Positions 1 through 64,000 of a stretch of 64,000 nt of DNA are shown here, in pieces. This stretch comes from a candidate division KSB1 bacterium (GTDB taxonomy: Bacteria > Electryoneota > RPQS01), in contig JACRMR010000012.1 in the NCBI GenBank assembly GCA_016214895.1, positions 423,142 to 487,141 on the forward strand, read 5' to 3'. The position numbers and the translations under genes are program-made. Every line of letters starts with the position of its first letter. Position 1 is the stretch's first letter. Below the pieces are notes generated by a model that saw nothing but the letters and a program-made list of their open reading frames with translations, searched no databases and was not told the DNA's origin.

Positions 1-1443
1 AAACGCGGCGCGGTCCTGCATCTCTTCGATATCAAGAAGAAGAAGGACTCGAGCGTCAGCAAGGGAGTGCGCGGCTATGCGATGTCGGAAGATCACAAGA
101 AGATCGTCGTGCGCAAGAAGAGCGGCTTCGTGGTGATGGATGCCGGAGACAAGAAGGAGCCGGAGGCCGACGAAGACGATAAGGACGCCGGGCTGCACCT
201 CGACGACTGGACCTACGACGTCGATCCGCGCGTGGAATGGAATCAAATCTTCAACGAGGCGTGGCGGCTGCAGCGTGACTTCTTCTATGATCCGGGCATG
301 CACGGCATCAATTGGAAAGCCCAGAAAGAGCATTACGGAACGCTCTTGAGTCGCATCTCGACCCGCGATGAACTCAACGACGTGATCGCGCAGATGATCA
401 GCGAGCTGAACGCCGGACATGCCTACGTCGGCGGCGGCGATCAGCAGGGCGGCAAGTCCGTCGGTGTCGGACTGCTCGGCGTGGACGTCACGCGCACGAG
501 TGACGGCTTCTACCGGATTGACCGCATTATTACCGCCGATCGCTGGGACACGAAGAACACGAGCCCGTTGGGTTGGCCGGGATTGAATGTAAAGGAAGGC
601 GACTATCTCGTCGCGATTGACGGACGCCCGACGAACAGCGTGCAGAATTATCTCGAATTGCTGAACAATAAGTCCGGCAAGCTCGTGATTGTGTCCACGA
701 ACGACAAGCCGTCGCTGGACGGAGCGAAGCAGCATGTGGTGAAACCGCTGGGTTCGGAGTACGAGTTACGCTACTGGGATTGGGTTTACAGCCGCGCGGA
801 ATACGTGCGGAAGGCCGCGGGCGACGAGATCGCATACGTGCATTTGAGCGACATGGGTCTGGACGGCATGATTCAGTGGATGCGCGAATATTATCCGCAA
901 GCCAAGCGCAAGGGACTGATTATGGACGTGCGCTACAACGGCGGCGGTAACATCGCGCGCTGGATTCTGTCGCAGCTCGAACATACCGTGTGGACGTGGG
1001 GACTGGCGCGCAATGGCTCGTTGGATTACTCGCCGGATCGCGCGTTCTACGGTCACATGATCGCGTTGTGCAACGAAGAGACCGGCTCCGACGGCGAGAC
1101 GTTCTCCGAGGGCTGGAAGCGACTCAAGATGGGACCGCTGGTCGGCATGCGCACGTGGGGCGGCTGGGTCGGCATTCGCGGCGACAAGCCGCTCATGGAT
1201 CGCGGCTTCCTGACGCAGCCGGAATTCACCGGCTGGGGCAAAGAGAGCAAGTGGTTGATTGAAGGTCCCGGCGTGACGCCCGATCTCGAACTCAAGAACT
1301 CGCCGAAGAAGATGCTGGAAGGCGTCGATGAGCAGTTGGATTACGCGATCAGCTATCTGAAGAAGAAGATCAAGGACGAGCCGTTGGATTGGCCGACGAT
1401 GCCGCCGTTCCCGAACAAGGCACCGACGGGGTACAAGAAATAG
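1..1443 (+). CDS. Tricorn protease homologue, C-terminal part (S41 family), 5' truncated by window
   Basis: The reading frame is open from base 1, so the true start lies outside the window; 480 codons are visible. The visible part holds the end of the beta-propeller region, the C1 helical domain (VEWNQIFNEAWRLQRDFFYD), a PDZ domain (GDYLVAIDGRP) and the C2 tail-specific-protease core (GLIMDVRYNGGG). Tricorn-type catalytic residues can be placed: His in NAGHAYVGGG and the nucleophilic Ser in NEETGSDGE. Family knowledge: tricorn enzymes degrade peptides released by other proteases. It is the only gene on the + strand and is followed by a good hairpin terminator. No signal peptide can be judged because the N-terminus is missing. 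Confidence 0.9.
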   Translation, partial: KRGAVLHLFDIKKKKDSSVSKGVRGYAMSEDHKKIVVRKKSGFVVMDAGDKKEPEADEDDKDAGLHLDDWTYDVDPRVEWNQIFNEAWRLQRDFFYDPGMHGINWKAQKEHYGTLLSRISTRDELNDVIAQMISELNAGHAYVGGGDQQGGKSVGVGLLGVDVTRTSDGFYRIDRIITADRWDTKNTSPLGWPGLNVKEGDYLVAIDGRPTNSVQNYLELLNNKSGKLVIVSTNDKPSLDGAKQHVVKPLGSEYELRYWDWVYSRAEYVRKAAGDEIAYVHLSDMGLDGMIQWMREYYPQAKRKGLIMDVRYNGGGNIARWILSQLEHTVWTWGLARNGSLDYSPDRAFYGHMIALCNEETGSDGETFSEGWKRLKMGPLVGMRTWGGWVGIRGDKPLMDRGFLTQPEFTGWGKESKWLIEGPGVTPDLELKNSPKKMLEGVDEQLDYAISYLKKKIKDEPLDWPTMPPFPNKAPTGYKK

Positions 1444-1470
1444 GTCGCGGCGAGGTTCGCACGGATGTTT

Positions 1471-1510
1471 AAGCGCGGGTAATCGAGAGATTGTCCGCGC
1501 TTCCTTGTTT
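1471..1510 (+). terminator. Rho-independent terminator of the tricorn protease gene
   Basis: Twenty-eight bases after the stop codon, AAGCGCGG (1471-1478) pairs with CCGCGCTT (1495-1502). An inner AATC/GATT pair closes a GAGA loop, and the T-rich stretch CCTTGTTT follows. Confidence 0.7.
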
Positions 1511-1519
1511 CGCGTGATT

Positions 1520-1885
1520 CCAACCGGGGTGGTGACGAACGATACGGTACTTGGCCGGGGATTTGGTCACCGCCTGCTGATGCCGAACCGACCCTATCTA
1601 ACTTCCCCGGAAACCGGGGAAGGACCCGACGGATTACGGCAGGGTCGGGAGACGAGCGATGCGGCACTTGAGCAGGGTCACGGTCCCTGGATGGCGATGC
1701 CGAACCGACCCCATCTAACTTCCCCGGAAACCGGGGAAGGACCCGACGGATTCCGGCAGGGTCTGGAGACGAGCGATGCTGCACTTGGGCAGGGACACGG
1801 TCCCTGAATGGTGATGCCGAACCGACCCCATCTAACTTCCCCGGAAACCGGGGAAGGACCCGACGGATTACGTCGGATCTGGAGA
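1520..1885. repeat. Array of 117-bp tandem repeats, about three units, in the convergent intergenic region
   Basis: The start ATGCCGAACCGACC recurs at 1580, 1697 and 1814, an exact period of 117 bp. Units 1580-1696 and 1697-1813 are nearly identical; the third breaks off around 1880. A diverged copy of the second half of the unit precedes them (about 1520-1579). Each unit contains the palindrome CTTCCCCGGAAACCGGGGAAG and a second palindrome of the type GCAGGGACACGGTCCCTG. The unit length is a multiple of three, so open frames run through it on both strands, but nothing suggests translation. The whole gap 1444-2048 holds only this array and two terminators. Confidence 0.85.
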
Positions 1886-1995
1886 CCCTGCACAATACGA
1901 CTCTCCGATTCCGGGCATCCGAAGACGGGTGCCTCGGCGAAGAAGATTCCGGCCGGGTTGCGAAGACTTAACCCGGCTCGGCGGGACGGTATGCA

Positions 1996-2027
1996 AAACG
2001 GGCGACACCGCGTGGTGCCGCCCGTTT
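1996..2027 (-). terminator. Hairpin terminator of the T9SS cargo gene
   Basis: AAACGGGCGACACC (1996-2009) pairs with TGGTGCCGCCCGTTT (2013-2027) around a GCG loop, 22 bp after the stop codon of the - strand gene. On the - strand the stem runs into TTTTGC. Confidence 0.6.
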
Positions 2028-2048
2028 CGGATTTGCCGTGAAGCAGAG

Positions 2049-4121
2049 TTACTTCATCAAGAGCATTTTGCGAATGGCCGTGAAGTCGTTGGCTTCCATC
2101 CGGTAGTAATAGAGGCCGCTGGGCAGCGTGGCCGCATCGAAGGTGACCGCATGGGCACCGGCAGTGAGATTGCCGCTGACCAACGTCCGTACTTCCTGAC
2201 CGACCAGATTGTAAACCGACAACTTGACGTACGATGCGGCCGGAAGTTCGAAGCGGATTTCCGTCGCAGGATTGAAGGGATTCGGGTAGTTCTGTTCGAG
2301 CGAGTAAGCTGCCGGAAGTGTTCCAGCCTGATCATCGGCCGCCGTACCGGCGATACCGTTACCGCGAACCAGAATTGTCAGGTCCGGATCGTTATTCGAG
2401 TTGTTGGTGATCGCCAGCAAGCCGTTGTAAGCGCGGACCGCCGAGGGGTTAAACGTGAGCGTTACCAGCTCGGAATCCTGCGCCGCCACGGTAACCGTCG
2501 CGGGAGCGATCGTGTACGCCGAACGAATCGAGGCCGGCGTGAGCTGCATTTGGGTTATGTTCAACGCGTCCTGGCCGCCATCATTGTGAATCCACAATTC
2601 GACCTGCGAATTGGTGGTGCCGGTCGTATCCACGTCGCCGAAGAACAAGGTGTCCTGACTGAGGCGAATGACGGGGAAGGGCGGCGATTGGCTGGACGTG
2701 TCCACGTAGGCCTGCAGACACCAGTTGCCCGACTCATCGACGAACCACTCGCCACCGTCACTGGCCGCCTGATAGGAGATCACACCCATGTTCGTGATCC
2801 CCGCGCAGTTCGGCGGGCTGTCATCCTTGCCCAAACCGACTGCACCCTGGAAGAGGTAGGCAATGGTAAACGTGCCCTCGAAAACCAAGACCGGAGGATT
2901 GACCGGGATCGAGTTCCAGCCGACGATAACTGCCGGGGTTGACGTCCACAGCGGGACGCCGGCGGGCAGACCATCCTCGCCATTCAGATAGATGCGAAAA
3001 TCGCCGGCGCCGGCGGTACCCACCGCCACCCGAAGTGATTCAATCGAAGCCGGATAGGTGGTCGGCGTGTAGGCAACGCCCCAGCCGTTGCCCTCCGAGA
3101 AGCCGACGGAACTTTCGGGTGCTCCGTTGTCATCATAACGGTACCAACGGTGATTGCCACCTGCGAAAAAGCGCAGGTTGGTCACATCATTCTCGGCGTT
3201 CGCATCGCTGTCATTCGCGACGGTGCAGGTCACGAAGTACTCGCCCGCGGTGTTGCAGGTGAACGTCGCGGGAGCGTCGATCGTGGCCAGCGCGTCACGC
3301 GGAATCGCATCGGCCAGCACGTCATCCTCATAGACAACGCCACCACCGGGACCCTCGACGGACCAGGCCACCACGTAGTTCGGGATGTCACGATTGCCGG
3401 TATTCTCGATAATCGTGTGCAGCGTGATCTCTTCGCCGACTTCTACATTGAATGACGGCTGGTTGGCCGAGGTCGTGTTGTAGCATTCGCGGGCGGTGAG
3501 ATCATAGAACGCATCGCCGATCAAACCGCCGACGCGAATGAAGAAGTCGCCGCCAGTGGCCTGGTACGTTCCCATGCGGCCGCCGGTGAACGCAATTCGG
3601 CTACGCTGGTTCGTGTTCGCATTGTCCAGCAGGATTTGAAAACCGCCGGTGGCCTGATTACCGCCCGGGACCGGACCGAGGATCACGAGAAAGTCCGTAT
3701 TCGCCGCGATTTCAACCGTGTCCGGAGCGTTGGTATCATTCCATGTGAAATCGGGCAACGGGCCATCGACTCGCCAGTTGGCGAGCACAGCACCGGGCTG
3801 AGTGCCGTTTGGTGTGCAAACGTAAACGGAGCACGGAGCAGCGTTCTGGATCGCATTCAGAGAAGCGAAATAGACGCTCACCAGCCGAAACGTGGCTGGC
3901 GCCGTAAAACGCGTGTAGATCCAGTAGTTGAGCTGCGGATAGTAAGCCGACGGATTGTCGTCATCATAGATGATAGAGTCCGGCTGCGGGTCGTCGAGTG
4001 TGCCTCTCCAGTCCAGCCCGCCCGCCGGAAGGAGACTGTAGTCCACCATCACCGGTTCATTGGCGAAGGCTGCGCCCAGAAGCGCGAGCATGCCGATGAC
4101 CATCAAAGCTCTAAACAACAT
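2049..4121 (-). CDS. Secreted protein with C-terminal type IX secretion sorting domain
   Basis: 690 residues. The ATG at 4121 is chosen over an in-frame start 18 codons upstream because it opens a signal peptide (MLFRALMVIGMLALLGAAFA) and has AGAGGA about 9 bases upstream. The middle contains a CARDB-like beta-sandwich (ITLHTIIENTGN, about 235-320) and a 'choice-of-anchor D'/ASPM-like domain (VELWIHNDGG... LTFNPSAVRAYNG, about 510-600). The last 80 residues are a T9SS type A sorting domain: SLEQNYPNPFNPATEIRF, then a short beta-domain ending in basic residues. Family knowledge: such proteins cross the outer membrane by T9SS and are often cleaved and anchored. No enzymatic domain is recognisable. 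It is a monocistronic gene with its own terminator and a probable sigma-54 promoter at 4274-4290. Confidence 0.88.
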   Translation of the reverse strand: MLFRALMVIGMLALLGAAFANEPVMVDYSLLPAGGLDWRGTLDDPQPDSIIYDDDNPSAYYPQLNYWIYTRFTAPATFRLVSVYFASLNAIQNAAPCSVYVCTPNGTQPGAVLANWRVDGPLPDFTWNDTNAPDTVEIAANTDFLVILGPVPGGNQATGGFQILLDNANTNQRSRIAFTGGRMGTYQATGGDFFIRVGGLIGDAFYDLTARECYNTTSANQPSFNVEVGEEITLHTIIENTGNRDIPNYVVAWSVEGPGGGVVYEDDVLADAIPRDALATIDAPATFTCNTAGEYFVTCTVANDSDANAENDVTNLRFFAGGNHRWYRYDDNGAPESSVGFSEGNGWGVAYTPTTYPASIESLRVAVGTAGAGDFRIYLNGEDGLPAGVPLWTSTPAVIVGWNSIPVNPPVLVFEGTFTIAYLFQGAVGLGKDDSPPNCAGITNMGVISYQAASDGGEWFVDESGNWCLQAYVDTSSQSPPFPVIRLSQDTLFFGDVDTTGTTNSQVELWIHNDGGQDALNITQMQLTPASIRSAYTIAPATVTVAAQDSELVTLTFNPSAVRAYNGLLAITNNSNNDPDLTILVRGNGIAGTAADDQAGTLPAAYSLEQNYPNPFNPATEIRFELPAASYVKLSVYNLVGQEVRTLVSGNLTAGAHAVTFDAATLPSGLYYYRMEANDFTAIRKMLLMK

Positions 4122-4273
4122 GGTCAGTGTCCTCTTTGTAGGTTGATTGCAGTATAGAAAGATTTGTGGAATCACTCGGGGAATTCAGACTCCCGGTTCC
4201 GAAACGGAGCGGAATTCCGGCCGATTCGAAAGGCATGGGGGGCTGATGGTTAGAAGGAAGGCGGGGAGCAATG

Positions 4274-4290
4274 TTGCAATCGTCGTGCCT
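4274..4290 (-). promoter_or_regulatory. Candidate sigma-54 (-24/-12) promoter of the T9SS cargo gene
   Basis: On the - strand the sequence is AGGCACGACGATTGCAA. Compared with the consensus TGGCACG-N4-TTGCA it has one mismatch, and the GG and GC dinucleotides are exactly 10 bases apart. It lies about 150 bp upstream of the ATG in a 276-bp gap. The window also encodes a sigma-54 activator at 29670-30968. No activator-binding inverted repeat was identified. Confidence 0.55.
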
Positions 4291-4397
4291 TGATTCGATC
4301 AACATATAATCAATCGTTACAGTATTTTACGGTGCCAATTCAGCACACATTGCAGCACGATCATGCATCAATACCGCAGCGCCGCGCAGAGAATGCG

Positions 4398-5015
4398 CTA
4401 CGACGGCGCGGGTACGACGGCGGGAATTGCGCCATAGAGGCCCCGCGCCCGGATGTAGTCCACAACTGCCTGCGGCAACAGACCACTCACGTCTTCACCG
4501 CTTTGCAACCGGCGACGGATTTCCGTGGCGCTGATCTCCTGCAACGGCGATTTCAAGACACGAGTCCGCGCCAGATACTGCGGAAGGACCTGCCCGAGAT
4601 CGAATCCCGGCCGCGGCAGCACCGCCACGAGCGTATCGCGGAAGAGACACTCGGGGTCCTTCCACTGCGGCAATTCGATCAGCGAATCGGCGCCGACAAT
4701 CAACCAGAGTTCGCGCGGCCCCGGAGGCAACGCCGCAATCACGCGTTTTACGGTATCCGTCGTATAACCCAACCCCACCGCATCCTCTTCATAGGTCGCC
4801 AGCTCAAGATGCGGGAATTCCGCGAGCGCGAGCCTCAGCATCTCCTTGCGCTGCGGATAGGGCGTCAACTGGTCGCTGTCCTTGTGCGGCGGTCGCGGAT
4901 TGGGCAACATGAGCATCGTGTCCAAGCCGAGTTCGACGCGCGCCGATTCCACCGTCCGCAGGTGACCGTAGTGGACCGGATCGAAGGTCCCGCCAAACAT
5001 ACCGATTCTTCTCAT
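4398..5015 (-). CDS. nadD: Nicotinate-nucleotide adenylyltransferase
   Basis: Transfers AMP from ATP to nicotinate mononucleotide, giving deamido-NAD in NAD biosynthesis; cytoplasmic. The 205 residues match the family length. The nucleotidyltransferase motif GGTFDPVHYGH is at the N-terminus, PNPRPPHK follows, and ISATEIRRRL near the C-terminus is the second ATP-binding motif. The start codon overlaps the stop of the upstream TPR gene as ATGA, so the two are translationally coupled. It is the last gene of the run that begins at ruvX. Confidence 0.95.
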   Translation of the reverse strand: MRRIGMFGGTFDPVHYGHLRTVESARVELGLDTMLMLPNPRPPHKDSDQLTPYPQRKEMLRLALAEFPHLELATYEEDAVGLGYTTDTVKRVIAALPPGPRELWLIVGADSLIELPQWKDPECLFRDTLVAVLPRPGFDLGQVLPQYLARTRVLKSPLQEISATEIRRRLQSGEDVSGLLPQAVVDYIRARGLYGAIPAVVPAPS

Positions 5016-5872
5016 GGCGTCGTCGCGTTGTTCAGCGGCATCGGCTCCGCCTTGCGGAGAGCATGAGCATATAGCAAGCGCGCCGCTTCGCGGCGGCCGC
5101 CGGTCGGATAGCGATCGAGGTAGGCTTTAGACTCGTCGCGCGCGCGCGGCCAGTCCTTGAGCGACGCGAAACAGCGCGCCTTCAGATATTGCGCCGATTC
5201 GGCCCAGGAGGTATCGTAGTAGTCGGAGAGTACGATGTCCGCGTAGAGCGCCGCCGAGGCATATTCCTGCAACCGAAAATACAACTCCGCCGCCGCAAAT
5301 TCCTTGTGCGCGAGCTGCTCGCGGCAAAACGTGATGTAACGGTACGCGCTGTCGGTCAGCGCGTGACCGGCGTTGTCTTCGAGAAACCGCTGAAAGGTAT
5401 CGAAGGCCTTGGTCGTGTATTCCTGATCGAGCGCGTAAGACGGCGCTTGCTCATAGTAACACCGTCCCTCCCAGTAGGCCGCGTCGCCCACCAACTTCGA
5501 GAATGGATACTGCGTGATCAGGCGATGGAACTCGTCCGCCGCGATGATGTAGTCATCCTGCTCGAAACTCGTTCGCGCCAGATAGAACTGCGCCGAATCG
5601 ATGAACGCGGATCCGGAATAGTTCAGGGTGATGTCGCGCAAAATCTGCTGCGCGCGGTAGTAGCGCTCACGGCGAAACAGATCCATGGCCCGCGACCAGG
5701 CCTCGTCAGCGGGCAGCACCGTGCCGGATTTGCGCTTACGCTCCTTGGGCTGCTTGGGCGGTCGTTGGTTGCGTTCCTGCCCGCCGCCGGGGAGCGGAAA
5801 ATCCTCCTGCGCGAGGAGGGCGGACGGCGAGAGAAAATCAAACGCGGCCAGCAGGAGGCCGAGCGAGAGCAT
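5012..5872 (-). CDS. BamD/CpoB-like periplasmic TPR protein
   Basis: 286 residues from ATG 5872, which opens the signal peptide MLSLGLLLAAFDFLSPSALLAQ. A longer reading frame upstream overlaps the neighbouring small gene and looks unlike protein. After a Pro/Arg/Lys-rich linker, residues about 55-280 form TPR-type helical repeats of the outer-membrane lipoprotein BamD class (YYRAQQILRDITLNYSGSAF, EFHRLITQYPFSKLVGDAAYW). BamD acts in outer-membrane protein assembly, but here no lipobox cysteine is present at the signal-peptide end, so a soluble YbgF/CpoB-like role is equally possible. It overlaps nadD by 4 bp. Confidence 0.65.
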   Translation of the reverse strand: MLSLGLLLAAFDFLSPSALLAQEDFPLPGGGQERNQRPPKQPKERKRKSGTVLPADEAWSRAMDLFRRERYYRAQQILRDITLNYSGSAFIDSAQFYLARTSFEQDDYIIAADEFHRLITQYPFSKLVGDAAYWEGRCYYEQAPSYALDQEYTTKAFDTFQRFLEDNAGHALTDSAYRYITFCREQLAHKEFAAAELYFRLQEYASAALYADIVLSDYYDTSWAESAQYLKARCFASLKDWPRARDESKAYLDRYPTGGRREAARLLYAHALRKAEPMPLNNATTP

Positions 5873-5903
5873 ACGCGAGATGCGGAGGAGACGATTCAGG
5901 GGA

Positions 5904-6149
5904 CTACTTTGAGCGAAGTGTGAAGAGCGCGACGACCGCGCCCACGCCGAGGATGATGACACCGAGGGGATACAGCCAGGCTTCACGCAGACCGGCCGGG
6001 TTGGCCAGCGAATCGGCGAGCGAAAGCGAGCTGTCAGCCAAAGCTGGAAGCGAATCGGGTGGCAGTGAGGTACGCAGCGAATCCGCCAGAGCCGCGGCAA
6101 CCGATAGCACCAAGCAGCCAAACCACATGAACAGAAACCGGCGCGTCAT
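5904..6149 (-). CDS. Small membrane protein, function unknown
   Basis: 81 residues with a signal-like N-terminus (FLFMWFGCLVLSVAAALA), a Ser/Leu/Pro/Asp-rich middle with repeated 'LADS' (ADSLRTSLPPDSLPALADS, SLADSLANP), and a C-terminal transmembrane helix (LYPLGVIILGVGAVVALFTL) ending in a short basic tail. It fits tightly between the PorQ-like gene (4-bp gap) and the BamD-like gene, which suggests envelope work. No family recognised. The signal segment contains a Cys (WFGC), but the context is not a clear lipobox. Confidence 0.65.
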   Translation of the reverse strand: MTRRFLFMWFGCLVLSVAAALADSLRTSLPPDSLPALADSSLSLADSLANPAGLREAWLYPLGVIILGVGAVVALFTLRSK

Positions 6150-6153
6150 CGCG

Positions 6154-7143
6154 TTACCAGCGCCAGGCGCATGTCAGCGACGCGACGCCCAATTCGGGTG
6201 TGCGCTTGCGATACTGGACGGCCACGGCGAGCTGCAGGATATCATCGGGAACGACCAAGCGAGCAGCGCGCGAACGGAACCAATTCCCATCGAGCAGACC
6301 AAGGCCCGCGGTCCAGACCCAGCGCGGACTGCGCGAGAATTGCATGCCACCCGCCCGCACCGCCAGCGCCCGCGCCGGACGCCATTCCACTCCGGCATGC
6401 GGTTCAAGATAGGCGTGACGATCGGGCTGAGTCAGATTCATGACCTGCGCACAGAGCGTGACCCCGCCCCGATGCCACGCCACGCCGGCAGCGGTGGTGC
6501 CGTCGTCGCGGCGATCCAGCGGGTGCCAGACGCGATTACCGGTTCCCGGAAAGCGCTGATACTGAATTCCTAACGCCAAACCGCGCGGTCGCAGAATCAC
6601 GCCGTAAGAGTAGCCTTCGGCCTGCGCATCGGAGTAGTTGTAGTACCGGTCGATCCGGCCGCCCACCGCCACTCGCGGTTGCAAGTTCAGCGTCCCCGCA
6701 ATACTATTCTGATGCGAGAACAACGACGAATGTTGCTCGTAATCAACGTAATCGAGTGTGTGCCCGGGCTGCATCACCGGTCGCGAAAGCAGCACGGCCA
6801 GCGTGAAGTAGCGATTGCGATAGGCGCCGGCACTGACGATCAGGCGCGCGGTTTCGGCGGCAATCTCCGCATCCCGTTTGCCCGGGTTCACATCACGGGC
6901 GTAGTTCGCGATTTGCAGCGGAGCCGCCGGATTGAAGACCAGTGCTCCGATGCGCGCGGATCGTGAGCCGAACAGCGAAAGTCCGGCGGGATTGATGCTC
7001 TCGCTCTGCGGCGGGTAGGCCAGCGCCACCGTACTCGCGCCCAAGGCGAGGTCCCGGCTGAATGACGGATTCGGCGCGAGCGTGATCCATTCCAGCGCCA
7101 GCGCCGAGCGAAAGAGCAGAATGACTAAGAGAAGTCGGAACAC
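6154..7143 (-). CDS. PorV/PorQ-like outer-membrane beta-barrel protein
   Basis: 329 residues. A signal peptide (MFRLLLVILLFRSALA) is followed by the typical start of this family: ARD-type repeats with DLALGASTVALAYPPQSESINPAGLSLF, meaning a conserved 'Gly-Ala ... Asn-Pro-Ala-Gly-Leu' segment, then alternating amphipathic strands rich in Arg/Tyr. In FCB bacteria such barrels assist T9SS (PorV, PorQ) or transport hydrophobic compounds (FadL-like). The assignment rests on the N-terminal motif and overall strand pattern. It lies directly downstream of lnt and upstream of a small membrane protein. Confidence 0.65.
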   Translation of the reverse strand: MFRLLLVILLFRSALALEWITLAPNPSFSRDLALGASTVALAYPPQSESINPAGLSLFGSRSARIGALVFNPAAPLQIANYARDVNPGKRDAEIAAETARLIVSAGAYRNRYFTLAVLLSRPVMQPGHTLDYVDYEQHSSLFSHQNSIAGTLNLQPRVAVGGRIDRYYNYSDAQAEGYSYGVILRPRGLALGIQYQRFPGTGNRVWHPLDRRDDGTTAAGVAWHRGGVTLCAQVMNLTQPDRHAYLEPHAGVEWRPARALAVRAGGMQFSRSPRWVWTAGLGLLDGNWFRSRAARLVVPDDILQLAVAVQYRKRTPELGVASLTCAWRW

Positions 7144-7152
7144 AAGCCCGGC

Positions 7153-8655
7153 TCAGGCGCGGCGCGCCTTCAGGTATAATGCGCCAACCAAGGCCAGCAA
7201 CGCGCAGGAATAGAACGGCAGCCACAAACGCGAACAGCGCGCGGCCGGCGTAATCCCCGACTCCAGCGGCACGCTGCATTGCACGATGCCGGCCTGATCG
7301 AGATTCAGCCGTGAGGCAATCTCGCCCGTCGGCAGGATGATGGCCGGATAGCCGAGATTAGCGGCGCGCACGATGGAGCGTCTGACCGCGACGGCCCGCA
7401 GGCGAGTCAATTCGAGATGCTGCGACTGCTCAGAGGAACGACCGTACCAGCCGTCTTCGGTGATATTGGCAAGCAACAGCGCGCCGTGCGTGACCATATC
7501 CGCCGCCACATCGGGAAAGAGCACCTCGAAGCAGATCAGACAGGCAAACGGCGGGATCGCGCCGTGACGGTCGAAGACCTCGACTTCGCGGGCGGGCATG
7601 AACTCGGCCTGGCCCAGCCGAACCTTGCCCAGAAATGGAAACAGCCGCTGGCCCGGAATGCGTTCGCCAAACGGCACCAGATGCACTTTGGCGGATGCTT
7701 GCAGCTCCGGCTCGTCAGGACGCACGTAGAAGGCCGCGTTATACGGTGCCATGCCGCGTTGCGCTTCGCCCGCATAGTCCGTGGCGCCCGTGACGATGGC
7801 GAGACCGGATGAGTCACTCAGGTGTTGCAACCGCCGCCGCGCCCAATCGCGAAAACGCAAGGGCACCGGCGTCGCCGTCTCCGGCCAGACGACCAATTCG
7901 ATGTTGGAATCCGCAAGCGGCCGCGTGGCCGCTACGTAGCAATCGAGAATCGCTTCGCTGGTCCCATCCCACTTATCATCGACGGGGGTGTTCACCTGCA
8001 CCGCCGCCACATCAAGCCGCGGCCCGCGATCAAGACTCCAGAGGCGGACCACCCCGTAAAGCGGTACGGAAAGCAGCACCAGCAGAAAGAGCGACACCGA
8101 CAGCCAATGGCGGCGCGACGTCAGGACGAGAAAGAGCAGCGCGTTCACGGAGAGCACCCACAGGCTCAGGCCGTACACGTCGCCCAGTTCAACCATCTGA
8201 ATCGCCGGTAAGAATCGGGACTGACTGAGCGCCCAGATGGCCCAGGGAAAGCCGAGTTCACCCGTACCCCAGAAGACTTCGAGGAAAACATACAGCGCCA
8301 CAAAGAGCGCAACACTCCAGACGGCGCCATGCCGAGCATGAATTCGCGACACCGCCCAGGCACTGACCGACCACACCGTCGCCAGAATCGCCACCACCGC
8401 GAACGCCGAGGTCCACGCGAGCCAAACCGGCGCGCCGCTGTTCAGTCCAATCCAATAGAGCAGCCCGCCGAAGAACACGAACCCGGCGGCGTAGCCATGT
8501 CGCCGCGCCCGCTTGCCGTCCACATGAACCGCCGCAAACAGAAAGGGAACGAGCGCGAAATAGGCGAGCGGCCAGAAGCCGAAGGGCGGAAAACAGAAGA
8601 TTCCAAGAACGGCCGAGAGATAGAAGCCAGCGACGTCAGCGAAATATGATTTCAA
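7153..8655 (-). CDS. lnt: Apolipoprotein N-acyltransferase
   Basis: Adds the third acyl chain to the N-terminal cysteine of lipoproteins at the inner membrane. 500 residues: about six transmembrane segments in residues 1-200, then a nitrilase-type domain. The catalytic triad is visible: Glu in VVWPETATP, Lys in KVHLVPFGE and Cys in LICFEVLFPD. A last transmembrane helix lies at the C-terminus. The start is a TTG that overlaps the stop of the upstream oxidoreductase (TTGA), which points to coupling. Its presence shows a Gram-negative lipoprotein pathway. Confidence 0.93.
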   Translation of the reverse strand: MKSYFADVAGFYLSAVLGIFCFPPFGFWPLAYFALVPFLFAAVHVDGKRARRHGYAAGFVFFGGLLYWIGLNSGAPVWLAWTSAFAVVAILATVWSVSAWAVSRIHARHGAVWSVALFVALYVFLEVFWGTGELGFPWAIWALSQSRFLPAIQMVELGDVYGLSLWVLSVNALLFLVLTSRRHWLSVSLFLLVLLSVPLYGVVRLWSLDRGPRLDVAAVQVNTPVDDKWDGTSEAILDCYVAATRPLADSNIELVVWPETATPVPLRFRDWARRRLQHLSDSSGLAIVTGATDYAGEAQRGMAPYNAAFYVRPDEPELQASAKVHLVPFGERIPGQRLFPFLGKVRLGQAEFMPAREVEVFDRHGAIPPFACLICFEVLFPDVAADMVTHGALLLANITEDGWYGRSSEQSQHLELTRLRAVAVRRSIVRAANLGYPAIILPTGEIASRLNLDQAGIVQCSVPLESGITPAARCSRLWLPFYSCALLALVGALYLKARRA

Positions 8656-9677
8656 CTCTCGCCAATCACGATTTCGCGGTTCTCGGACGCGGAGCGGTAG
8701 GTGGCCTCGATGACGTCCAGCAATTGGGCGGCCTCCGCGCCCGACGACTGCACTTCGGTATCCTGCATCACACTCTGGAAGAAGTGATCCAGCTCGATCT
8801 CAAAGGACTTGTTGTAAAGATCCACGAGGCGCGGCGCCTTGCCCGCGGGCGTCACGTTCACGAGGTTGCCCTGCACTTCCTTGGTGATCTTCAAGGGATT
8901 CAGACTCGCCGAACCCTTGGACCCGCTCACCATCGTGTACGCTTCGCTCTCATCGGACATAAAGGCCCAGGTCGTGTTCAGATAGAACGTCGTGTCACCG
9001 GCCAGCGTGTAGTAGGCAACCAGAGTGTCTTCCACGCGAAAGCCGAGCCGCTCGCGCGAGACCTGAGCGGAGACCCGCTTGATCGCGGGATTTCCCAGCA
9101 TCCACCAGCAGACATCGAGCATCTGAATGCCGGTGTCCATCAGCACACCGCCTCCGGAGATGCGCGCATTATTCAGCCACGGGGTGCGCGACCAGCGATC
9201 CTTCTTCTTGTGCCAGCCCGCGCGCACGGCAATGATCTTGCCAAGTTCGCCGCCGTGGATCATCTTGTGCAACAAGAGCGAATCCGGACGAAACCGCAGA
9301 TTCATCGCGGCCATCAATTGCTTCCTGGCGGACTTGGCCGCCGCCACCATGCGCTTCGCTTCGTCTGCTTTACGGGCAATCGGCTTCTCCACCAGCACGT
9401 GCTTGCCCGCGGCGAGGGCCGCCAGCGTCAACGCGAGATGAGAATTGGTCGGTGTGTTGACATGAACCGCGTCGATGTCCTCCCGCGCCAGCATCCGCTC
9501 GGGATCGCGGAAAAATAGCGGAATCTTGAACCGGTCGGCCACGGCAGCGGCCCGCGAAAACTCGAGGTCCGCTACGGCAACCAGCTCAACGTTGGGATGC
9601 TTCTTGATGATGGGAATGTGGACCAGCTGCGAAACGCCGCCGGCGCCGATAATCCCAATTCGCAGTTTGTCTGTCAT
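8652..9677 (-). CDS. Gfo/Idh/MocA family NAD(P)-dependent oxidoreductase
   Basis: 341 residues. The N-terminal Rossmann fold has the glycine motif GIIGAGGVSQ and the family signature EKPIARKADEA around residue 98. The C-terminal alpha/beta domain follows (GELGKIIAVRAGWHKKK, GGGVLMDTGIQMLDVCWW). Members oxidise or reduce sugars, inositols or related alcohols; the substrate cannot be told from the sequence. It overlaps ruvX upstream and lnt downstream, both by 4 bp. Confidence 0.9.
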   Translation of the reverse strand: MTDKLRIGIIGAGGVSQLVHIPIIKKHPNVELVAVADLEFSRAAAVADRFKIPLFFRDPERMLAREDIDAVHVNTPTNSHLALTLAALAAGKHVLVEKPIARKADEAKRMVAAAKSARKQLMAAMNLRFRPDSLLLHKMIHGGELGKIIAVRAGWHKKKDRWSRTPWLNNARISGGGVLMDTGIQMLDVCWWMLGNPAIKRVSAQVSRERLGFRVEDTLVAYYTLAGDTTFYLNTTWAFMSDESEAYTMVSGSKGSASLNPLKITKEVQGNLVNVTPAGKAPRLVDLYNKSFEIELDHFFQSVMQDTEVQSSGAEAAQLLDVIEATYRSASENREIVIGES

Positions 9678-10102
9678 GGAGAATCTGGATCGCGCGGGGT
9701 CTGCGCGTCGAGGTAGGACTGCAGCATCAGCACGGCGGCGGACATGTCGATTCGACCGCGCTGGCGACGCTCGGAGATGCCCGCCCGGGAAAGCGACCGG
9801 GCGGCGCTAAACGTGGTGTTGCGTTCGTCACAACGAAAGACGTGGTAGCCGCGGGCTTCGAGATCGGCGATGAAGCGATCAACCGCGCGTGCCGTGGGGC
9901 CGACTTCGCCCCGCAGCGTGAGCGGATAACCAACGATAATCGCTTCGATGTCTTCTTCGCTCACCGTCCGCGCCAGCATTCGGGAAAAGGCCGGCTCGGC
10001 CGCCGGCCAGATGCCATAACCCACCGCGAGTACGCGGCGATCATCGCTGACGGCTACTCCAATCCGCTTTGCTCCCCAATCGAGTCCGAGCAGCCGCCCC
10101 AC
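9674..10102 (-). CDS. ruvX: Putative pre-16S rRNA nuclease / Holliday junction resolvase (YqgF family)
   Basis: 142 residues, normal for the family. RNase H-like fold with the first acidic motif LGLDWGAKRIGVAVSD, the central IVGYPLTLRGE, and DERNTTFSAARSL, where most relatives read DERLTT. The last Asp motif is IDMSAAVLMLQSYLD. Family members mature 16S rRNA. The GTG start at 10102 follows the HU gene by 9 bp. First gene of the run that leads to nadD. Confidence 0.92.
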   Translation of the reverse strand: MGRLLGLDWGAKRIGVAVSDDRRVLAVGYGIWPAAEPAFSRMLARTVSEEDIEAIIVGYPLTLRGEVGPTARAVDRFIADLEARGYHVFRCDERNTTFSAARSLSRAGISERRQRGRIDMSAAVLMLQSYLDAQTPRDPDSP

Positions 10103-10111
10103 AAGCGGGAA

Positions 10112-10423
10112 CTAAACCTGATCAAGTGGTTTCTTCAACGACTCCTTCAGCAGTTTGCCGGGTTTGAAATGCGTCTTGCGACGGGCCGCAACATAGATGA
10201 TCTCATTCGTCTTCGGATTGCGGGCCTTCGGTTTGGGCTTCGTCTTCTTCACCTCGAAGACGCCAAAATCACGAATCTCGATCCGAAGCTCGGCATCCGT
10301 ACCCGACATGATCTCACGCAAGACCGTGAACGTGTCGTTCACGACCTTGGCAACCGTGTCGGGCCGTTCGCTCGAATGCTGACAAACCCGTTCGACCACA
10401 TCCTTCTTAATAAACGTACGCAT
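10112..10423 (-). CDS. HU/IHF-family DNA-binding protein
   Basis: 103 residues. Helical dimerisation part (TFIKKDVVERVCQHSSERPDTV) followed by the DNA-binding beta arm, RDFGVFEVKKTKPKPKARNPKT, with the conserved Arg-Asn-Pro at the arm tip and a Lys-rich C-terminus. Bends and compacts DNA. It has a strong Shine-Dalgarno sequence (AGGAGGAGG) 5-10 bases before the ATG, fitting an abundant protein. Which of HU, IHF-alpha or IHF-beta it is cannot be decided. Confidence 0.93.
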   Translation of the reverse strand: MRTFIKKDVVERVCQHSSERPDTVAKVVNDTFTVLREIMSGTDAELRIEIRDFGVFEVKKTKPKPKARNPKTNEIIYVAARRKTHFKPGKLLKESLKKPLDQV

Positions 10424-10525
10424 TAGGCCTCCTCCTGCGCTTTCTCGGGTAGGGGGATATGGGAAGTTGAAATGTGCAAATTAAGATGCCGACGCCGGAA
10501 GCAAACCGAAGCTTGCGGTCGTGTG

Positions 10526-12757
10526 TCAGTTCGCGGCCCCATCCTCGTCCATTCGTTCAACGTGAATCACATCCTTGATCTGCTTCATGCGTCGCATCAC
10601 GCGCGTCAAATGCGGCAGCGACTTGACCTCCAGTACCAGAGTGCCGATGGCGAAGCTGTCTTCCCGCTTCATCTCCAGGTACAAGATATTCACTTCCTCC
10701 TTGGACATCGCTTCCGTCAGCTCATTCAACAATCGCGAGCGATCGTAGGAGAGCAGGCGAATCCGGACATTGAACCGGGCCTCACGGTCCACGTCCCATT
10801 CGACCACGATGTTGCGCTCGGGGCGCCGCATTAATTCCGGAATGTTCCGGCAATCGATCCGGTGCACGGTGACACCGCGACCCGTGGTGATAAAGCCCGT
10901 AATCCGGTCGCCCGGAAGCGGCTGACAACAGCGACCAAACGTAATCGCAACGTTGTTCATGCCGTGAATGCGGACCGCGGTATCCGAGCCTTTGACCCGC
11001 CGAATCACGCTGGAGATCAGCCCGCCGATGCCGCCGGCCGCCGGCTCCGGCTCGACCGGCGTAATCTTGCGCATCACCGCCTGAATTGTCAGGTCGCCCG
11101 CGCCCAACGCCGCGAAAAACTGATCCGGATCATTGAAGCCAAAGAGCAGGGCGATGTCCCCGATTTCCTTCTCGTTCTTCTTCAGGTGAGTCCGTTGCAG
11201 CTCACGAGTCAGGATCTCGTGACCAAGCTTCCGCGATTCGTCGAAGTGCTGCTCTTTCAGCCAACGCTTGATCTTGCTCTGCGCGCGGCTGGTGCGAACG
11301 AACTGCAGCCAATCCGGATTCGGACGCTGGTTCGGCGAGGTGATGATCTCCACCACGTCGCCGCTGCGCAACTCATGCTTGAGCGGAGTGATCTGCCCGT
11401 TGACCTTGGAGGCCATCGAGTGCAAGCCGACATCCGTGTGCACGGCGAACGCGAAATCCACCGGAGTCGCGCCGCGCGGCAAGGTAATCAACCGGCCGCG
11501 CGGTGTGAACACGAAGATCTCCTCCTGAAAGAGGTTGATCTTCAGATGTTCCATGAACTCCTGCGACGTCGCGTTCTCCTCCCGCGACTCCAGCAGTCCG
11601 CGCAGCCACTCCATCTGCTGGTCGAGATCCTCGCGGGAAGCGCCGCCCTCCTTGTAGCGCCAATGCGCGGCGATGCCGATCTCGGCCGTGCGGTGCATCT
11701 CCTCCGAACGAATCTGCACCTCGACCTTGCGGCCCTCGGGTCCGAACACCTTCGTGTGCAGACTCTGATACATGTTCGACTTCGGCGTCGCGATGTAATC
11801 CGTAAACTTGCCCTCGAGCGGCGTGTACAGCGAGTGGATCACGCCCAGCGCATGATAGCAATCTTCCATGCGCGGCACGATCACGCGCACCGCGATCAAA
11901 TCAAGAATCTCGTCGAAATTGTAGCCGCGATTCTTGATCTTGCCGTGAATCGAATAGAGATGCTTGGCCCGCCCCAGAATGCGCGACTTGATGCCGGCGG
12001 CCTCCAACGCGGCCTGCGTGCGCGAAATCAGATCTTCCACGGCGCGCTCGCGTTCGTCGCGCTTCATGTTGATCTTCTCGGCCAACTCCCGATACGCCCG
12101 CGGCTCCAGCACCTTGAAGCAAAGATCTTCCAATTCCCACTTGATGCGGTGCACGCCGAGCCGGTGCGCCAGCGGCGCGTACACGTCCAGCGTCTCGTGC
12201 GCGATCCGCTCCTGCGCCGGCCGCGGCATGTACCCGATCGTCCGCATGTTGTGCAGCCGGTCGGCGAACTTGATCATGATCACCCGCAGGTCCTGCGACA
12301 TCGAAAGCAGCATCTTGTGGAAATTCTCCGCCAGCTGCTTCTCTTTCGACTCGTACTTCAGCTCCGGGATCTTCGTCACGCCGTTCACCAGATTCGCGAC
12401 CGCGTCACCGAATTCCTGGCGCAAATCGTCGGCGCTGATCGGCGTATCTTCAACCACATCGTGGAGGAAACCTGCCGCCACCGCCACGTCGCCGAGATGC
12501 AAGTCCGCGAGAATCCGCGAAACCGCGATGGAATGCGTGATATACTGCTCGCCGGAAATCCGACGCTGGCCGCGGTGCGCCGTGTACGCCTTCTGAAACG
12601 CCCGATCCAGCAACTCGATATCCGCGTCGGGATAGTCTTGCGCGACGACTCGCCGGATCTCCTCGTAAGCCTGCACGTGCTCTTTTTCCATCTCCGCAAA
12701 CAACGGAGCGGTCAGCGCGGGCAATACCGGTGGCGGGGCAGATTTCAGCGTATCCAC
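10526..12757 (-). CDS. Bifunctional (p)ppGpp synthetase/hydrolase
   Basis: 743 residues, the standard length of RelA/SpoT/Rel proteins. Makes and degrades the stringent-response alarmone. Order of domains: HD hydrolase with THSIAVSRILADL and FLHDVVEDT (intact, so hydrolysis is expected, about residues 75-110); synthetase with YQSLHTKVFGPEGRKVEVQIR (about 330); TGS (FVFTPRGRLITLPRGATPVDF, about 420); a zinc-finger-like segment with CCQPLPGD; and a C-terminal ACT domain. The GTG start is followed by a Pro/Ala-rich leader. The 101-bp gap to the HU gene contains a weak hairpin only. Confidence 0.95.
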   Translation of the reverse strand: MDTLKSAPPPVLPALTAPLFAEMEKEHVQAYEEIRRVVAQDYPDADIELLDRAFQKAYTAHRGQRRISGEQYITHSIAVSRILADLHLGDVAVAAGFLHDVVEDTPISADDLRQEFGDAVANLVNGVTKIPELKYESKEKQLAENFHKMLLSMSQDLRVIMIKFADRLHNMRTIGYMPRPAQERIAHETLDVYAPLAHRLGVHRIKWELEDLCFKVLEPRAYRELAEKINMKRDERERAVEDLISRTQAALEAAGIKSRILGRAKHLYSIHGKIKNRGYNFDEILDLIAVRVIVPRMEDCYHALGVIHSLYTPLEGKFTDYIATPKSNMYQSLHTKVFGPEGRKVEVQIRSEEMHRTAEIGIAAHWRYKEGGASREDLDQQMEWLRGLLESREENATSQEFMEHLKINLFQEEIFVFTPRGRLITLPRGATPVDFAFAVHTDVGLHSMASKVNGQITPLKHELRSGDVVEIITSPNQRPNPDWLQFVRTSRAQSKIKRWLKEQHFDESRKLGHEILTRELQRTHLKKNEKEIGDIALLFGFNDPDQFFAALGAGDLTIQAVMRKITPVEPEPAAGGIGGLISSVIRRVKGSDTAVRIHGMNNVAITFGRCCQPLPGDRITGFITTGRGVTVHRIDCRNIPELMRRPERNIVVEWDVDREARFNVRIRLLSYDRSRLLNELTEAMSKEEVNILYLEMKREDSFAIGTLVLEVKSLPHLTRVMRRMKQIKDVIHVERMDEDGAAN

Positions 12758-12827
12758 GGGTACTCTATCTATGCGTTCAGCAAGCGCTCAGCATTTCAGC
12801 GACACAACCACCGCAAGGTGCCCGCGA

Positions 12828-14393
12828 TCAAAACGGTTCGCCCGAGGGCTCGTCCGCTTCGCCCTCATCGCCGCCTGAGACCGCCGGTCCGCCGACGACA
12901 TCTTCGGCGAAATTGGCGAACATCGTGTATTTGCCAAGGAACGTCATCAGGAAGCTGCCGGTCGGACCGTTGCGGTTCTTCGCGACGATGATCTCCGCGA
13001 GTCCTTCGTAATCGTACTTGCGGTTGTTGAACTCGTACTGCTTGGCCTTCATCGTGTCCCGATAGACCTCGGGGCGATAGACAAACATCACGACGTCCGC
13101 GTCCTGCTCAATCGCGCCCGAATCGCGCAAATCCGACAGCATGGGCTTGCGATCTCCGCCCCGAGTTTCCGGCGCGCGCGACAACTGCGAAAGGCAGATC
13201 ACCGGCACCCGCAGGTCTTTCGCGAGATGTTTCAATTGCGCGGAAACAAACGCCACCCACTGCTGCTGGCTGTCCGCCATTTTGGGCGGCTGGATCAATT
13301 GCAGGTAATCGATGACCACCAAACCGATGTTGTACTCTTGTGCCATCTGCCGGGAGCGCGCGCGCAACGATTCAATCGAGATGCCCGCGGTGTCGTCAAA
13401 GAACATCGGCAGCTTGGACAAATCGTCCGCGGCCTCGACCAGGCGCGTCCAATCCTGCGACTTCAGGTTGAGGGTTGACCGCAGTTGATGCAAGCCGATC
13501 TTGGCCTTGCCGGACAGCATGCGCAGCATGAGTTGCTGCACGTCCATTTCAAGGGAAAACACCGCGGTCGGCACCCCGGCCCGCTCGGCCGCCGCCTCCG
13601 CGATGTTCATCGCCAGCGACGTCTTGCCCATCGACGGCCGCGCCGCAATGATCACCAATTCGCCGGGACGAAAACCCGACGTGAATTCGTCGATCTTGTC
13701 AAACCCCGACGGCACGCCGCTAACGAAACCGTGCGTGGTCTTCAGCTTGTTGACATAGGCGATCGTGTCGTGCGCGGCCTGCTTGGCCGGAATCGATCGC
13801 CGGGTCCCGTCGCGCGTTAACCGCGTGAGCTTCGTCAGAATATCGTCAATCAACTCTTCCGAAGTCATCGCGCCTTCGTAGGCATGCGTGACCGCTTCCG
13901 AGCCAACTGAGATCGTGCGCCGCAGCACCGCCTTCTCCTGAATCAGCGACGCATAGTACTCGACATTGGCCGCCGTCACCGCCTGCTCCATCAAATCGCT
14001 GAGATAAAGCGCGCCGCCCACTTCCTCCAGCCGACTCGACTTGCGCAGCTCTTCGGTTACCGATGTCGCATCAATCGGATACCCCTCGGCCCCCAGCGCG
14101 CGCATAGAGCGATAGATCGTGGCGTGGGCCGGACGGTAAAACGAGGCGTCATCCAGCAGGTCAGCGATCTTATTGAAGCTCGATCCGTCGATCAGGATCG
14201 CGCCCAACAACATGCGCTCCGCGTCGGGTGCATGCGGCGGAGTCCGCAAACCGCTGTCCGCGGCGGACGAATTCAATGCTCTGGTTGCGCCCGGCAATGC
14301 CATCGTTCCCGTTTCCATCTTGTTCGAAGCCATGGGCCGCGATTCGCTTGCCCGAATCCATCCCGCCTGCGCAACTCGCCGCCCGTCACTCAC
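12828..14393 (-). CDS. dnaB: Replicative DNA helicase
   Basis: Unwinds DNA at the replication fork as a hexamer. 521 codons from the ATGA overlap with the upstream uracil-DNA glycosylase; the conserved N-terminal domain begins only at PPHAPDAERMLLGAILIDGS (about residue 52), so an internal ATG about 20 or 30 codons later is also possible. RecA-like core: Walker A AARPSMGKTSLAMNIA, Walker B VVIDYLQLI, and SDLRDSGAIEQDADVVMFVYRPEVY at the C-terminus. No intein. The last 20 residues are acidic and Gly-rich (GGDEGEADEPSGEP). Confidence 0.95.
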   Translation of the reverse strand: MSDGRRVAQAGWIRASESRPMASNKMETGTMALPGATRALNSSAADSGLRTPPHAPDAERMLLGAILIDGSSFNKIADLLDDASFYRPAHATIYRSMRALGAEGYPIDATSVTEELRKSSRLEEVGGALYLSDLMEQAVTAANVEYYASLIQEKAVLRRTISVGSEAVTHAYEGAMTSEELIDDILTKLTRLTRDGTRRSIPAKQAAHDTIAYVNKLKTTHGFVSGVPSGFDKIDEFTSGFRPGELVIIAARPSMGKTSLAMNIAEAAAERAGVPTAVFSLEMDVQQLMLRMLSGKAKIGLHQLRSTLNLKSQDWTRLVEAADDLSKLPMFFDDTAGISIESLRARSRQMAQEYNIGLVVIDYLQLIQPPKMADSQQQWVAFVSAQLKHLAKDLRVPVICLSQLSRAPETRGGDRKPMLSDLRDSGAIEQDADVVMFVYRPEVYRDTMKAKQYEFNNRKYDYEGLAEIIVAKNRNGPTGSFLMTFLGKYTMFANFAEDVVGGPAVSGGDEGEADEPSGEPF

Positions 14394-15106
14394 GCCGGCA
14401 GCGCATCATACAGCTCACGCAGCTTGCGAAAGTCCTGTTCGCCCAGATAGAGCTGATTCATGCTCCGCAGAAAATACGCGGGGTGATACGTGACGAGTAT
14501 CTGCAAGCCATGCCACGGAATCACCCGCCCGCGCAAGTCGCGCATCACGGCATCCGTCTGGAGCAACGCCATCGCCGCGTGCCGTCCCAGACAGACCAAC
14601 AGATCCGGATTCAGAATCGACAACTGCGTCATCAAGTACGGACGACAGGTCGCGACCTCAACGGGTTGCGGATCGCGGTTGCCCGGCGGGCGGCACTTGA
14701 GCACGTTGCAGATGTAAACATCTTTGCGACTCAACCCGACACCCGCAAGTAACTGGTTCAGCAATTGTCCGGCCCGGCCGACGAACGGAAGTCCCTGCAG
14801 GTCCTCATCGTGCCCCGGAGCTTCGCCGACGAATACGATCCGCGCACGCGGATTGCCGTCCGCGAAGACGAATTTCGTGCGGGTCGCGCCCAGCGCGCAA
14901 CGTTGACAGTTGCAGATCGCCTGCTCGTACTCCGCCAAGGACCGTGGCAACGGCTCGCCGGCGCCCGGCAGTACGCGCAACTCACGCGGATCCCTTTGCG
15001 AACGCACCGTCGGATTCGCGGATGGCCAGGGAAGTTCCGTCTCAAAGAGCGAAAGATACTCGAGATGCGAGCGCAACTGTTCTTTCCGCACCGTCATGGA
15101 AGACAA
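14390..15106 (-). CDS. Uracil-DNA glycosylase, family 4 (iron-sulfur type)
   Basis: 238 residues. Removes uracil from DNA. The N-terminal 60 residues are variable. The core has CNCQRCALG, FVGEAPGHDEDLQGLPFVGRAGQ (the GEAPG motif), CNVLKCRPPGNRDPQ and a further Cys in VATCRPYL; together these give the four cysteines that bind the 4Fe-4S cluster in this family. The HPAYFLR motif near the C-terminus is the second active-site loop. It lies between coaBC and dnaB and overlaps dnaB by 4 bp. Confidence 0.93.
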   Translation of the reverse strand: MSSMTVRKEQLRSHLEYLSLFETELPWPSANPTVRSQRDPRELRVLPGAGEPLPRSLAEYEQAICNCQRCALGATRTKFVFADGNPRARIVFVGEAPGHDEDLQGLPFVGRAGQLLNQLLAGVGLSRKDVYICNVLKCRPPGNRDPQPVEVATCRPYLMTQLSILNPDLLVCLGRHAAMALLQTDAVMRDLRGRVIPWHGLQILVTYHPAYFLRSMNQLYLGEQDFRKLRELYDALPA

Positions 15107-15118
15107 CTCGCGAACGAT

Positions 15119-17101
15119 CTACGCTTCGACTTCGGACTTCTTCTTCGCGGGTCGTTTGGCAGCCACTTTCTTGGCCGGGGCCTTCTTCGCCTTGGCCGCC
15201 GGCTTCTCCGCCGTCTCGACTTTCGGTTTGCGCGCGCGCTTCGGCTTCGCTTGCTCCGCCGGCTCGGATGCTAACGCCGGTTGCGCTACGGGAGCGGGAG
15301 CGGCGACCGGCGGCGGCGACTGCGGCAGCCGCGCTCCGGGCGCCGGGTCCATGGGCAGTTCCGACTGACCGGGAACGCTAATCTGACGCGCAGCAATGCG
15401 GGCCTGACGTTCGCGTTGACGACGCCCGCCACGGCGGGTCTTGCCTTTCTTCTCGGTTGGCGGTGCACTATCGGCAAGCGGCTTCGGCGCCATCGTCTTT
15501 GAACCGTTGGCAACTCCCGCGGCTGGCTCCGCTTTCGGTGCGGATGTCGCTTCGACCGGAGCTGGCTTCGGTGCCGATGGCGGCGCTTGCTGCGCGGTCG
15601 GCCCGGTCTGACCTTGCCCCGGAGTGGGTCGCGGACCGTCACCACGACGTTTCTTCTTGCGCCGCCGGGATGACCTCGTTTCATGCCGGTCGAGATCCTC
15701 CCGCTGTTGTTGCGGCGGCGCCAGCGTGACCGACGGGTCGTCCGCCGTGTCGAATTCCACGTCCTCCGAGTCGATCAGATCAGGCTCGTCATCAAACGCC
15801 GTGAGATCGGTGTCAATTTCCGGCTCAAGCTCCGGTTCCGGTTCCGGGTGTCGATAGAGCGAGATCACCGCATTCAGAATCTCCCGGGAAACCTCGCGCT
15901 TCGATTGCAGGGGCAATTCGGAAACGCGACCGCTGCGGTGAATAATCAAGACCTGATTCGTCTCTCCGGCGAAACCACTCCCCTGCTCCAGCGGATTGTT
16001 CGCGACCACGATGTCGAGATGCTTCTCGCGAAGCTTGCGCAGCGCGTTTTCGAGAACATTCTCCGTCTCGAGCGCGAAGCCGACAATCACGCGATTGCCC
16101 TTCATCCCGGCGAGGGACTTCAGGATGTCCTCCGTCGCGATCAGCTTCAGCTCTGAAGCCGGGAGGCCTTTTTTAATCTTGTGTTGAGCCGTGGACTCAA
16201 ACGTGTAGTCCGCGACCGCCGCGCTCATCAAGAGAATGTTCGAGTGCGGAAATTCCTGGCGCACGGCCAGCGTCATCTCCGCCGCGGTCGTGATGGTGCG
16301 GATGCGGACCCCGGTCGGCGGAATCACATCGGTGGGGCCGTGAATCAGCATCACATCCGCGCCGCGTTCGCGCGCTTCTTCGGCGAGCGCGAAGCCCATG
16401 CGACCCGAAGCGCGATTCGTCAACACGCGAACCGGATCCCACGACTCCTCGGTCCGCCCGGCCGTCACCAGCACACGCACGCCGCGAAGGTCCTGAGGCG
16501 CGGAGAGGACGTGCTTAATGTCACGATAAATGGACTCCGGTTCCGCCAGCCGGCCGATGCCATCTTCCTCGCCGGGACGCGCCATCGGTCCCTCTTCCGG
16601 CATGATGACACGATAGCCCCGTCGCTTCAACGTGGCGAGATTGTCCTGCGTCGCCGGGTTGGCCCACATCCGGGGGTTCATGGCCGGACAGATCACCCGC
16701 GGACGCTCGATCGTCAGCATCAATGTCGTCAACAGATCATCGCATAATCCCGCCGCCAGTTTAGCCATGCAGTTGGCCGTGGCGGGAACGATCATCGCGA
16801 GATCGCACCACGTCGCAATTTCCGTGTGCCACGGCGACTCCGTGCCGTGGGCCGGGAACATCTCGATGTACACGCTGCGCGCCGTGATCGCCTCGAACGT
16901 CAGCGGAGCAACAAACTTCTCCGCCTCACGGGTCATCACGACCTGCACCCGCGCGCCGTTCTTGACGAACAGCCGCGCGAGTTCCACGGCCTTGTACGCG
17001 GCGATACCGCCGGTGATCCCCAGCAGGATCTTGCGGCCGGCGAGGTCCTGACGATCGGGACGCGCGGCCGGGGGGGAATAGGGCGGGCGATTACCCTTCA
17101 T
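15119..17101 (-). CDS. coaBC: CoaBC, phosphopantothenoylcysteine synthetase/decarboxylase, with a long disordered C-terminal tail
   Basis: 660 residues from the ATG at 17101, where the usual length is about 400. The CoaC half (residues about 22-200) has the flavoprotein motif GITGGIAAYKAVELARLF and the active-site segments VPATANCMAKLAAG and CPAMNPRMW. The CoaB half (about 205-415) has VLVTAGRTEESWDPVRVLTNRASGRMG and VIVGFALETENV. From about 420 on there is no fold: first an acidic stretch (PEPEPELEPEID, EDVEFDTADD), then basic clusters (RRRKKKRR, RRGGRRQRERQAR) in Pro/Ala linkers, and a histone-H1-like end (AKAKKAPAKKVAAKRPAKKK). The start overlaps rpoZ by 11 bp. The enzyme performs two steps of coenzyme A synthesis. 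Confidence 0.93.
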   Translation of the reverse strand: MKGNRPPYSPPAARPDRQDLAGRKILLGITGGIAAYKAVELARLFVKNGARVQVVMTREAEKFVAPLTFEAITARSVYIEMFPAHGTESPWHTEIATWCDLAMIVPATANCMAKLAAGLCDDLLTTLMLTIERPRVICPAMNPRMWANPATQDNLATLKRRGYRVIMPEEGPMARPGEEDGIGRLAEPESIYRDIKHVLSAPQDLRGVRVLVTAGRTEESWDPVRVLTNRASGRMGFALAEEARERGADVMLIHGPTDVIPPTGVRIRTITTAAEMTLAVRQEFPHSNILLMSAAVADYTFESTAQHKIKKGLPASELKLIATEDILKSLAGMKGNRVIVGFALETENVLENALRKLREKHLDIVVANNPLEQGSGFAGETNQVLIIHRSGRVSELPLQSKREVSREILNAVISLYRHPEPEPELEPEIDTDLTAFDDEPDLIDSEDVEFDTADDPSVTLAPPQQQREDLDRHETRSSRRRKKKRRGDGPRPTPGQGQTGPTAQQAPPSAPKPAPVEATSAPKAEPAAGVANGSKTMAPKPLADSAPPTEKKGKTRRGGRRQRERQARIAARQISVPGQSELPMDPAPGARLPQSPPPVAAPAPVAQPALASEPAEQAKPKRARKPKVETAEKPAAKAKKAPAKKVAAKRPAKKKSEVEA

Positions 17102-17393
17102 AGTAGTATTCAATCCGACCCTGGTGCATTTCTTCCATCGCCAGCACGACGGGCTTCTCAAACTTCAAACCCGGCCGTTCGATCGGTTCCGGCGGCTCGG
17201 CGTCATCGGATTCCTCCGCCCGCTTGCGCGCCGCCTCCTGCTCGAGCATCTCGGTCTGACCCAAATAACGATCAATGTGCCGCTTCTGCAACTCACCGAT
17301 TTGACGGGCGCGCTTGGCGATCACCAGCACCGCCTCGTAAATGTTGGCCGCGCGCGGCAGGTAATCTTCCGGAAACAGGTGTTCTGACTTCAT
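17091..17393 (-). CDS. rpoZ: RNA polymerase omega subunit
   Basis: 100 residues from the ATG at 17393, which is preceded by AGAAAGGT; a longer upstream frame has no such site and no family similarity. The conserved part is LPRAANIYEAVLVIAKRARQIGEL, matching the omega core that latches the beta' subunit; the rest is a charged tail (EEMHQGRIEYYY) as in FCB omega proteins. The gene order yicC-gmk-rpoZ-coaBC is the common bacterial one, which supports the call. Confidence 0.88.
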   Translation of the reverse strand: MKSEHLFPEDYLPRAANIYEAVLVIAKRARQIGELQKRHIDRYLGQTEMLEQEAARKRAEESDDAEPPEPIERPGLKFEKPVVLAMEEMHQGRIEYYYEG

Positions 17394-17491
17394 CGGACCT
17401 TTCTCTGGGACTTGCGCACCGGCCGCGTTTCCCCCGCAGTCGCTTGAGGCTGCTGAATCGACGGCGCGCACAGTCTCCTTTTCATGTGTGC

Positions 17492-18058
17492 TTAACCACT
17501 AAATCTGGCGCTGACGATGGCTTCAATCTCCGCCACCGCTCGCTCTAAGTCATCGTTGATCACGCGGCAGTCAAAGCGGTCCGCGTGCTGAATTTCCATT
17601 TCGACGCGATTCAGGCGCCGCTCAATCAACTCCGGCGGCTCCGTGTGCCGCTTTTCCAATCGTTCGCGCAGCGTCGCGCGAGACGGCGGCTGCAGGAAGA
17701 TGGTCAACGCCGCGGGGAAACCCGCCTTGAAGGTCAGCGCACCCTTGACATCCAAGTCAAAGATCAGCGTTTCGCCGCGGGCCAGACGTTCCAGCGTCGG
17801 CGTCCGCAAAGTCCCGTAAAGCTCGCCGTGAACCTCTTCATGCTCAAAAAAGTCGCCGCAGGCAACTCGCCGCAGGAATTCATCGCGATCCAGGAAGAAA
17901 TACTCGCGGCCATCCTGCTCGCCCGGCCGGGGAGACCGCGTCGTGGCGCTGCACGAGAACCCCCAGTCGGAATGCCGCTCGCGCAGCCGCGAAATGATCG
18001 TGCTCTTGCCCGTTCCCGCCGGAGCCGCAAAGACCAGAAGCCGCCCGCGACTACTCAA
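17492..18058 (-). CDS. gmk: Guanylate kinase
   Basis: 188 residues. Phosphorylates GMP to GDP. The P-loop is FAAPAGTGKSTI, where many relatives have a Gly-Ser rather than Ala-Pro before the loop. GMP-binding residues lie in SCSATTRSPRPGEQDGREYFF, and LIFDLDVKGAL is the Walker B region. The lid and C-terminus (RLEKRHTEPPELIERRLNR) are complete. It overlaps the end of yicC by 8 bp. Confidence 0.95.
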   Translation of the reverse strand: MSSRGRLLVFAAPAGTGKSTIISRLRERHSDWGFSCSATTRSPRPGEQDGREYFFLDRDEFLRRVACGDFFEHEEVHGELYGTLRTPTLERLARGETLIFDLDVKGALTFKAGFPAALTIFLQPPSRATLRERLEKRHTEPPELIERRLNRVEMEIQHADRFDCRVINDDLERAVAEIEAIVSARFSG

Positions 18059-18932
18059 TATTCTGAACCTGCTCGCGCATCCGTTCGATCTCCTCGCGCA
18101 TGCGCAGACTCAAGTGCGAAATGTCGAGGCTGGAGGTTTTGGAACCAATCGTGTTCGATTCGCGGTTCATCTCCTGCAACAGGAATTCGAGGCGCTTGCC
18201 CGCCGTTCCCGCCGGAGACTCCAGCGTCTTGCGAAAGGCAGCAATGTGCCCCCGCAGCCGCACGGCTTCTTCCGTGATATCCAGCCGGTCGGCCAGAAAC
18301 GCCAACTCCATCTCGAGCCGATTATCGTCGTAAGACTCGCCCGCGACCAGGCGCTTGATGCGCTCGCGCATCTTTTCCAGCGCCCGCTGCGGTAAGCCGT
18401 CCTGCTTCTCGACGATCTCGCCCAGCGCCCGCTCTATTTCGTGCGTGCGTTCGAGCAGATCGTCCGCCAGATTCCGGCCCTCGGCCTCCCGCATGCGCTT
18501 CAAATCCGCTAGCGCCGCCTCCGTCGCCGCGCGCGCCAGAGTCAACATCAGTTCGGCAACCTGCGGATTCTCCACCGGAAACAGAATCTCCGGAAAATGG
18601 AGTAAGTGTTCCAGCGACAGACCGCCGTGCAAACCCAACTCGACCGCGAGTTCGTGCAGCTCACGAGCCAGCTTCTGCGCCGCCCCCGTATCGATCCGCA
18701 GCACCGACGGCGCGTCCACGCCGCGCGACTCGTTCAGCGTGAGATTCAGTTTGCCCCGCTGGATCCGGCTGCGGCAAAGCTCCCGCAACTCCGGCTCGAA
18801 ATTCTGCAAACTGCGCGGCGCCCGATAGCCGAAATCAAGGTAACGGTTATTCACCGTCCGAATCTCGGCATACACGCGGATGCCTTCCGCCGAGGCCTCA
18901 CCCCGGCCAAAGCCGGTCATGCTGAAGATCAT
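18051..18932 (-). CDS. yicC: YicC family endoribonuclease
   Basis: 293 residues. The start at 18932 is chosen for a GGAG element about 8 bases upstream; the family usually begins at the next ATG (MTGFGRGE). Typical features are SMTGFGRGEA at the N-terminus, TVNNRYLDFGYRAPRSLQ and the C-terminal DUF1732 segment (RLEFLLQEMNRESNTIGSKTSS). YicC proteins are now known as endoribonucleases. Adjacent to gmk, as in many bacteria. Confidence 0.92.
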   Translation of the reverse strand: MIFSMTGFGRGEASAEGIRVYAEIRTVNNRYLDFGYRAPRSLQNFEPELRELCRSRIQRGKLNLTLNESRGVDAPSVLRIDTGAAQKLARELHELAVELGLHGGLSLEHLLHFPEILFPVENPQVAELMLTLARAATEAALADLKRMREAEGRNLADDLLERTHEIERALGEIVEKQDGLPQRALEKMRERIKRLVAGESYDDNRLEMELAFLADRLDITEEAVRLRGHIAAFRKTLESPAGTAGKRLEFLLQEMNRESNTIGSKTSSLDISHLSLRMREEIERMREQVQNIE

Positions 18933-18993
18933 CGACCGCACTCCGGCTCGCCCGTTGCGACCCAGCCGTTAGCCGTCACCAATGGCGAGTACA

Positions 18994-19977
18994 TTACCAA
19001 GTTACCGCCGCCGAAATCCGGTGTGTGAATCCAAGGTCCGCGTGATCCTGAAAGGCGGCGCTCACGCTCAGGGCGGAAAGCCGCAAACCCGCTCCATAGG
19101 TCAAGTCCTCGCCGCTAATCCCCCCGCGCAAGGCCACGGTATGAGCGATCTCGTACTCGACTCCGACATGCGGCTGCACCGATAGTTGCCCGGCCGAGAT
19201 CAGGTCGGCATCACCGCGCGATTCAAAGTGCCCGTCGAGATCGCCGGCAATCACGATGTGTGCGTTCGCCGATCTGAAATCCGTGTGGTAGGCCGCTCCG
19301 GCCAGCAACGAAGGCAATATCGCTTCGGTCCGTCCGGTACTCCAAGCGAGCAGGCTGGTCGATATATCCCGGGCTGCGAGTCCGAAGTCCAGACGTGAAT
19401 TCACCTTGCGACTGGCAGCCACGTCGAAACCCAGACCGTAAGCCGACTCGCCGGCGACGGACTTCATCAAGAGCTTCCCACTGCCGCCGAGCCGCCACCC
19501 GTATCGCGACATACGGCCCGCGCCGGCCATCACCGCAATCTCATGGTCGCCGGTCTGTTCGCGGACCAGCACCCGATTGTCATCGCTCAGCGGCAGCGAC
19601 GGATCCGATAGCCGGGTCAGCGGGATATCAGACACCCGAGTGTACAGAAGCGTGAGCCCGCCGGACAGACCGCCGCGCAGCGGCCGCGCGAATGACAAAT
19701 AGTCGTAAGTGTAAAGATTGTCAAACTGCGACGCGTGCATGAACTCAACGTGTTGTCGCTGAAGCCCCGCGAGCGCCGAAGGATTGTAATACACCGCCGA
19801 CGACGCCAAAGGCTCCGCAACTGACGCTCCGCCCATGGCCAATGGCCGAGCACCCGCTCCGAGCGATAGAAACTCGCCCGCGTAACGGCCAATCACGAAT
19901 GTAGCGGCGCTGGCAAATGGCGCACAAACAAATACAATCGCCAACAGTGCCGCGACCATCAAATGAGGTGCAGTCAT
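18994..19977 (-). CDS. PorV/PorQ family outer-membrane beta-barrel protein
   Basis: 327 residues from the ATG at 19977, which has a perfect AGGAGG site six bases upstream; a longer upstream frame is rejected. Signal peptide LMVAALLAIVFVCAPFASA. The mature protein begins with the family hallmark AGEFLSLGAGARPLAMGGAS, then SSAVYYNPSALAGL, and continues in amphipathic strands to a C-terminal aromatic (AAVTW). In FCB bacteria relatives are the T9SS shuttle PorV and PorQ or related UPF0164 proteins. It stands alone with its own promoter (20091-20119). Confidence 0.78.
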   Translation of the reverse strand: MTAPHLMVAALLAIVFVCAPFASAATFVIGRYAGEFLSLGAGARPLAMGGASVAEPLASSAVYYNPSALAGLQRQHVEFMHASQFDNLYTYDYLSFARPLRGGLSGGLTLLYTRVSDIPLTRLSDPSLPLSDDNRVLVREQTGDHEIAVMAGAGRMSRYGWRLGGSGKLLMKSVAGESAYGLGFDVAASRKVNSRLDFGLAARDISTSLLAWSTGRTEAILPSLLAGAAYHTDFRSANAHIVIAGDLDGHFESRGDADLISAGQLSVQPHVGVEYEIAHTVALRGGISGEDLTYGAGLRLSALSVSAAFQDHADLGFTHRISAAVTW

Positions 19978-20090
19978 GTGACCCTCCTGATTACAGCGAA
20001 GCCAATGCAGATCAAATCGTTTTCGGGCGGAGGGGTCCACCACGCAGCAAGAGTCCTTTTTCACCTCTTCAAAAAATCGTAGTTCTATTA

Positions 20091-20119
20091 AAAATAAGGA
20101 AAAGCTAACCGAGAGTCAA
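20091..20119 (-). promoter_or_regulatory. Candidate sigma-70-type promoter of the PorV-like gene
   Basis: On the - strand TTGACT (20119-20114) is followed after 17 bases by TATTTT (20096-20091), about 115 bp upstream of the ATG. The region is clearly AT-richer than its surroundings. Confidence 0.5.
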
Positions 20120-20136
20120 GCCTATGGGTGCAACTT

Positions 20137-22728
20137 CTATGACTCCTTTCCATTCAGCATCTCCTTTATTTCAAATAGCTTATCCAACGCCTCACGAGCG
20201 CTAAGTCGCTCCACATCGAGCTTTTGGAGGGCGGAGAGGACACTCTGACTATTGTTTTCAAATAGAGTTAGCTGAAAAGTAGGGGCCTGCCGGGGGGGGG
20301 CAACCGGGGCGCATTCGCCGCTTCGAGCCGGTTCCCAGGTCGGCAACAGGTGACGAGCGCGCTCCACGATGGAAAGCGGCAGTCCGGCAAGTCGTGCCAC
20401 CTCAATGCCGTATGAACGGTCAGTTTCGCCCTTCGAGATCCGATGCAGAAAGACAACCCGGTCCCCCCACTCTTCAACTTCGACGCGGTAGTTCTGGACC
20501 CGATCGTACTGAATGGCCAGCTTGTTCAGCTCATGATAGTGTGTCGCAAAGAGCGTCTTGGCCGCCACAGCCGGATGCTCGTGCAGGTACTCTGTAATTG
20601 CCCAGGCCAGCGACAGGCCATCGTACGTCGAAGTGCCGCGTCCGACCTCATCCAGCACTACCAGCGACCGCGGCGTGGCATTACGGAGAATGTTCGCCAC
20701 TTCGCTCATCTCGACCAGAAACGTCGATTCCCCCCCGGCCAGGTTGTCCCCGGCGCCGATCCTGGTGAAGATTCGATCGACAATGCCAACCGAGGCGGCC
20801 TCGGCCGGCACAAACGAGCCAATCTGGGCGAGAATGACGATGAGAGCGTTCTGCCGCAAGTAGGTGGACTTGCCGGCCATGTTCGGGCCGGTCAACACCA
20901 TGATCTGGAAATCGGGCAGGCCCATCACCAGATCATTCGCGACAAACCCGGTCCCGGGAGGCAAGAGCGATTCCACGACGGGATGTCTGCCGCCGACAAT
21001 GCGAAGTTCGCCGCCCCCGGACAACGCAGGACGAGCGAAACGACATTCGCGGGCAACCCGGGCCAGACTCTGATAAACATCGAATTCAGCCAGTGCCCGC
21101 GCCAGGCGGTTAATCGTCTCGGCATGAGATTGGAGTTCAACCTTGACCTTGTCCCAGATCTCGGTTTCGAGGACACTGATTCGCTCGTCGGCATTCAAGA
21201 TCTTCTCTTCCCACGCCTTGAGCTCGGGCGTCACGTAGCGCTCGGCTCCGGTCAAGGTTTGCTTGCGGATATAGCTCGCGGGCACCTTGTCCTTGTGCGC
21301 GTGCGTGATTTCAATATAATAGCCGAAGACCCGGTTATAGCCGATCTTGAGCGAACTGATCCCCGTCCGGTTGCGCTCGTCGCTCTGGTGCGCCAGGATC
21401 CACTCGCCCGCGTGCTTGCGCACATTTCGGAGTTCGTCAAGATCGGTCGAAAAACCGTCGCGAATCGATCGACCCTCACCGACCGTCAGCGGCGGATCGT
21501 CGACCAGCACGGATCGGAGGAAATCGACCAGGGCCGTCTGCGGAGGCAATTCGTCCAAGAGCGGTTGCAACGGCGTGTCCGGAAACGCCGACCACTTGCT
21601 ATGGAGGGTTGGCAGCTTCTCGAGTACCGTGCGAACGAGAATCGCGTCACGGGGGGATCCGCGGTGCGTGGCGAGGCGGCTGAACGTGCGCTGCAAATCG
21701 CCGGTGCCCGCCAGCCACTCGCCGACCGACGCAAGCAAGGACGGGTTCTCGACCAGATAGGCAACTCGTGCCTGCCGCTCGTTAATCGATTCCAAATTCG
21801 CGAGCGGCGCCAGCAGCCAGCGCCGCAATAGCCGCGCGCCCGGCGCGGTGCGCGTACGATTCAGTACATAGTACAACGTGGCCCGCGGTTCGCCCGAAGC
21901 CGAGTTGACGAGCTCCAAATGACGGCGCGTGCTCGCGTCCATCAGCAGTTCACCGCCCTCCGTGTACACTTGTAAGTCGTGCAGCACGTCCGGACGCTCC
22001 ACCAGCATGGAGCGCAAATAGTCCACCAAAGCGCCCGCCACGCACACCGCGAGGTCGAGGTCGCCGAGTCCAAAACCTTTCAGATTCGCGACGCCAAAAT
22101 GCCCGGTCAGCGTCTTCGTCGCCGCCTCGCTGGAAAAGTGCCAGCGCGGTAATACCGTCAGCGCCAGCTGGACGCGATCCAGACAGGCTTCAATCGCCGC
22201 ACGCTGGTCGTGCGCGCACAGCAGCTCGGACGGCTCCAGAGCCGCGATGCGCGCGGGCAGTTCCGACAAGCGCAGTACCCCCGTAAAGAATTCACCCGTG
22301 GTCGCATCCGCATAAGCCAGACCCGCATGCTCGTCCTGCAAGAACACACTGGCGAGATAGTTGTTCTTCGATTCATCCAGCGCGCGCTCGGAGAACGTGG
22401 TGCCGGCCGACACGACCTCGGTAACCGAGCGCTTGACAATTCCCTTAGCCTGCTTCGGGTCCTCGACCTGCTCGCAAACCGCCACGCGATATCCGGCCCG
22501 CGTCATCCGCGCCAGATAGTTCTCCAGCTGATGATGCGGAAAGCCCGCCAGCGGGACATCGCCCTCAATACCGTGCCCGCGCTTAGTCAACGTGAGACCG
22601 AGCACCTCCGCCGCCAGCTTCGCATCTTCAAAAAACATCTCGAAGAAGTCGCCCATGCGATAGAATAACACGACATCAGGATAGCTGGCCTTGATCTCGT
22701 GATACTGCTTGAGCATGGGGGTTGACAT
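20137..22728 (-). CDS. mutS: DNA mismatch repair protein
   Basis: 863 residues, full length. Mismatch recognition motif FYRMGDFFEMF (Phe-x-Glu, about residues 23-33), connector, lever and clamp domains, then the ATPase: Walker A TGPNMAGKSTYLRQ (about 616), FLVEMSEVANIL, Walker B VVLDEVGRGTSTYDG and ATHYHEL. The C-terminal region holds a probable beta-clamp motif QLTLF (819-823) and a helical dimerisation end. A run of nine C bases (20292-20300) encodes Ala-Pro-Pro-Arg just before that motif. No mutL in the window. Confidence 0.96.
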   Translation of the reverse strand: MSTPMLKQYHEIKASYPDVVLFYRMGDFFEMFFEDAKLAAEVLGLTLTKRGHGIEGDVPLAGFPHHQLENYLARMTRAGYRVAVCEQVEDPKQAKGIVKRSVTEVVSAGTTFSERALDESKNNYLASVFLQDEHAGLAYADATTGEFFTGVLRLSELPARIAALEPSELLCAHDQRAAIEACLDRVQLALTVLPRWHFSSEAATKTLTGHFGVANLKGFGLGDLDLAVCVAGALVDYLRSMLVERPDVLHDLQVYTEGGELLMDASTRRHLELVNSASGEPRATLYYVLNRTRTAPGARLLRRWLLAPLANLESINERQARVAYLVENPSLLASVGEWLAGTGDLQRTFSRLATHRGSPRDAILVRTVLEKLPTLHSKWSAFPDTPLQPLLDELPPQTALVDFLRSVLVDDPPLTVGEGRSIRDGFSTDLDELRNVRKHAGEWILAHQSDERNRTGISSLKIGYNRVFGYYIEITHAHKDKVPASYIRKQTLTGAERYVTPELKAWEEKILNADERISVLETEIWDKVKVELQSHAETINRLARALAEFDVYQSLARVARECRFARPALSGGGELRIVGGRHPVVESLLPPGTGFVANDLVMGLPDFQIMVLTGPNMAGKSTYLRQNALIVILAQIGSFVPAEAASVGIVDRIFTRIGAGDNLAGGESTFLVEMSEVANILRNATPRSLVVLDEVGRGTSTYDGLSLAWAITEYLHEHPAVAAKTLFATHYHELNKLAIQYDRVQNYRVEVEEWGDRVVFLHRISKGETDRSYGIEVARLAGLPLSIVERARHLLPTWEPARSGECAPVAPPRQAPTFQLTLFENNSQSVLSALQKLDVERLSAREALDKLFEIKEMLNGKES

Positions 22729-22797
22729 GATCGAATCGATTCGGAGTCGTGAGCTGAAGGGCAGCGAAGACTATCGTGCTCGGCGTCGGTGAATGCA

Positions 22798-22831
22798 AGC
22801 GCCGTCCCGCACGAGCTGAGACGGCGCCGTC
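22798..22831 (-). terminator. Possible weak terminator after the SPOR-domain gene
   Basis: The - strand contains GCGCCGTC and GACGGCGC separated by about 15 bases, plus the overlapping palindrome GACGGCGCCGTC. It lies 25-55 bases after the stop codon. There is no real T-run. Confidence 0.3.
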
Positions 22832-22853
22832 AAGATCGTGTGTGAATACGCGG

Positions 22854-24443
22854 TCATTCCGTGATAATTACAGCAGGGACACTGAATTGGGACTTCAGCT
22901 TGTCCACCTCCGGAACGCACTCATCGCGACTGGCATAGCCACCCACGCGAACTTGCAGCAGCTCTTTGTCACCCTGTACGCGTGGCACAAGCTTGACACC
23001 ATATCCGGCGCTCTCCAGTTTCTGTGCCAGTCGGTGAGCGTTGTCAGGATTGCCAAACGCGCCGACCTGAATAAACCATCCGCCGGATTTCGCTGACGAG
23101 TGCACAGCAGATCGTTCGGAAGAAGCTGAGGCAGGCTTGATCTCACCTGTGCGCTCGGCCTCGGCGGTAACGCTTTTGGATGGTGGCGGCGATTTCTCTT
23201 CGCCGGGAGCGACCTTGGCCGGTGTCGGTTGCGCAGGTTTTGGGTTTTCTTTCGGCATCGGCAGCGGCTTCGTCGCCGGCTCGCTGTTCGACTCGGTGGC
23301 CGGCTGTGCCACCGGCTTGGTTTGAGCCGGTGCGGGTTTCGTCGCGGAAGGGGGCGCCGTTTTCGCCGGTTCAGTGGCGGTCGGTGTTTCCCCTGCGACC
23401 GGCTTGGCAGGTGCCACGCTACCGGCATTCGCCCCCGGAGACTCCGGTTTGCGTTCGACACTTCCAGTTTGGTCCTGCTTCTGCTTCGAAGTCGGTTTCG
23501 GCGGAACGGGCGGGACAGGTTTCGACTGATCCGTTGCATTTGTTTTCGTCGCCGTCGTCGGAGCTTCCGCTTTGGTTGCGGGTCCCGCCGCTTTCGTGAC
23601 CTCGGACGTCGTCGGAGTATTCGCTACGGATGTCGGCGCCGTTACCTTGGGCGGCTTGATCGGTTCGGTCGCCTTCGCACCGGCGATTGCCGGGACGTCG
23701 ATTTTCGTCTCGACATTCGGCGGTGATTTCGCCGCCGGCTTTTCAACTTTGGGCGTCTCAACAACCGGTGGCGTCGGTGTCGCCACTGCCGGTTTAGCGG
23801 CCGCCTTGGGCGAAACCGGTGCAGCGTCCGCCACCAGCGGTGTTGACGCGGTCTTCGTTTCGCTCTTGACCTCGGGCTTCGCGGCCGCTTTCGGCTCGGG
23901 GCTCGTGACCGTCTGGACCGGCGGCTTGGCGGCTGCAGAACTCGCAGCGTCCACCGTTGACGCGATCTTCGTGCGCTCGGTGGACGGCGCAACGGCTACG
24001 GGCTCGGTCTTGGGCGTCTCGACTCTCGGCTTTGATTCTACACCGGCTTTCGGAGTCGCTGCTTGTGAGGCCCGCGCATCAGACAAAATGACTTCGCCGC
24101 TCTTGTTGTCGGAGCGGCCGGCGATCAGCTCCGCGGGCTGCGTTGCCGCCACCGGCTGAGTTCCGGTGAACCCCATCTGACGCGCCAGATCCAGCCGCTC
24201 GCGCGCGACACTGTCGCAATCCGTACCCGGATAGCGAGCGGTGATTGCCGTATAGAGCGAGCAGGCCCGCTGAGCGTCAGTCTCCGTCATCGCATACAGG
24301 AGGAGCTGGTAGCGAGGGCTGGCCTGGGTCGTGTCCAAAATCGCTCGCGCCTCGGTAAAACGGCCTTCTGCCATGAGATCGATCGCCGTCTTGGCCATCG
24401 CCGCACCGGCCATGATGAAGACAAGGAGGAGAACTCTACGCAT
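22854..24443 (-). CDS. SPOR-domain envelope protein with long Pro/Ala/Lys/Thr linker
   Basis: 529 residues. Signal peptide MRRVLLLVFIMAGAAMA; a short TPR-like helical part (TAIDLMAEGRFTEARAILD, residues 18-90); about 330 residues of low-complexity Pro/Ala/Lys/Thr/Val linker; and a C-terminal SPOR domain (GGWFIQVGAFGNPDNAHRL to the end, about 452-529). SPOR domains bind denuded peptidoglycan glycans, often at division sites; the linker could span the periplasm. The gene overlaps lapB by 8 bp, tying it to the LPS-control pair lapA-lapB. Confidence 0.82.
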   Translation of the reverse strand: MRRVLLLVFIMAGAAMAKTAIDLMAEGRFTEARAILDTTQASPRYQLLLYAMTETDAQRACSLYTAITARYPGTDCDSVARERLDLARQMGFTGTQPVAATQPAELIAGRSDNKSGEVILSDARASQAATPKAGVESKPRVETPKTEPVAVAPSTERTKIASTVDAASSAAAKPPVQTVTSPEPKAAAKPEVKSETKTASTPLVADAAPVSPKAAAKPAVATPTPPVVETPKVEKPAAKSPPNVETKIDVPAIAGAKATEPIKPPKVTAPTSVANTPTTSEVTKAAGPATKAEAPTTATKTNATDQSKPVPPVPPKPTSKQKQDQTGSVERKPESPGANAGSVAPAKPVAGETPTATEPAKTAPPSATKPAPAQTKPVAQPATESNSEPATKPLPMPKENPKPAQPTPAKVAPGEEKSPPPSKSVTAEAERTGEIKPASASSERSAVHSSAKSGGWFIQVGAFGNPDNAHRLAQKLESAGYGVKLVPRVQGDKELLQVRVGGYASRDECVPEVDKLKSQFSVPAVIITE

Positions 24444-25578
24444 GATAGGTATCCAGTTGATTGCATTTCGGACACAACCACAGCGGCTCCAGCGAGATGT
24501 TGCCGCATGAGTCGCACTTGAACTCGTAGCTTTCGTGCATCACCCGCGACAACAGGTCCCGGGTCAGTGACATCACCCGATCGACGTCACGCACGTCCGC
24601 ATAGATCTGAACCAGCCGCCGCCGCAGCCAAAGGCTGTCCGGGTTCTGCGCCAACCCCTCATTCAGAACCGTTACCGCGTCGGAACGGTCGCCCCGTTTC
24701 TCCAGAAAACGCGAGAGGGCCGCGAACGCATGAACCGTGTGAGAATTCGATCGCGTCAGTCCACGATAGATCTGCTCGATTTCCGAGAAGCGCCCCAGAT
24801 CGAAGAGGTGCGTTTCAAGACGCTCAAATACAAGATGCGCGCGTTCCGGGTTCATTTCCAGGAGCCGCTTCCAGATCTTGACGGCATCCTCGGTCCGGCT
24901 CTCGCGGATGTACGAATCACCCCAGTAGAGATACGGAGCCGGCAGGGTCGGGTCGTGCTTGATCGCTTCGCGGTACTGGATGCGACCGTCACGTTCCTTG
25001 CGATCGCGACAGAGCCGCATCCCGTCCTGAGTTTTCAAGACGGCCAGCCGGCGAGCGCTCACGCTGCCCCCGGCTGAAGCCAGACGTTCCGCCGCCTCAA
25101 AAGCGCCGTTCCAATCCTGCTGCGCGATGTGCAGCGCCATCTTCCGCTCCAGCGACCATTGATCCTTCTTCGAAAGCGACAACACATGCTCCACCGCCTC
25201 GAGCGCCCGGGCCTGATCGCCCGATTTCAGAAAGTCCTCGGCCAATGCCCGATAGACTTCCGCCTTCTGCAACTGCGTCAAATCGGCGCGAAACGTCAAG
25301 GCGCGATGAATCTTGATCGCCTTGACCAAGTCGCCGGTCTCCGCGGCCAGCACTCCCAGGCGCAGATACGCGTCCACATTCGACGAATCACGCGCCACCG
25401 ATTCGCGCAGTTTCTGCGCCGCGCGGAAGCGGTCGCCCTCCAGCACGGCGCGCAAGCCCTCCGTGTACGGACTAATCGGCTCCTTGCCGCTCGATTCCCG
25501 ACGCTGCATGTAGAGATAGGCGCCGAGCGCGACCACGGCCACCAACAACAACAGCGTGAAGGCTTCAGCGAATGTCAC
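24436..25578 (-). CDS. lapB: Lipopolysaccharide assembly protein B
   Basis: 380 residues, family length. N-terminal membrane anchor (FTLLLLVAVVALGAYLYM), about nine TPR repeats (for example FRAAQKLRESVARDSSNVDAYLRLGVLA), and a rubredoxin-like metal-binding end with two Cys pairs, CDSCG and CPKC. LapB regulates LpxC proteolysis and LPS synthesis at the inner membrane. It overlaps the stop of lapA by 4 bp; the LapA-LapB order is conserved. Confidence 0.9.
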   Translation of the reverse strand: MTFAEAFTLLLLVAVVALGAYLYMQRRESSGKEPISPYTEGLRAVLEGDRFRAAQKLRESVARDSSNVDAYLRLGVLAAETGDLVKAIKIHRALTFRADLTQLQKAEVYRALAEDFLKSGDQARALEAVEHVLSLSKKDQWSLERKMALHIAQQDWNGAFEAAERLASAGGSVSARRLAVLKTQDGMRLCRDRKERDGRIQYREAIKHDPTLPAPYLYWGDSYIRESRTEDAVKIWKRLLEMNPERAHLVFERLETHLFDLGRFSEIEQIYRGLTRSNSHTVHAFAALSRFLEKRGDRSDAVTVLNEGLAQNPDSLWLRRRLVQIYADVRDVDRVMSLTRDLLSRVMHESYEFKCDSCGNISLEPLWLCPKCNQLDTYHA

Positions 25579-25898
25579 GAGCCCACCTCGCTTTGGCTGC
25601 CGAGCGAATCTTCCTCAATGGCAAAATTGCGCAAGCGGTCAAGTTCGGTCTGCTGGGCTCGGCTCTCACGCTTCAAATTCGCGATCTGTGATCGCAGCCG
25701 CAGTTGATTGACCAGCGCCACGAGCAAACACAGCACGTACCCGATCAGTCCCGCCAGAAACAGCATGTAGGCCAGCGGTAAGTCCGGGGAGCTCCAGCCC
25801 AACAGGCGCACCGAGACCACCTGATCGGAATTCTGCGAGAAGAATCCCACCAGAAAAAACAGCACGACAATCAGCAGAAACCAGCGGAGAATCCACAT
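25575..25898 (-). CDS. lapA: Lipopolysaccharide assembly protein A-like (DUF1049)
   Basis: 107 residues with two transmembrane helices (WILRWFLLIVVLFFLVGFF and LAYMLFLAGLIGYVLCLLVA), linked by the DUF1049-typical VVSVRLLGWSSPDLPLA, and a C-terminal coiled coil (LRSQIANLKRESRAQQTELDRL). Partner of LapB. First gene of the lapA-lapB-SPOR run; a TTGATT...TATTCT pair with 15-base spacing upstream is a poor promoter candidate. Confidence 0.82.
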   Translation of the reverse strand: MWILRWFLLIVVLFFLVGFFSQNSDQVVSVRLLGWSSPDLPLAYMLFLAGLIGYVLCLLVALVNQLRLRSQIANLKRESRAQQTELDRLRNFAIEEDSLGSQSEVGS

Positions 25899-25986
25899 GG
25901 TAGCGCCTCAAGAATACGATGTAAGTAGGAGAATCAATCGAACCGAGGAGGGTGTGCCGGAACCGCGGTGCGCTCCGGCGCGAAAG

Positions 25987-27381
25987 TCAATTCAGCCGGA
26001 CCGCGCGAAACGTAAAGCCGATCAATTCGTCAAGGCGAACGCGCACGAGATCCCCGGCCACCTCGCCGTTGCGCGGAATCACCACGGGACGGAAATCAGG
26101 AGTTCGGCCGGTCCACATCCGATCGTCCTTGGGCGCCGGCCCCTCAACGAGAATCTCCGTCGAGCGGCCGAGCTGCTCACGATTCCGCGCTTCCTGAATT
26201 TGCTGCTGAAGCGCGATCAAGCGCTCAAGCCGGTTGACCTTCACCGGCTCCGGAATGTTATCCACCAGCCGCGCAGCCTTTGTCAGCGGACGCGCCGAGT
26301 ACTTGAAGGTAAACGCGGTGTCGAACCGCACGCGCCGAACCAGATCCAGCGTGGCCTCGAACTCCGCCTCCGTCTCCGTCGGAAACCCGACGATAATGTC
26401 CGTGGACAGAGCCAGGTCTGGAACTCTGGCCCGCGCTTCGTCAATAATCTCCAGATAGCGCTCGCGCGTATAGTGTCGGTTCATCGCGTGCAACACGCGG
26501 TTGTCCCCGGCCTGAACGGGCAGATGCAAGAACGGCATAATCTTCGAATGCCCGCCCATCGTCTCCAGCAGCTTTGACGAAATGTCCGTTGGATGTGACG
26601 TCATGTACCGCACGCGCGCAATGCCCGGCAGATCGGCCACGGTGCGCAAACAGTCCGCGAAGTCGTGACCCTCCCAGCGATAGGAGTCCACGTTCTGGCC
26701 GAGCAGCATCACGTCCCGCACACCCGCCGACAATAGAGCTTCCACCTCCCGCACAATCGACGGCAGCGGACGCGAACGTTCGCGGCCACGTGTGCGCGGA
26801 ACCACGCAGAAGCTGCAAAACTTGTCGCAACCCCGGATGATCGTAACGAAAGCGGCGACGCCGCCGACGTGCCGGGGAACGATATCGTCGTACAGTTCAT
26901 CCCGCAACAGCGTCGTCTCGAGCAATCCGCGTGAGCCGGGCGGACTGATGAACCGCTCCTCCAGCAATACCGGCAGCTTGCGATAGGAGTCGGGGCCGAC
27001 GATGAGATCGACGAACGATTTCTCGTCCAGGATCTCATTGCGCTTCGCCTGCGCGACACAACCGAGAATCCCAATCACCAGGTGCGGGTTCCGCTTCTTG
27101 AGCTGCGAGAGATTGGATAGTTGACCCAGCGCCCGCACCTCGGCCGTCTCGCGAATCATGCAGGTATTAACCAGCACCACATCCGCCTGATCCGGAGCGT
27201 CGACAAAGCGGTAGCCGTGGGCCGCTAACAAGGACTCAATCGTCTGCGAGTCGGACACATTCATCTGACAACCGTACGTCCGGATATAGACGGCGGGGCC
27301 GGTTCCGACCTCCCCGGCGGCTGCGCGCAGCGGGTCGGGGCGGGCGGTCAAGTCAGGATGTAATGTAACGAGTTCGTGCAT
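25987..27381 (-). CDS. miaB: tRNA-2-methylthio-N6-dimethylallyladenosine synthase
   Basis: 464 residues. Adds the methylthio group to position 37 of tRNAs. UPF0004 domain with its three cysteines (YGCQMN, NTCMI, GCVAQ), radical-SAM domain with GCDKFCSFCVVP (CxxxCxxC), and a C-terminal TRAM domain (EILVEGPAPKDD ... VRVRLDELIGFTFRAVRL). The 'GCDKFCSFCVVPRTRG' form is characteristic of MiaB rather than MtaB or RimO. Confidence 0.95.
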   Translation of the reverse strand: MHELVTLHPDLTARPDPLRAAAGEVGTGPAVYIRTYGCQMNVSDSQTIESLLAAHGYRFVDAPDQADVVLVNTCMIRETAEVRALGQLSNLSQLKKRNPHLVIGILGCVAQAKRNEILDEKSFVDLIVGPDSYRKLPVLLEERFISPPGSRGLLETTLLRDELYDDIVPRHVGGVAAFVTIIRGCDKFCSFCVVPRTRGRERSRPLPSIVREVEALLSAGVRDVMLLGQNVDSYRWEGHDFADCLRTVADLPGIARVRYMTSHPTDISSKLLETMGGHSKIMPFLHLPVQAGDNRVLHAMNRHYTRERYLEIIDEARARVPDLALSTDIIVGFPTETEAEFEATLDLVRRVRFDTAFTFKYSARPLTKAARLVDNIPEPVKVNRLERLIALQQQIQEARNREQLGRSTEILVEGPAPKDDRMWTGRTPDFRPVVIPRNGEVAGDLVRVRLDELIGFTFRAVRLN

Positions 27382-27427
27382 ACGTGTTCCGTGCCCCGGC
27401 GAGCGCGTGACTGCGCCGGCAATTTCA

Positions 27428-28123
27428 TCAGGTCAATTGAAACGGCAACCGCTCGCGCAGTCGGATTTCTTCAGGCGTGACCGTGGCGATCCACACTTCA
27501 ACGGCAACTCCCGCCGCCACCGCGCGCCGCAACAAGGCCCCGTAGGTCGGATCGATTTCATCGGCGCTGGTGAAACGTTCGGCCGCGTGATGCTGACAGA
27601 CATAGAGCATGGCCGATCGGCCGCCGGTCCGCGCATGTCGAGTGAGATGTTCAAGATGTTTCGCACCGCGCGTCGTCACACTGTCGGGGAATTTCGCCAC
27701 CCCGGCTTCGACCAGCGTAACATTTTTCACCTCGACCCACATCCGCTCCGCTGCACCCATCACAAAATCAATGCGCGTGTCCGCGGCAATCTTCGCTTCA
27801 GACCGGTAGCTGACATAGCGGCGAAAGCGCGGAATAAGTCCCGTCTCAAATGCATCGGCCGCCAGCCGATTGGGGATCAGCGTATTCACGCCGACCCAGC
27901 CCCCTTCGAGATGGATCAACTCCCAGGTGTATTGCAATCGGCGCGTCGGACTCGGATGATGGCTGACCGCGACCCGCGCGCCGGGAACATTCACGCCCTT
28001 CATGCTTCCCGAATTCGGACAGTGTGCCGCGATGTGCTCCCCGGACTCCAATCGCACATCGGCCAGGAAGCGCTGGTAGCGTTGCAACAGAGTCCCGAAT
28101 AGCAGTGGCGTCGCAAATCGCAC
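27428..28123 (-). CDS. sfsA: Sugar fermentation stimulation protein homologue
   Basis: 231 residues. The family is recognised by HCPNSGSMKG, LIPNRLAADAF, RIDFVMG plus VEVKNVTLVE (a nuclease-like Asp ... Glu-x-Lys core), FPDSVTTRGAKHLEHL and the C-terminal EVWIATVTPEEIRL. The core suggests a nuclease, but the cellular role is not settled. Between miaB and hisS, no overlap. Confidence 0.92.
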   Translation of the reverse strand: MRFATPLLFGTLLQRYQRFLADVRLESGEHIAAHCPNSGSMKGVNVPGARVAVSHHPSPTRRLQYTWELIHLEGGWVGVNTLIPNRLAADAFETGLIPRFRRYVSYRSEAKIAADTRIDFVMGAAERMWVEVKNVTLVEAGVAKFPDSVTTRGAKHLEHLTRHARTGGRSAMLYVCQHHAAERFTSADEIDPTYGALLRRAVAAGVAVEVWIATVTPEEIRLRERLPFQLT

Positions 28124-28150
28124 GGTCGATCGGTGGCGCCTTGGGACCGA

Positions 28151-29491
28151 CTATTTCAGCAAGGACGAAACACGCGGCGCGAGTTCCGAACGCGGCACCG
28201 AAATCTGCTCGGCCGTGCGCAGATTCTTGACCGCCACCTCGCTCTTCGCGCGTTCTTCGGGGCCGCAGATCAGTACCAGCGGGATGCCCTGCTTGTCGGC
28301 ATAAGCAAACTGCTTTTTCATCCGATCATCATCATACCAGACTTCCACGCGGAAACCTGCCCGCCGAAGCTCCGCGGCGATCCGCAAATTTTCCGACATC
28401 CCGCCGTCGTCGAAGCGAGCGACAAGTGCCTGCGTCGTCGAAGCTGCGGCGGCAAACTTTCCGAGCTGCGTGAGCGCTGTCTGAATCCGGTCGAGACCAA
28501 TCGTCGTACCCGTGGCCGGCACGTTTGCCTTGGAAAAGGTTCCGACCAGTCCATCATAGCGACCACCGCCGGTCAGTGAACCGATGTGCGGATGATCCGG
28601 CAGGACGGTCTCGAAGATCGGACCCGTGTAATAGTCGAGGCCGCGGGCGAGCGTCGGATCGAAACTCAGGGAGGCCACGGGCACGCCCAACTCGAGCGCC
28701 GCGCGATAGACCGCCTCGATTTCGTCTATTCCGCCGGAGGCTGTCGGGTTTGTGCTCAGGAGTCGGTGCACGGCCGGGAAATCCGGATCATGGCCAGCGG
28801 ATGCCGAGATCTGTGTCACCAACTCGCGGGCCCGCGCCGCCGGAATCTCATTGGCGACAAATTCCCGTTCAACTCCGTCCCAGCCGAGCTTGTCCAACTT
28901 GTCCAAACAACGGCAGAATCGGGCGAAGTGCACTTGATCGCCGGTCACAAGTTCAGATAGCCCGTGCAAGAACTTCCGCGACGACAATCGTATGCGAAAC
29001 TTCTCAAATCCCAAATCCCGCAGTACTTCATACGTCAGCGCTATGATCTCCGCGTCAGCCAGCAGCGAACTCGTCCCCACGATATCCGCATCGCACTGCA
29101 CAAACTCGCGGAAGCGGCCCTGTCGCGGCTGCGGCCGATCCGCGCGCCAGACGGGCTGAATCTGGTAGCGCTTGAATGGCCGCGGCAGTTCCGCGTATTG
29201 CGCGACCACTCGCGCCAACGGTACCGTCAAATCGTAGCGGAGGGCAATCGCCGACTCATCCGTCTCTTCGTTGTCCCCCCGGGCGCGCTTGATTTCATAG
29301 ATGAGCTTGTCATTCTCCTCGGACTTGCCGGTGAGAATCTCCAAGTACTCGATGGCCGGCGTTTCGAGCGGCTGGAAGCCGTAGCGCCGATACGCCTCTT
29401 CTACCACGGACACTATAGCGCGTCGGGCGATGAGCTCGGAAGGCAAAAAATCGCGCGTGCCGCGAAATGTCCGGGGAGATATGATCGCCAA
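28151..29491 (-). CDS. hisS: Histidine-tRNA ligase
   Basis: 446 residues. Class II synthetase: motif 1 region at the N-terminus (RGTRDFLPSEL), motif 2 RPFKRYQIQPVWRADRPQPRQGRFREFVQCDADIVG, the histidine-specific LARGLDYYTGPIFE and motif 3 SLTGGGRYDGLVG. The C-terminal anticodon-binding domain is complete (VEVWYDDDRMKKQFAYADKQGIP). No ATG is available in frame near the start; TTG at 29491 is the best start, with a weak Shine-Dalgarno site. Confidence 0.96.
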   Translation of the reverse strand: MAIISPRTFRGTRDFLPSELIARRAIVSVVEEAYRRYGFQPLETPAIEYLEILTGKSEENDKLIYEIKRARGDNEETDESAIALRYDLTVPLARVVAQYAELPRPFKRYQIQPVWRADRPQPRQGRFREFVQCDADIVGTSSLLADAEIIALTYEVLRDLGFEKFRIRLSSRKFLHGLSELVTGDQVHFARFCRCLDKLDKLGWDGVEREFVANEIPAARARELVTQISASAGHDPDFPAVHRLLSTNPTASGGIDEIEAVYRAALELGVPVASLSFDPTLARGLDYYTGPIFETVLPDHPHIGSLTGGGRYDGLVGTFSKANVPATGTTIGLDRIQTALTQLGKFAAAASTTQALVARFDDGGMSENLRIAAELRRAGFRVEVWYDDDRMKKQFAYADKQGIPLVLICGPEERAKSEVAVKNLRTAEQISVPRSELAPRVSSLLK

Positions 29492-29588
29492 AGTTTATCT
29501 AAATCAGTTGTTTACGCGTCATGACGAACCGGGCCACGAGGCTCGCGCGCGACGCAAAGCCCCCCGGAAGCCGAATATCCGTAACTTT

Positions 29589-29619
29589 ATAATATGCGAC
29601 ATTTGAGATGGAAAAGCAA
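29589..29619 (-). promoter_or_regulatory. Candidate promoter for hisS
   Basis: On the - strand TTGCTT (29619-29614) and TATTAT (29594-29589) are 19 bases apart in an AT-rich stretch about 100 bp upstream of hisS. Spacing is longer than ideal. Confidence 0.3.
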
Positions 29620-29669
29620 GGCAAGGTAGAGTGAGTCGTGACGGTTTGAATCAACCCGGCCGCCGAACG

Positions 29670-30968
29670 TCAGAGATGGACCCGATAGCGCCGACCCCGC
29701 TTGGCGCCGCTGGCCGTAAGTAATCCGAGACTGACCAGCGTCGAGAGCCGAACCCGCGCCGCCGCCTCACTCAAGTCGAACTCCGCCGTCACATCGGAAT
29801 TCGAGATTTCGCGGTCCATCCGCGCGCACAGGAATCGCGCCCAATGATCGCGATCGCGGAACAGCGAGCTTCGGACCTGCGCCAACCTTCCCGCGATCTC
29901 CGAGCCACGGGAATCCGGCTTAGCGTCCGGTCCGCGTTCCGCGAGTGCGGGCAGATGTCTCACGGCGATCGCTTCTTCATCGCACAGCAGGAACGCGCGC
30001 TCGAGTGTGAAACGAAGTTCACGTACGTTTCCCGGCCAGCCGTGAGTCAACAGCATGTTCATCGCCTCGTCTGCGACGCGATCGGGCCGCGCGCGACGAT
30101 GTGAGCGTTGCAATTGGACCATGAACTCGCGCACCAGCAGCGGCAAATCCTCCAGCCGGTCGCGCAGCGGCGGAAGCGCAAGCGGCAACAGAGCGATGCG
30201 ATAGTACAGGTCCGCGCGAAATGCTCCCGCCGCCACGAGTGGTTCCAATTGGCGATTCGTCGCGCAAATCAACCGTGCGTTCACCTGAATTGGTTTGACC
30301 CGCCCGAGCTTCTGGATCTCGCCGGAATCCAGGAATCGCAACAACGCCGCCTGACCTGCCGCGGGAAGGTCACCGATCTCATCGAGAAACAGCCCGCCCC
30401 CGTCGGCCGCCTCCAATTTGCCCTGACGACCGCGCGCTGACGCTCCCGTAAAGGCCCCCGGTTCATATCCGAACAACTCCGAAAGCAGCAACGATTCCGA
30501 GAGCGCCGCGCAGTTCATGGTAACCAGCGGCCGCGACCCGCATAACGAGCGCGTGTGCACGAATCTCGCAAGCAGCTCCTTGCCCGTGCCCGTTTCCCCC
30601 GAAATCAGCACGGTGGCCGTCGTCGGGGCCAGTCGCGCCGCAACCTCAAGCAACTCCCGCATCACCACGGAGTCCCCGACGAGGCCGCAATCCCGAGCGT
30701 CCAACTCCAGCGGCCGACGAAGCGCCTCGGCCAACTCACGCGCGGCGCCAGCCGAGGGGAGTCCGGCCGGGAAAAGTCCGCGAATCACCCGCGCCTCGGG
30801 CGAGCCTTCCGCGAAAACGAGCGCGGGATGCGGACGCAGTATCACCCGCATCAAATCGGTCAGCACCGGCCGGATTTCCTCACGCGCGGGCGCACCCTGC
30901 TGTAACGCTTCGTGCTGCCACAGCCGAAGCAGGTTAACCTGCAGTTGGTCGGCGGGTGCTAAATCCAT
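29670..30968 (-). CDS. Sigma-54-dependent transcriptional activator with an unusual C-terminal winged helix
   Basis: 432 residues. N-terminal part (1-100) without a recognisable receiver, GAF or PAS domain. The AAA+ domain is complete: Walker A GETGTGKE, sigma-54 loop GAFTGA, Walker B GGGLFLDEIGDLP, sensor ATNRQLEPLV, arginine finger RADLYYRI and the WPGNVREL motif. In place of the usual Fis-type helix-turn-helix, the C-terminus (about 375-432) reads as a winged helix (ISNSDVTAEFDLSEAAARVRLSTL, then GLLTASGAKRGRRYRV). Target promoters are unknown; a candidate lies at 4274-4290. Terminator-like hairpin upstream at 31001-31033. Confidence 0.9.
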   Translation of the reverse strand: MDLAPADQLQVNLLRLWQHEALQQGAPAREEIRPVLTDLMRVILRPHPALVFAEGSPEARVIRGLFPAGLPSAGAARELAEALRRPLELDARDCGLVGDSVVMRELLEVAARLAPTTATVLISGETGTGKELLARFVHTRSLCGSRPLVTMNCAALSESLLLSELFGYEPGAFTGASARGRQGKLEAADGGGLFLDEIGDLPAAGQAALLRFLDSGEIQKLGRVKPIQVNARLICATNRQLEPLVAAGAFRADLYYRIALLPLALPPLRDRLEDLPLLVREFMVQLQRSHRRARPDRVADEAMNMLLTHGWPGNVRELRFTLERAFLLCDEEAIAVRHLPALAERGPDAKPDSRGSEIAGRLAQVRSSLFRDRDHWARFLCARMDREISNSDVTAEFDLSEAAARVRLSTLVSLGLLTASGAKRGRRYRVHL

Positions 30969-31000
30969 CGCACTTGAGTACTCCGAGGCTCTAAAACAGC

Positions 31001-31033
31001 AACGCTTTCCCCGGACGAACCGGGAAAAGCGCT
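31001..31033 (-). terminator. Probable terminator after the MCE gene
   Basis: AACGCTTTCCCCGG pairs with CCGGGAAAAGCGCT around ACGAA, about 35 bases after the stop of the MCE gene. The - strand continues GCTGTTTTAG. It separates the hpf-hprK-PTS-MCE run from the sigma-54 activator. Confidence 0.5.
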
Positions 31034-31067
31034 ATCGCCAAAATGCTGCCGGCTCCCCTGCATGGGG

Positions 31068-31964
31068 TCAGAACAGCACGATCTTGTTGCGCAGACCTTT
31101 TGTGCGGATCGAATTCGCCAACGAGTCGACCTCGGAAAGCGCGCTGTTGAGACGAATGTACAACTCGTCATCGTTCAGCAAGCGACCCGCCGTGGTGCTA
31201 TCACTGTTCAGGTTTGTCGTCACCTGCTGCAGGGAAGACGCCAGATCGGCAAGCTGCAAGACCAGCGAGTCCACACCGTCGATCGTCGTGCCCATGCGCC
31301 GGTCGGCCAACTCCGCCACGCGCTGCGCCGTCTCAATCGTCGCCGACAACTGAGCCAACGTCAGTTTCAACTGCGCGCGATTCTCGCGCAGCAGATCCGC
31401 CGACTGACCCGCCACGTCGCCCGCATTTTTCAGCAGATCGCGAATGCTGGTCTGATTCGCCGTGTCGCCCACGACTTCATTCAGATGGATGAGCAGATTG
31501 TTCAGGTTGACCATCGTCGCCTTCAGGTCACCCGACAAGTCCATGAACAGGGACACCGCCTCGCCGACGCCGAGTGGCTCCGCGCCGCGCAGGGTCACGC
31601 CCGCTGTGTTGATCGTCGGCGGCAATGCGCCGGGATAGACCGACAACACCTTCCCCGCCATCAGGGTCGGCGACTCGATCACGATCCGGTAGTCCGAGAA
31701 CAAGACGACGTCGTTATCCAGGGTCGCCTCGATCTTCACACGCCCGTCTTTTAAAACAATCTCGGACACGCGGCCCTGGACGACACCGTTGGCCAGCACG
31801 TTGGAGCCGGGTTCAAGCCCACCCACGTTCTGAAATTCCACCGTAATCGGGCGCCGCGATACCTTCAGACTGAACCCCTTCCCCCACATGATCCCGCCGA
31901 TCAGTACGGCGAGCGAGAGAATCACCGCGGCCCCGACTTGAAGTTCGGCTCTTCGTCCGTCCAC
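31068..31964 (-). CDS. MCE/MlaD family substrate-binding protein
   Basis: 298 residues. N-terminal membrane anchor (LQVGAAVILSLAVLIGGIMWG), a single MCE domain (about 38-115: VEFQNVGGLEPGSNVLANGV, VGRVSEI-type strand), and a long helical C-terminus with heptad character (residues 140-290). Family members are the periplasmic lipid-binding part of Mla-type ABC systems. The usual permease (MlaE) and ATPase (MlaF) genes are not adjacent. GTG start preceded by GAGGA inside the end of the PTS IIB gene. Confidence 0.85.
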   Translation of the reverse strand: MDGRRAELQVGAAVILSLAVLIGGIMWGKGFSLKVSRRPITVEFQNVGGLEPGSNVLANGVVQGRVSEIVLKDGRVKIEATLDNDVVLFSDYRIVIESPTLMAGKVLSVYPGALPPTINTAGVTLRGAEPLGVGEAVSLFMDLSGDLKATMVNLNNLLIHLNEVVGDTANQTSIRDLLKNAGDVAGQSADLLRENRAQLKLTLAQLSATIETAQRVAELADRRMGTTIDGVDSLVLQLADLASSLQQVTTNLNSDSTTAGRLLNDDELYIRLNSALSEVDSLANSIRTKGLRNKIVLF

Positions 31965-31968
31965 GTTC

Positions 31969-32469
31969 TTAGTCCTCGTAAGCCACCGGCTGAGCCGTTG
32001 GCAGGTCCTGACAGCGGATCTTCACACCCTCTTTGCGCAGTTCGCCAAGCGTCGTGCGATCCCACTCCGACAAGTACACATAAGGCAGCAACTCCTCGCG
32101 CTCCTCGCGAAAGTGCAGGCCGCCGATCGTCAACACCTTCAGCGGCGCGCCCAGCCGAAACAACTTGAGCGCATCGACCGGCGCTTCCACGACAATCATC
32201 GCCTTCTTGCCGTCCAAATCGCCCCGCACCCAGCGCTCGGCCGTCTCCGTGAGGGACAGCACCTCACCGTGCATCTCTTCGGGGATCAAACCCGCGTAGA
32301 TCCGCAAGGCCGGCTCGTCCTTCACCACTCGGTCCGACGCCAGGATCAGCAGGTCCAGATCCAGCGTCTGACCCCACCCCACGATCACTTGCCCATGCAA
32401 CAGCCGGTCGTCCACGCGCACGAGCGGGTAAACCAGCTTGTCTTTTTGCCACGGAAGCTTCAGAATCAT
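31969..32469 (-). CDS. PTS mannose/sorbose-family IIB protein
   Basis: 166 residues. The phosphorylated histidine lies in the family motif VRVDDRLLHGQVIVGWG near residue 25; the rest of the IIB fold is intact (SDRVVKDEPALRIY, VLTIGGLHFREEREELLPYVYL). In transporters this domain passes phosphate to sugar through IIC/IID, but neither is present here. Four-base overlap with the IIA gene. A regulatory phosphorelay is inferred. Confidence 0.88.
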   Translation of the reverse strand: MILKLPWQKDKLVYPLVRVDDRLLHGQVIVGWGQTLDLDLLILASDRVVKDEPALRIYAGLIPEEMHGEVLSLTETAERWVRGDLDGKKAMIVVEAPVDALKLFRLGAPLKVLTIGGLHFREEREELLPYVYLSEWDRTTLGELRKEGVKIRCQDLPTAQPVAYED

Positions 32470-32843
32470 TCGGTCAGTAGTTCAATACCACGCAAACCGT
32501 CGGCCTTGACGGTCGCCACCAGCTCGGCAAACGGTAACTTGTTTCGCTTCGTGAAAAACGAGATCAGCATCGGGAGGTTGACGCCGGAAATCACGGCGCC
32601 CTGAGGAAGGGAATTCCGGCAGGTCCGACAGACCACATACGGTGAGCCGCCGCAAAAATCGACAAACATGATCGTCGGACGTTGCGCAAGCTGCGCTTGA
32701 ACCGATTCCACCAGTTGATCCAGTGCCAGCGCCTCGTTCGAGATCACCGCGACGTCACCCTGGCTCCCCAGTGTGCGTTCGATCGAATCCAGCATCGCGC
32801 GACCGACGTCGCCATGCGTGACTATGAGGGCCGCAACCGCCAT
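32466..32843 (-). CDS. PTS mannose-family IIA protein
   Basis: 125 residues. Starts AALIVTHGDVGRAMLDSIER with the phosphoryl-accepting His in VTHG; VDFCGGSPYVVC and ISGVNLPMLISFF complete the IIA-Man fold (the usual 'DLFGGSP' is replaced by 'DFCGGSP'). Accepts phosphate from HPr. Between hprK (9 bp) and IIB (4-bp overlap). Confidence 0.88.
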   Translation of the reverse strand: MAVAALIVTHGDVGRAMLDSIERTLGSQGDVAVISNEALALDQLVESVQAQLAQRPTIMFVDFCGGSPYVVCRTCRNSLPQGAVISGVNLPMLISFFTKRNKLPFAELVATVKADGLRGIELLTE

Positions 32844-32852
32844 GAATCCGCC

Positions 32853-33821
32853 TTATTCATAGTCCTTTTCGAGATAATTCTCGAGCGAACCACGATTCTT
32901 CATCGCGTTGGTCAACGCCTCGCTGAACGCCTTCGCCGGGTGCACGCCGTACACCCGCAAGTGCAGATTCAGCGCGATCGTCTCGGCGATCACGGTGATG
33001 TTCTTCCCCGGAAAGATCGGCAGTCGCACATAGGGCAGCCGGACGCCAAGGTAGCCCTTGAACTGGTCCTCGAGTCCGGTCCGCTCATAGTCCTCTTCCG
33101 GAGACCAATCCACCAACTCGACCTCGGTCTCGATGCGCTTCTGAATCCGGATCGCGCGCACTCCGTACATTCGCGCGATGTCGATAATCCCGATCCCCCG
33201 AATTTCCATGTAGTGCCGGATCGTATCGGAGCCGCTGCCCATCAACACGTTGTCCGCCATCCGCGTCATGTGCACAAGATCATCCGACACCAGCCGGTGT
33301 CCGCGCTCCACGAGGTCCAGCGCCACCTCCGATTTGCCGATCCCGCTCCGCCCCGTGAATAGCATCCCCGTTCCGTAAACGTCCACCAACGAGCCGTGGA
33401 CCGTCATCGACGGCGCGAACTTGTGATCGAGATAGTCAGAAAGCAGGTGCGTGCATTCGGTCGTGCTGAGCGGCGTCACGAACACACAACTGCCCGCCTC
33501 GTCGCTCAGTTGCACCAGCGCCGCCGGCACCGAATTGGAGTTCGTCACGATAATGCAGGGAATCTCGAACCGAAGGATTCCGCGCAAACTCTGGTCGAGC
33601 TGCGCCGGAGTCAACGTCGCCAGATAGCGCACCTCCGTATTCCCCAAAATCTGCACCCGATCAAAGGTGAAAAGATCAATAAATCCCGCCAGCGCAAGTC
33701 CGGGCCGGTGAAGGTCCTTCTGCGTGATCCGCCGAACCAGACCGCGCGGACTGTTCACGAGCTTGAGCAACAACCGCTCGCGCATCGCCTGCAAAAATTC
33801 GTCAACTTGAAGCGTCGGCAT
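32853..33821 (-). CDS. hprK: HPr kinase/phosphorylase
   Basis: 322 residues. Phosphorylates and dephosphorylates Ser-46 of HPr. N-terminal domain (LVNSPRGLVRRITQKDLHRPGLALAGF), then the catalytic domain with His in TVHGSLVDVYG, Walker A FTGRSGIGKSEVALDL, LVSDDLVHM, and the family signature MEIRGIGIIDI. The C-terminal FPGKNITVIAETIALN is complete. In Gram-negatives without catabolite repression through CcpA, HprK usually controls regulatory PTS chains; the neighbouring IIA/IIB genes fit this. Confidence 0.95.
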   Translation of the reverse strand: MPTLQVDEFLQAMRERLLLKLVNSPRGLVRRITQKDLHRPGLALAGFIDLFTFDRVQILGNTEVRYLATLTPAQLDQSLRGILRFEIPCIIVTNSNSVPAALVQLSDEAGSCVFVTPLSTTECTHLLSDYLDHKFAPSMTVHGSLVDVYGTGMLFTGRSGIGKSEVALDLVERGHRLVSDDLVHMTRMADNVLMGSGSDTIRHYMEIRGIGIIDIARMYGVRAIRIQKRIETEVELVDWSPEEDYERTGLEDQFKGYLGVRLPYVRLPIFPGKNITVIAETIALNLHLRVYGVHPAKAFSEALTNAMKNRGSLENYLEKDYE

Positions 33822-33854
33822 CGCCCCTCTATCTCCGCGTGAACCCCGGGCGAA

Positions 33855-34163
33855 TCACTCCTCGTCCGCCTCGGCCCGCTTCGCCTGAAGCTTGCCCTTC
33901 AATTTCTTCACCTGCTGCTCGAGTTTGTCAACCGCCAATACCGCCGACTTGCGAAAATCGTCCGTGGTCTCCGATGCGTTCAGCACCGCGCCGTTCAGGC
34001 TAACCTGAATGTGCGCCTTCTTGTCGTCCTTCGTGTAGGAAAACTCAATTTCACAGTTCAAAATCCGATCGTCAAGCTTGTTCAAGCGGCCAACCTCCGC
34101 CTCCGCGAATTCCTTCAGCGAATCTGTGGCCTTGAAATGGATCGAGGAGATCTTCGTTCTCAT
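33855..34163 (-). CDS. hpf: Ribosome hibernation promoting factor, short form
   Basis: 102 residues. Single S30AE domain: ISSIHFKATDSLKEFAEAEV, RLNKLDDRILNCEIEF, KKAHIQVSLNGAVLNASE, with DDFRKSAVLAVDKLEQQVKKLK and a Lys-rich tail. Lacks the C-terminal dimerisation domain of long HPF. Upstream of hprK with a 33-bp gap. Confidence 0.92.
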   Translation of the reverse strand: MRTKISSIHFKATDSLKEFAEAEVGRLNKLDDRILNCEIEFSYTKDDKKAHIQVSLNGAVLNASETTDDFRKSAVLAVDKLEQQVKKLKGKLQAKRAEADEE

Positions 34164-34213
34164 TCGGCTACCTCGGGATCATGTGGAAAGTCCGTGCTAT
34201 TCGGACCGGGTCA

Positions 34214-35131
34214 TTAACGCAGTTTCTCGCCGTGCGGGTGAGCTTGCTCGTGTACCAGCTTCAGCCGCTCGGCGGTGACATGGGTATATTTCTGGGTCGT
34301 TCCCAATGAACTGTGCCCCAGCAATTCCTGGACCGCGCGCAGATCCGCACCGCGTTCCAGTAAATGTGTGGCAAAACAATGACGCAACACGTGAGGCGAA
34401 GACCGGTCGCCGTACAACGCGGCCAGCGCGTCTCGAACGATGCGGTAGGCGCGAAACCGGGTCAACGGTTTGCCCCGATCGGACAACCAGAGCGCCTCCG
34501 GCGCACCCGCCGGAAGCGCGGATACGTGCTTGGTGCGCGCCGTCACGTAGTCGGCAAATGCCGCCAGCGCCGCCCGCGACAGCGGGACCACACGCGGTTT
34601 GGAGCCCTTGCCGGTCACGCGAACGGTCCCTTGCCGAGGATCGACATCCAGAGTTCGCAAGGACAACAACTCGGAAATCCGCAGGCCCGAACCGTACAAG
34701 AACTCCAACAGAGCTCGCGTGCGAACCGCCGGAAAGTCGGAGTCGCCGGCCCGGTCGAGCACGGCGGCGACCTGCGCCTGGCTGTAAACCTGCGGGAGCT
34801 TGCGCGAGCTCCGCGCCCGGCCCAGCCGCGTGGTCGGATTCTCGCGCAACCGGCCGGCGCGCACAAGATATTTCGCGAACTCCGAAATCGCCGCGCGCTT
34901 GCGCTCAATTGACGCGCGCGCTAAACCGGAAAGGGCCAGTTCCTGCAAGTGTCCGCGGATCGCGGAAACGCTCAGACGCTCCGCGCCCAAATCGGGCGCA
35001 TCCTTCCGCACGTGCTCAATGAGCTGGCGAATGTCGCTCCCGTACGCCGCGATCGTGTGCCCTGACCGACGCTTCCGCGCGGAAATGTCCAACAGGAAAT
35101 CGGCCAGCAATTCCGGCAGTGTCGGACTCAC
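34214..35131 (-). CDS. Tyrosine recombinase XerC/XerD family
   Basis: 305 residues. N-terminal SAM-like core-binding domain (1-100) and catalytic domain with the full set of residues: Arg in GSGLRISELL, Lys in VTGKGSKPRVVPL, HVLRHCFATHLLERGADLR (His-x-x-Arg), His in LLGHSSLGTTQ, and the nucleophile Tyr in QKYTHV. Resolves chromosome dimers at dif. Next to topA (4-bp overlap), the common chromosomal xerC neighbourhood, so it is not an integrase of a mobile element. Confidence 0.9.
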   Translation of the reverse strand: MSPTLPELLADFLLDISARKRRSGHTIAAYGSDIRQLIEHVRKDAPDLGAERLSVSAIRGHLQELALSGLARASIERKRAAISEFAKYLVRAGRLRENPTTRLGRARSSRKLPQVYSQAQVAAVLDRAGDSDFPAVRTRALLEFLYGSGLRISELLSLRTLDVDPRQGTVRVTGKGSKPRVVPLSRAALAAFADYVTARTKHVSALPAGAPEALWLSDRGKPLTRFRAYRIVRDALAALYGDRSSPHVLRHCFATHLLERGADLRAVQELLGHSSLGTTQKYTHVTAERLKLVHEQAHPHGEKLR

Positions 35132-37605
35132 GCTTGCTCGGTGGCAACCTCAATCTTGTGCTTGCACTTCGGGCAGTGGAAGATCCGGCCCGTCTTGAGC
35201 GTCTTGTCTTCCATATAGGTATTGCCGCAATTCGGACAATTCTCTCGCACCGGCTTGTTCCAGGAGACAAAATCACATTCGGGATACTTCGAACATCCCC
35301 AGAACGACTTCCCCCGCTTCGATCGCCGCATACTGACCTGCCCCCCGCAACCGTCGCGTGGACACGGCACCGACTCCTTGTCTTCAAGCGGCAGGATCGT
35401 CCGACAGTCCGGGTAGCCCGTACAACCGTAAAACCAGCCGAATCGACCGCGCTTGACGGCCATCGGCTTCCCGCACTTCGGACATTCCTTGTCCGGCGCT
35501 TTTGGCGCCTGGTCGCCGTCCAGCGGCTGCGTGTGCTTGCATTCCGGATAGGCCGAGCAACCGAGGAACTGACCCGAGCGACCCCACTTGACCACTAACG
35601 GCGAGCCGCAATCGGGACACTTCTTGTCGGTCTGTTCAGTCGTCGCTTTCTTCAACTCGTCCTTGCGCTTCGTGACTTTGTCGAGATTCTTGCGGAACGG
35701 CCCGTAAAAATCCTTGACCACCTTGCGCCAGGCCACTCCGTCATTCTCGATCTCGTCCAGCTCTTCTTCCATCTGCGCCGTGAAGCTGACATTGAAAACG
35801 TCGGGAAACTGCGCAACCAGCAGCTTGCTCACCGTTTCACCCAACGTCGTCGGATGAAACCGCCGCTCCTTCTGGTCAATGTACTTTCGCTTCACCAACA
35901 CCGAGATGATGCTCGCGTACGTGGAGGGGCGGCCGATCGCCAGCTCGTCAAGCGTCTTCACCAGCGAGCCGGCGTTATAGCGCGGCGGCGGCTGCGTGAA
36001 GTGCTGCTGCGGATCGAGCTTGTCCAGAGCGTAGGTCTTGCCGACTTCGAGCGGCGGCAGTTCGCGCGAGAGATGCTCCGCCAACTGCTCGGCCTCGTCA
36101 CCGTTCTTCTCTTCCACGAACTCGGCCATCGCCGCCAAATGCCCCGGAAATATCACGCGCCGTCCGCTCGCCTGAAATTCGTAGATGCCGGAAACCAGCA
36201 CCGCGGTCGTCACGTCAAACTTCGCGTCCGCCATCTGCGACGCGACAAATCGCTTCCAGATCAATTCATACAGCTTGAATTGATCGGCATCCAGATAGCG
36301 CTTGACTTTCGCCGGGTCGCGCATCACATCCGTCGGCCGAATCGCCTCATGCGCGTCCTGCGCGGACTTCTTGGTTACATATTGACGCGGCTTGGCCGGA
36401 ACATAGTCCGCGCCGAACCCGCTGCCGATGAACTCGCGAACCGCCGCAATCGCCTCGGGCGCGCACCGCGTCGAGTCCGTTCGCATGTACGTGATGAGAC
36501 CGACGCTGCCCTCCTTGCCCACGTCCACGCCTTCGTACAACGATTGCGCCACGCGCATCGTGCGGTCATTGGAATAACCCAGCCGCCGCGCGGCATCCTG
36601 CTGCAACGTGGACGTCGTGTACGGCGCGGACGGCGAGGACTTGCGCGGTTTCGTCGCCAGATCGCTGAGCTTGAACGGATGCTTCGCCGCCGCCGCGACA
36701 ATCTGCTTCGCCGTCTTATCGTCCGCGACTTCCGCCTTCTCGCCTTTGATCCGCGCGAGCCGCGCGACAAACGCCTCGCGCTTCGCAGTCAGGAGATGCG
36801 CGTCGATCGTCCAGTATTCCTGCGCCACAAACGCGCGAATCTCGGCTTCGCGCTCGCAGATCAACCGCAGCGCCACCGACTGCACCCGCCCCGCCGATAG
36901 CCCGCGCGCGATGATCTTCTGCAACAGCGGCGATACCAGGTAGCCCACCAGACGATCCAGCACGCGACGCGCCTGCTGCGCGTCAACCTTGGCCAAGTCG
37001 ATTTCGCCCGGCTTCGCCAGCGCGCGTTGCACCGCGTCCTTCGTAATCTCGTTGAACAACACCCGCTGAAACCGCTTGGTCGATCCGCCGATCAAGTGCG
37101 CGACGTGAAATGCAATCGCTTCGCCCTCGCGATCAGGGTCAGTCGCGAGAAAGATGCTCTTCATCGAACTCGCGTTGCGCCGCAGCAGCTCGACGACGTC
37201 CTCCTTGCCGGTGATAATTTCGTATTCCGGCTCGAAATCCGACTCCAGATCCACGCCCAGCCGCTTCTGCGGAAGATCACGCACGTGACCCACCGAGGCC
37301 TGCACCAAGTAGTCCGGACCCAGATAGCCGCGCAGGGTTTTCGCTTTCGCCGGGGACTCCACGATCACGAGTTTGCTCGCGGTCGAGGATACGCTGGGCA
37401 GCAGCTTTTCTCGCGAAGCCGTCGCCCGAGTGCGGCCGCGAGGCGACGCCGCCGCCTTCTTCGCCGCCGCCGTCGGTTTCGCCGGTGTCGGTCGCTTGGT
37501 GGACGATCGCTTCGCCGAGGCAGGAGCGGGCGACTTCGGTTTGACGTCGGCCGGGCGTTTCTTCGGTTTCGAGGTCTTAGACGTGGAGGATCCGGGCTTC
37601 GGCAT
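35128..37605 (-). CDS. topA: DNA topoisomerase I
   Basis: 825 residues. Relaxes negative supercoils. A Lys/Pro/Ser/Ala-rich N-terminal extension of about 75 residues precedes the TOPRIM domain (LVIVESPAKAKTLRGYLG, DPDREGEA). The active tyrosine is in GLITYMRTDSTR. The C-terminus has four Cys4 zinc motifs: CPDCG ... CSAYPEC, CPKCG ... CTGYPDC, CPRDGCGG ... CSKYPEC, and CPNCG ... CPKC. Overlaps xerC by 4 bp; smg lies upstream, as in many bacteria. Confidence 0.96.
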   Translation of the reverse strand: MPKPGSSTSKTSKPKKRPADVKPKSPAPASAKRSSTKRPTPAKPTAAAKKAAASPRGRTRATASREKLLPSVSSTASKLVIVESPAKAKTLRGYLGPDYLVQASVGHVRDLPQKRLGVDLESDFEPEYEIITGKEDVVELLRRNASSMKSIFLATDPDREGEAIAFHVAHLIGGSTKRFQRVLFNEITKDAVQRALAKPGEIDLAKVDAQQARRVLDRLVGYLVSPLLQKIIARGLSAGRVQSVALRLICEREAEIRAFVAQEYWTIDAHLLTAKREAFVARLARIKGEKAEVADDKTAKQIVAAAAKHPFKLSDLATKPRKSSPSAPYTTSTLQQDAARRLGYSNDRTMRVAQSLYEGVDVGKEGSVGLITYMRTDSTRCAPEAIAAVREFIGSGFGADYVPAKPRQYVTKKSAQDAHEAIRPTDVMRDPAKVKRYLDADQFKLYELIWKRFVASQMADAKFDVTTAVLVSGIYEFQASGRRVIFPGHLAAMAEFVEEKNGDEAEQLAEHLSRELPPLEVGKTYALDKLDPQQHFTQPPPRYNAGSLVKTLDELAIGRPSTYASIISVLVKRKYIDQKERRFHPTTLGETVSKLLVAQFPDVFNVSFTAQMEEELDEIENDGVAWRKVVKDFYGPFRKNLDKVTKRKDELKKATTEQTDKKCPDCGSPLVVKWGRSGQFLGCSAYPECKHTQPLDGDQAPKAPDKECPKCGKPMAVKRGRFGWFYGCTGYPDCRTILPLEDKESVPCPRDGCGGQVSMRRSKRGKSFWGCSKYPECDFVSWNKPVRENCPNCGNTYMEDKTLKTGRIFHCPKCKHKIEVATEQA

Positions 37606-37622
37606 GGGGTGCTTTAGAAATG

Positions 37623-37651
37623 AAAAGCTTCAAGCGGGTGCTTAAAGCTTT
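37623..37651 (-). terminator. Possible terminator between smg and topA
   Basis: AAGCTTTAAGC and GCTTGAAGCTT form a stem around ACCC on the - strand, followed by TTTCATTTC. It sits only about 20 bases upstream of the topA start, so it could also be a leader hairpin. Confidence 0.35.
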
Positions 37652-37753
37652 AGAGTTGCGAAAATTGTGACAGGTTCCCGTGAAAGAGTAAACCATTAAT
37701 AATCCAAAAGATCGATGTGAACGGCGATTCGTTAGTCAGCCGCGGAAAGTGCC

Positions 37754-38227
37754 TCAGTGAATGTGCTCAGGCCAAGGGCGAAAGCTCATTACCGAACCCG
37801 ACTCGCCCAACAAAGGCTCCTTCTCCAGCAAATGCGAGGCAACCACCATCTTCATCTCGTCCTCGCCAACGTTCAAGTTCCCCATCAACATGCAACGCTC
37901 GATGATTTCCTCGACGTCAACATATCCGAGAATCCCAAGATGAACAAGCTGAAGGACATATCCCAGCGCCTCGGTGCTCAAATACTGCCGTTCCACCTCG
38001 TGAAGTACACGATGGGCGTGCGGACTGGCCGGACTTCCGTTCTGATAACGATTAGGATCTCGATACAGCCGCTCCGCAAACAGTGAGAAAGCCGTGGCTA
38101 CCTCGCGCTGCGAAAACCCGCGCTGCATCAACTCATCCGATATCCCGTCGATCTCATCTATTCGGATCCGGCGAGACTGTATCTCGCCAATCACATACAT
38201 CAAAATCTCTACAATTCGTTGATCCAT
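37754..38227 (-). CDS. smg: Smg family protein (DUF494)
   Basis: 157 residues. Typical start IVEILMYVIGEIQ, then a helical middle (LMQRGFSQREVATAFSLFAERL) and HRVLHEVERQYLSTEALGYVLQLVHLGILGYVDVEEIIERCM. The molecular function of the family is unknown; it usually lies between dprA and topA, and here it is directly upstream of topA. Confidence 0.85.
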   Translation of the reverse strand: MDQRIVEILMYVIGEIQSRRIRIDEIDGISDELMQRGFSQREVATAFSLFAERLYRDPNRYQNGSPASPHAHRVLHEVERQYLSTEALGYVLQLVHLGILGYVDVEEIIERCMLMGNLNVGEDEMKMVVASHLLEKEPLLGESGSVMSFRPWPEHIH

Positions 38228-38265
38228 AGGCCACCCTTCAGTTAAAGCGCTTCATCCTGCAATAA

Positions 38266-38293
38266 CTTATACAACATGGTGGGTTTGGGGCAA
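38266..38293 (-). promoter_or_regulatory. Candidate promoter for smg
   Basis: On the - strand TTGCCC (38293-38288) and TATAAG (38271-38266) are 16 bases apart, ending 39 bp upstream of the smg ATG. The 212-bp gap between secA and smg shows no other feature. Confidence 0.35.
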
Positions 38294-38439
38294 CTGTCGA
38301 GGACCAAGCGGCCCATACAGCCCCATTGCCAACGGAACCGGAATGAAGTTAGTCAATTTTTTCGGGAAAGGCAAGAGGAATTCCTGCCCCCCCAAAGCCC
38401 GCGCGAGGCCAACGGACCCCACCCGCCATGCCTCGTTCC

Positions 38440-41400
38440 CTACGGCTGGTTGGGCACGGTCGCGCCATGGCATTTCTTGTATTTCTTGCCGCTCCCGCAG
38501 GGACAGAGGTCATTGCGGCCCACCGTCGGTTCGACTCGAACCGGCTGCTGCTTGCCGGCGGCCGGAGCGCGGCTCGGCCCGTCGGGAGCCATGGTTGATG
38601 CGTCGCGATCCGCGCCATGCACCGCCTTCGCATAGGCTAACCCCGCGGAGTCCGCATGCGAATAAGTCAAGACCGGAGTCTGGCTTACCCGGCGCGCGGC
38701 GCCAGCTTGAGTCTGCTGGAGCGGCTGTTCCGACGTCGGGGGCGCCCAACTGAAAATGATCCGCAACGCCTCAGCATTGACCTCGTCCAGCATCGCCTGA
38801 AAGAGGTCAAATCCCTCTTTCTTGTACTCGATCAAGGGGTCCTTCTGACCGAATGCGCGGAGGCTGACCCCCTCCTTCAGGCCATCCATCGCATAGAGGT
38901 GATCGCGCCATTTCACGTCAATCACGCGCAGAATCGCGAACCGCTGCAGGCCCTTGAACATCTCATCGCCCAGGAACTGCGTTCGCAGCTCCCGCGCGCG
39001 TTCTACCTGCTCGAGGATCAGGGGCCGCAATTGATCCTCGCTCAGCGCCCGCCAGCTACTATCGCCGGAAAGGTCGATCAGGAACGTCCGCATCACGCTG
39101 TCGGCCAACGCGTCGGGATTGAGCTCCTTGACGTTCTCCGGATCGCGATGCTTTTCCAGCAGATAATCCACGCAGTCGTCGATCATCTCCCCGACCAGCG
39201 AAGTCGGGTCCTCGCCGCGCAGTGCGACATTGCGCCGCGCGTACACCACCGTACGCTGCTGGTTCATCACGTCGTCGTATTCCAGCAGATGCTTGCGAAT
39301 CGAGAAATTGTACCCTTCCACCCGCTGCTGCGCCCGGCCGATCGCGTTCGTGATCAGCGAATGCGTGATCACCTCGCCTTCCTTCGCGCCCAAACGGTCC
39401 ATCACGCGCGCAATGCGGTCGGAGCCGAACAACCGCATCAAATCATCTTCGAGCGAGAGGTAAAACTGGCTCGTGCCCGGATCGCCCTGACGTCCCGCTC
39501 GACCACGCAACTGGCGGTCAATGCGCCGCGATTCGTGACGCTCGGTGCCCAGAATGAACAAACCGCCTTCCGCCTTGGATTTGTCGCCCCGCTCGCCGGT
39601 CCACTGCACGACGCCCTGACCGAGCTTGATGTCCGTGCCACGGCCCGCCATGTTCGTCGCGATCGTGACCGCACCCGGCTGCCCCGCGCCCGCGATAATC
39701 TCCGCCTCGCGCTGATGCTGCTTGGCGTTCAGCACATTGTGCGGTACATTCTTGCGCTTCAGCATCCGCGAAATCACCTCGCTCACGTCCACCGAGGTGG
39801 TTCCCACCAGCACCGGCTGCCGCCGCTCATGCAACTCCGCGATCGTCTCGACGACGGCATTATACTTCTCACGCTTCGTCCGATAGACCAGATCGTCGTC
39901 GTCCAGCCGCCGGACCTGTTCGTGGGTCGGAATCACCGAGACTTCCAACTTGTAGATCGAATAGAACTCCGCCTCTTCGGTCTCCGCCGTGCCGGTCATG
40001 CCGGCGAGCTTCTTGAACAACCGAAAGAAATTCTGCAACGTGATCGTCGCAATCGTCTGCGTCTCACGCTCGATGTGCACGCCCTCTTTGGCCTCGATCG
40101 CCTGATGCAGACCGTCGCTGTAACGACGACCGGCCAGAATGCGGCCCGTGAACTCGTCCACGATGAGCACTTTCCCATCCTGGACTACGTACTCCACGTC
40201 CTTTTCATAGAGCGCATAGGCGCGCAGCAGCTGCGACACATTCTGCACTCGCTCGCTGCGATGAGCGTACAGCTCCTGCCACTTCGCCTTCTCCGCCGCC
40301 CGCTCCGCCGCGCTGCGGCGCGCGTCCGCGTCGAGTTTCGCGAATTCGTCCGCCAGATCAGGCAAAATAAACAGGTCGGGATCGCCGCCGTGATAGAGCG
40401 TGAGCTGATGCCGCCCGCGGTCCGTCAGGTCAATCTGATGCGACCGCTCGTCGATCGAGAAGTACAGCTCCTCGTCGAGTTCGTGCATCTTCTTGTCGCG
40501 GAGCAAGTCATTCTCCACCCGTTGCCGCAGGCGAATGTTGGACGGCTCCTGAAAGAGCTTCATCAAGCGCTTGTGCTTCGGAAAGCCGCGAAATCCCGCC
40601 AACAGCTTGCGCCCGGCCTCCCACTCGTCAACCTTGTCGCCCTTGGCAAGTTCCGCCTCGACCTCATCGGCCAACCGGGTGATCGTCTGCGATTGCAGCC
40701 GCACCAGCTGATCCACCGACGACTTCATCTCGTCGAACTTCTGCGTGGACTGCGCGACGGGGCCCGATATGATCAACGGCGTGCGCGCCTCGTCGATCAA
40801 GACACTATCCACCTCGTCCACGATCGCATAGAAATGACCGCGCTGCACCACTTCGTCCATCGACAGCGCCATGTTGTCGCGCAAATAGTCGAAGCCAAAC
40901 TCGTTGTTCGTGCCGTAGGTGATATCGCAGGCGTACTGCGCGCGGCGGACCGGCGGCGGCAACTCCGAAACGATCACTCCGACCGTCAGCCCCAGCATGC
41001 GGTAAATCTGCCCCATCCACTCCGCGTCACGCTGCGCGAGATAATCGTTCACCGTCACCAGCCACGCCCCCTGACCCGCCAACGCGTTCAGGTACAGCGG
41101 GAACGTCGCCACCAGTGTCTTCCCCTCCCCCGTGGCCATCTCCGCGATCTTGCCCTGATGCAGCACGACACCGCCCATGAGTTGCACATCGTAGGGCAGC
41201 ATCTCCCACTTCATATACTGACCGCGAACTTCGAACTCACGCCCCAGCAACTTCCGACACGCGTTCTTGACCGCCGCGAAGGCCTCCGGCAACAGGTCGT
41301 CAACCGTCTCGCCATCCTGCAAGCGGGCGCGAAACTCGGACGTCTTCGCGCGCAACTGCTCCTCGGTCAGGGACTGATACTCCTCCTCGTAGGCGTTGAT

Positions 41401-41481
41401 CTCGCCCACCAGCGGATTCAGTTTCTTGGCCGCCCGGTTGTGCTTCGTCCCGAAAACCTTGGCTAACAGTCTGTCAAACAT
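38440..41481 (-). CDS. secA: Preprotein translocase ATPase subunit
   Basis: 1013 residues from ATG 41481 ([20 protein letters not shown]); a 77-codon upstream extension is Arg/Ser-rich and rejected. Drives protein export through SecYEG. Walker [30 protein letters not shown] (DEAD-like), [13 protein letters not shown] and [21 protein letters not shown] are present. An insertion of about 100 residues lies between the nucleotide-binding and preprotein regions (around 245-365), as in many FCB SecA proteins. The C-terminus ends with the SEC-C zinc motif [14 protein letters not shown]. Confidence 0.96.
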
Positions 41482-41530
41482 ATAGTAATGATGATGCTTG
41501 CCGCGACTCCGAACTCGCGAACCCGCCGAA

Positions 41531-42214
41531 TCACATCCCCAGAAATAACCTAACAGCCAAATATTCCGGGAGGTCCGCCGCCCGGATCTTCCGCGCCGAC
41601 TCCTGAATGTCGTAAACTTCCCGGATCCACTCAAAAGTTCCCGTCTCCGTATCGTAACAGCCGCAACACGCGCGCGCGTCGCGATCGCGCGGCTGACCGA
41701 CCGAGCCGACATTGATGATCAACTTCCCTTGCGCGCGTTCTTCATAGCGCGCGGGCACGTGCGAATGCCCAATGAAGGCCGTGCTGTATTCCGCCAAATA
41801 CGGGAAGTGAACCGCCGCCTCCGCCGGGTCGTGAATATAGTTCCAGGCGGCCGGATCCTTCGGCGTCGCATGCACGAGCAGTATCCCGTCTTCCATATGC
41901 GTGAGCGGAATCTGCTTCAGCCACGCCAGATTCTCCGCGCTCACCATGCGACTCGTCCATTCAATTGCCGTGCGCGCGTAGCTGTTGAAATAGGCTACCG
42001 GCGTATGTCCCGTCAGCGCGGCGTCGTGGTTGCCAAGTACGGTGGCCTGTGCGACCGAACGCACCCGCTCGATACAAGCGTTCGGATCCGCGCCGTAGCC
42101 GACAATATCGCCCAGGCAATACACCCGGTCAACTCGCGCCGCGGCCAGCCGTCGCAAGACCGTGTCAAGCGCCTCCAGATTCCCATGAATATCGGAAATG
42201 ATCCCGATTCTCAC
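41531..42214 (-). CDS. YfcE-like metallophosphoesterase
   Basis: 227 residues. All motifs of the fold are visible: [36 protein letters not shown], and IGHSHVP. Resembles proteins acting on phosphodiesters or diadenosine tetraphosphate; substrate unknown. Overlaps nusB by 4 bp and lies 49 bp before secA. Confidence 0.88.
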
Positions 42215-42660
42215 GGGCGGCCCGCCGCCGCGGCAGCAGCCGCCTGCTGCTTCGCTTGCTTCTGCAATCCCGTACTCACGGCATCGAGAATGCCGTTCAC
42301 GAACCGGCCGCTCTGGGCGGTCGAATAGCGCTTCGCCAACTCAATGTACTCATTGATCGTCACCTTAAACGGGATGTCGTCGAAATAGAGAAACTCGGCG
42401 ATCCCCATCCGCAGCAACAGATGATCGATCACGGCAATCCGGTTCAAATCCCACTTTTCCAGGGCCGGACCGATCAGCGCGTCAATCTGCTCGTCCTTCT
42501 CGGCGACGCGCATCACCAGCGACTTGCAGAACGACAACGTCCCGTCAACGCGGGCATTGGCCAGGACCTCGTCGCGACACACGTCAATCGGATTGTGAGA
42601 AAGCTCGTGTGCGTAAAGGATGCGAAGCGCCCACTCGCGAGCAGCGCGGCGTGTTCTCAT
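42211..42660 (-). CDS. nusB: Transcription antitermination factor
   Basis: 149 residues, all-helical. REWALRILYAHEL at the N-terminus, LNRIAVIDHLLLRMGIAEFLYF, KVTINEYIELAKRYSTAQSGRFVNGILDAV are family hallmarks. Binds boxA RNA with NusE. The C-terminus is an Ala/Gln run ([16 protein letters not shown]). 8 bp after ilvE. Confidence 0.94.
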   Translation of the reverse strand: MRTRRAAREWALRILYAHELSHNPIDVCRDEVLANARVDGTLSFCKSLVMRVAEKDEQIDALIGPALEKWDLNRIAVIDHLLLRMGIAEFLYFDDIPFKVTINEYIELAKRYSTAQSGRFVNGILDAVSTGLQKQAKQQAAAAAAAGRP

Positions 42661-42668
42661 GCGGTCGT

Positions 42669-43598
42669 TTAGATATAGGTGAGCACGCCGATCGGATCGG
42701 GACGCTGCCCGTCGATCAACTCGAAATAGGCCTTCTGCAACTGCTTCGTGAACGGACCGGCCTTGCCTTCGCCGATCACCTGCCGGTCCACCGATCGAAT
42801 CGGCGTAATCTCCGCCGCGGTTCCGGTGAAAAACACTTCGTCGGCGATATAGAGCAATTCGCGCGGAATCGGGCCTTCCACCACCGCCATCCCCTGCTCT
42901 TTCGCCAGGTGCAACACGATGGTGCGCGTGATCCCCGGCAGCACCGAATTGCCCAACGGCGGCGTGACCAGCTTGCCGTCACGAATGACGAACACATTTT
43001 CGCCCGAACCTTCCGAGACATAGCCGGCCGTGTCCAACGCGATCCCCTCAACGTAACCGTTGCTGCGCGCATCCATCACGATCAATTGCGAGTTCGCGTA
43101 GTTCGCGATCGACTTCGCCAACGCCGGCAACGTATTCGGCGCGATCCGCGTCCACGACGAAACACAGACATCCACGCCGTTATCCAGCGCCTCGGCACCC
43201 AAATACTTGCCCCAGCGCAACGGGATCACCGACACGTCGATCGGACAATCGGACGGATGCACGCCCAGCGCGTAGTACCCGCGGTACACCAGCGGCCGCA
43301 GATACGCGTCTTCCATCTTGTTCTCCCGCACCACATCGATGCACGCCTGCTCCAGCTGCGGCGCGGTGTACGGGATGTTCATGCGATAGATCTTCGCGCC
43401 GTCCGTCATCCGCCGGATGTGCTGCGGCAATCCCAGAATCGCCGCCCCCTTGGACGTCTTGTAAGAGCGAATACCCTCAAACAAGGCCGAACCATAGTGC
43501 AGCGCATGGACACAAATATGAACGGTCGCCTCGTGCCACGGCACCAGCCGGCCGTTCATCCAGATCTTCAGAGACTCGTCAAATTTGGAGGGAGCCAC
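42669..43598 (-). CDS. ilvE: Branched-chain amino acid aminotransferase
   Basis: 309 residues. PLP fold IV enzyme, interconverting leucine, isoleucine, valine and their 2-oxo acids. IWMNGRLVPWHEATVHICVHALHYGSALFEGIRSY at the N-terminus, PLP lysine in LAKSIANYANSQL, substrate loop SEGSGENVFVI, and EVFFTGTAAEITPI. Adjacency to acyl-CoA dehydrogenase and the carboxylase genes suggests a role in degradation as well as synthesis. Confidence 0.94.
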   Translation of the reverse strand: MAPSKFDESLKIWMNGRLVPWHEATVHICVHALHYGSALFEGIRSYKTSKGAAILGLPQHIRRMTDGAKIYRMNIPYTAPQLEQACIDVVRENKMEDAYLRPLVYRGYYALGVHPSDCPIDVSVIPLRWGKYLGAEALDNGVDVCVSSWTRIAPNTLPALAKSIANYANSQLIVMDARSNGYVEGIALDTAGYVSEGSGENVFVIRDGKLVTPPLGNSVLPGITRTIVLHLAKEQGMAVVEGPIPRELLYIADEVFFTGTAAEITPIRSVDRQVIGEGKAGPFTKQLQKAYFELIDGQRPDPIGVLTYI

Positions 43599-43631
43599 GG
43601 GAGTGTTCCATTGATGAAAAGGTGAGGAGGA

Positions 43632-44777
43632 CTACGCCGAAAGCAACTCACGCGCAATGATGAAGCGCTGAATTTCGGACGTGCCCTCGTAAATCTCGGT
43701 AACCTTGGCGTCGCGCACCATGCGCTCCACCGGATAGTCCTGAGTGTAACCATTGCCGCCGTGAATCTGCAACGCGTCCTGCGTTACTTTCATGACGACA
43801 TCCGACGCATAGAGCTTGGCCAGCGCCGCCTCTTTCGTGTACTTCTGACCGAGGTCCTTCTTCCGCGCCGCGCTGTACACCAGCAAACGCGCCGCTTCCG
43901 TCAACACCTCCATGTCGGAAAGCTTGAACTGGATCGCCTGAAACGCGGAGATCGGTTGACCGAACTGCACGCGTTGCTTCGAATACTTGACCGCCTCCTC
44001 CAACGCACCCTGCGCCAAACCAACTGCCTGCGCCGCGATGCCCACCCGTCCCGAGTCCAGCGACGCCATGGCGACCTTGAAGCCGTCACCCTCCTTGCCC
44101 AGGATGTATCCCGCCGGAATCCGCACGTCCTCCAGATTCACCATGCAGCAATCCGAAGAGCGAATTCCCATCTTCTTCTCGTTCAACCCAAGCTTGATCC
44201 CCGGCGACTTCTGCGGAACGATAAACGCGCTGATCCCGCGGGCCTTGTCCTTGCCCTTGTCCGTGCGCGCGAACACGATGTACACATCGCAGCTCATGCC
44301 GTTGGTGATGAAAGCCTTGCTCCCGTTCAAGACCCAGGCGTCGCCATCGCGCGCCGCGGTCGTACTCAAGGCCGCCGCATCGCTGCCCGCCTCCGGCTCC
44401 GTCAGGCAATACGCGCCCAATAACTGCCCCTGGGCCAGCGGAACCAGCCATTCCTTGTGCTGCCCGGGAGTGCCGAATTTCTCCAGCCCATAGCAGACCA
44501 GTGAATTGTTCACGGAACACACCACCGCGACCGCCGGGTCCACGCGCGCCAGCTCTTCCACCACGATCGCGTAAGTCACCGCGTCCATGCCGGCGCCGCC
44601 CAACTGCTCCGGCGTGTTCACACCCATAAATCCCAGCTCGCCCAACTTGCGGATGATCTCCGTCGGATATCCGCTCGTTTGATCGCGATGCGCCACCGTC
44701 GGGCGAATCTCCGCCTCGGCAAAATCGCGTATCGCCTTCTTCACTTCCAATTGCTGTTCGCTCAGCAGGTGGTCCAT
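43632..44777 (-). CDS. Short-chain acyl-CoA dehydrogenase
   Basis: 381 residues. FAD-linked; introduces the 2,3-double bond. [18 protein letters not shown] and [20 protein letters not shown] are FAD contacts. The catalytic Glu is in the canonical place, [13 protein letters not shown]. Closest in pattern to butyryl-CoA-type dehydrogenases. 21 bp upstream of ybjQ's end. Pairs functionally with hbd and thiolase. Confidence 0.92.
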
Positions 44778-44798
44778 TATTGCTCCGGATTCAGTCTG

Positions 44799-45119
44799 TC
44801 AGCCCAGTTTTACCGCCGTGCCGGTCGCCGTCACCATCATCATCGATCCGCCCGAGCCCAGGGTCTCGTAATCAATATCCACGCCCAAAATCGCCGTCGC
44901 ACCGAGCGCCTGCGCGGCCTCGCCCATCTCGCTCAGCGCAATCTCCCGCGCCTTGCGAATTTCGCCTTCCCACGCCGCGCTCCGGCCGCCGACGATGTCG
45001 CGAATCCCGGCGAAGATATCCTTGAAGATGTTCGCCCCCAGAATCGCCTCGCCGGTCACGACGCCGAGATACTGCGTGACCTGCTTGCCATCCACCGTGT
45101 TCGTGGTCGTGATAATCAA
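44799..45119 (-). CDS. YbjQ/UPF0145 family protein
   Basis: 106 residues. Start is TTG at 45119 because AAGGGAG lies 8 bases upstream and the family begins with [12 protein letters not shown]; the longer frame overlaps hbd. [33 protein letters not shown] and [16 protein letters not shown] are typical. The fold forms a pentamer with possible metal or ligand binding; function unknown. It lies between hbd and an acyl-CoA dehydrogenase. Confidence 0.85.
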
Positions 45120-45132
45120 CTTGGCGACTCCC

Positions 45133-45987
45133 TTAGCTTGCGTAATTGTAGAAACCGCGACCGGACTTGCGACCCAGATAGCCCGCCGCGACATACTTCT
45201 TCAGCAGCGGACAAGGACGGTATTTCGAATCCCCAAGTCCGTCATGCAGGACCTCGAGAATCGCCAAACAGACGTCCAGTCCGATGAAGTCAGCCAGCGT
45301 CAACGGACCCATCGGGTGGTTCATGCCCAACTTCATCACGCCGTCGATCGACTCCACGTCCGCCACGCCTTCCATCAATGCGTAAACCGCTTCGTTAATC
45401 ATCGGCAGCAACACGCGGTTCGCGACAAAGCCCGGATAATCGTTAACCGTGATGGGGGTCTTGCCCAGCGCCTGCGAAAACTCGACCACCGCCGCATGCG
45501 TCGCGTCATTCGTCGCCAGCCCGCGAATCACCTCGATCAACTGCATCAGCGGCACCGGATTCATGAAGTGCATCCCGATCACCTGCCCCGCGCGCTTGGT
45601 CGAGGCCGCAATCGTCGTGATCGAAATCGTCGACGTGTTGCTGGCCAGGATCGCGTCCGGTTTGCAAATGCCGTCCAATTCGGAAAAGATCTTCTGCTTC
45701 ACACTCAAATTCTCCACCACCGCCTCAACCACGAGGTCCGCGCCCGCCGCGTCTTGCACGCTCAGCGAGCCTGTAATCCGACCGAGCGTCGCCGCCTTGT
45801 CTTCCGCCGACAGCTTGCCTTTCTCCACCATCCGTCCGAGGTTCTTGTCAATCGTCGCCAGCGCCTTCTTAAGCGGCGCGTCCGCGACTTCGATCAACGT
45901 TACCTGACGACCAAACTGAGCACAGACGTGAGCAATCCCATTGCCCATCGTCCCGCCGCCGATTACGGCTACTTTCTGAATGTTCAT
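45133..45987 (-). CDS. hbd: 3-Hydroxybutyryl-CoA dehydrogenase
   Basis: 284 residues. NAD-binding [21 protein letters not shown], catalytic His in [17 protein letters not shown], then [36 protein letters not shown] and [13 protein letters not shown]. Oxidises 3-hydroxyacyl-CoA to 3-oxoacyl-CoA; with the neighbouring thiolase it forms a short-chain beta-oxidation or butanoate route. Confidence 0.95.
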
Positions 45988-45997
45988 GGTCCGAAGC

Positions 45998-47095
45998 CTA
46001 TTGGTTTAGAGCACGCCAGACTGCTCCCGGCGCGCGTTTCTTCTCGAAAACCAAGCCGAACTCCGCCGCCTCTTCGCCGATCCCGCAGCCAACCGGCGCG
46101 GCCACCGCATGGGCGATGACGCGCAACACCGTTGCGGTCTGCGTGTATTCGACCCACAAATTGTCCGCCGCCACGCGTTCACCGTCCGCATCCGTACAAA
46201 TCGCCGCGCCGCTGTTCACCCGCAGCATGCCGTCCAGCGCGTCCGCATAATAAGCATGCCGGTCCGCGGCAAACGCCGCGTCAACGCGGTTCTTCTGCAT
46301 CGCGGCGAACAACTGCCGCCGCAACTCCCGCTCGAACTCGGGTACGCCTTCGCGAATCCCGTTGTGCGCGCCGTCCACGCTCCCGTCGTCCAGCGTATCC
46401 GGGAAATACCAGGTCCAGTCATGCGCCACCACCAGAAGCGGCAGCGTGGGATTCTGCCTGCGCACATCGGCCAACATCGAATCAACCCAGGCAACCTGAT
46501 CGGTGCGAAAGCTCCAGCGATCGGACCGATACAAGAACAGGATCGCCAAGTCCCGACGCAAACCCGATCCAACGTAGAGCAGGTAGTCACCGTATTTGGA
46601 CATAGGCAACGGAGTACCGATGTCCTTATACGGCTGGACTCTGACCCGCATCTCCTCCAGGTGAAAAGCGTCGTAGAGTTGAACTCCCAACTCCGTCACA
46701 CCCTCGTACGCCGTCCGCTTCGCGGGGGTCCGATCGGCCGCGGCCGCCAACGACGATCCCAAAAAATACTGCTCGTCATGGCCGCCAACCGCCGTGAAAA
46801 TCGCCGGACCGGGGGCGGAAGGCCAGAACTCGAGCGTGTTCTGAGGCGTGCCCAACGCCGCCCGATAATCGGCCAGTACCGCTTCCGGTGATCCCGTCAA
46901 CGCATAGTCATACTTGACAACATCGCCATTGATCACGTACAGCTTCGGCGTGATCTGCTGAGCCGCCTTGAGCACCGCGCGATGTACTTCGCCCGCTCCG
47001 CGGTTGTCGCTGTAAATGCAGATCCGCACCGGTCCTTCCGCGAAGACCGGCGAAACGCACGTGATCAACAGCGCAATGAGCCTCCAGCGACTCAG
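45998..47095 (-). CDS. Secreted metallophosphoesterase-like protein with altered metal motifs
   Basis: About 365 residues. The start is uncertain: a CTG at 47095 overlaps the thiolase stop (CTGA) with GGAGGT just before it, and gives a short signal peptide ([16 protein letters not shown]); no ATG fits. The body resembles calcineurin-like phosphoesterases ([49 protein letters not shown]), but the DxH, GNHD and GHxH motifs are changed to DNR, GGHD and ADRH. Catalysis is therefore doubtful. It sits between thiolase and hbd with no obvious metabolic link. Confidence 0.6.
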
Positions 47096-48273
47096 ATAAC
47101 CTCCACAGCTAATGCGGTTGCCTCGCCGCCGCCGTTGCAGATGCCGACCACGCCGCGCTTGCCGCCGCGTTCCTTCAGAGCGTGCAGCAGTGTCACCACG
47201 ATCCGGCAACCCGATGAGCCGATCGGGTGCCCCATCGCCACCGCGCCGCCGTTCACATTGACCCGCGCGGCGTCCAGCCCCAGCATGCGCATATTGATGA
47301 TGCCAACGACCGCAAACGCCTCATTCAACTCCCACAGGTCCACGTCGTTCACCTTCCAACCCAGCCGCCGCAGGAGCTTTTCAACGGCCGGCGCCGGCGC
47401 CGTCGTAAACCACTCCGGTTCCTGGCTGAACGTCGAATACCCGGCGATCCGCGCCAACGGCCGCAGGCCTCGCCGCTGCGCCTCTTCATAGGACATGATG
47501 GTCAACGCCGATGCGCCGTCATTGATCTTGGAGGCATTCGCCGCCGTGATCGTCCCGTCCTTCTCGAATGCCGGCCGCAAGGTCGGCAGTTTGGCGAAAT
47601 CCACTTTGGTTGGCTCTTCGTCTTCGGTCACCGTCACTTCGCCCTTGCGCGATTTGATCACGACCGGGACGATCTCATGCTTGAACCGGCCGTCCTTCAG
47701 CGCGGCCTGCGCGCGACGGTACGACTCCACGGCGAACTCGTCCTGCTCTTCGCGCGTGATCTTCTTCTCCCGCGCGCACAATTCGGCGCAATTCCCCATG
47801 TGCTGGTTCTTGTACGGATCCCACAGGCCGTCCTTCACCATGCCGTCGATCAACTCGCCGTTCCCCAGCCGATAACCGCCGCGCGCCTGCTCAAGATAAT
47901 AGGGCGCGAGCGACATGTTCTCCATCCCCCCGGCGACGACGACCTTGGCTTCACCAAGTTGCACGCTCTGCGCGCCGCACATTACGGCCTTCAAGCCAGA
48001 GGAGCACACCTTGTTTACCGTCCAGGCTGAAACCGAAGCCGGAATACCCGAAAAGATCGCGGCCTGCCGCGCGGGAGCCTGACCGACTCCGCCTTGCAGT
48101 ACCATGCCGAGAATGACCTCATCGACGTCGCCCGCCTCAAGCTTCGAGCGCGTCAAGTTCTCTTTCAGACAGTGCGCGGCAAGCATCGGTGCCGGCACGG
48201 CCGCCAGTGCGCCACTAAACGAGCCGATCGGCGTGCGCACCGCGGAGGTGATGACTGGAGTATTAGGATTCAT
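47092..48273 (-). CDS. Acetyl-CoA C-acetyltransferase (thiolase)
   Basis: 393 residues. Active cysteine in VNKVCSSGLKAV (residue about 88), WELNEAFAV, His in GGAVAMGHPIGSSGCR and the second Cys in VGICNGGGEATALA. Biosynthetic-type thiolase II length. Condenses two acetyl-CoA or cleaves acetoacetyl-CoA, the end product of leucine degradation. Confidence 0.95.
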   Translation of the reverse strand: MNPNTPVITSAVRTPIGSFSGALAAVPAPMLAAHCLKENLTRSKLEAGDVDEVILGMVLQGGVGQAPARQAAIFSGIPASVSAWTVNKVCSSGLKAVMCGAQSVQLGEAKVVVAGGMENMSLAPYYLEQARGGYRLGNGELIDGMVKDGLWDPYKNQHMGNCAELCAREKKITREEQDEFAVESYRRAQAALKDGRFKHEIVPVVIKSRKGEVTVTEDEEPTKVDFAKLPTLRPAFEKDGTITAANASKINDGASALTIMSYEEAQRRGLRPLARIAGYSTFSQEPEWFTTAPAPAVEKLLRRLGWKVNDVDLWELNEAFAVVGIINMRMLGLDAARVNVNGGAVAMGHPIGSSGCRIVVTLLHALKERGGKRGVVGICNGGGEATALAVEVI

Positions 48274-48312
48274 GGATCGAAAAACTGAAACAGAGGTTCA
48301 GAAAAAGTGAGT

Positions 48313-49146
48313 TCAAATCTGGAGCCGCTCTAAATGCACCGCCCCTCGCGCATCCCGCGAAACATAACCCGCCCGGCTGCGCGGCGCATGAACAAACAGT
48401 AACAAGTCGTGAGCGCCGACCGCCTCATCCAGCACGCGCTGCTTCGAATCCAGCAGCTCCGGATGGTTGAGATCATACGTGGAGACGCTGTGCAGCGGAA
48501 GTTGGGCATTGGTCGGGATGAGATCACTCAAATAGACCGCCCGACCGGAATCCCCGCCATCCACATGCACAATCTGCAGGCCCGGACTGTGCCCGCCCAC
48601 CCAGCGCACCGAGACGCCCGGTGCAATCTCCGCGTCGGTATCCAACAGGTCCAGGACCCCGGCATCCACCAGCGGCTCGAAGTCGGCGGAGATATATCCG
48701 TCGTCTCCGTCCACGATCGCCGCGCGGGCCGCGGCGAGTTCGCGGTGCTGCAACACATACCGGGCTTTCGGAAACGTGGGAACGACGTCTCCCGCGTCGC
48801 TCACGCTCGTCGCCGCCCCGACATGGTCCCAATGCAGGTGCGTCAGAATTACGGTGTCAACATCCTGGAGCCCCACGCCCAGCTGTTCCAATGCGCCGAA
48901 CACCTTGCGCGGCAGCTCCAGGTGATAGCGCCGGTAGCTGTCCGCCAATCGCTTGTCGCCGGTCCCCGGATCGACCAGAATCGTACGGCCGCGACCGCGA
49001 ATCAACAGGGTGTTGAACCCGATCATCACCCGCGGCGCGACCCGTCCCGAATGACCATGACCGCCCAGCCGTGTGAACGCATCGCCCTGCAATTCAAAGC
49101 GACCGTCGTCGATCAAGTCCAGCCGGAACGGCCCAAGCTCGAACAT
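48313..49146 (-). CDS. MBL-fold metallo-hydrolase
   Basis: 277 residues from ATG 49146 (MFELGPFRLDLIDDG). Metal site THLHWDHVG, further His in VGGHSPGLQ and Asp in VYLSDLIPT, with a final His in LFVHAP. Similar to quorum-quenching or thioesterase-like MBL enzymes; substrate unknown. In the acyl-CoA gene run (10 bp after the acyl-CoA dehydrogenase), so it may hydrolyse a CoA thioester. Confidence 0.85.
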   Translation of the reverse strand: MFELGPFRLDLIDDGRFELQGDAFTRLGGHGHSGRVAPRVMIGFNTLLIRGRGRTILVDPGTGDKRLADSYRRYHLELPRKVFGALEQLGVGLQDVDTVILTHLHWDHVGAATSVSDAGDVVPTFPKARYVLQHRELAAARAAIVDGDDGYISADFEPLVDAGVLDLLDTDAEIAPGVSVRWVGGHSPGLQIVHVDGGDSGRAVYLSDLIPTNAQLPLHSVSTYDLNHPELLDSKQRVLDEAVGAHDLLLFVHAPRSRAGYVSRDARGAVHLERLQI

Positions 49147-49156
49147 CCCGCAACGC

Positions 49157-50293
49157 CTACTTGCCGATGAGCGAACGCGCGATGACGAGGCGCTGAATTT
49201 CCGACGTCCCCTCACCAATCTCCGTCAACTTGGCGTCGCGGAACATCCGCTCCACCGGATACTCGCGGACATAGCCGTAGCCACCGTGCAACTGAATCGC
49301 CTGCAACGTAACTTTGTTGGCGACTTCGCTGGCAAACAACTTGGCCATCGCCGACTCGCGAACGTAATCCTCGCCGGCGTCCTTCCGCCGCGCCGAATCA
49401 TATACGAGATGACGCGCCGCTTGAATCTGGACATACATATCCGCCAGCTTGAACTGCGTCGCCTGAAAATCCGCGATTCGCTGTCCAAATGCCTTGCGCG
49501 TCTTGACATATTCCAGCGTCTGCTCGTACGCGCCCACGGCCAAGCCCAACGCCATCGCCGCAATCGAAATGCGCCCGGAATCCAGCGTCGTCAACATCTG
49601 CTTGAAACCCTCGTTGACGTTCCCGAGCAGATTCGCCTTCGGCACCTTCACATCGCTGAAATGCAGCATGACCGTGTCCGAGCCCCGCACGCCCAGCTTG
49701 TGCTCCTTCTTGCCGACCTCAAATCCCGGAAAACCCTTTTCCAGAATGAAGCAACTGATCCCGCGCGTCCCGCGTGACTTGTCCGTCACCGCGCTGATCG
49801 TAAACGTGTCGGAATACGTACCGTTCGTGCAGTAAACCTTCGTCCCGTTCAGCAGATAGTGATCCCCCAGGTCCTCCGCGTGCGATTGCGTCGCGCCCGC
49901 GTCGCTGCCCGCCTGCGGTTCGGTCAGCCCAAATCCCCCGCACGTCTTCCCCGCGCAAAGCGCCGGCAGATACTTCTGCTTCTGCTCCTCGCTGCCAAAC
50001 GTGTAAATCGGACCGCAGCCAAGGGAAATGTGGGCCGCCAGCGTCAGCGCCGTGCTGCCGCAGACCTTCGCAATCTCTTCCACGGCCAAGGTATATGAAA
50101 CATAGTCCATCCCCGCGCCGCCGTAGCGCTCCGGGTAGGGAATCCCCATCAATCCGAGCTCGGCCATCTCGGCCACGATCTCCGTCGGAAATCGTTCTGT
50201 CTCGTCGATCTCCGCGGCGATCGGCTTGATCCGGTTCTGGGCAAAGTCCCGAACCATCTCGCGAAGCATTTTTTGTTCTTCGGTCAGGTGCAT
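49157..50293 (-). CDS. Acyl-CoA dehydrogenase, possibly for isovaleryl-CoA
   Basis: 378 residues. [18 protein letters not shown] and [19 protein letters not shown] mark the FAD site; [20 protein letters not shown] ends the enzyme. A Glu is at the usual short-chain position, whereas known isovaleryl-CoA dehydrogenases have Gly-Ala there, so the isovaleryl assignment rests only on its place beside the methylcrotonyl-CoA carboxylase genes. Confidence 0.9.
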
Positions 50294-50323
50294 GAGCAGG
50301 TTGGTCTAACGGAAAAAAGGGAG

Positions 50324-50521
50324 CTACTCCTCGGTGAGATCGTCAAATACGCTGTCGCCCGCCCCCTCAATGCGCTTGCGGCGCTGCTTCAGGTCGTCCA
50401 TCAGCGAATTGTATTCCTGTTGCGAAAGATCGTAATCCCGAAGTACGCGGTCAAGATTCTCGCGAATCTTTTGCAACTTCGGGGTCAGCTCCTTCGAGTC
50501 CGGTTTGCGAATGTCGGTCAT
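50324..50521 (-). CDS. Small charged protein of unknown function
   Basis: 65 residues, about 40% charged, predicted to be mostly helical (LTPKLQKIRENLDRVLRDYD, YNSLMDDLKQRRKRIEG). Start overlaps the sugar-isomerase stop as ATGA, which strongly suggests real translation. Looks like a short coiled coil; no family recognised. Confidence 0.6.
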   Translation of the reverse strand: MTDIRKPDSKELTPKLQKIRENLDRVLRDYDLSQQEYNSLMDDLKQRRKRIEGAGDSVFDDLTEE

Positions 50522-51318
50522 ACGACGGGCTCTTCCTTGCGGATCGTTTCCAGCAAATTAAAAAAATAGTCCCGTGACTGCTCGCCTTTGTCCAGCGGCG
50601 TCTCGAACGTGACCGTCGCCTGGCTGCCGAGTTTGGCCAACGGAGCCAGCAAGCGGCGGAAATCCACCTGCCCCCGCCCCAACTCCCAGTGCGTGTCTTC
50701 CTTGCCGTCGTTGTCCGAACAATGAATATGGCAGATCCGGTCGGCAAACGTCAGCGCCCAGTTCGCCGCCGGTACCCGACCGTAACACGTGGCATGCGCG
50801 ACGTCCAGACACATTCCTAAGGCCGGCGTCGGAAAGCGCGCGAAAATCTCCTGAAACAGCGTGAGGTCCTGCTCATAGGTGTTCTCCATCGCCAGGCGGA
50901 CCTCGAGGTCCGCCGCGCGCGTCACGAGGAGCTCCAGATTCTCGCAGAATCGCTCTACCCACTGCTCGCGGGTGCGCGTCGGATATTGCGGCAAGTAGCC
51001 CGTATGGAAGACCATCACCGGCGAACGAAACGCCCGCGCCGCTTCCAGTCCGCCCGTTAACGCCGCCAACGAATACTCCCGCACGTGGTGATCCGCCGTC
51101 CCGAGGTTCAGCCCGTGAAACGGACCGTGAACCGTCGCCTCGATGCCTTCATCGGCCAATGCATCCGCCACGTTCAGCAGGTTCTCCCACCGAACCTGCG
51201 GCCAGAGATCGCGAGTATCGTCAAACAGCACCTCGATGCCGATCCCTAAATCCGAAATCCGCGGGAGCGACGCCACGACCAAATTGATACCGCAGTAGAT
51301 ATGTCGTGATCCGTACAT
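50518..51318 (-). CDS. Sugar phosphate isomerase/epimerase family TIM barrel
   Basis: 266 residues. Xylose-isomerase-like barrel with metal ligands in VHGPFHGLN, VFHTGY, LAMENTYEQD, CLDVAHATCYG, HIHCSDNDG and TFETPL. Residue pattern also fits endonuclease IV-like proteins, but the length and lack of the nine-metal-ligand set favour the isomerase/epimerase class. Substrate unknown; it lies between the biotin carrier and a small coiled-coil gene. Confidence 0.85.
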   Translation of the reverse strand: MYGSRHIYCGINLVVASLPRISDLGIGIEVLFDDTRDLWPQVRWENLLNVADALADEGIEATVHGPFHGLNLGTADHHVREYSLAALTGGLEAARAFRSPVMVFHTGYLPQYPTRTREQWVERFCENLELLVTRAADLEVRLAMENTYEQDLTLFQEIFARFPTPALGMCLDVAHATCYGRVPAANWALTFADRICHIHCSDNDGKEDTHWELGRGQVDFRRLLAPLAKLGSQATVTFETPLDKGEQSRDYFFNLLETIRKEEPVV

Positions 51319-51319
51319 G

Positions 51320-51823
51320 CTACTTCGCGGACTGCTCCGCCGCCAGCGACACCACCAGCGCCCCCGCGTCGATGATCGTTCCCAATTCCCCGGCGACGGC
51401 CTCCACGATGCCCGCGCGCGGCGCTCTGATCTGATGCTCCATCTTCATCGCCTCGATTATCGCCAGGACCTGCCCTTGCTCCACCGCCGCGCCCGGCTGC
51501 ACCAGCAACTTGATGAGCGTGCCCGGCATCGGCGCCCGCGCTTCGTCCTCCCCGCCGCCACTCTCCTCACCGGCCGCGGCATCGCCCGATGTCAACTGGA
51601 ATTCGAAAGCACGACCCGCAAGCCAAACCAGCAACCGGTCACGATCGCGGACCACTCTCGCCTGCAACTGGCCGTGTGAATTGCACAGCAGCCAACGATT
51701 CTGACCAAGTTCCACCGGCCTGAATTCGTGGATCAAACCGTCCAGCGTCAGTGTGACACCCTCCGGCGTCGGCGACAGACTCGCGTTGACGCGATCTCCG
51801 TTGTAGTTCAACTCACCCTTCAT
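51320..51823 (-). CDS. Biotin carboxyl carrier subunit of acyl-CoA carboxylase (BT-like plus biotinyl domain)
   Basis: 167 residues from ATG 51823. Residues 1-80 look like the BT linker domain of methylcrotonyl/propionyl-CoA carboxylase alpha subunits (VTLTLDGLIHEFRPVEL, DRLLVWLAGRAFEFQL). Residues 95-167 are the biotinyl domain with biotin Lys in IIEAMKMEH. Overlaps the biotin carboxylase gene as ATGA. In most organisms both are one protein; a G6 tract lies 7 bp upstream of this start. Confidence 0.92.
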   Translation of the reverse strand: MKGELNYNGDRVNASLSPTPEGVTLTLDGLIHEFRPVELGQNRWLLCNSHGQLQARVVRDRDRLLVWLAGRAFEFQLTSGDAAAGEESGGGEDEARAPMPGTLIKLLVQPGAAVEQGQVLAIIEAMKMEHQIRAPRAGIVEAVAGELGTIIDAGALVVSLAAEQSAK

Positions 51824-53322
51824 CGACCGCCCCCCGCTGCGATGTGCCAACCACCGAGTGTCCGCCACGGGGTGTCACTCTGCGGAGCGCTGGTCGCCGC
51901 CGAATTCGCGACGGGAGCGCGATACAGAAGTGCCGCCGCGAGCGCCGCCGCCAATTCCGGCTCCGCCGCCGGCGTGGGTTTCCAAGCCGACAGGTGATCG
52001 CTGATGAAGTGAGTGCTCAACTCGCCCCGCTGAAATGCCGGATGCGCCAGCACGCTTTGCAAATACTCAAGCGGATTCGCCACGCCCAACAAAACATACC
52101 GGTTCAACGCCTCGCGCATCCTGCTGATCGCCTGATCCCGGGTCGCGGCATGGACGATCACCTTGGATAGAATCGGATCATAGAACACCGAGACCTCCGA
52201 GCCCTCGCGAATCCCGGAATCGATCCGCACACCCGGAATGCGCGGCTCGTCGAGCGCGAGCACCGTTCCGGAAGACGGCAGAAAGCTATTGGCCGGGTCT
52301 TCCGCGTAGATCCTGCACTCGATGGCGTGTCCGCGCGGCAGAATTTCCGCCTGAGTTTTCGGCAAGCGCGCGCCGGACGCAACCAGAAACTGCCAGTGCA
52401 CAAGGTCTTCGCCGGTCACCATTTCCGTCACCGGATGCTCAACTTGCAATCGCGCATTGACTTCGAGAAAATAGAACTGATCACCGTCCAGCAGCATCTC
52501 CACAGTTCCGGCATTCTCGTAGCCCGCGGCTTTCACCACCTTCACGGCCGCTTCGCCCATCTGCTTCCGCAAGGCGGGGGTTAATGCCACCGAAGGCGAC
52601 TCCTCAACGATCTTCTGATGCCGTCGCTGAATCGAGCACTCCCGCTCACCGAGGTGCACCGCGTGACCATGCCGGTCGCAGAAGACCTGAAACTCGATGT
52701 GCCGCGGCCGCGTCAGATACTTTTCAAGATACACCGTCGAATCGCCGAACGCCGAGCCCGCCTCTCGCATCGCGCCTTCCAGCGCCAACGGCAACTCCTC
52801 AGCATTTGGCACGACACGCATGCCCTTGCCGCCGCCGCCCGCCGCGGCCTTGATCAACACCGGATAGCCGATCTGCTCTGCCGCACGCCTGACGACCTCC
52901 GCCGTCGGCTGCTCGAACGTCGCACCCGGTGTCACCGGCACGCCTTCCCGCTGCGCCAACACGCGCGACTCAATCTTGTTCCCCAGCAGCTTCATCGCGC
53001 CGGCGGGTGGGCCGACAAACACCAGGCCCGCGTCCGTCACCGCCTGCGAAAATAACGGATTCTCCGATAAGAAACCATAGCCGGGATGAATGGCCTCCGC
53101 ACCGGTGGACTTGGCCGCCGCAAGTAGCTTTCCGATATTCAGATAGCTCGCCGTTGCCGGAGCCTCGCCGAGGTAAACGGCCTCGTTCGCGAGTTCCACG
53201 TGACACGCACAACGATCTGCATCACTGTACACGGCAACGGTGCGAATCCCCAATTCGCGCGCCGTTCGCATCACCCGTACGGCGATCTCGCCGCGATTTG
53301 CAATCAGAATCTTCTTAAACAC
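51820..53322 (-). CDS. Biotin carboxylase subunit of acyl-CoA carboxylase
   Basis: 500 residues from GTG 53322 (VFKKILIANRGEIAVRVMR); the longer frame overlaps liuC. ATP-grasp with IKAAAGGGGKGMRVV, the active-site RECSIQRRHQKIVEE, and FLEVNARLQVEHPVTEMVTGEDLVHWQ. After residue 445 comes an MCC-type linker ending TPWRTLGGWHIAAGGGR. Carboxylates biotin with ATP and bicarbonate. Together with mccB it most likely forms 3-methylcrotonyl-CoA carboxylase. Confidence 0.93.
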   Translation of the reverse strand: MFKKILIANRGEIAVRVMRTARELGIRTVAVYSDADRCACHVELANEAVYLGEAPATASYLNIGKLLAAAKSTGAEAIHPGYGFLSENPLFSQAVTDAGLVFVGPPAGAMKLLGNKIESRVLAQREGVPVTPGATFEQPTAEVVRRAAEQIGYPVLIKAAAGGGGKGMRVVPNAEELPLALEGAMREAGSAFGDSTVYLEKYLTRPRHIEFQVFCDRHGHAVHLGERECSIQRRHQKIVEESPSVALTPALRKQMGEAAVKVVKAAGYENAGTVEMLLDGDQFYFLEVNARLQVEHPVTEMVTGEDLVHWQFLVASGARLPKTQAEILPRGHAIECRIYAEDPANSFLPSSGTVLALDEPRIPGVRIDSGIREGSEVSVFYDPILSKVIVHAATRDQAISRMREALNRYVLLGVANPLEYLQSVLAHPAFQRGELSTHFISDHLSAWKPTPAAEPELAAALAAALLYRAPVANSAATSAPQSDTPWRTLGGWHIAAGGGR

Positions 53323-53327
53323 TTGCC

Positions 53328-54116
53328 CTATCTCGCCCACTTCGGCTTGCGCTTCTCGAGAAACGCCGTCATACCTTCCTGGCCCTCGTCCGACAACCGC
53401 TGTTCCGCAATCCGCAGCGCCGTGTACTCGCGAGCATCATGCAGGTTCAAACCCGGAACCTCGCGCAGCACCTCTTTGGTCAGCCGCAGCGCCTGCGGTC
53501 CGGCCTTCATCAACTGCGCCACGTACTCGCCGCATGCCGCTACCAGCGACTCAACGGGCACCGCCTGGTTCGCCAGCCCGATGCGCAAGGCACGCTCGGC
53601 ATCGATCAGCGCACCACTCAGAAACAGCTCCCGCGCCCGGCCCTCGCCGATCTTGCGAATCACAAACGGAGAGATCGTCGCCGGGACCAGTCCGATGCGA
53701 ACTTCACTGAACGACAGGAGCGCGTCCTCCGCCATCACCACAAAATCACAACAGGCAACCAGTCCGGCGCCTCCGCCGTAAGCCCCGCCCTGCACGCACG
53801 CAATCGTGGGAATCGGCAAGCGGTACGTCTCCAGAAACATCTCGAACAAACACTGCGAGTCCACGAGGTTCGCCTCGTAACTCGCCGTCTTCATCCCCCC
53901 CATCCAATGGAAATCGGCTCCCGCGCAAAACGTCGGACCTTCCGCGTCGATGATGACCGCGCGCAGGGCCTCGTCACGCTTCAGTCGAACCATCACCGAC
54001 GTCAACTCCGAAATCACGTCGGCGTTGAAAGCATTGCGGACCTCGGCGCGCGCCAGCGTCACCCGGCGAACATGCGTGTCCCCCGACAACTTGAGGTGGC
54101 GATAGGCGTGGATCAT
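53328..54116 (-). CDS. liuC: Methylglutaconyl-CoA hydratase-like enoyl-CoA hydratase
   Basis: 262 residues from ATG 54116, which overlaps the stop of the PH-domain gene (ATGA). Crotonase fold with FCAGADFHWMGGM, GGAYGGGAGLVACCDFVVMAED and FSEVRIGLVPATISPFVIRKIG; the last motif is distinctive for LiuC-type hydratases. Hydrates 3-methylglutaconyl-CoA to HMG-CoA in leucine breakdown. Directly between mccB and biotin carboxylase, which supports the call. Confidence 0.88.
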   Translation of the reverse strand: MIHAYRHLKLSGDTHVRRVTLARAEVRNAFNADVISELTSVMVRLKRDEALRAVIIDAEGPTFCAGADFHWMGGMKTASYEANLVDSQCLFEMFLETYRLPIPTIACVQGGAYGGGAGLVACCDFVVMAEDALLSFSEVRIGLVPATISPFVIRKIGEGRARELFLSGALIDAERALRIGLANQAVPVESLVAACGEYVAQLMKAGPQALRLTKEVLREVPGLNLHDAREYTALRIAEQRLSDEGQEGMTAFLEKRKPKWAR

Positions 54117-54568
54117 GCGCGGCCCCGCCGCGGAGCAGCACGCAACAGTGCCGCCTGTAATCGCTCCGGATCGTTGCTGCCAATGAGATAGCGCACCCCG
54201 CCCGCAAAGATCTCGACCGCCCGCCCAAAGCGAGCATTGAACACCCAACCGCGAGCGACACGATGAATCCCGATGCCGTTCCAGACGGTGAGCTGAACAA
54301 CGTCGCCGACCGAAACTGCCTTCAAGGGAAAGCGCTTACGCCAGAACGGGAAGCCAAACCTGACTTCCGACATCGTGATGACTACCCGGAGTTCCAGAAA
54401 TCCCCACAAGAACAATGCAATCAGCAGTAGACCGCCAACCGTGAAATACCGGCCCGGCTCCGGCAGCTTCAGCCCCCACGTCAGGATCAAGACAAGACTT
54501 GAGATCGTGAACACGATCCACATCCAGTCGTACGTCCGCTGCGCCTCACTGTGCACGGGAGTTTCCAT
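54113..54568 (-). CDS. Membrane protein with PH-like domain
   Basis: 151 residues. Two transmembrane helices (WMWIVFTISSLVLILTWGL, YFTVGGLLLIALFLWGFLEL), then a small beta-rich domain (VITMSEVRFGFPFWRKRFPL, FGRAVEIFAGGVRYLIGSNDPERL) similar to bacterial PH-like domains. No enzyme residues. Translationally coupled to liuC and 3 bp after mccB, an odd partner for carboxylase genes. Confidence 0.65.
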   Translation of the reverse strand: METPVHSEAQRTYDWMWIVFTISSLVLILTWGLKLPEPGRYFTVGGLLLIALFLWGFLELRVVITMSEVRFGFPFWRKRFPLKAVSVGDVVQLTVWNGIGIHRVARGWVFNARFGRAVEIFAGGVRYLIGSNDPERLQAALLRAAPRRGRA

Positions 54569-54571
54569 GAG

Positions 54572-56182
54572 CTACATGCGATAGACGCCGGGACGATAGT
54601 CCGGAACGGGCTGGTTCGCCGCCATCGCGATGCCCAGTGCAATGGCCTGCCGCGTATCGACCGGATCGAGAATCCCGTCATCCCACATCCGCGCCGTCGA
54701 GTAATAGGGGCTGCCCTCAAACTCATACTTGTCGAGCACCGGCCGGCGAATCGCCTCGATCTCTTCGGGCGACAACGACTTGTCCTGAGCGCGTAATTGT
54801 TCTTCTTTCACCTGCACCAGTACCGTCGCCGCCTGCTCCCCGCCCATCACGCTGATCCGCGCATTCGGCCAGGTCCACAACAGTCGCGGCGAATAGCCGC
54901 GACCGCACATGGCATAGTTACCCGCCCCGTACGACCCCCCCACGACCACCGTGAATTTCGGCACATCGGCGCAGGCTACCGCATGCACCATCTTCGCGCC
55001 GTCGCTCGCAATCGCCCCGTGCTCGTACTGCTTGCCGACAATGAACCCCGTGATGTTCTGCAAGAATAGCAGCGGAATCTTGCGCATCCCGCAGAGTTCC
55101 ACGAAGTGCGCGCCCTTCTTCGCGGATTCGCCGAACAACACGCCGTTGTTGCCGATGATGCCTACCAGATAGCCGTGAATCCGCGCGAAGCCGCACACCA
55201 GTGTCGTCCCGTAACGGGCCTTGAACTCCTGAAACCGCGAACCATCGACCATCCGCGCCAGCACCTCACGGATGTCGTACTGACGCTTCAAGTCCGAAGG
55301 CACTACTCCGTAGATCTCGGCAGGATCGTAGGCCGGCTCCTCGGGCGGCTCGCGGTCAAACTCGTGACGCGGCCCCCGCCCCAGACTCTCCACAATTCCC
55401 CGCGTGAGTTGCAGCGCGTGGTCGTCGTTGTTCGCAAAATGATCCGCGACGCCGGAGATGCGCGTGTGCACGTCCGCGCCGCCCAGTTCCTCCGCCGTGA
55501 CGTCCGCTCCCGTGGCCGCCTTCACCAGCGGCGGACCACCAATGAAGATCGTGCCTGTGCCCTTCACAATCACCGTCTCGTCCGACATCGCCGGAACATA
55601 CGCACCTCCCGCGGTGCATGACCCCATGACCACGGCGATTTGCGGAATACCCGCTGCACTCAGACGCGCCTGATTGTAGAAGATGCGGCCAAAGTGATCC
55701 TTGTCAGGAAACGTGCCCGCCTGTTCCGGGAGAAAGATCCCGCCCGAATCCACCAGATACACGCAGGGCAGCCGATTCTCCAGCGCAATCGCCTGGGCGC
55801 GCAAGTGCTTCTTGATCGTCATCGGGTAGTAGGTGCCGCCCTTGACGGTCGCATCATTCGCCACCACCAGCACTTCCCGCCCGTGGACGACGCCCACGCC
55901 GGTCACGACCCCCGCCGAAGGGGCGTCGCCGCCGTACATCTCATGCGCGGCCAACGACGAAAACTCGAGAAACGGTGTGTCCGAATCAAACAGCAGCTCC
56001 AGCCGCCGACGCACGGCCAGCTTGCCCCGCGCCGCGTGACGCTCAATGGCGATCCGCGGCCCCCCGGCGGGGTGAAGTTTGTCCAACCGGGAACGAAGTT
56101 CGGCGACCAGCGCCTTCATCGAGGCGGCATTCGCCGCAAACTCGGAATCGGCGGTGCGAATAACAGATTTGATTTTCTGCAC
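54572..56182 (-). CDS. 3-Methylcrotonyl-CoA carboxylase, carboxyltransferase (beta) subunit
   Basis: 536 residues, full length. The MCC-beta hallmark [31 protein letters not shown] distinguishes it from propionyl-CoA carboxylase; [17 protein letters not shown] and [19 protein letters not shown] (oxyanion-hole glycines) follow. The C-terminal half has [24 protein letters not shown] and [25 protein letters not shown]. Transfers carboxyl from biotin to 3-methylcrotonyl-CoA. Confidence 0.93.
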
Positions 56183-56203
56183 GAGTGCGGGAAGGAGAGG
56201 AGT

Positions 56204-57037
56204 CTAACGGGACAGTGGAGGCGGGGACTTGAATCGAGGTGTGACATTCGCGCCATTCGCCGAAAACGTCAGGCCTTCGTCCCCGTAACCGAGCACGACG
56301 ATTTCCAACGGCATGACATCGCTCGACCGAGAGACGATCACCTCCGCGCCGACGTCACCCGTCCCGCGGTATGTCGCGCAGTCGAAGGTCCCGGCATAGA
56401 CCTTGACCGATTTCTGCCCGGCTTCGAGCGGGCGGTCCACGGCGTCCATGTCAATCTGACCGGCGGGCAAACCGAAGGTCATCGCTTGCAGCTCTCCGCG
56501 ATCAATCCGATAAAGCGCGCGATAAACTTCGGTGATCTTCTGGCGCGCTGGCACAATCAAGTCAAACTCGATCAACTCGGGGTCAGATTCCATGGTGTAG
56601 TACGCGGCCTGCAGCCACTCCGCATCCTTACCCATCCATTCGGTCGGTCCGAGATACTGAACGGTCAGCTTGGCATCCACCGGCCCGTAAGAACCAGTCC
56701 CTTCCCCCCAGAATGTCAGCTGGTAGGTGGAAAAGCCGCCGATTACCGTCGGATTGAGCCAGCCGCGATAGAACAGCCGGCGAACCCACTTCTGCGCCTT
56801 TTCGAGCGCAATTCGCCCGGTGCTCGCCGGATCAGACCGCACGCTGTCGGTCCCCACTTCCTCCGCGGCCCGCTCGCCCGCTTCGATGGCTTGCTGCAAC
56901 CGGCTCTTCACCGGCGGCGGAGTGACCGAATCCGTTTTTGCGCTGTCCAGTGGTTGCGGCGGCTCACTCTCTTGCGCCGGCAGGACGCCGGCCGTGAGCA
57001 GTGCCAGCAGCACCGCGAGGCTAAAATATCGAAGCAA
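56204..57037 (-). CDS. Secreted protein, DUF3108-like
   Basis: 277 residues. Signal peptide MLRYFSLAVLLALLTAGVLPAQ; a Pro/Ser/Asp linker; then a beta-rich domain (residues 95-275) with LTFWGEGTGSYGPVDAKLTV, FDLIVPARQKITEVYRALYRI and DCATYRGTGDVGAEVIVSRSSDVMPLEIVVLG, which resembles DUF3108 outer-membrane-associated proteins. Function unknown. The start overlaps the SDR gene by 17 bp. Confidence 0.55.
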   Translation of the reverse strand: MLRYFSLAVLLALLTAGVLPAQESEPPQPLDSAKTDSVTPPPVKSRLQQAIEAGERAAEEVGTDSVRSDPASTGRIALEKAQKWVRRLFYRGWLNPTVIGGFSTYQLTFWGEGTGSYGPVDAKLTVQYLGPTEWMGKDAEWLQAAYYTMESDPELIEFDLIVPARQKITEVYRALYRIDRGELQAMTFGLPAGQIDMDAVDRPLEAGQKSVKVYAGTFDCATYRGTGDVGAEVIVSRSSDVMPLEIVVLGYGDEGLTFSANGANVTPRFKSPPPLSR

Positions 57038-57812
57038 CCCTGCCCCCGTCTATACAATAGGTTTGTCCCGTCACATAAGACCCGCGCGGTGACAGCAGGA
57101 ACGCGCAGAGCGCGGGAAATTCATCGACGTCGCCGATCCGTCCCATCGGAATTTCCCCGGCATAACGCGCACGCGCTTCCGCCGTGCTGACGTTCAGACG
57201 CTGCGCCAGCGCCGTCTCGAGCTCCAACGATCGCTCCGTGAGAAAGCGCCCCGGCGCAATCACGTTAATCCGAACATTCTGCGCCGCCACTTCATCGGCA
57301 AGATACCGCAGGTACCCCGCCAGCGCCGGTCGCAGCGCATTGGATGTTGTCAAGTTCTCAATCGGCTGTTTCACCGTGGTTGAGGCGATCGCCAGCACCG
57401 CGCCATCACGCCGTTCCACCATGCGCGGAACCACCAGCCGGCACAGCCGCACGACCGACATAAACACCGATTCGTAAGCCAATTGCCATTGTGCGTCCGT
57501 AATCGCCAACGGCAAACCGGCGGGCGGCCCCCCACAGTTCGTCACCAAACCGTCCAACCCACCGAACCGCGAGTTGCCGAGCTCCACCAGTCGTTCAATG
57601 TCCCGCGGCTGCGTCAGGTCGGCGACCGCCGTCTCCACCTGCGACAAACCTTCTGACTTCAACCGCTCCGCCGCCGCCGCGATCCTCGACTCACTTGAAC
57701 TCGAAATCAGCACCCGAGCACCTTCGCGTAGGAGCTCGCGCGCCACGCTGTAGCCAAGTCCGCGCGAGGCCGCCGTAACCATCATCCGCCGTCCGGCAAG
57801 TCCCAGGTTCAA
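57021..57812 (-). CDS. SDR family protein lacking the usual Tyr-x3-Lys
   Basis: 263 residues. Cofactor motif TAASRGLGYSVAREL, NCGGPPAG in the position of the NNAG motif, and a classic C-terminus (RIGDVDEFPALCAFLLSPRGSYVTGQTYCIDGG). Where SDRs have Tyr-x-x-x-Lys, this protein reads TTSNALRPALAGYLRYL, so Tyr and Lys align with Ser and Arg. A recognisable SDR subgroup shares this change; the reaction is unclear. Overlaps the carboxypeptidase-like gene by 4 bp. Confidence 0.82.
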   Translation of the reverse strand: MNLGLAGRRMMVTAASRGLGYSVARELLREGARVLISSSSESRIAAAAERLKSEGLSQVETAVADLTQPRDIERLVELGNSRFGGLDGLVTNCGGPPAGLPLAITDAQWQLAYESVFMSVVRLCRLVVPRMVERRDGAVLAIASTTVKQPIENLTTSNALRPALAGYLRYLADEVAAQNVRINVIAPGRFLTERSLELETALAQRLNVSTAEARARYAGEIPMGRIGDVDEFPALCAFLLSPRGSYVTGQTYCIDGGRVASIF

Positions 57813-58285
57813 AACGTCGCCTTGCTGGTGATCTTGATCGTCAATTCCGCCAGCTTGCCCGGCTCGACCGTCACGGCTCCCTGCACGCCCGCGCCATCGA
57901 TGCTGTTGGAGTACCAGCCCTGGCCTTCTTCAACAAATACGCTGTACTTGCCGGGCGGCAAGTTCACGATAAACTCGCCCTGTTCATTGCAGACGATCTC
58001 TTTGATAACCGCGGGTCCATCCTCCCCGGCGCGGATCTGGCGAACCTCTTCGCTCTCGGCTTTCACCGCGGCGAACACGCGCACCACACGGCCGGCTCCG
58101 GGCTTGATCTTGTTGCTCGCGGAGTTGGGATCGGTCATCGGCATGAAATTGCCTTCCCAAATCTCAACCTTGCCGCGAATCCCGCTGTCGGCTTTCTCCT
58201 TCTTGCCCATCGCAAACGATAGCGCCGTCAGCGACAACAGCACCGGCAACCACAGCCGTAAATGACGAACAGTCGGTCGGTTCAT
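57809..58285 (-). CDS. Secreted protein with carboxypeptidase-regulatory-like domain
   Basis: 158 residues. Signal peptide (LWLPVLLSLTALSFA), then a single beta-sandwich: SGIRGKVEIWEGNFMP, EIVCNEQGEFIVNLPPGKYSVFVE, VTVEPGKLAELTIKI. Such domains are common in periplasmic and surface proteins. No catalytic residues. ATGA overlap with the SDR gene. Confidence 0.7.
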   Translation of the reverse strand: MNRPTVRHLRLWLPVLLSLTALSFAMGKKEKADSGIRGKVEIWEGNFMPMTDPNSASNKIKPGAGRVVRVFAAVKAESEEVRQIRAGEDGPAVIKEIVCNEQGEFIVNLPPGKYSVFVEEGQGWYSNSIDGAGVQGAVTVEPGKLAELTIKITSKATF

Positions 58286-58341
58286 ACAGGTGGGTACTTG
58301 ATGAATAACGCGCGAGCGGACTTCGCCCGCGACGCGAGGGC

Positions 58342-60039
58342 TTACCGCAAGTCCTTGATCCGCAGTTGAATCGACTTGCGATTCATGTACTCGTTCTCTT
58401 CGATCGCATAGACCATTTCGAGATGGCGGCTGCCGTTGTCAACCTTGTGAATCCGGTCGCCGAGATTGAAGCCGATGGCCTCAAAACTCGCGCCACCCTG
58501 TCCGGCCCGGAATTTCAGGTGGTTGGCCCCGACAATCCGCGGACTGTCGAGCACTTCCAGACCCCGGGTAAAAAAGTTCGGACGATTGTTCTTCGGACCA
58601 AACGGCGCAAACCGCTTCAAGGTGTTGACCATCTCCGGAGTGATCTCGTCCAGCGAGATTTCGCTCTCGATCTTGATCTTCGGCACCAGGTCCTCTTCCG
58701 GAATCATCTCGCGACAGACCTGCTCGAAACGCTCCTGAAACGCCGGAATGTTCTTCGCCTCGATCGTCAGCCCCGCGGCGTACTTGTGCCCGCCGAATTG
58801 CTGCAACAGATCCGAACAGGCCTTGAGCGCGAGATAGATGTCGAATTTCGCGATCGCCCGCGCACTGCCCTTGCCCATCCCGTTCTCAACGGTGATCATG
58901 ACCGTCGGACGGTAGTAGCGTTCGATCAGCCGTGAAGCCACGATGCCGATCACGCCGGGATGCCAACCCTCCCGCGACAGGACGATCGACCGCCGATCGT
59001 GCGGATTCATCGTCGCCTCAATCTCCGAAATCGCGCCTTCGAGAGTCGTGTTGTCAATGTCCTTGCGACGCCGATTCTCGTCCTCCAGAACCTGCGCGAT
59101 CTCTCGCGACGCCACCTTGTCGCGCGTCGTCAACAAGCGCACGGCGCGCAACGCGCTGCCCAGCCTGCCCACCGCGTTGATCCGCGGCGCAATGCCGAAC
59201 ACGATGTCGCCCACTTCGATCTTGCCGCCGCGCAACTGAGCCGAATCGATCAACGCCGCCAAGCCGACTTCGGGTAAGTTGTTGATCTTCTCCAGCCCCA
59301 TCTTCACGAACACGCGGTTCTCATCCACCAGCGGAACGATGTCCGCCGCGCTCCCCAACGCCACGAGGTCGATGTACTTTTCCGGATAGTCGGGCTCCAT
59401 GCCCAGCTTCTGGACAACGCCCTGCGCAATCTTGTAGGCGACGCCCACCCCGCTCAACTCCTTGAACGGATAGGCGCAGCCCTCGCGCTTCGGATCCAGC
59501 ACCGCCACCGCATCGGGTATCGTGTCTCCCGGCTCGTGGTGGTCCGAGATGATCAGATCGACGCCGATCGACGTCGCAAACTTCGACTCCTTGATCGATG
59601 TGATCCCGCAGTCCACGGAGACGATCAAACTCGCTCCGCGCCGCTTCAATTCCGCGATGCCCGATTCGGAGATACCGTAACCTTCGCTCTGGCGGTCCGG
59701 AATGTACGCCTCGACCTCCCCCCCCAAATCCTTGAGGAAGAGATACATCATCGAAGCCGACGTAATTCCGTCAACGTCATAGTCCCCGTAAATCGCAACT
59801 TTCTCACGACGCTGCAGCGCCGTAATAATCCGATCCGCGGCCTTGTCCATGTCCAGCATCAGAAACGGATCGTACAAGTGGGCCGCCTGCGGCGCAAAAA
59901 ACCGATCCACTTGCACGGGCGTGTCGATGCCGCGATTGATCAAGATGCGGGCGATTGTGTAGGGAATACTGGATTCGTTCGCTAAGCTTTCGATCTCCTC
60001 ATGGGGACGGCTCTCAACCAGTTCCCATTTTGATTGCAT
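58342..60039 (-). CDS. recJ: Single-stranded-DNA-specific exonuclease
   Basis: 565 residues. DHH motifs VAIYGDYDVDGITSASMM, VSVDCGITS and IISDHHEPGD; GSAADIVPL; DHHA1 part with GIVASRLIERYYRPTVM and FGGHKYAAGLTI; C-terminal OB-like domain (IVGANHLKFRAGQGG, IGFNLGD). Degrades single strands 5' to 3' in recombination and mismatch repair. A run of eight G (59718-59725 on + as C) encodes DLGGE near residue 107. Confidence 0.95.
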   Translation of the reverse strand: MQSKWELVESRPHEEIESLANESSIPYTIARILINRGIDTPVQVDRFFAPQAAHLYDPFLMLDMDKAADRIITALQRREKVAIYGDYDVDGITSASMMYLFLKDLGGEVEAYIPDRQSEGYGISESGIAELKRRGASLIVSVDCGITSIKESKFATSIGVDLIISDHHEPGDTIPDAVAVLDPKREGCAYPFKELSGVGVAYKIAQGVVQKLGMEPDYPEKYIDLVALGSAADIVPLVDENRVFVKMGLEKINNLPEVGLAALIDSAQLRGGKIEVGDIVFGIAPRINAVGRLGSALRAVRLLTTRDKVASREIAQVLEDENRRRKDIDNTTLEGAISEIEATMNPHDRRSIVLSREGWHPGVIGIVASRLIERYYRPTVMITVENGMGKGSARAIAKFDIYLALKACSDLLQQFGGHKYAAGLTIEAKNIPAFQERFEQVCREMIPEEDLVPKIKIESEISLDEITPEMVNTLKRFAPFGPKNNRPNFFTRGLEVLDSPRIVGANHLKFRAGQGGASFEAIGFNLGDRIHKVDNGSRHLEMVYAIEENEYMNRKSIQLRIKDLR

Positions 60040-60081
60040 GGATGGTCCTGCATATAGTAATGAAACAAAATCACTAACTTG

Positions 60082-62274
60082 TTACGGGCGTGACTCGCCC
60101 GCCCCCCGCAACGAAATCCGCGCATCCACCGCCACGCAGCGCTCGCGCTCGGGGAAGCTCAGGAACGGATTGACGTCCATCTCCTGAATCTCCGGAAACT
60201 CCGTCGAAAGATAGGAAAGCCGCGCCAGCGCCTCGTGAAGCAACCCGAAGTGGATCGAGGGTTCGCCACGCACGCCCGCGAGGATCTTGTAGCCGCGTAG
60301 ACTTTTCACCATCTCTTCAATGTCCAATTCGGTCAGCGGGGCGAGCCGGAAGGCGACGTCCTTGAGCACTTCGACATAGATCCCGCCCATGCCGACCATG
60401 ACCATCGGTCCGAACGCCGGGTCCGTGTTGATCCCGAGCACGAGTTCGCGGCCACCGCTGATCATCGGTTCCAGAGTCACCGCCCACTTTGCGAGGGGGG
60501 GGTCAAGCGCTTTGAGCGACGTCGCGATCTCGTCCCACGCTCGCAACACGTCCGACTCGTCGCGCAAATTCAACTTCACCCCGCCGACATCGGACTTGTG
60601 GGTAATGCCCTCCGCCGCAATCTTCATCACCAGCGGGAAGCCGGTTTCCTTGGCGCGAGCCGACAATTCATCACGGCGTTCCACCAGCCGCGCGGCGAGC
60701 GTCGGAAACCGCCATGCCGCCAGCACCTCCGAGACTTCGTCTCCGCTCAACTGCGTGCGCCCCACCAGCCGCGCATGCTCAAGGATGCTGCGCACACGCT
60801 CGCGGTCCACGTCGTCGAAGACTCGCGCCTCGCCCTGGGACCGTTCGCGAATCTGCCGATAGCGATTCATCGCCGCCAGGGCCTGCGCCGCGGATTCCGG
60901 AAAGATGTAAACCGGCAGGCCCGCCGAATGCAACACCGGCGTGCCGGTCGTGTCCCGATCGCCGGTCATGAAACAGACCAGCACCGGTTTGCCTTTGCGC
61001 CGGTTTGCCTGATAGGCTCGCGCGATCGCTTCGGCCACGCTGCGCGAATCCGTGGTCACCGGCGCGACGAACACGATCAGCAGCGCATCGACATTCTCGT
61101 CGTCGAGCAGCAAATTGGCCACGCGCTCAAAATGCTCCGCGCCGGACATCGCAATCATGTCAACCGGATTCGACGCGCTCGCAATTTCCGCCAGCACTGA
61201 GCGCAGCGAGTTAATCGTTTCCGGCGAGAACGTCGCCATCTTCAAGCCGTTCCCCACCACCGCATCCGTGGCCAGAATCGCCGGACCACCGCCGTTGGAC
61301 ATCACGCCGACGCGCGGACCCTTCGGCAGCGGTTGTCGCGCAAACGCCTGCGCTAAATCGAACAACACCTCGACGGTATCCACGCGCATCACACCCGCGG
61401 ACTCAAACAGCGCGTCCACGGCTACGTCAGCAGCGGCCAGACTGGCCGTGTGCGAAGACGCCGCGCGCGCGCCGGCCCGCGTGCGACCGGACTTCACCGC
61501 AATAATCGGCTTCTGTTTCACCATCTCGCGCGCGATCCGTGTGAACCGCTGCGGATTCCCGAAACTCTCGATATACAGCAATACCAGCTCCGTGCGCGGA
61601 TCCTCCAGCCAGTAGCCCAACACGTCATCGGTGGAAACATCCGTCTTGTTCCCGAGACTGACGAAGGACGACAGACCCAGCCGCATCCCGGCGGCGCGAT
61701 CCAAGATCGCCACGCCCAGCGCTCCGCTCTGCGACAGGAACCCGATCTTGCCCTCCCACGGCGGCGAACCGGCGAAAGTCGCATCCATGCGATATTTGGG
61801 ATCGGTGTTGATCACGCCCATGCAATTCGGGCCGATCATGCGCATCCCATGGGAGCGAACCCGCTCAAATACACGCTGCTCGAGCTCGGCACCCGTCGCC
61901 CCCGTTTCGCCGAACCCGGCCGTGATCATAATGATCGACTTGACTTCCTTGCGGCCACAATCCTCAACGGCCTGCAACGCCAGCTGCTTCGGTACGCAGA
62001 TAATCGCCAGATCCACCGGATCCGGAATCTCGAGCACACTCCGATAGCACTTCATCGATTGCACGAAGCGCGCCTTCGGATTGACCGGATACACCGCGCC
62101 GTTGAACCCGAAGTCCACCAACTTGCGCAACATCTCGCGGCCAATCGCGCCCGGCGTCCGGCTCGCGCCAATCACCGCGATCGACGACGGCGTGAAGAAA
62201 TTCTGGAGGTCGTTCACGTCGTTGAACTCACTGCGAGGCTGCTGAGGCGCTGCGGGGGGTACTGCAACCGTCAT
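60082..62274 (-). CDS. ADP-forming acetate/acyl-CoA synthetase, fused alpha and beta subunits
   Basis: 730 residues from ATG 62274 (an upstream GTG at 62301 is also possible). CoA-binding Rossmann domain (FFTPSSIAVIGASRTPGAIG), succinyl-CoA-ligase-like domains with FLSQSGALG, phosphohistidine in SSHTASLA, and at the C-terminus the ATP-grasp beta part (TGFPLVMKIAAEGITHKSDVGGVKLNL, GMGGIYVEVLKDVAFRLAPL). Makes ATP from acyl-CoA, or activates acids. First gene after the RNase P RNA. Confidence 0.92.
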   Translation of the reverse strand: MTVAVPPAAPQQPRSEFNDVNDLQNFFTPSSIAVIGASRTPGAIGREMLRKLVDFGFNGAVYPVNPKARFVQSMKCYRSVLEIPDPVDLAIICVPKQLALQAVEDCGRKEVKSIIMITAGFGETGATGAELEQRVFERVRSHGMRMIGPNCMGVINTDPKYRMDATFAGSPPWEGKIGFLSQSGALGVAILDRAAGMRLGLSSFVSLGNKTDVSTDDVLGYWLEDPRTELVLLYIESFGNPQRFTRIAREMVKQKPIIAVKSGRTRAGARAASSHTASLAAADVAVDALFESAGVMRVDTVEVLFDLAQAFARQPLPKGPRVGVMSNGGGPAILATDAVVGNGLKMATFSPETINSLRSVLAEIASASNPVDMIAMSGAEHFERVANLLLDDENVDALLIVFVAPVTTDSRSVAEAIARAYQANRRKGKPVLVCFMTGDRDTTGTPVLHSAGLPVYIFPESAAQALAAMNRYRQIRERSQGEARVFDDVDRERVRSILEHARLVGRTQLSGDEVSEVLAAWRFPTLAARLVERRDELSARAKETGFPLVMKIAAEGITHKSDVGGVKLNLRDESDVLRAWDEIATSLKALDPPLAKWAVTLEPMISGGRELVLGINTDPAFGPMVMVGMGGIYVEVLKDVAFRLAPLTELDIEEMVKSLRGYKILAGVRGEPSIHFGLLHEALARLSYLSTEFPEIQEMDVNPFLSFPERERCVAVDARISLRGAGESRP

Positions 62275-62402
62275 ATTGGAAGGAATGGATACCGAAATCA
62301 CCTGCCATCATCACCGCCAGCCCGGACAAACCGGGACCGGTTTCACAATTCACCTTTCACAAGTCTCTTCCCACTTCGCCTGTAAGCCGAATTCTGTGCT
62401 CC

Positions 62403-62436
62403 CTCGCCGAGCAGGGACGGTGTCCCTGCCGGATTC
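62403..62436. repeat. Palindromic repeat copy A, inside rnpB (P19 position)
   Basis: Hairpin GCAGGGACGGTGTCCCTGC at 62411-62429 with the shared flanks TCGCCGA before and CGGATTC after. Confidence 0.85.
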
Positions 62437-62627
62437 AGAAGCGACGGTCATCTGTCTGGGCCGCCGATTACTCGAACGGCTCGTTGCGGCCTACCCGCCG
62501 CGTCTTGCGCCCTCCGGGCCGAAGGGACTCACGGCTTACTTGGCCTTGCTCCGAACGGGGTTTGCCTTGCCACGGATGTTACCACCCGCGCGGTGCGCTC
62601 TTACCGCACCATTTCACCCTTACCGAA

Positions 62628-62710
62628 AAGAAAACTTCAAATTTGAAACGTGAAACTTGAATCCCGAATTAGCAACATCAAGTTTCAAGTTTGAAGTTTC
62701 AAGTTTTCTT
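62628..62710. repeat. Long AU-rich inverted repeat forming P12 of RNase P RNA
   Basis: Arms 62628-62660 and 62679-62709 are reverse complements over about 33 bases with four mismatches, around an 18-nt loop. Both arms are built from short TTTGAAG/CTTCAAA and AAACTTGA words and are strikingly AT-rich in this GC-rich gene. Confidence 0.85.
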
Positions 62711-62808
62711 CCCGGCGGTTTGCTTTCTGTTGCACTTTCCGTTGCGTCACCGCACCCGGCCGTTAGCCGGCGCTCTGCCCTGTGGAGTTCGGACTTTCCT
62801 CGAGTCGT

Positions 62809-62841
62809 TCGCCGAGCAGGGACTGCGTCCCTGCCGGAATC
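62809..62841. repeat. Palindromic repeat copy B, inside rnpB (P3 position)
   Basis: Hairpin GCAGGGACTGCGTCCCTGC at 62816-62834 with flanks TTCGCCGA and CGGAATCC, as in copy D. Confidence 0.85.
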
Positions 62842-62888
62842 CCGATCCCGCGACCGTCCGGCGAACTCGGAAGAGAAATCTATCGTTC

Positions 62889-62921
62889 ACCCCGTGCAGG
62901 GTCTCCTGACCCTGCCGGAAT
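62889..62921. repeat. Palindromic repeat copy C, diverged
   Basis: Hairpin GCAGGGTCTCCTGACCCTGC at 62896-62915 followed by CGGAAT; compensatory A-to-T/T-to-A change in the stem. Lies between the lipoprotein gene and the RNase P 5' end. Confidence 0.75.
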
Positions 62922-62933
62922 AATGATCACGCT

Positions 62934-62966
62934 CGCCGAGCAGGGACTGGGTCCCTGCCGGAATCC
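62934..62966. repeat. Palindromic repeat copy D
   Basis: Hairpin GCAGGGACTGGGTCCCTGC at 62940-62958 with flanks TCGCCGA and CGGAATCC. Directly after the lipoprotein stop codon on the - strand, where it could act as a terminator stem. Confidence 0.8.
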
Positions 62967-62968
62967 TG

Positions 62969-63538
62969 CTACTTGCGCGTCTTCGGCACCGGCGGTATCG
63001 CCCGCAGCGCCGCGCGAATCGATTCGTTCACGAGCGAATCAATCTCTGCCGACGTCGGGACATGTGGCACCGGCTGCACGGGCGTCAATCCCGGAGGAGG
63101 CGGCACCGACAGCGAGTCAAACTGCGCCGACATGCGCTCGTTCGTCTGCTCCAGCGCGAGCAATTGCCGCTCAACCTGCCGCATCAGTGAATCCAGATTC
63201 ATCACCACCCGCTCGTTCCCCGGCAAGAAATCCAAGGCGCGCACTTCGTCCAGCATGCCGCGCGCGATCTCGTATTCCCCCGCCTTGAGCTGCTCCTTAA
63301 TCTCGTCGGTCGTTTCCGTGCGCTTGCCCACGCCCGCACGCTGCTGAATCTCGCGCGCCTGGTTCGTGTCCGGACTTGCGGGATAGCGTTTCAAAAACGT
63401 CTGCACGTTCAGCAGCGCACCGTCAAAGTCACCGCCATCCACCGCCCGGTCCGCCTGCCGTAACAGCACCAGCCCCTGCGATTCACAGCCGGCAAACCAT
63501 ACCGACAGCATCGCCAGCGTGACAACGCGCGCGATCAA
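62969..63538 (-). CDS. Lipoprotein with TPR-like region
   Basis: 189 residues. Lipoprotein signal with lipobox-like WFAGC (Cys at residue 18), then helices of TPR type (LRQADRAVDGGDFDGALLNVQTFLKRYP, EIKEQLKAGEYEIARGMLDEV), a coiled-coil stretch (LMRQVERQLLALEQTNERM) and a Pro-rich region. Function unknown; acylation would use Lnt (7153-8655). Overlaps the RNase HI-like gene by 4 bp. Confidence 0.7.
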   Translation of the reverse strand: MIARVVTLAMLSVWFAGCESQGLVLLRQADRAVDGGDFDGALLNVQTFLKRYPASPDTNQAREIQQRAGVGKRTETTDEIKEQLKAGEYEIARGMLDEVRALDFLPGNERVVMNLDSLMRQVERQLLALEQTNERMSAQFDSLSVPPPPGLTPVQPVPHVPTSAEIDSLVNESIRAALRAIPPVPKTRK

Positions 63539-63996
63539 AACGACTCCCCGTCAGCGGCGCCGGAAACCGCCGCCCCGGCGCCGTCCAGCGCCGAATTCAC
63601 TAAGCGGTCCGCATCGCGATTCGCTTCGCGCGGGACATGCTTGATGCGCAATTGAAACGGAACCTTCTTCTTCAGTGCGTGAACCTGATCGTTCAACTCC
63701 TTCAGGCGCGGCTCCTTGATCTTCCATTTCCCCAGCACCTGCATCACGATCAATTGACTGTCGCAGTGAATCCGCAGCGACTCCGCTTTGCTCGCCCGCA
63801 ACGTCGGATCGATCGCGGCCATCTCCAGCAGATGAATCAACGCGCGATACTCCGCTTCGTTGTTGGTGCCCTTGCCGATGGTCTTGCCCGCGGAGTAAAG
63901 CACCTGGCCCGCCTCATCACGCACGATCACCCCGATCGCCGCCGGACCCGGATTTCCGCGCGCGCCGCCATCGATGTACGCGATTAAGTCGCTCAC
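63535..63996 (-). CDS. RNase HI-like protein
   Basis: 153 residues. RNase H fold of the shorter type that lacks the basic protrusion: IAYIDGGARGNPGPAAIGVIV (first Asp), Glu in TNNEAEYRALIHLLE, Asp in IHCDSQLIVMQV, and the last Asp in EANRDADRLVN. Degrades RNA in RNA-DNA hybrids. The ATG lies four bases inside the right edge of the visible gene block, so its promoter is outside the window. Confidence 0.9.
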   Translation of the reverse strand: MSDLIAYIDGGARGNPGPAAIGVIVRDEAGQVLYSAGKTIGKGTNNEAEYRALIHLLEMAAIDPTLRASKAESLRIHCDSQLIVMQVLGKWKIKEPRLKELNDQVHALKKKVPFQLRIKHVPREANRDADRLVNSALDGAGAAVSGAADGESF

Positions 63997-64000
63997 AGAT

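Follow-up and report, generated by a model that had tools for sequence, protein, structure and literature searches.

The gene for RNase P RNA, rnpB, carries inserts in three helices in the genome studied here, RNase P being the essential RNA enzyme that matures tRNAs. We conclude that the palindromes in helices P3 and P19 are very probably copies of a dispersed element, which we name REP-A and which is likely mobilized by a REP-associated tyrosine transposase (RAYT), that the arm at P12 is an unrelated heptamer repeat, and that inserts at the tips of these three helices are most likely tolerated. The window, the 64,000-nucleotide stretch of DNA that was analyzed, belongs to the genome labeled G000, and its relatives are labeled from G001 onward.

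The RNase P RNA gene and its three inserts

The rnpB gene lies on the minus strand of the window at 62367..62869 (503 nt). In a cmscan search this region matched the model RNaseP_bact_a (RF00010) end to end, over the full model positions 1-367, with 271 bits and an E-value of 2.3e-87 (gathering score 100), which places the RNA in class A and bears out the identity given to it in the initial annotation, which had suggested folding it with a class A covariance model. The gene is single copy, as this was the sole RF00010 match genome-wide. In the covariance model alignment the conserved core motifs and the remaining helices are present, and the RNA runs far past the model consensus in P3, P12, and P19.

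REP-A is a palindrome of the form ATTCCGG-stem-TCGGCGA, and two copies on the minus strand form the apices of P3 (62809..62840, ATTCCGGCAGGGACGCAGTCCCTGCTCGGCGA, with a perfect 8-bp stem) and of P19 (62404..62435, AATCCGGCAGGGACACCGTCCCTGCTCGGCGA, with one change in the 5' flank). A further minus-strand copy lies upstream of rnpB at 62933..62964 (ATTCCGGCAGGGACCCAGTCCCTGCTCGGCGA). The palindrome core, GCAGGGAC-N3-GTCCCTGC, is found in these three copies at 62816-62834 (P3), 62411-62429 (P19), and 62940-62958 (upstream). A diverged fourth copy on the minus strand, also upstream of the gene, occupies 62896..62921 and reads GCAGGGTC-TCCT-GACCCTGC-CGGAAT on the plus strand, its palindrome spanning 62896-62915 and its other flank being changed. 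The initial annotation had assigned two copies of a repeat to P3 and P19 and two more to the region just upstream of the RNA, and all four were found where it had put them. In the predicted fold, P19 of G000 consists of a host stem, an internal loop, and a hairpin with a bulge. The 32 letters of the P3 copy recur identically at G000:C21:27275 and 27399. Within the window there are five matches to the palindrome with at most three mismatches, vs. 0.40 expected, and none of 100 shuffles of the window reached five. A second cluster of REP-A-type palindromes was observed at the start of the window (1672-1690, 1789-1807, 1908-1940, and 1946-1984).

The P12 arm is extended by an imperfect hairpin of heptamers (AAACTTG/AAACTTC) at 62628..62715 on the minus strand, as recognized from its inverted repeat, the insert relative to the model, and BLAST. 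This insert of ~88 bases is built of heptamers (AAACTTGAAACTTCAAACTTG...), and the arms of the inverted repeat lie at 62623-62660 and 62678-62715. BLAST gave 97 matches to the element in its own genome, with dispersed copies that have the same hairpin layout as the P12 insert, and a tandem array of AAACTTG with a period of 7 extends for >400 bases at G000:C20:347950-348374 (L105 and neighboring loci). Dispersed tandem heptamers of the STRR type are thus present within P12 of G000, and the arm is a second dispersed repeat, unrelated to REP-A. The dispersal of the heptamers was established in G000, and other genomes were judged from a few neighboring sequences. The proposal in the initial annotation that a housekeeping RNA had taken up the same dispersed element twice therefore stands for REP-A in P3 and P19, and falls short in number, the inserts being three with that in P12.

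Dispersal of REP-A and a candidate mobilizing transposase

Genome-wide, the palindrome occurs in G000 at 25 places with at most one mismatch. A search with the pattern ATTCCGG-N12..26-TCGGCGA, in which the stem is free and the flanks are constant by construction, gave 86 matches in G000 vs. none for the control, the same pattern read backwards, and the matches are balanced in orientation (40 to 46). REP-A is hence a short palindrome dispersed in many copies, and the same flank-pattern search identified many copies in G001, G005, G008, G009, G011, and G012. The stems vary widely yet pair at 298 of 328 positions in 41 distinct copies, vs. 204 on average and 231 at most when halves of different copies were joined, indicating that the stems vary by paired changes. 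A chance origin for the matches was considered and rejected on the window shuffles (0/100) together with the genome-wide count of 86 to 0.

On contig C7 of G000 (L057), a gene of 162 residues has two REP-A copies on each side, in opposite directions. Its product, RAYT-A, passes the NCBIfam model NF047646, "REP-associated tyrosine transposase," with 89.4 bits, as does RAYT-B, a protein of G001, with 102.1 bits (cut-off 80), and the RAYTs match Pfam Y1_Tnp above its cut-off. A search of the PDB with RAYT-A returned no match. RAYT-A genes flanked by inverted REP-A were also found in G005, G010 (a variant), G011, and G012 (L069). A RAYT gene between inverted REPs is the layout called a REPtron (PMC3733652, PMC8266576). 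As the dispersed palindrome stands in inverted pairs round a RAYT gene, we consider the palindromes to be REP elements of a RAYT system; judged by sequence, REP-A is likely a REP element whose mobilizer is a RAYT of the HUH/Y1 family. The foot of REP-A lacks a GTAG or CGTC tag, its flanks being ATTCCGG and TCGGCGA, while a different palindrome, REP-B (CTAGCC-AACACGC-TCCYG-CGTGTT-GG), has CTAG. The tag of REPs is "most often GTAG" (PMC8266576), which makes it usual and not universal, so that its absence alone is not defining against membership.

Occupied and empty helices in related genomes

We compared twelve rnpB genes of the family and its sister family. P3 contains REP-A in G000, G008, and G009, REP-B in G001 and, in the opposite orientation, in G005, and a third palindrome, CATTGC..CAACGGCGA, in G004; it is short in G002, G006, G007, G010, G011, and G012. 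P12 has hairpins of the heptamer type, mutually unlike in sequence, in G000, G001, G002, G005, G007, and G008, while in G009 and G012 it contains REP-A; G004, G006, and G010 have a short P12. P19 contains REP-A in G000, G001, and G008; G005 and G007 have other palindromes there, and in the remaining genomes the helix is short or missing. The sister genes with and without the element that the initial annotation had advised looking for therefore both exist, and G006 and G010 represent short, empty versions of the helices. That annotation had also held that P3 and P19 would be ordinary helices if repeat-free relatives had the same sequence there, or if the repeat were absent elsewhere in the genome; in the event, the helices of G002, G006, G010, and G011 are short and different, and G000 has its 86 exact-flank copies.

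REP-B was found dispersed in G001, G007, G008, and G011, and the CATTGC palindrome in G004, G005, G008, G011, and G012, with the exact P3 sequence of G004 found again elsewhere in that genome. The P19 palindrome of G005, REP-C, has three copies vs. one in the control, and that of G007, when examined as one more candidate repeat, is not dispersed; some of the long P19 helices here (G005, G007) may be ordinary. When folded, nearly all of the P3 and P19 inserts form a hairpin atop a short host stem, the exception being P3 of G001, where part of the flank has other pairing partners in the minimum-energy fold. A scan for REP-A in P19 of named genomes identified one record, JAQTRJ010000037.1 (an unclassified bacterium MAG), which matches G008. 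All eight REP-A copies within rnpB (G000, G001, G008, G009, and G012) have the same orientation relative to the RNA, and these represent few independent events. In another family of the phylum (G033, L152), P12 of rnpB contains CCACGGACTGAAGTCCGTGG, which looks like yet another type of dispersed palindrome.

Trees were constructed from RpoB and from the rnpB core without inserts. The cores of G000, G001, and G008 group together (94/96 in the core tree), so that REP-A in P19 of these genomes may be one inherited insertion. The core of G000 has the longest branch of this tree (0.21 vs. a median of 0.059), so this RNA may be fast-evolving in the parts beyond the inserts as well. On a conservative count, read from the tabulated helix contents and not from a formal reconstruction, about seven insertions are needed: in P3, REP-A, REP-B, and the CATTGC palindrome; in P12, the heptamers, and REP-A in two families; and in P19, REP-A. 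As far as the sequences allow us to judge, the arms of rnpB have been colonized several times in the family, by at least three palindrome families.

Other structured RNAs were checked for inserts by length in the small number of genomes with complete genes. None was detected in ten complete copies of tmRNA (354-364 nt) from nine genomes, six of them in the family or sister family, or in the complete 16S rRNA copies of three family genomes (1525, 1530, and 1536 nt). The several insertions seen in the family would make rnpB a recurrent site of landing or of survival. A hotspot beyond chance does not follow from this, because REPs occur in clusters and insertions elsewhere are purged by selection. 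Comparison of close sisters recovered no exact empty site together with its target.

Possible routes of insertion and comparison with known systems

The spacer that separates rnpB from the RNase HI gene (window 62870-63534; L061, L062, L064, L072, and L161) differs in gene content in nearly every relative, containing a lipoprotein gene, a RAYT gene, a HEPN/nucleotidyltransferase pair (G008), a MazE/ParE-like pair, or others, and for this reason it resembles a hotspot of integration. G008 also has a partial duplicate of the 3' end of its RNase HI gene. Immediately upstream of rnpB, G001 and G009 have a RAYT-B gene that is surrounded by REP-B copies. G009 also has a broken duplicate of the rnpB 5' end, 34 nt in length (L062 3198-3231; 32 of 34 letters the same, by eye), which terminates precisely at the P3 tip, where a REP-B copy lies, and is followed by RAYT-B, REP-B, and the intact rnpB. 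In G005 a longer broken 5' duplicate (L072, about 3991-4080), whose P3 contains the CATTGC palindrome, precedes the MazE/ParE-like gene pair and, after it, the intact rnpB. In both genomes the P3 palindrome of the broken duplicate differs from that of the intact copy. The duplicates may have arisen through entry of the RAYT itself at P3 or through recombination between REPs.

This arrangement raises the question of whether the inserts were acquired from exchange among the REPs that surround rnpB, through recombination or gene conversion, and not by RAYT-catalyzed insertion. We hold this to be possible, if doubtful, as a full explanation. REPs or RAYT genes are directly upstream of rnpB in G000, G001, G008, and G009, there are the broken duplicates of G009 and G005, and differing REP families occupy the same P3 tip within one genus (G001 vs. 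G008; G005 vs. G009), all of which speak in its favor. However, recombination needs a palindrome already in the helix, and so explains exchange and not first arrival, and it leaves REP-A in P12 and P19 unexplained. Another, unlikely reading is that rnpB is a true homing site of RAYT elements. In genus g6 and its relatives, a RAYT gene would then have come in at the P3 tip together with its REPs, with a broken 5' duplicate left behind upstream (as in G009) and the intact gene on the downstream side. RAYT genes are generally regarded as immobile, and if this were true it would represent a route for a RAYT to enter, and shelter in, an essential RNA gene.

The explanation we favor is that of RAYT-mobilized palindromes tolerated at helix tips. 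A RAYT, being a domesticated transposase, would move REP hairpins as single-stranded DNA; insertions into the RNase P core would be lost by selection, and those at the tips of P3, P12, and P19 would survive since the palindrome can fold as a continuation of the host helix. Where one REP has been replaced by another at a given tip, recombination with REPs adjoining the gene may have played a part. P3, P12, and P19 are without sequence conservation in other RNase P RNAs and were left unaligned in an alignment paper (PMC4264200), which, with the core intact here, agrees with the initial annotation that the element sits where helix length is free to vary. As these lengths are free to vary, the inserts are most likely tolerated, and we infer that the palindromes are actively transposed, that the inserts are near neutral, and that the RNA bearing them is catalytically active.

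It is quite improbable that the inserts have instead been co-opted for use, such as in stabilizing the RNA or in peripheral contacts. The copies in rnpB have stems that pair perfectly or nearly so, and the shared orientation of all eight REP-A copies in rnpB, vs. 40 to 46 genome-wide, would fit a function, but many dispersed copies have equally good stems and the two REP-B copies in P3 are oppositely oriented. Further, which insert is present, if any, varies from genus to genus and even inside one genus, empty forms are common, and the rnpB repeats of cyanobacteria are reportedly dispensable in vitro. It is scarcely credible that the hairpins of P3 and P19 are variable helices of the usual kind whose likeness to the repeat is accidental or due to convergence on a stable stem, for although few helices of RNase P RNA are less conserved than P3, P12, and P19 (PMC4264200), dispersed copies elsewhere match all 32 letters of the P3 copy, the copies have flanks outside the stem in common, 86 genomic copies compare with none in the control, and relatives without REP-A have unrelated short helices.

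RAYT-type palindromes can, on the favored explanation, colonize an essential catalytic RNA repeatedly, and their positions map where the enzyme tolerates added structure. The occupied and empty versions of P3, P12, and P19 represent a natural set for testing whether peripheral RNase P helices matter, and the RAYT genes beside rnpB, with the broken 5' duplicate, offer a setting in which to study the movement of REPs and RAYTs. Long P3, P12, and P19 arms in other lineages may share this origin and be misread as evolved helices.

To our knowledge, repeat invasion of RNase P RNA was known earlier from cyanobacteria only, and by another kind of repeat. The cyanobacterial STRR repeats reportedly lengthen P12, differ between close strains, and are dispensable in vitro; that case is not known to extend beyond P12, to include REP palindromes in P3 or P19, or to have a transposase nearby. 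The P12 insert here closely fits this description, and the resemblance is one of layout only: in both, dispersed heptamers lengthen P12, related strains have unrelated repeats, and the core is intact, whereas the bacterial group is another, apparently unrelated one and the heptamers are others. Heptamer STRR repeats within rnpB of heterocyst-forming cyanobacteria are attributed to Vioque (1997, NAR 25:3471) in a paper that cites that work (PMC2858038). The statement in the initial annotation that no such arrangement in RNase P was known overlooks these heptamers, and is right to the extent that they are a different kind of repeat.

The palindromes share with described REP/RAYT systems (PMC3116915, PMC3733652, PMC8266576) their shortness and dispersal, a bulge near the foot, occurrence in pairs and clusters, and inverted placement round a RAYT gene. 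They differ in that REP-A is without GTAG/CGTC and that copies are inside an essential structured RNA. A survey of REPs describes many inside protein genes and leaves RNase P RNA and tmRNA unmentioned (PMC3733652). Rickettsia palindromic elements are likewise palindromic repeats within functional genes, but they are listed in protein-coding genes and belong to another bacterial group (PMC3733652). In the open literature, with most subscription journals outside its scope, we found no paper on Rickettsia palindromes in RNase P and none linking REP elements to RNase P RNA, and RAYT-type palindromes in RNase P RNA appear to be undescribed. What is new here is the invasion of RNase P RNA by dispersed repeats in the form of RAYT-type palindromes, in uncultured bacteria and with inserts in three helices.
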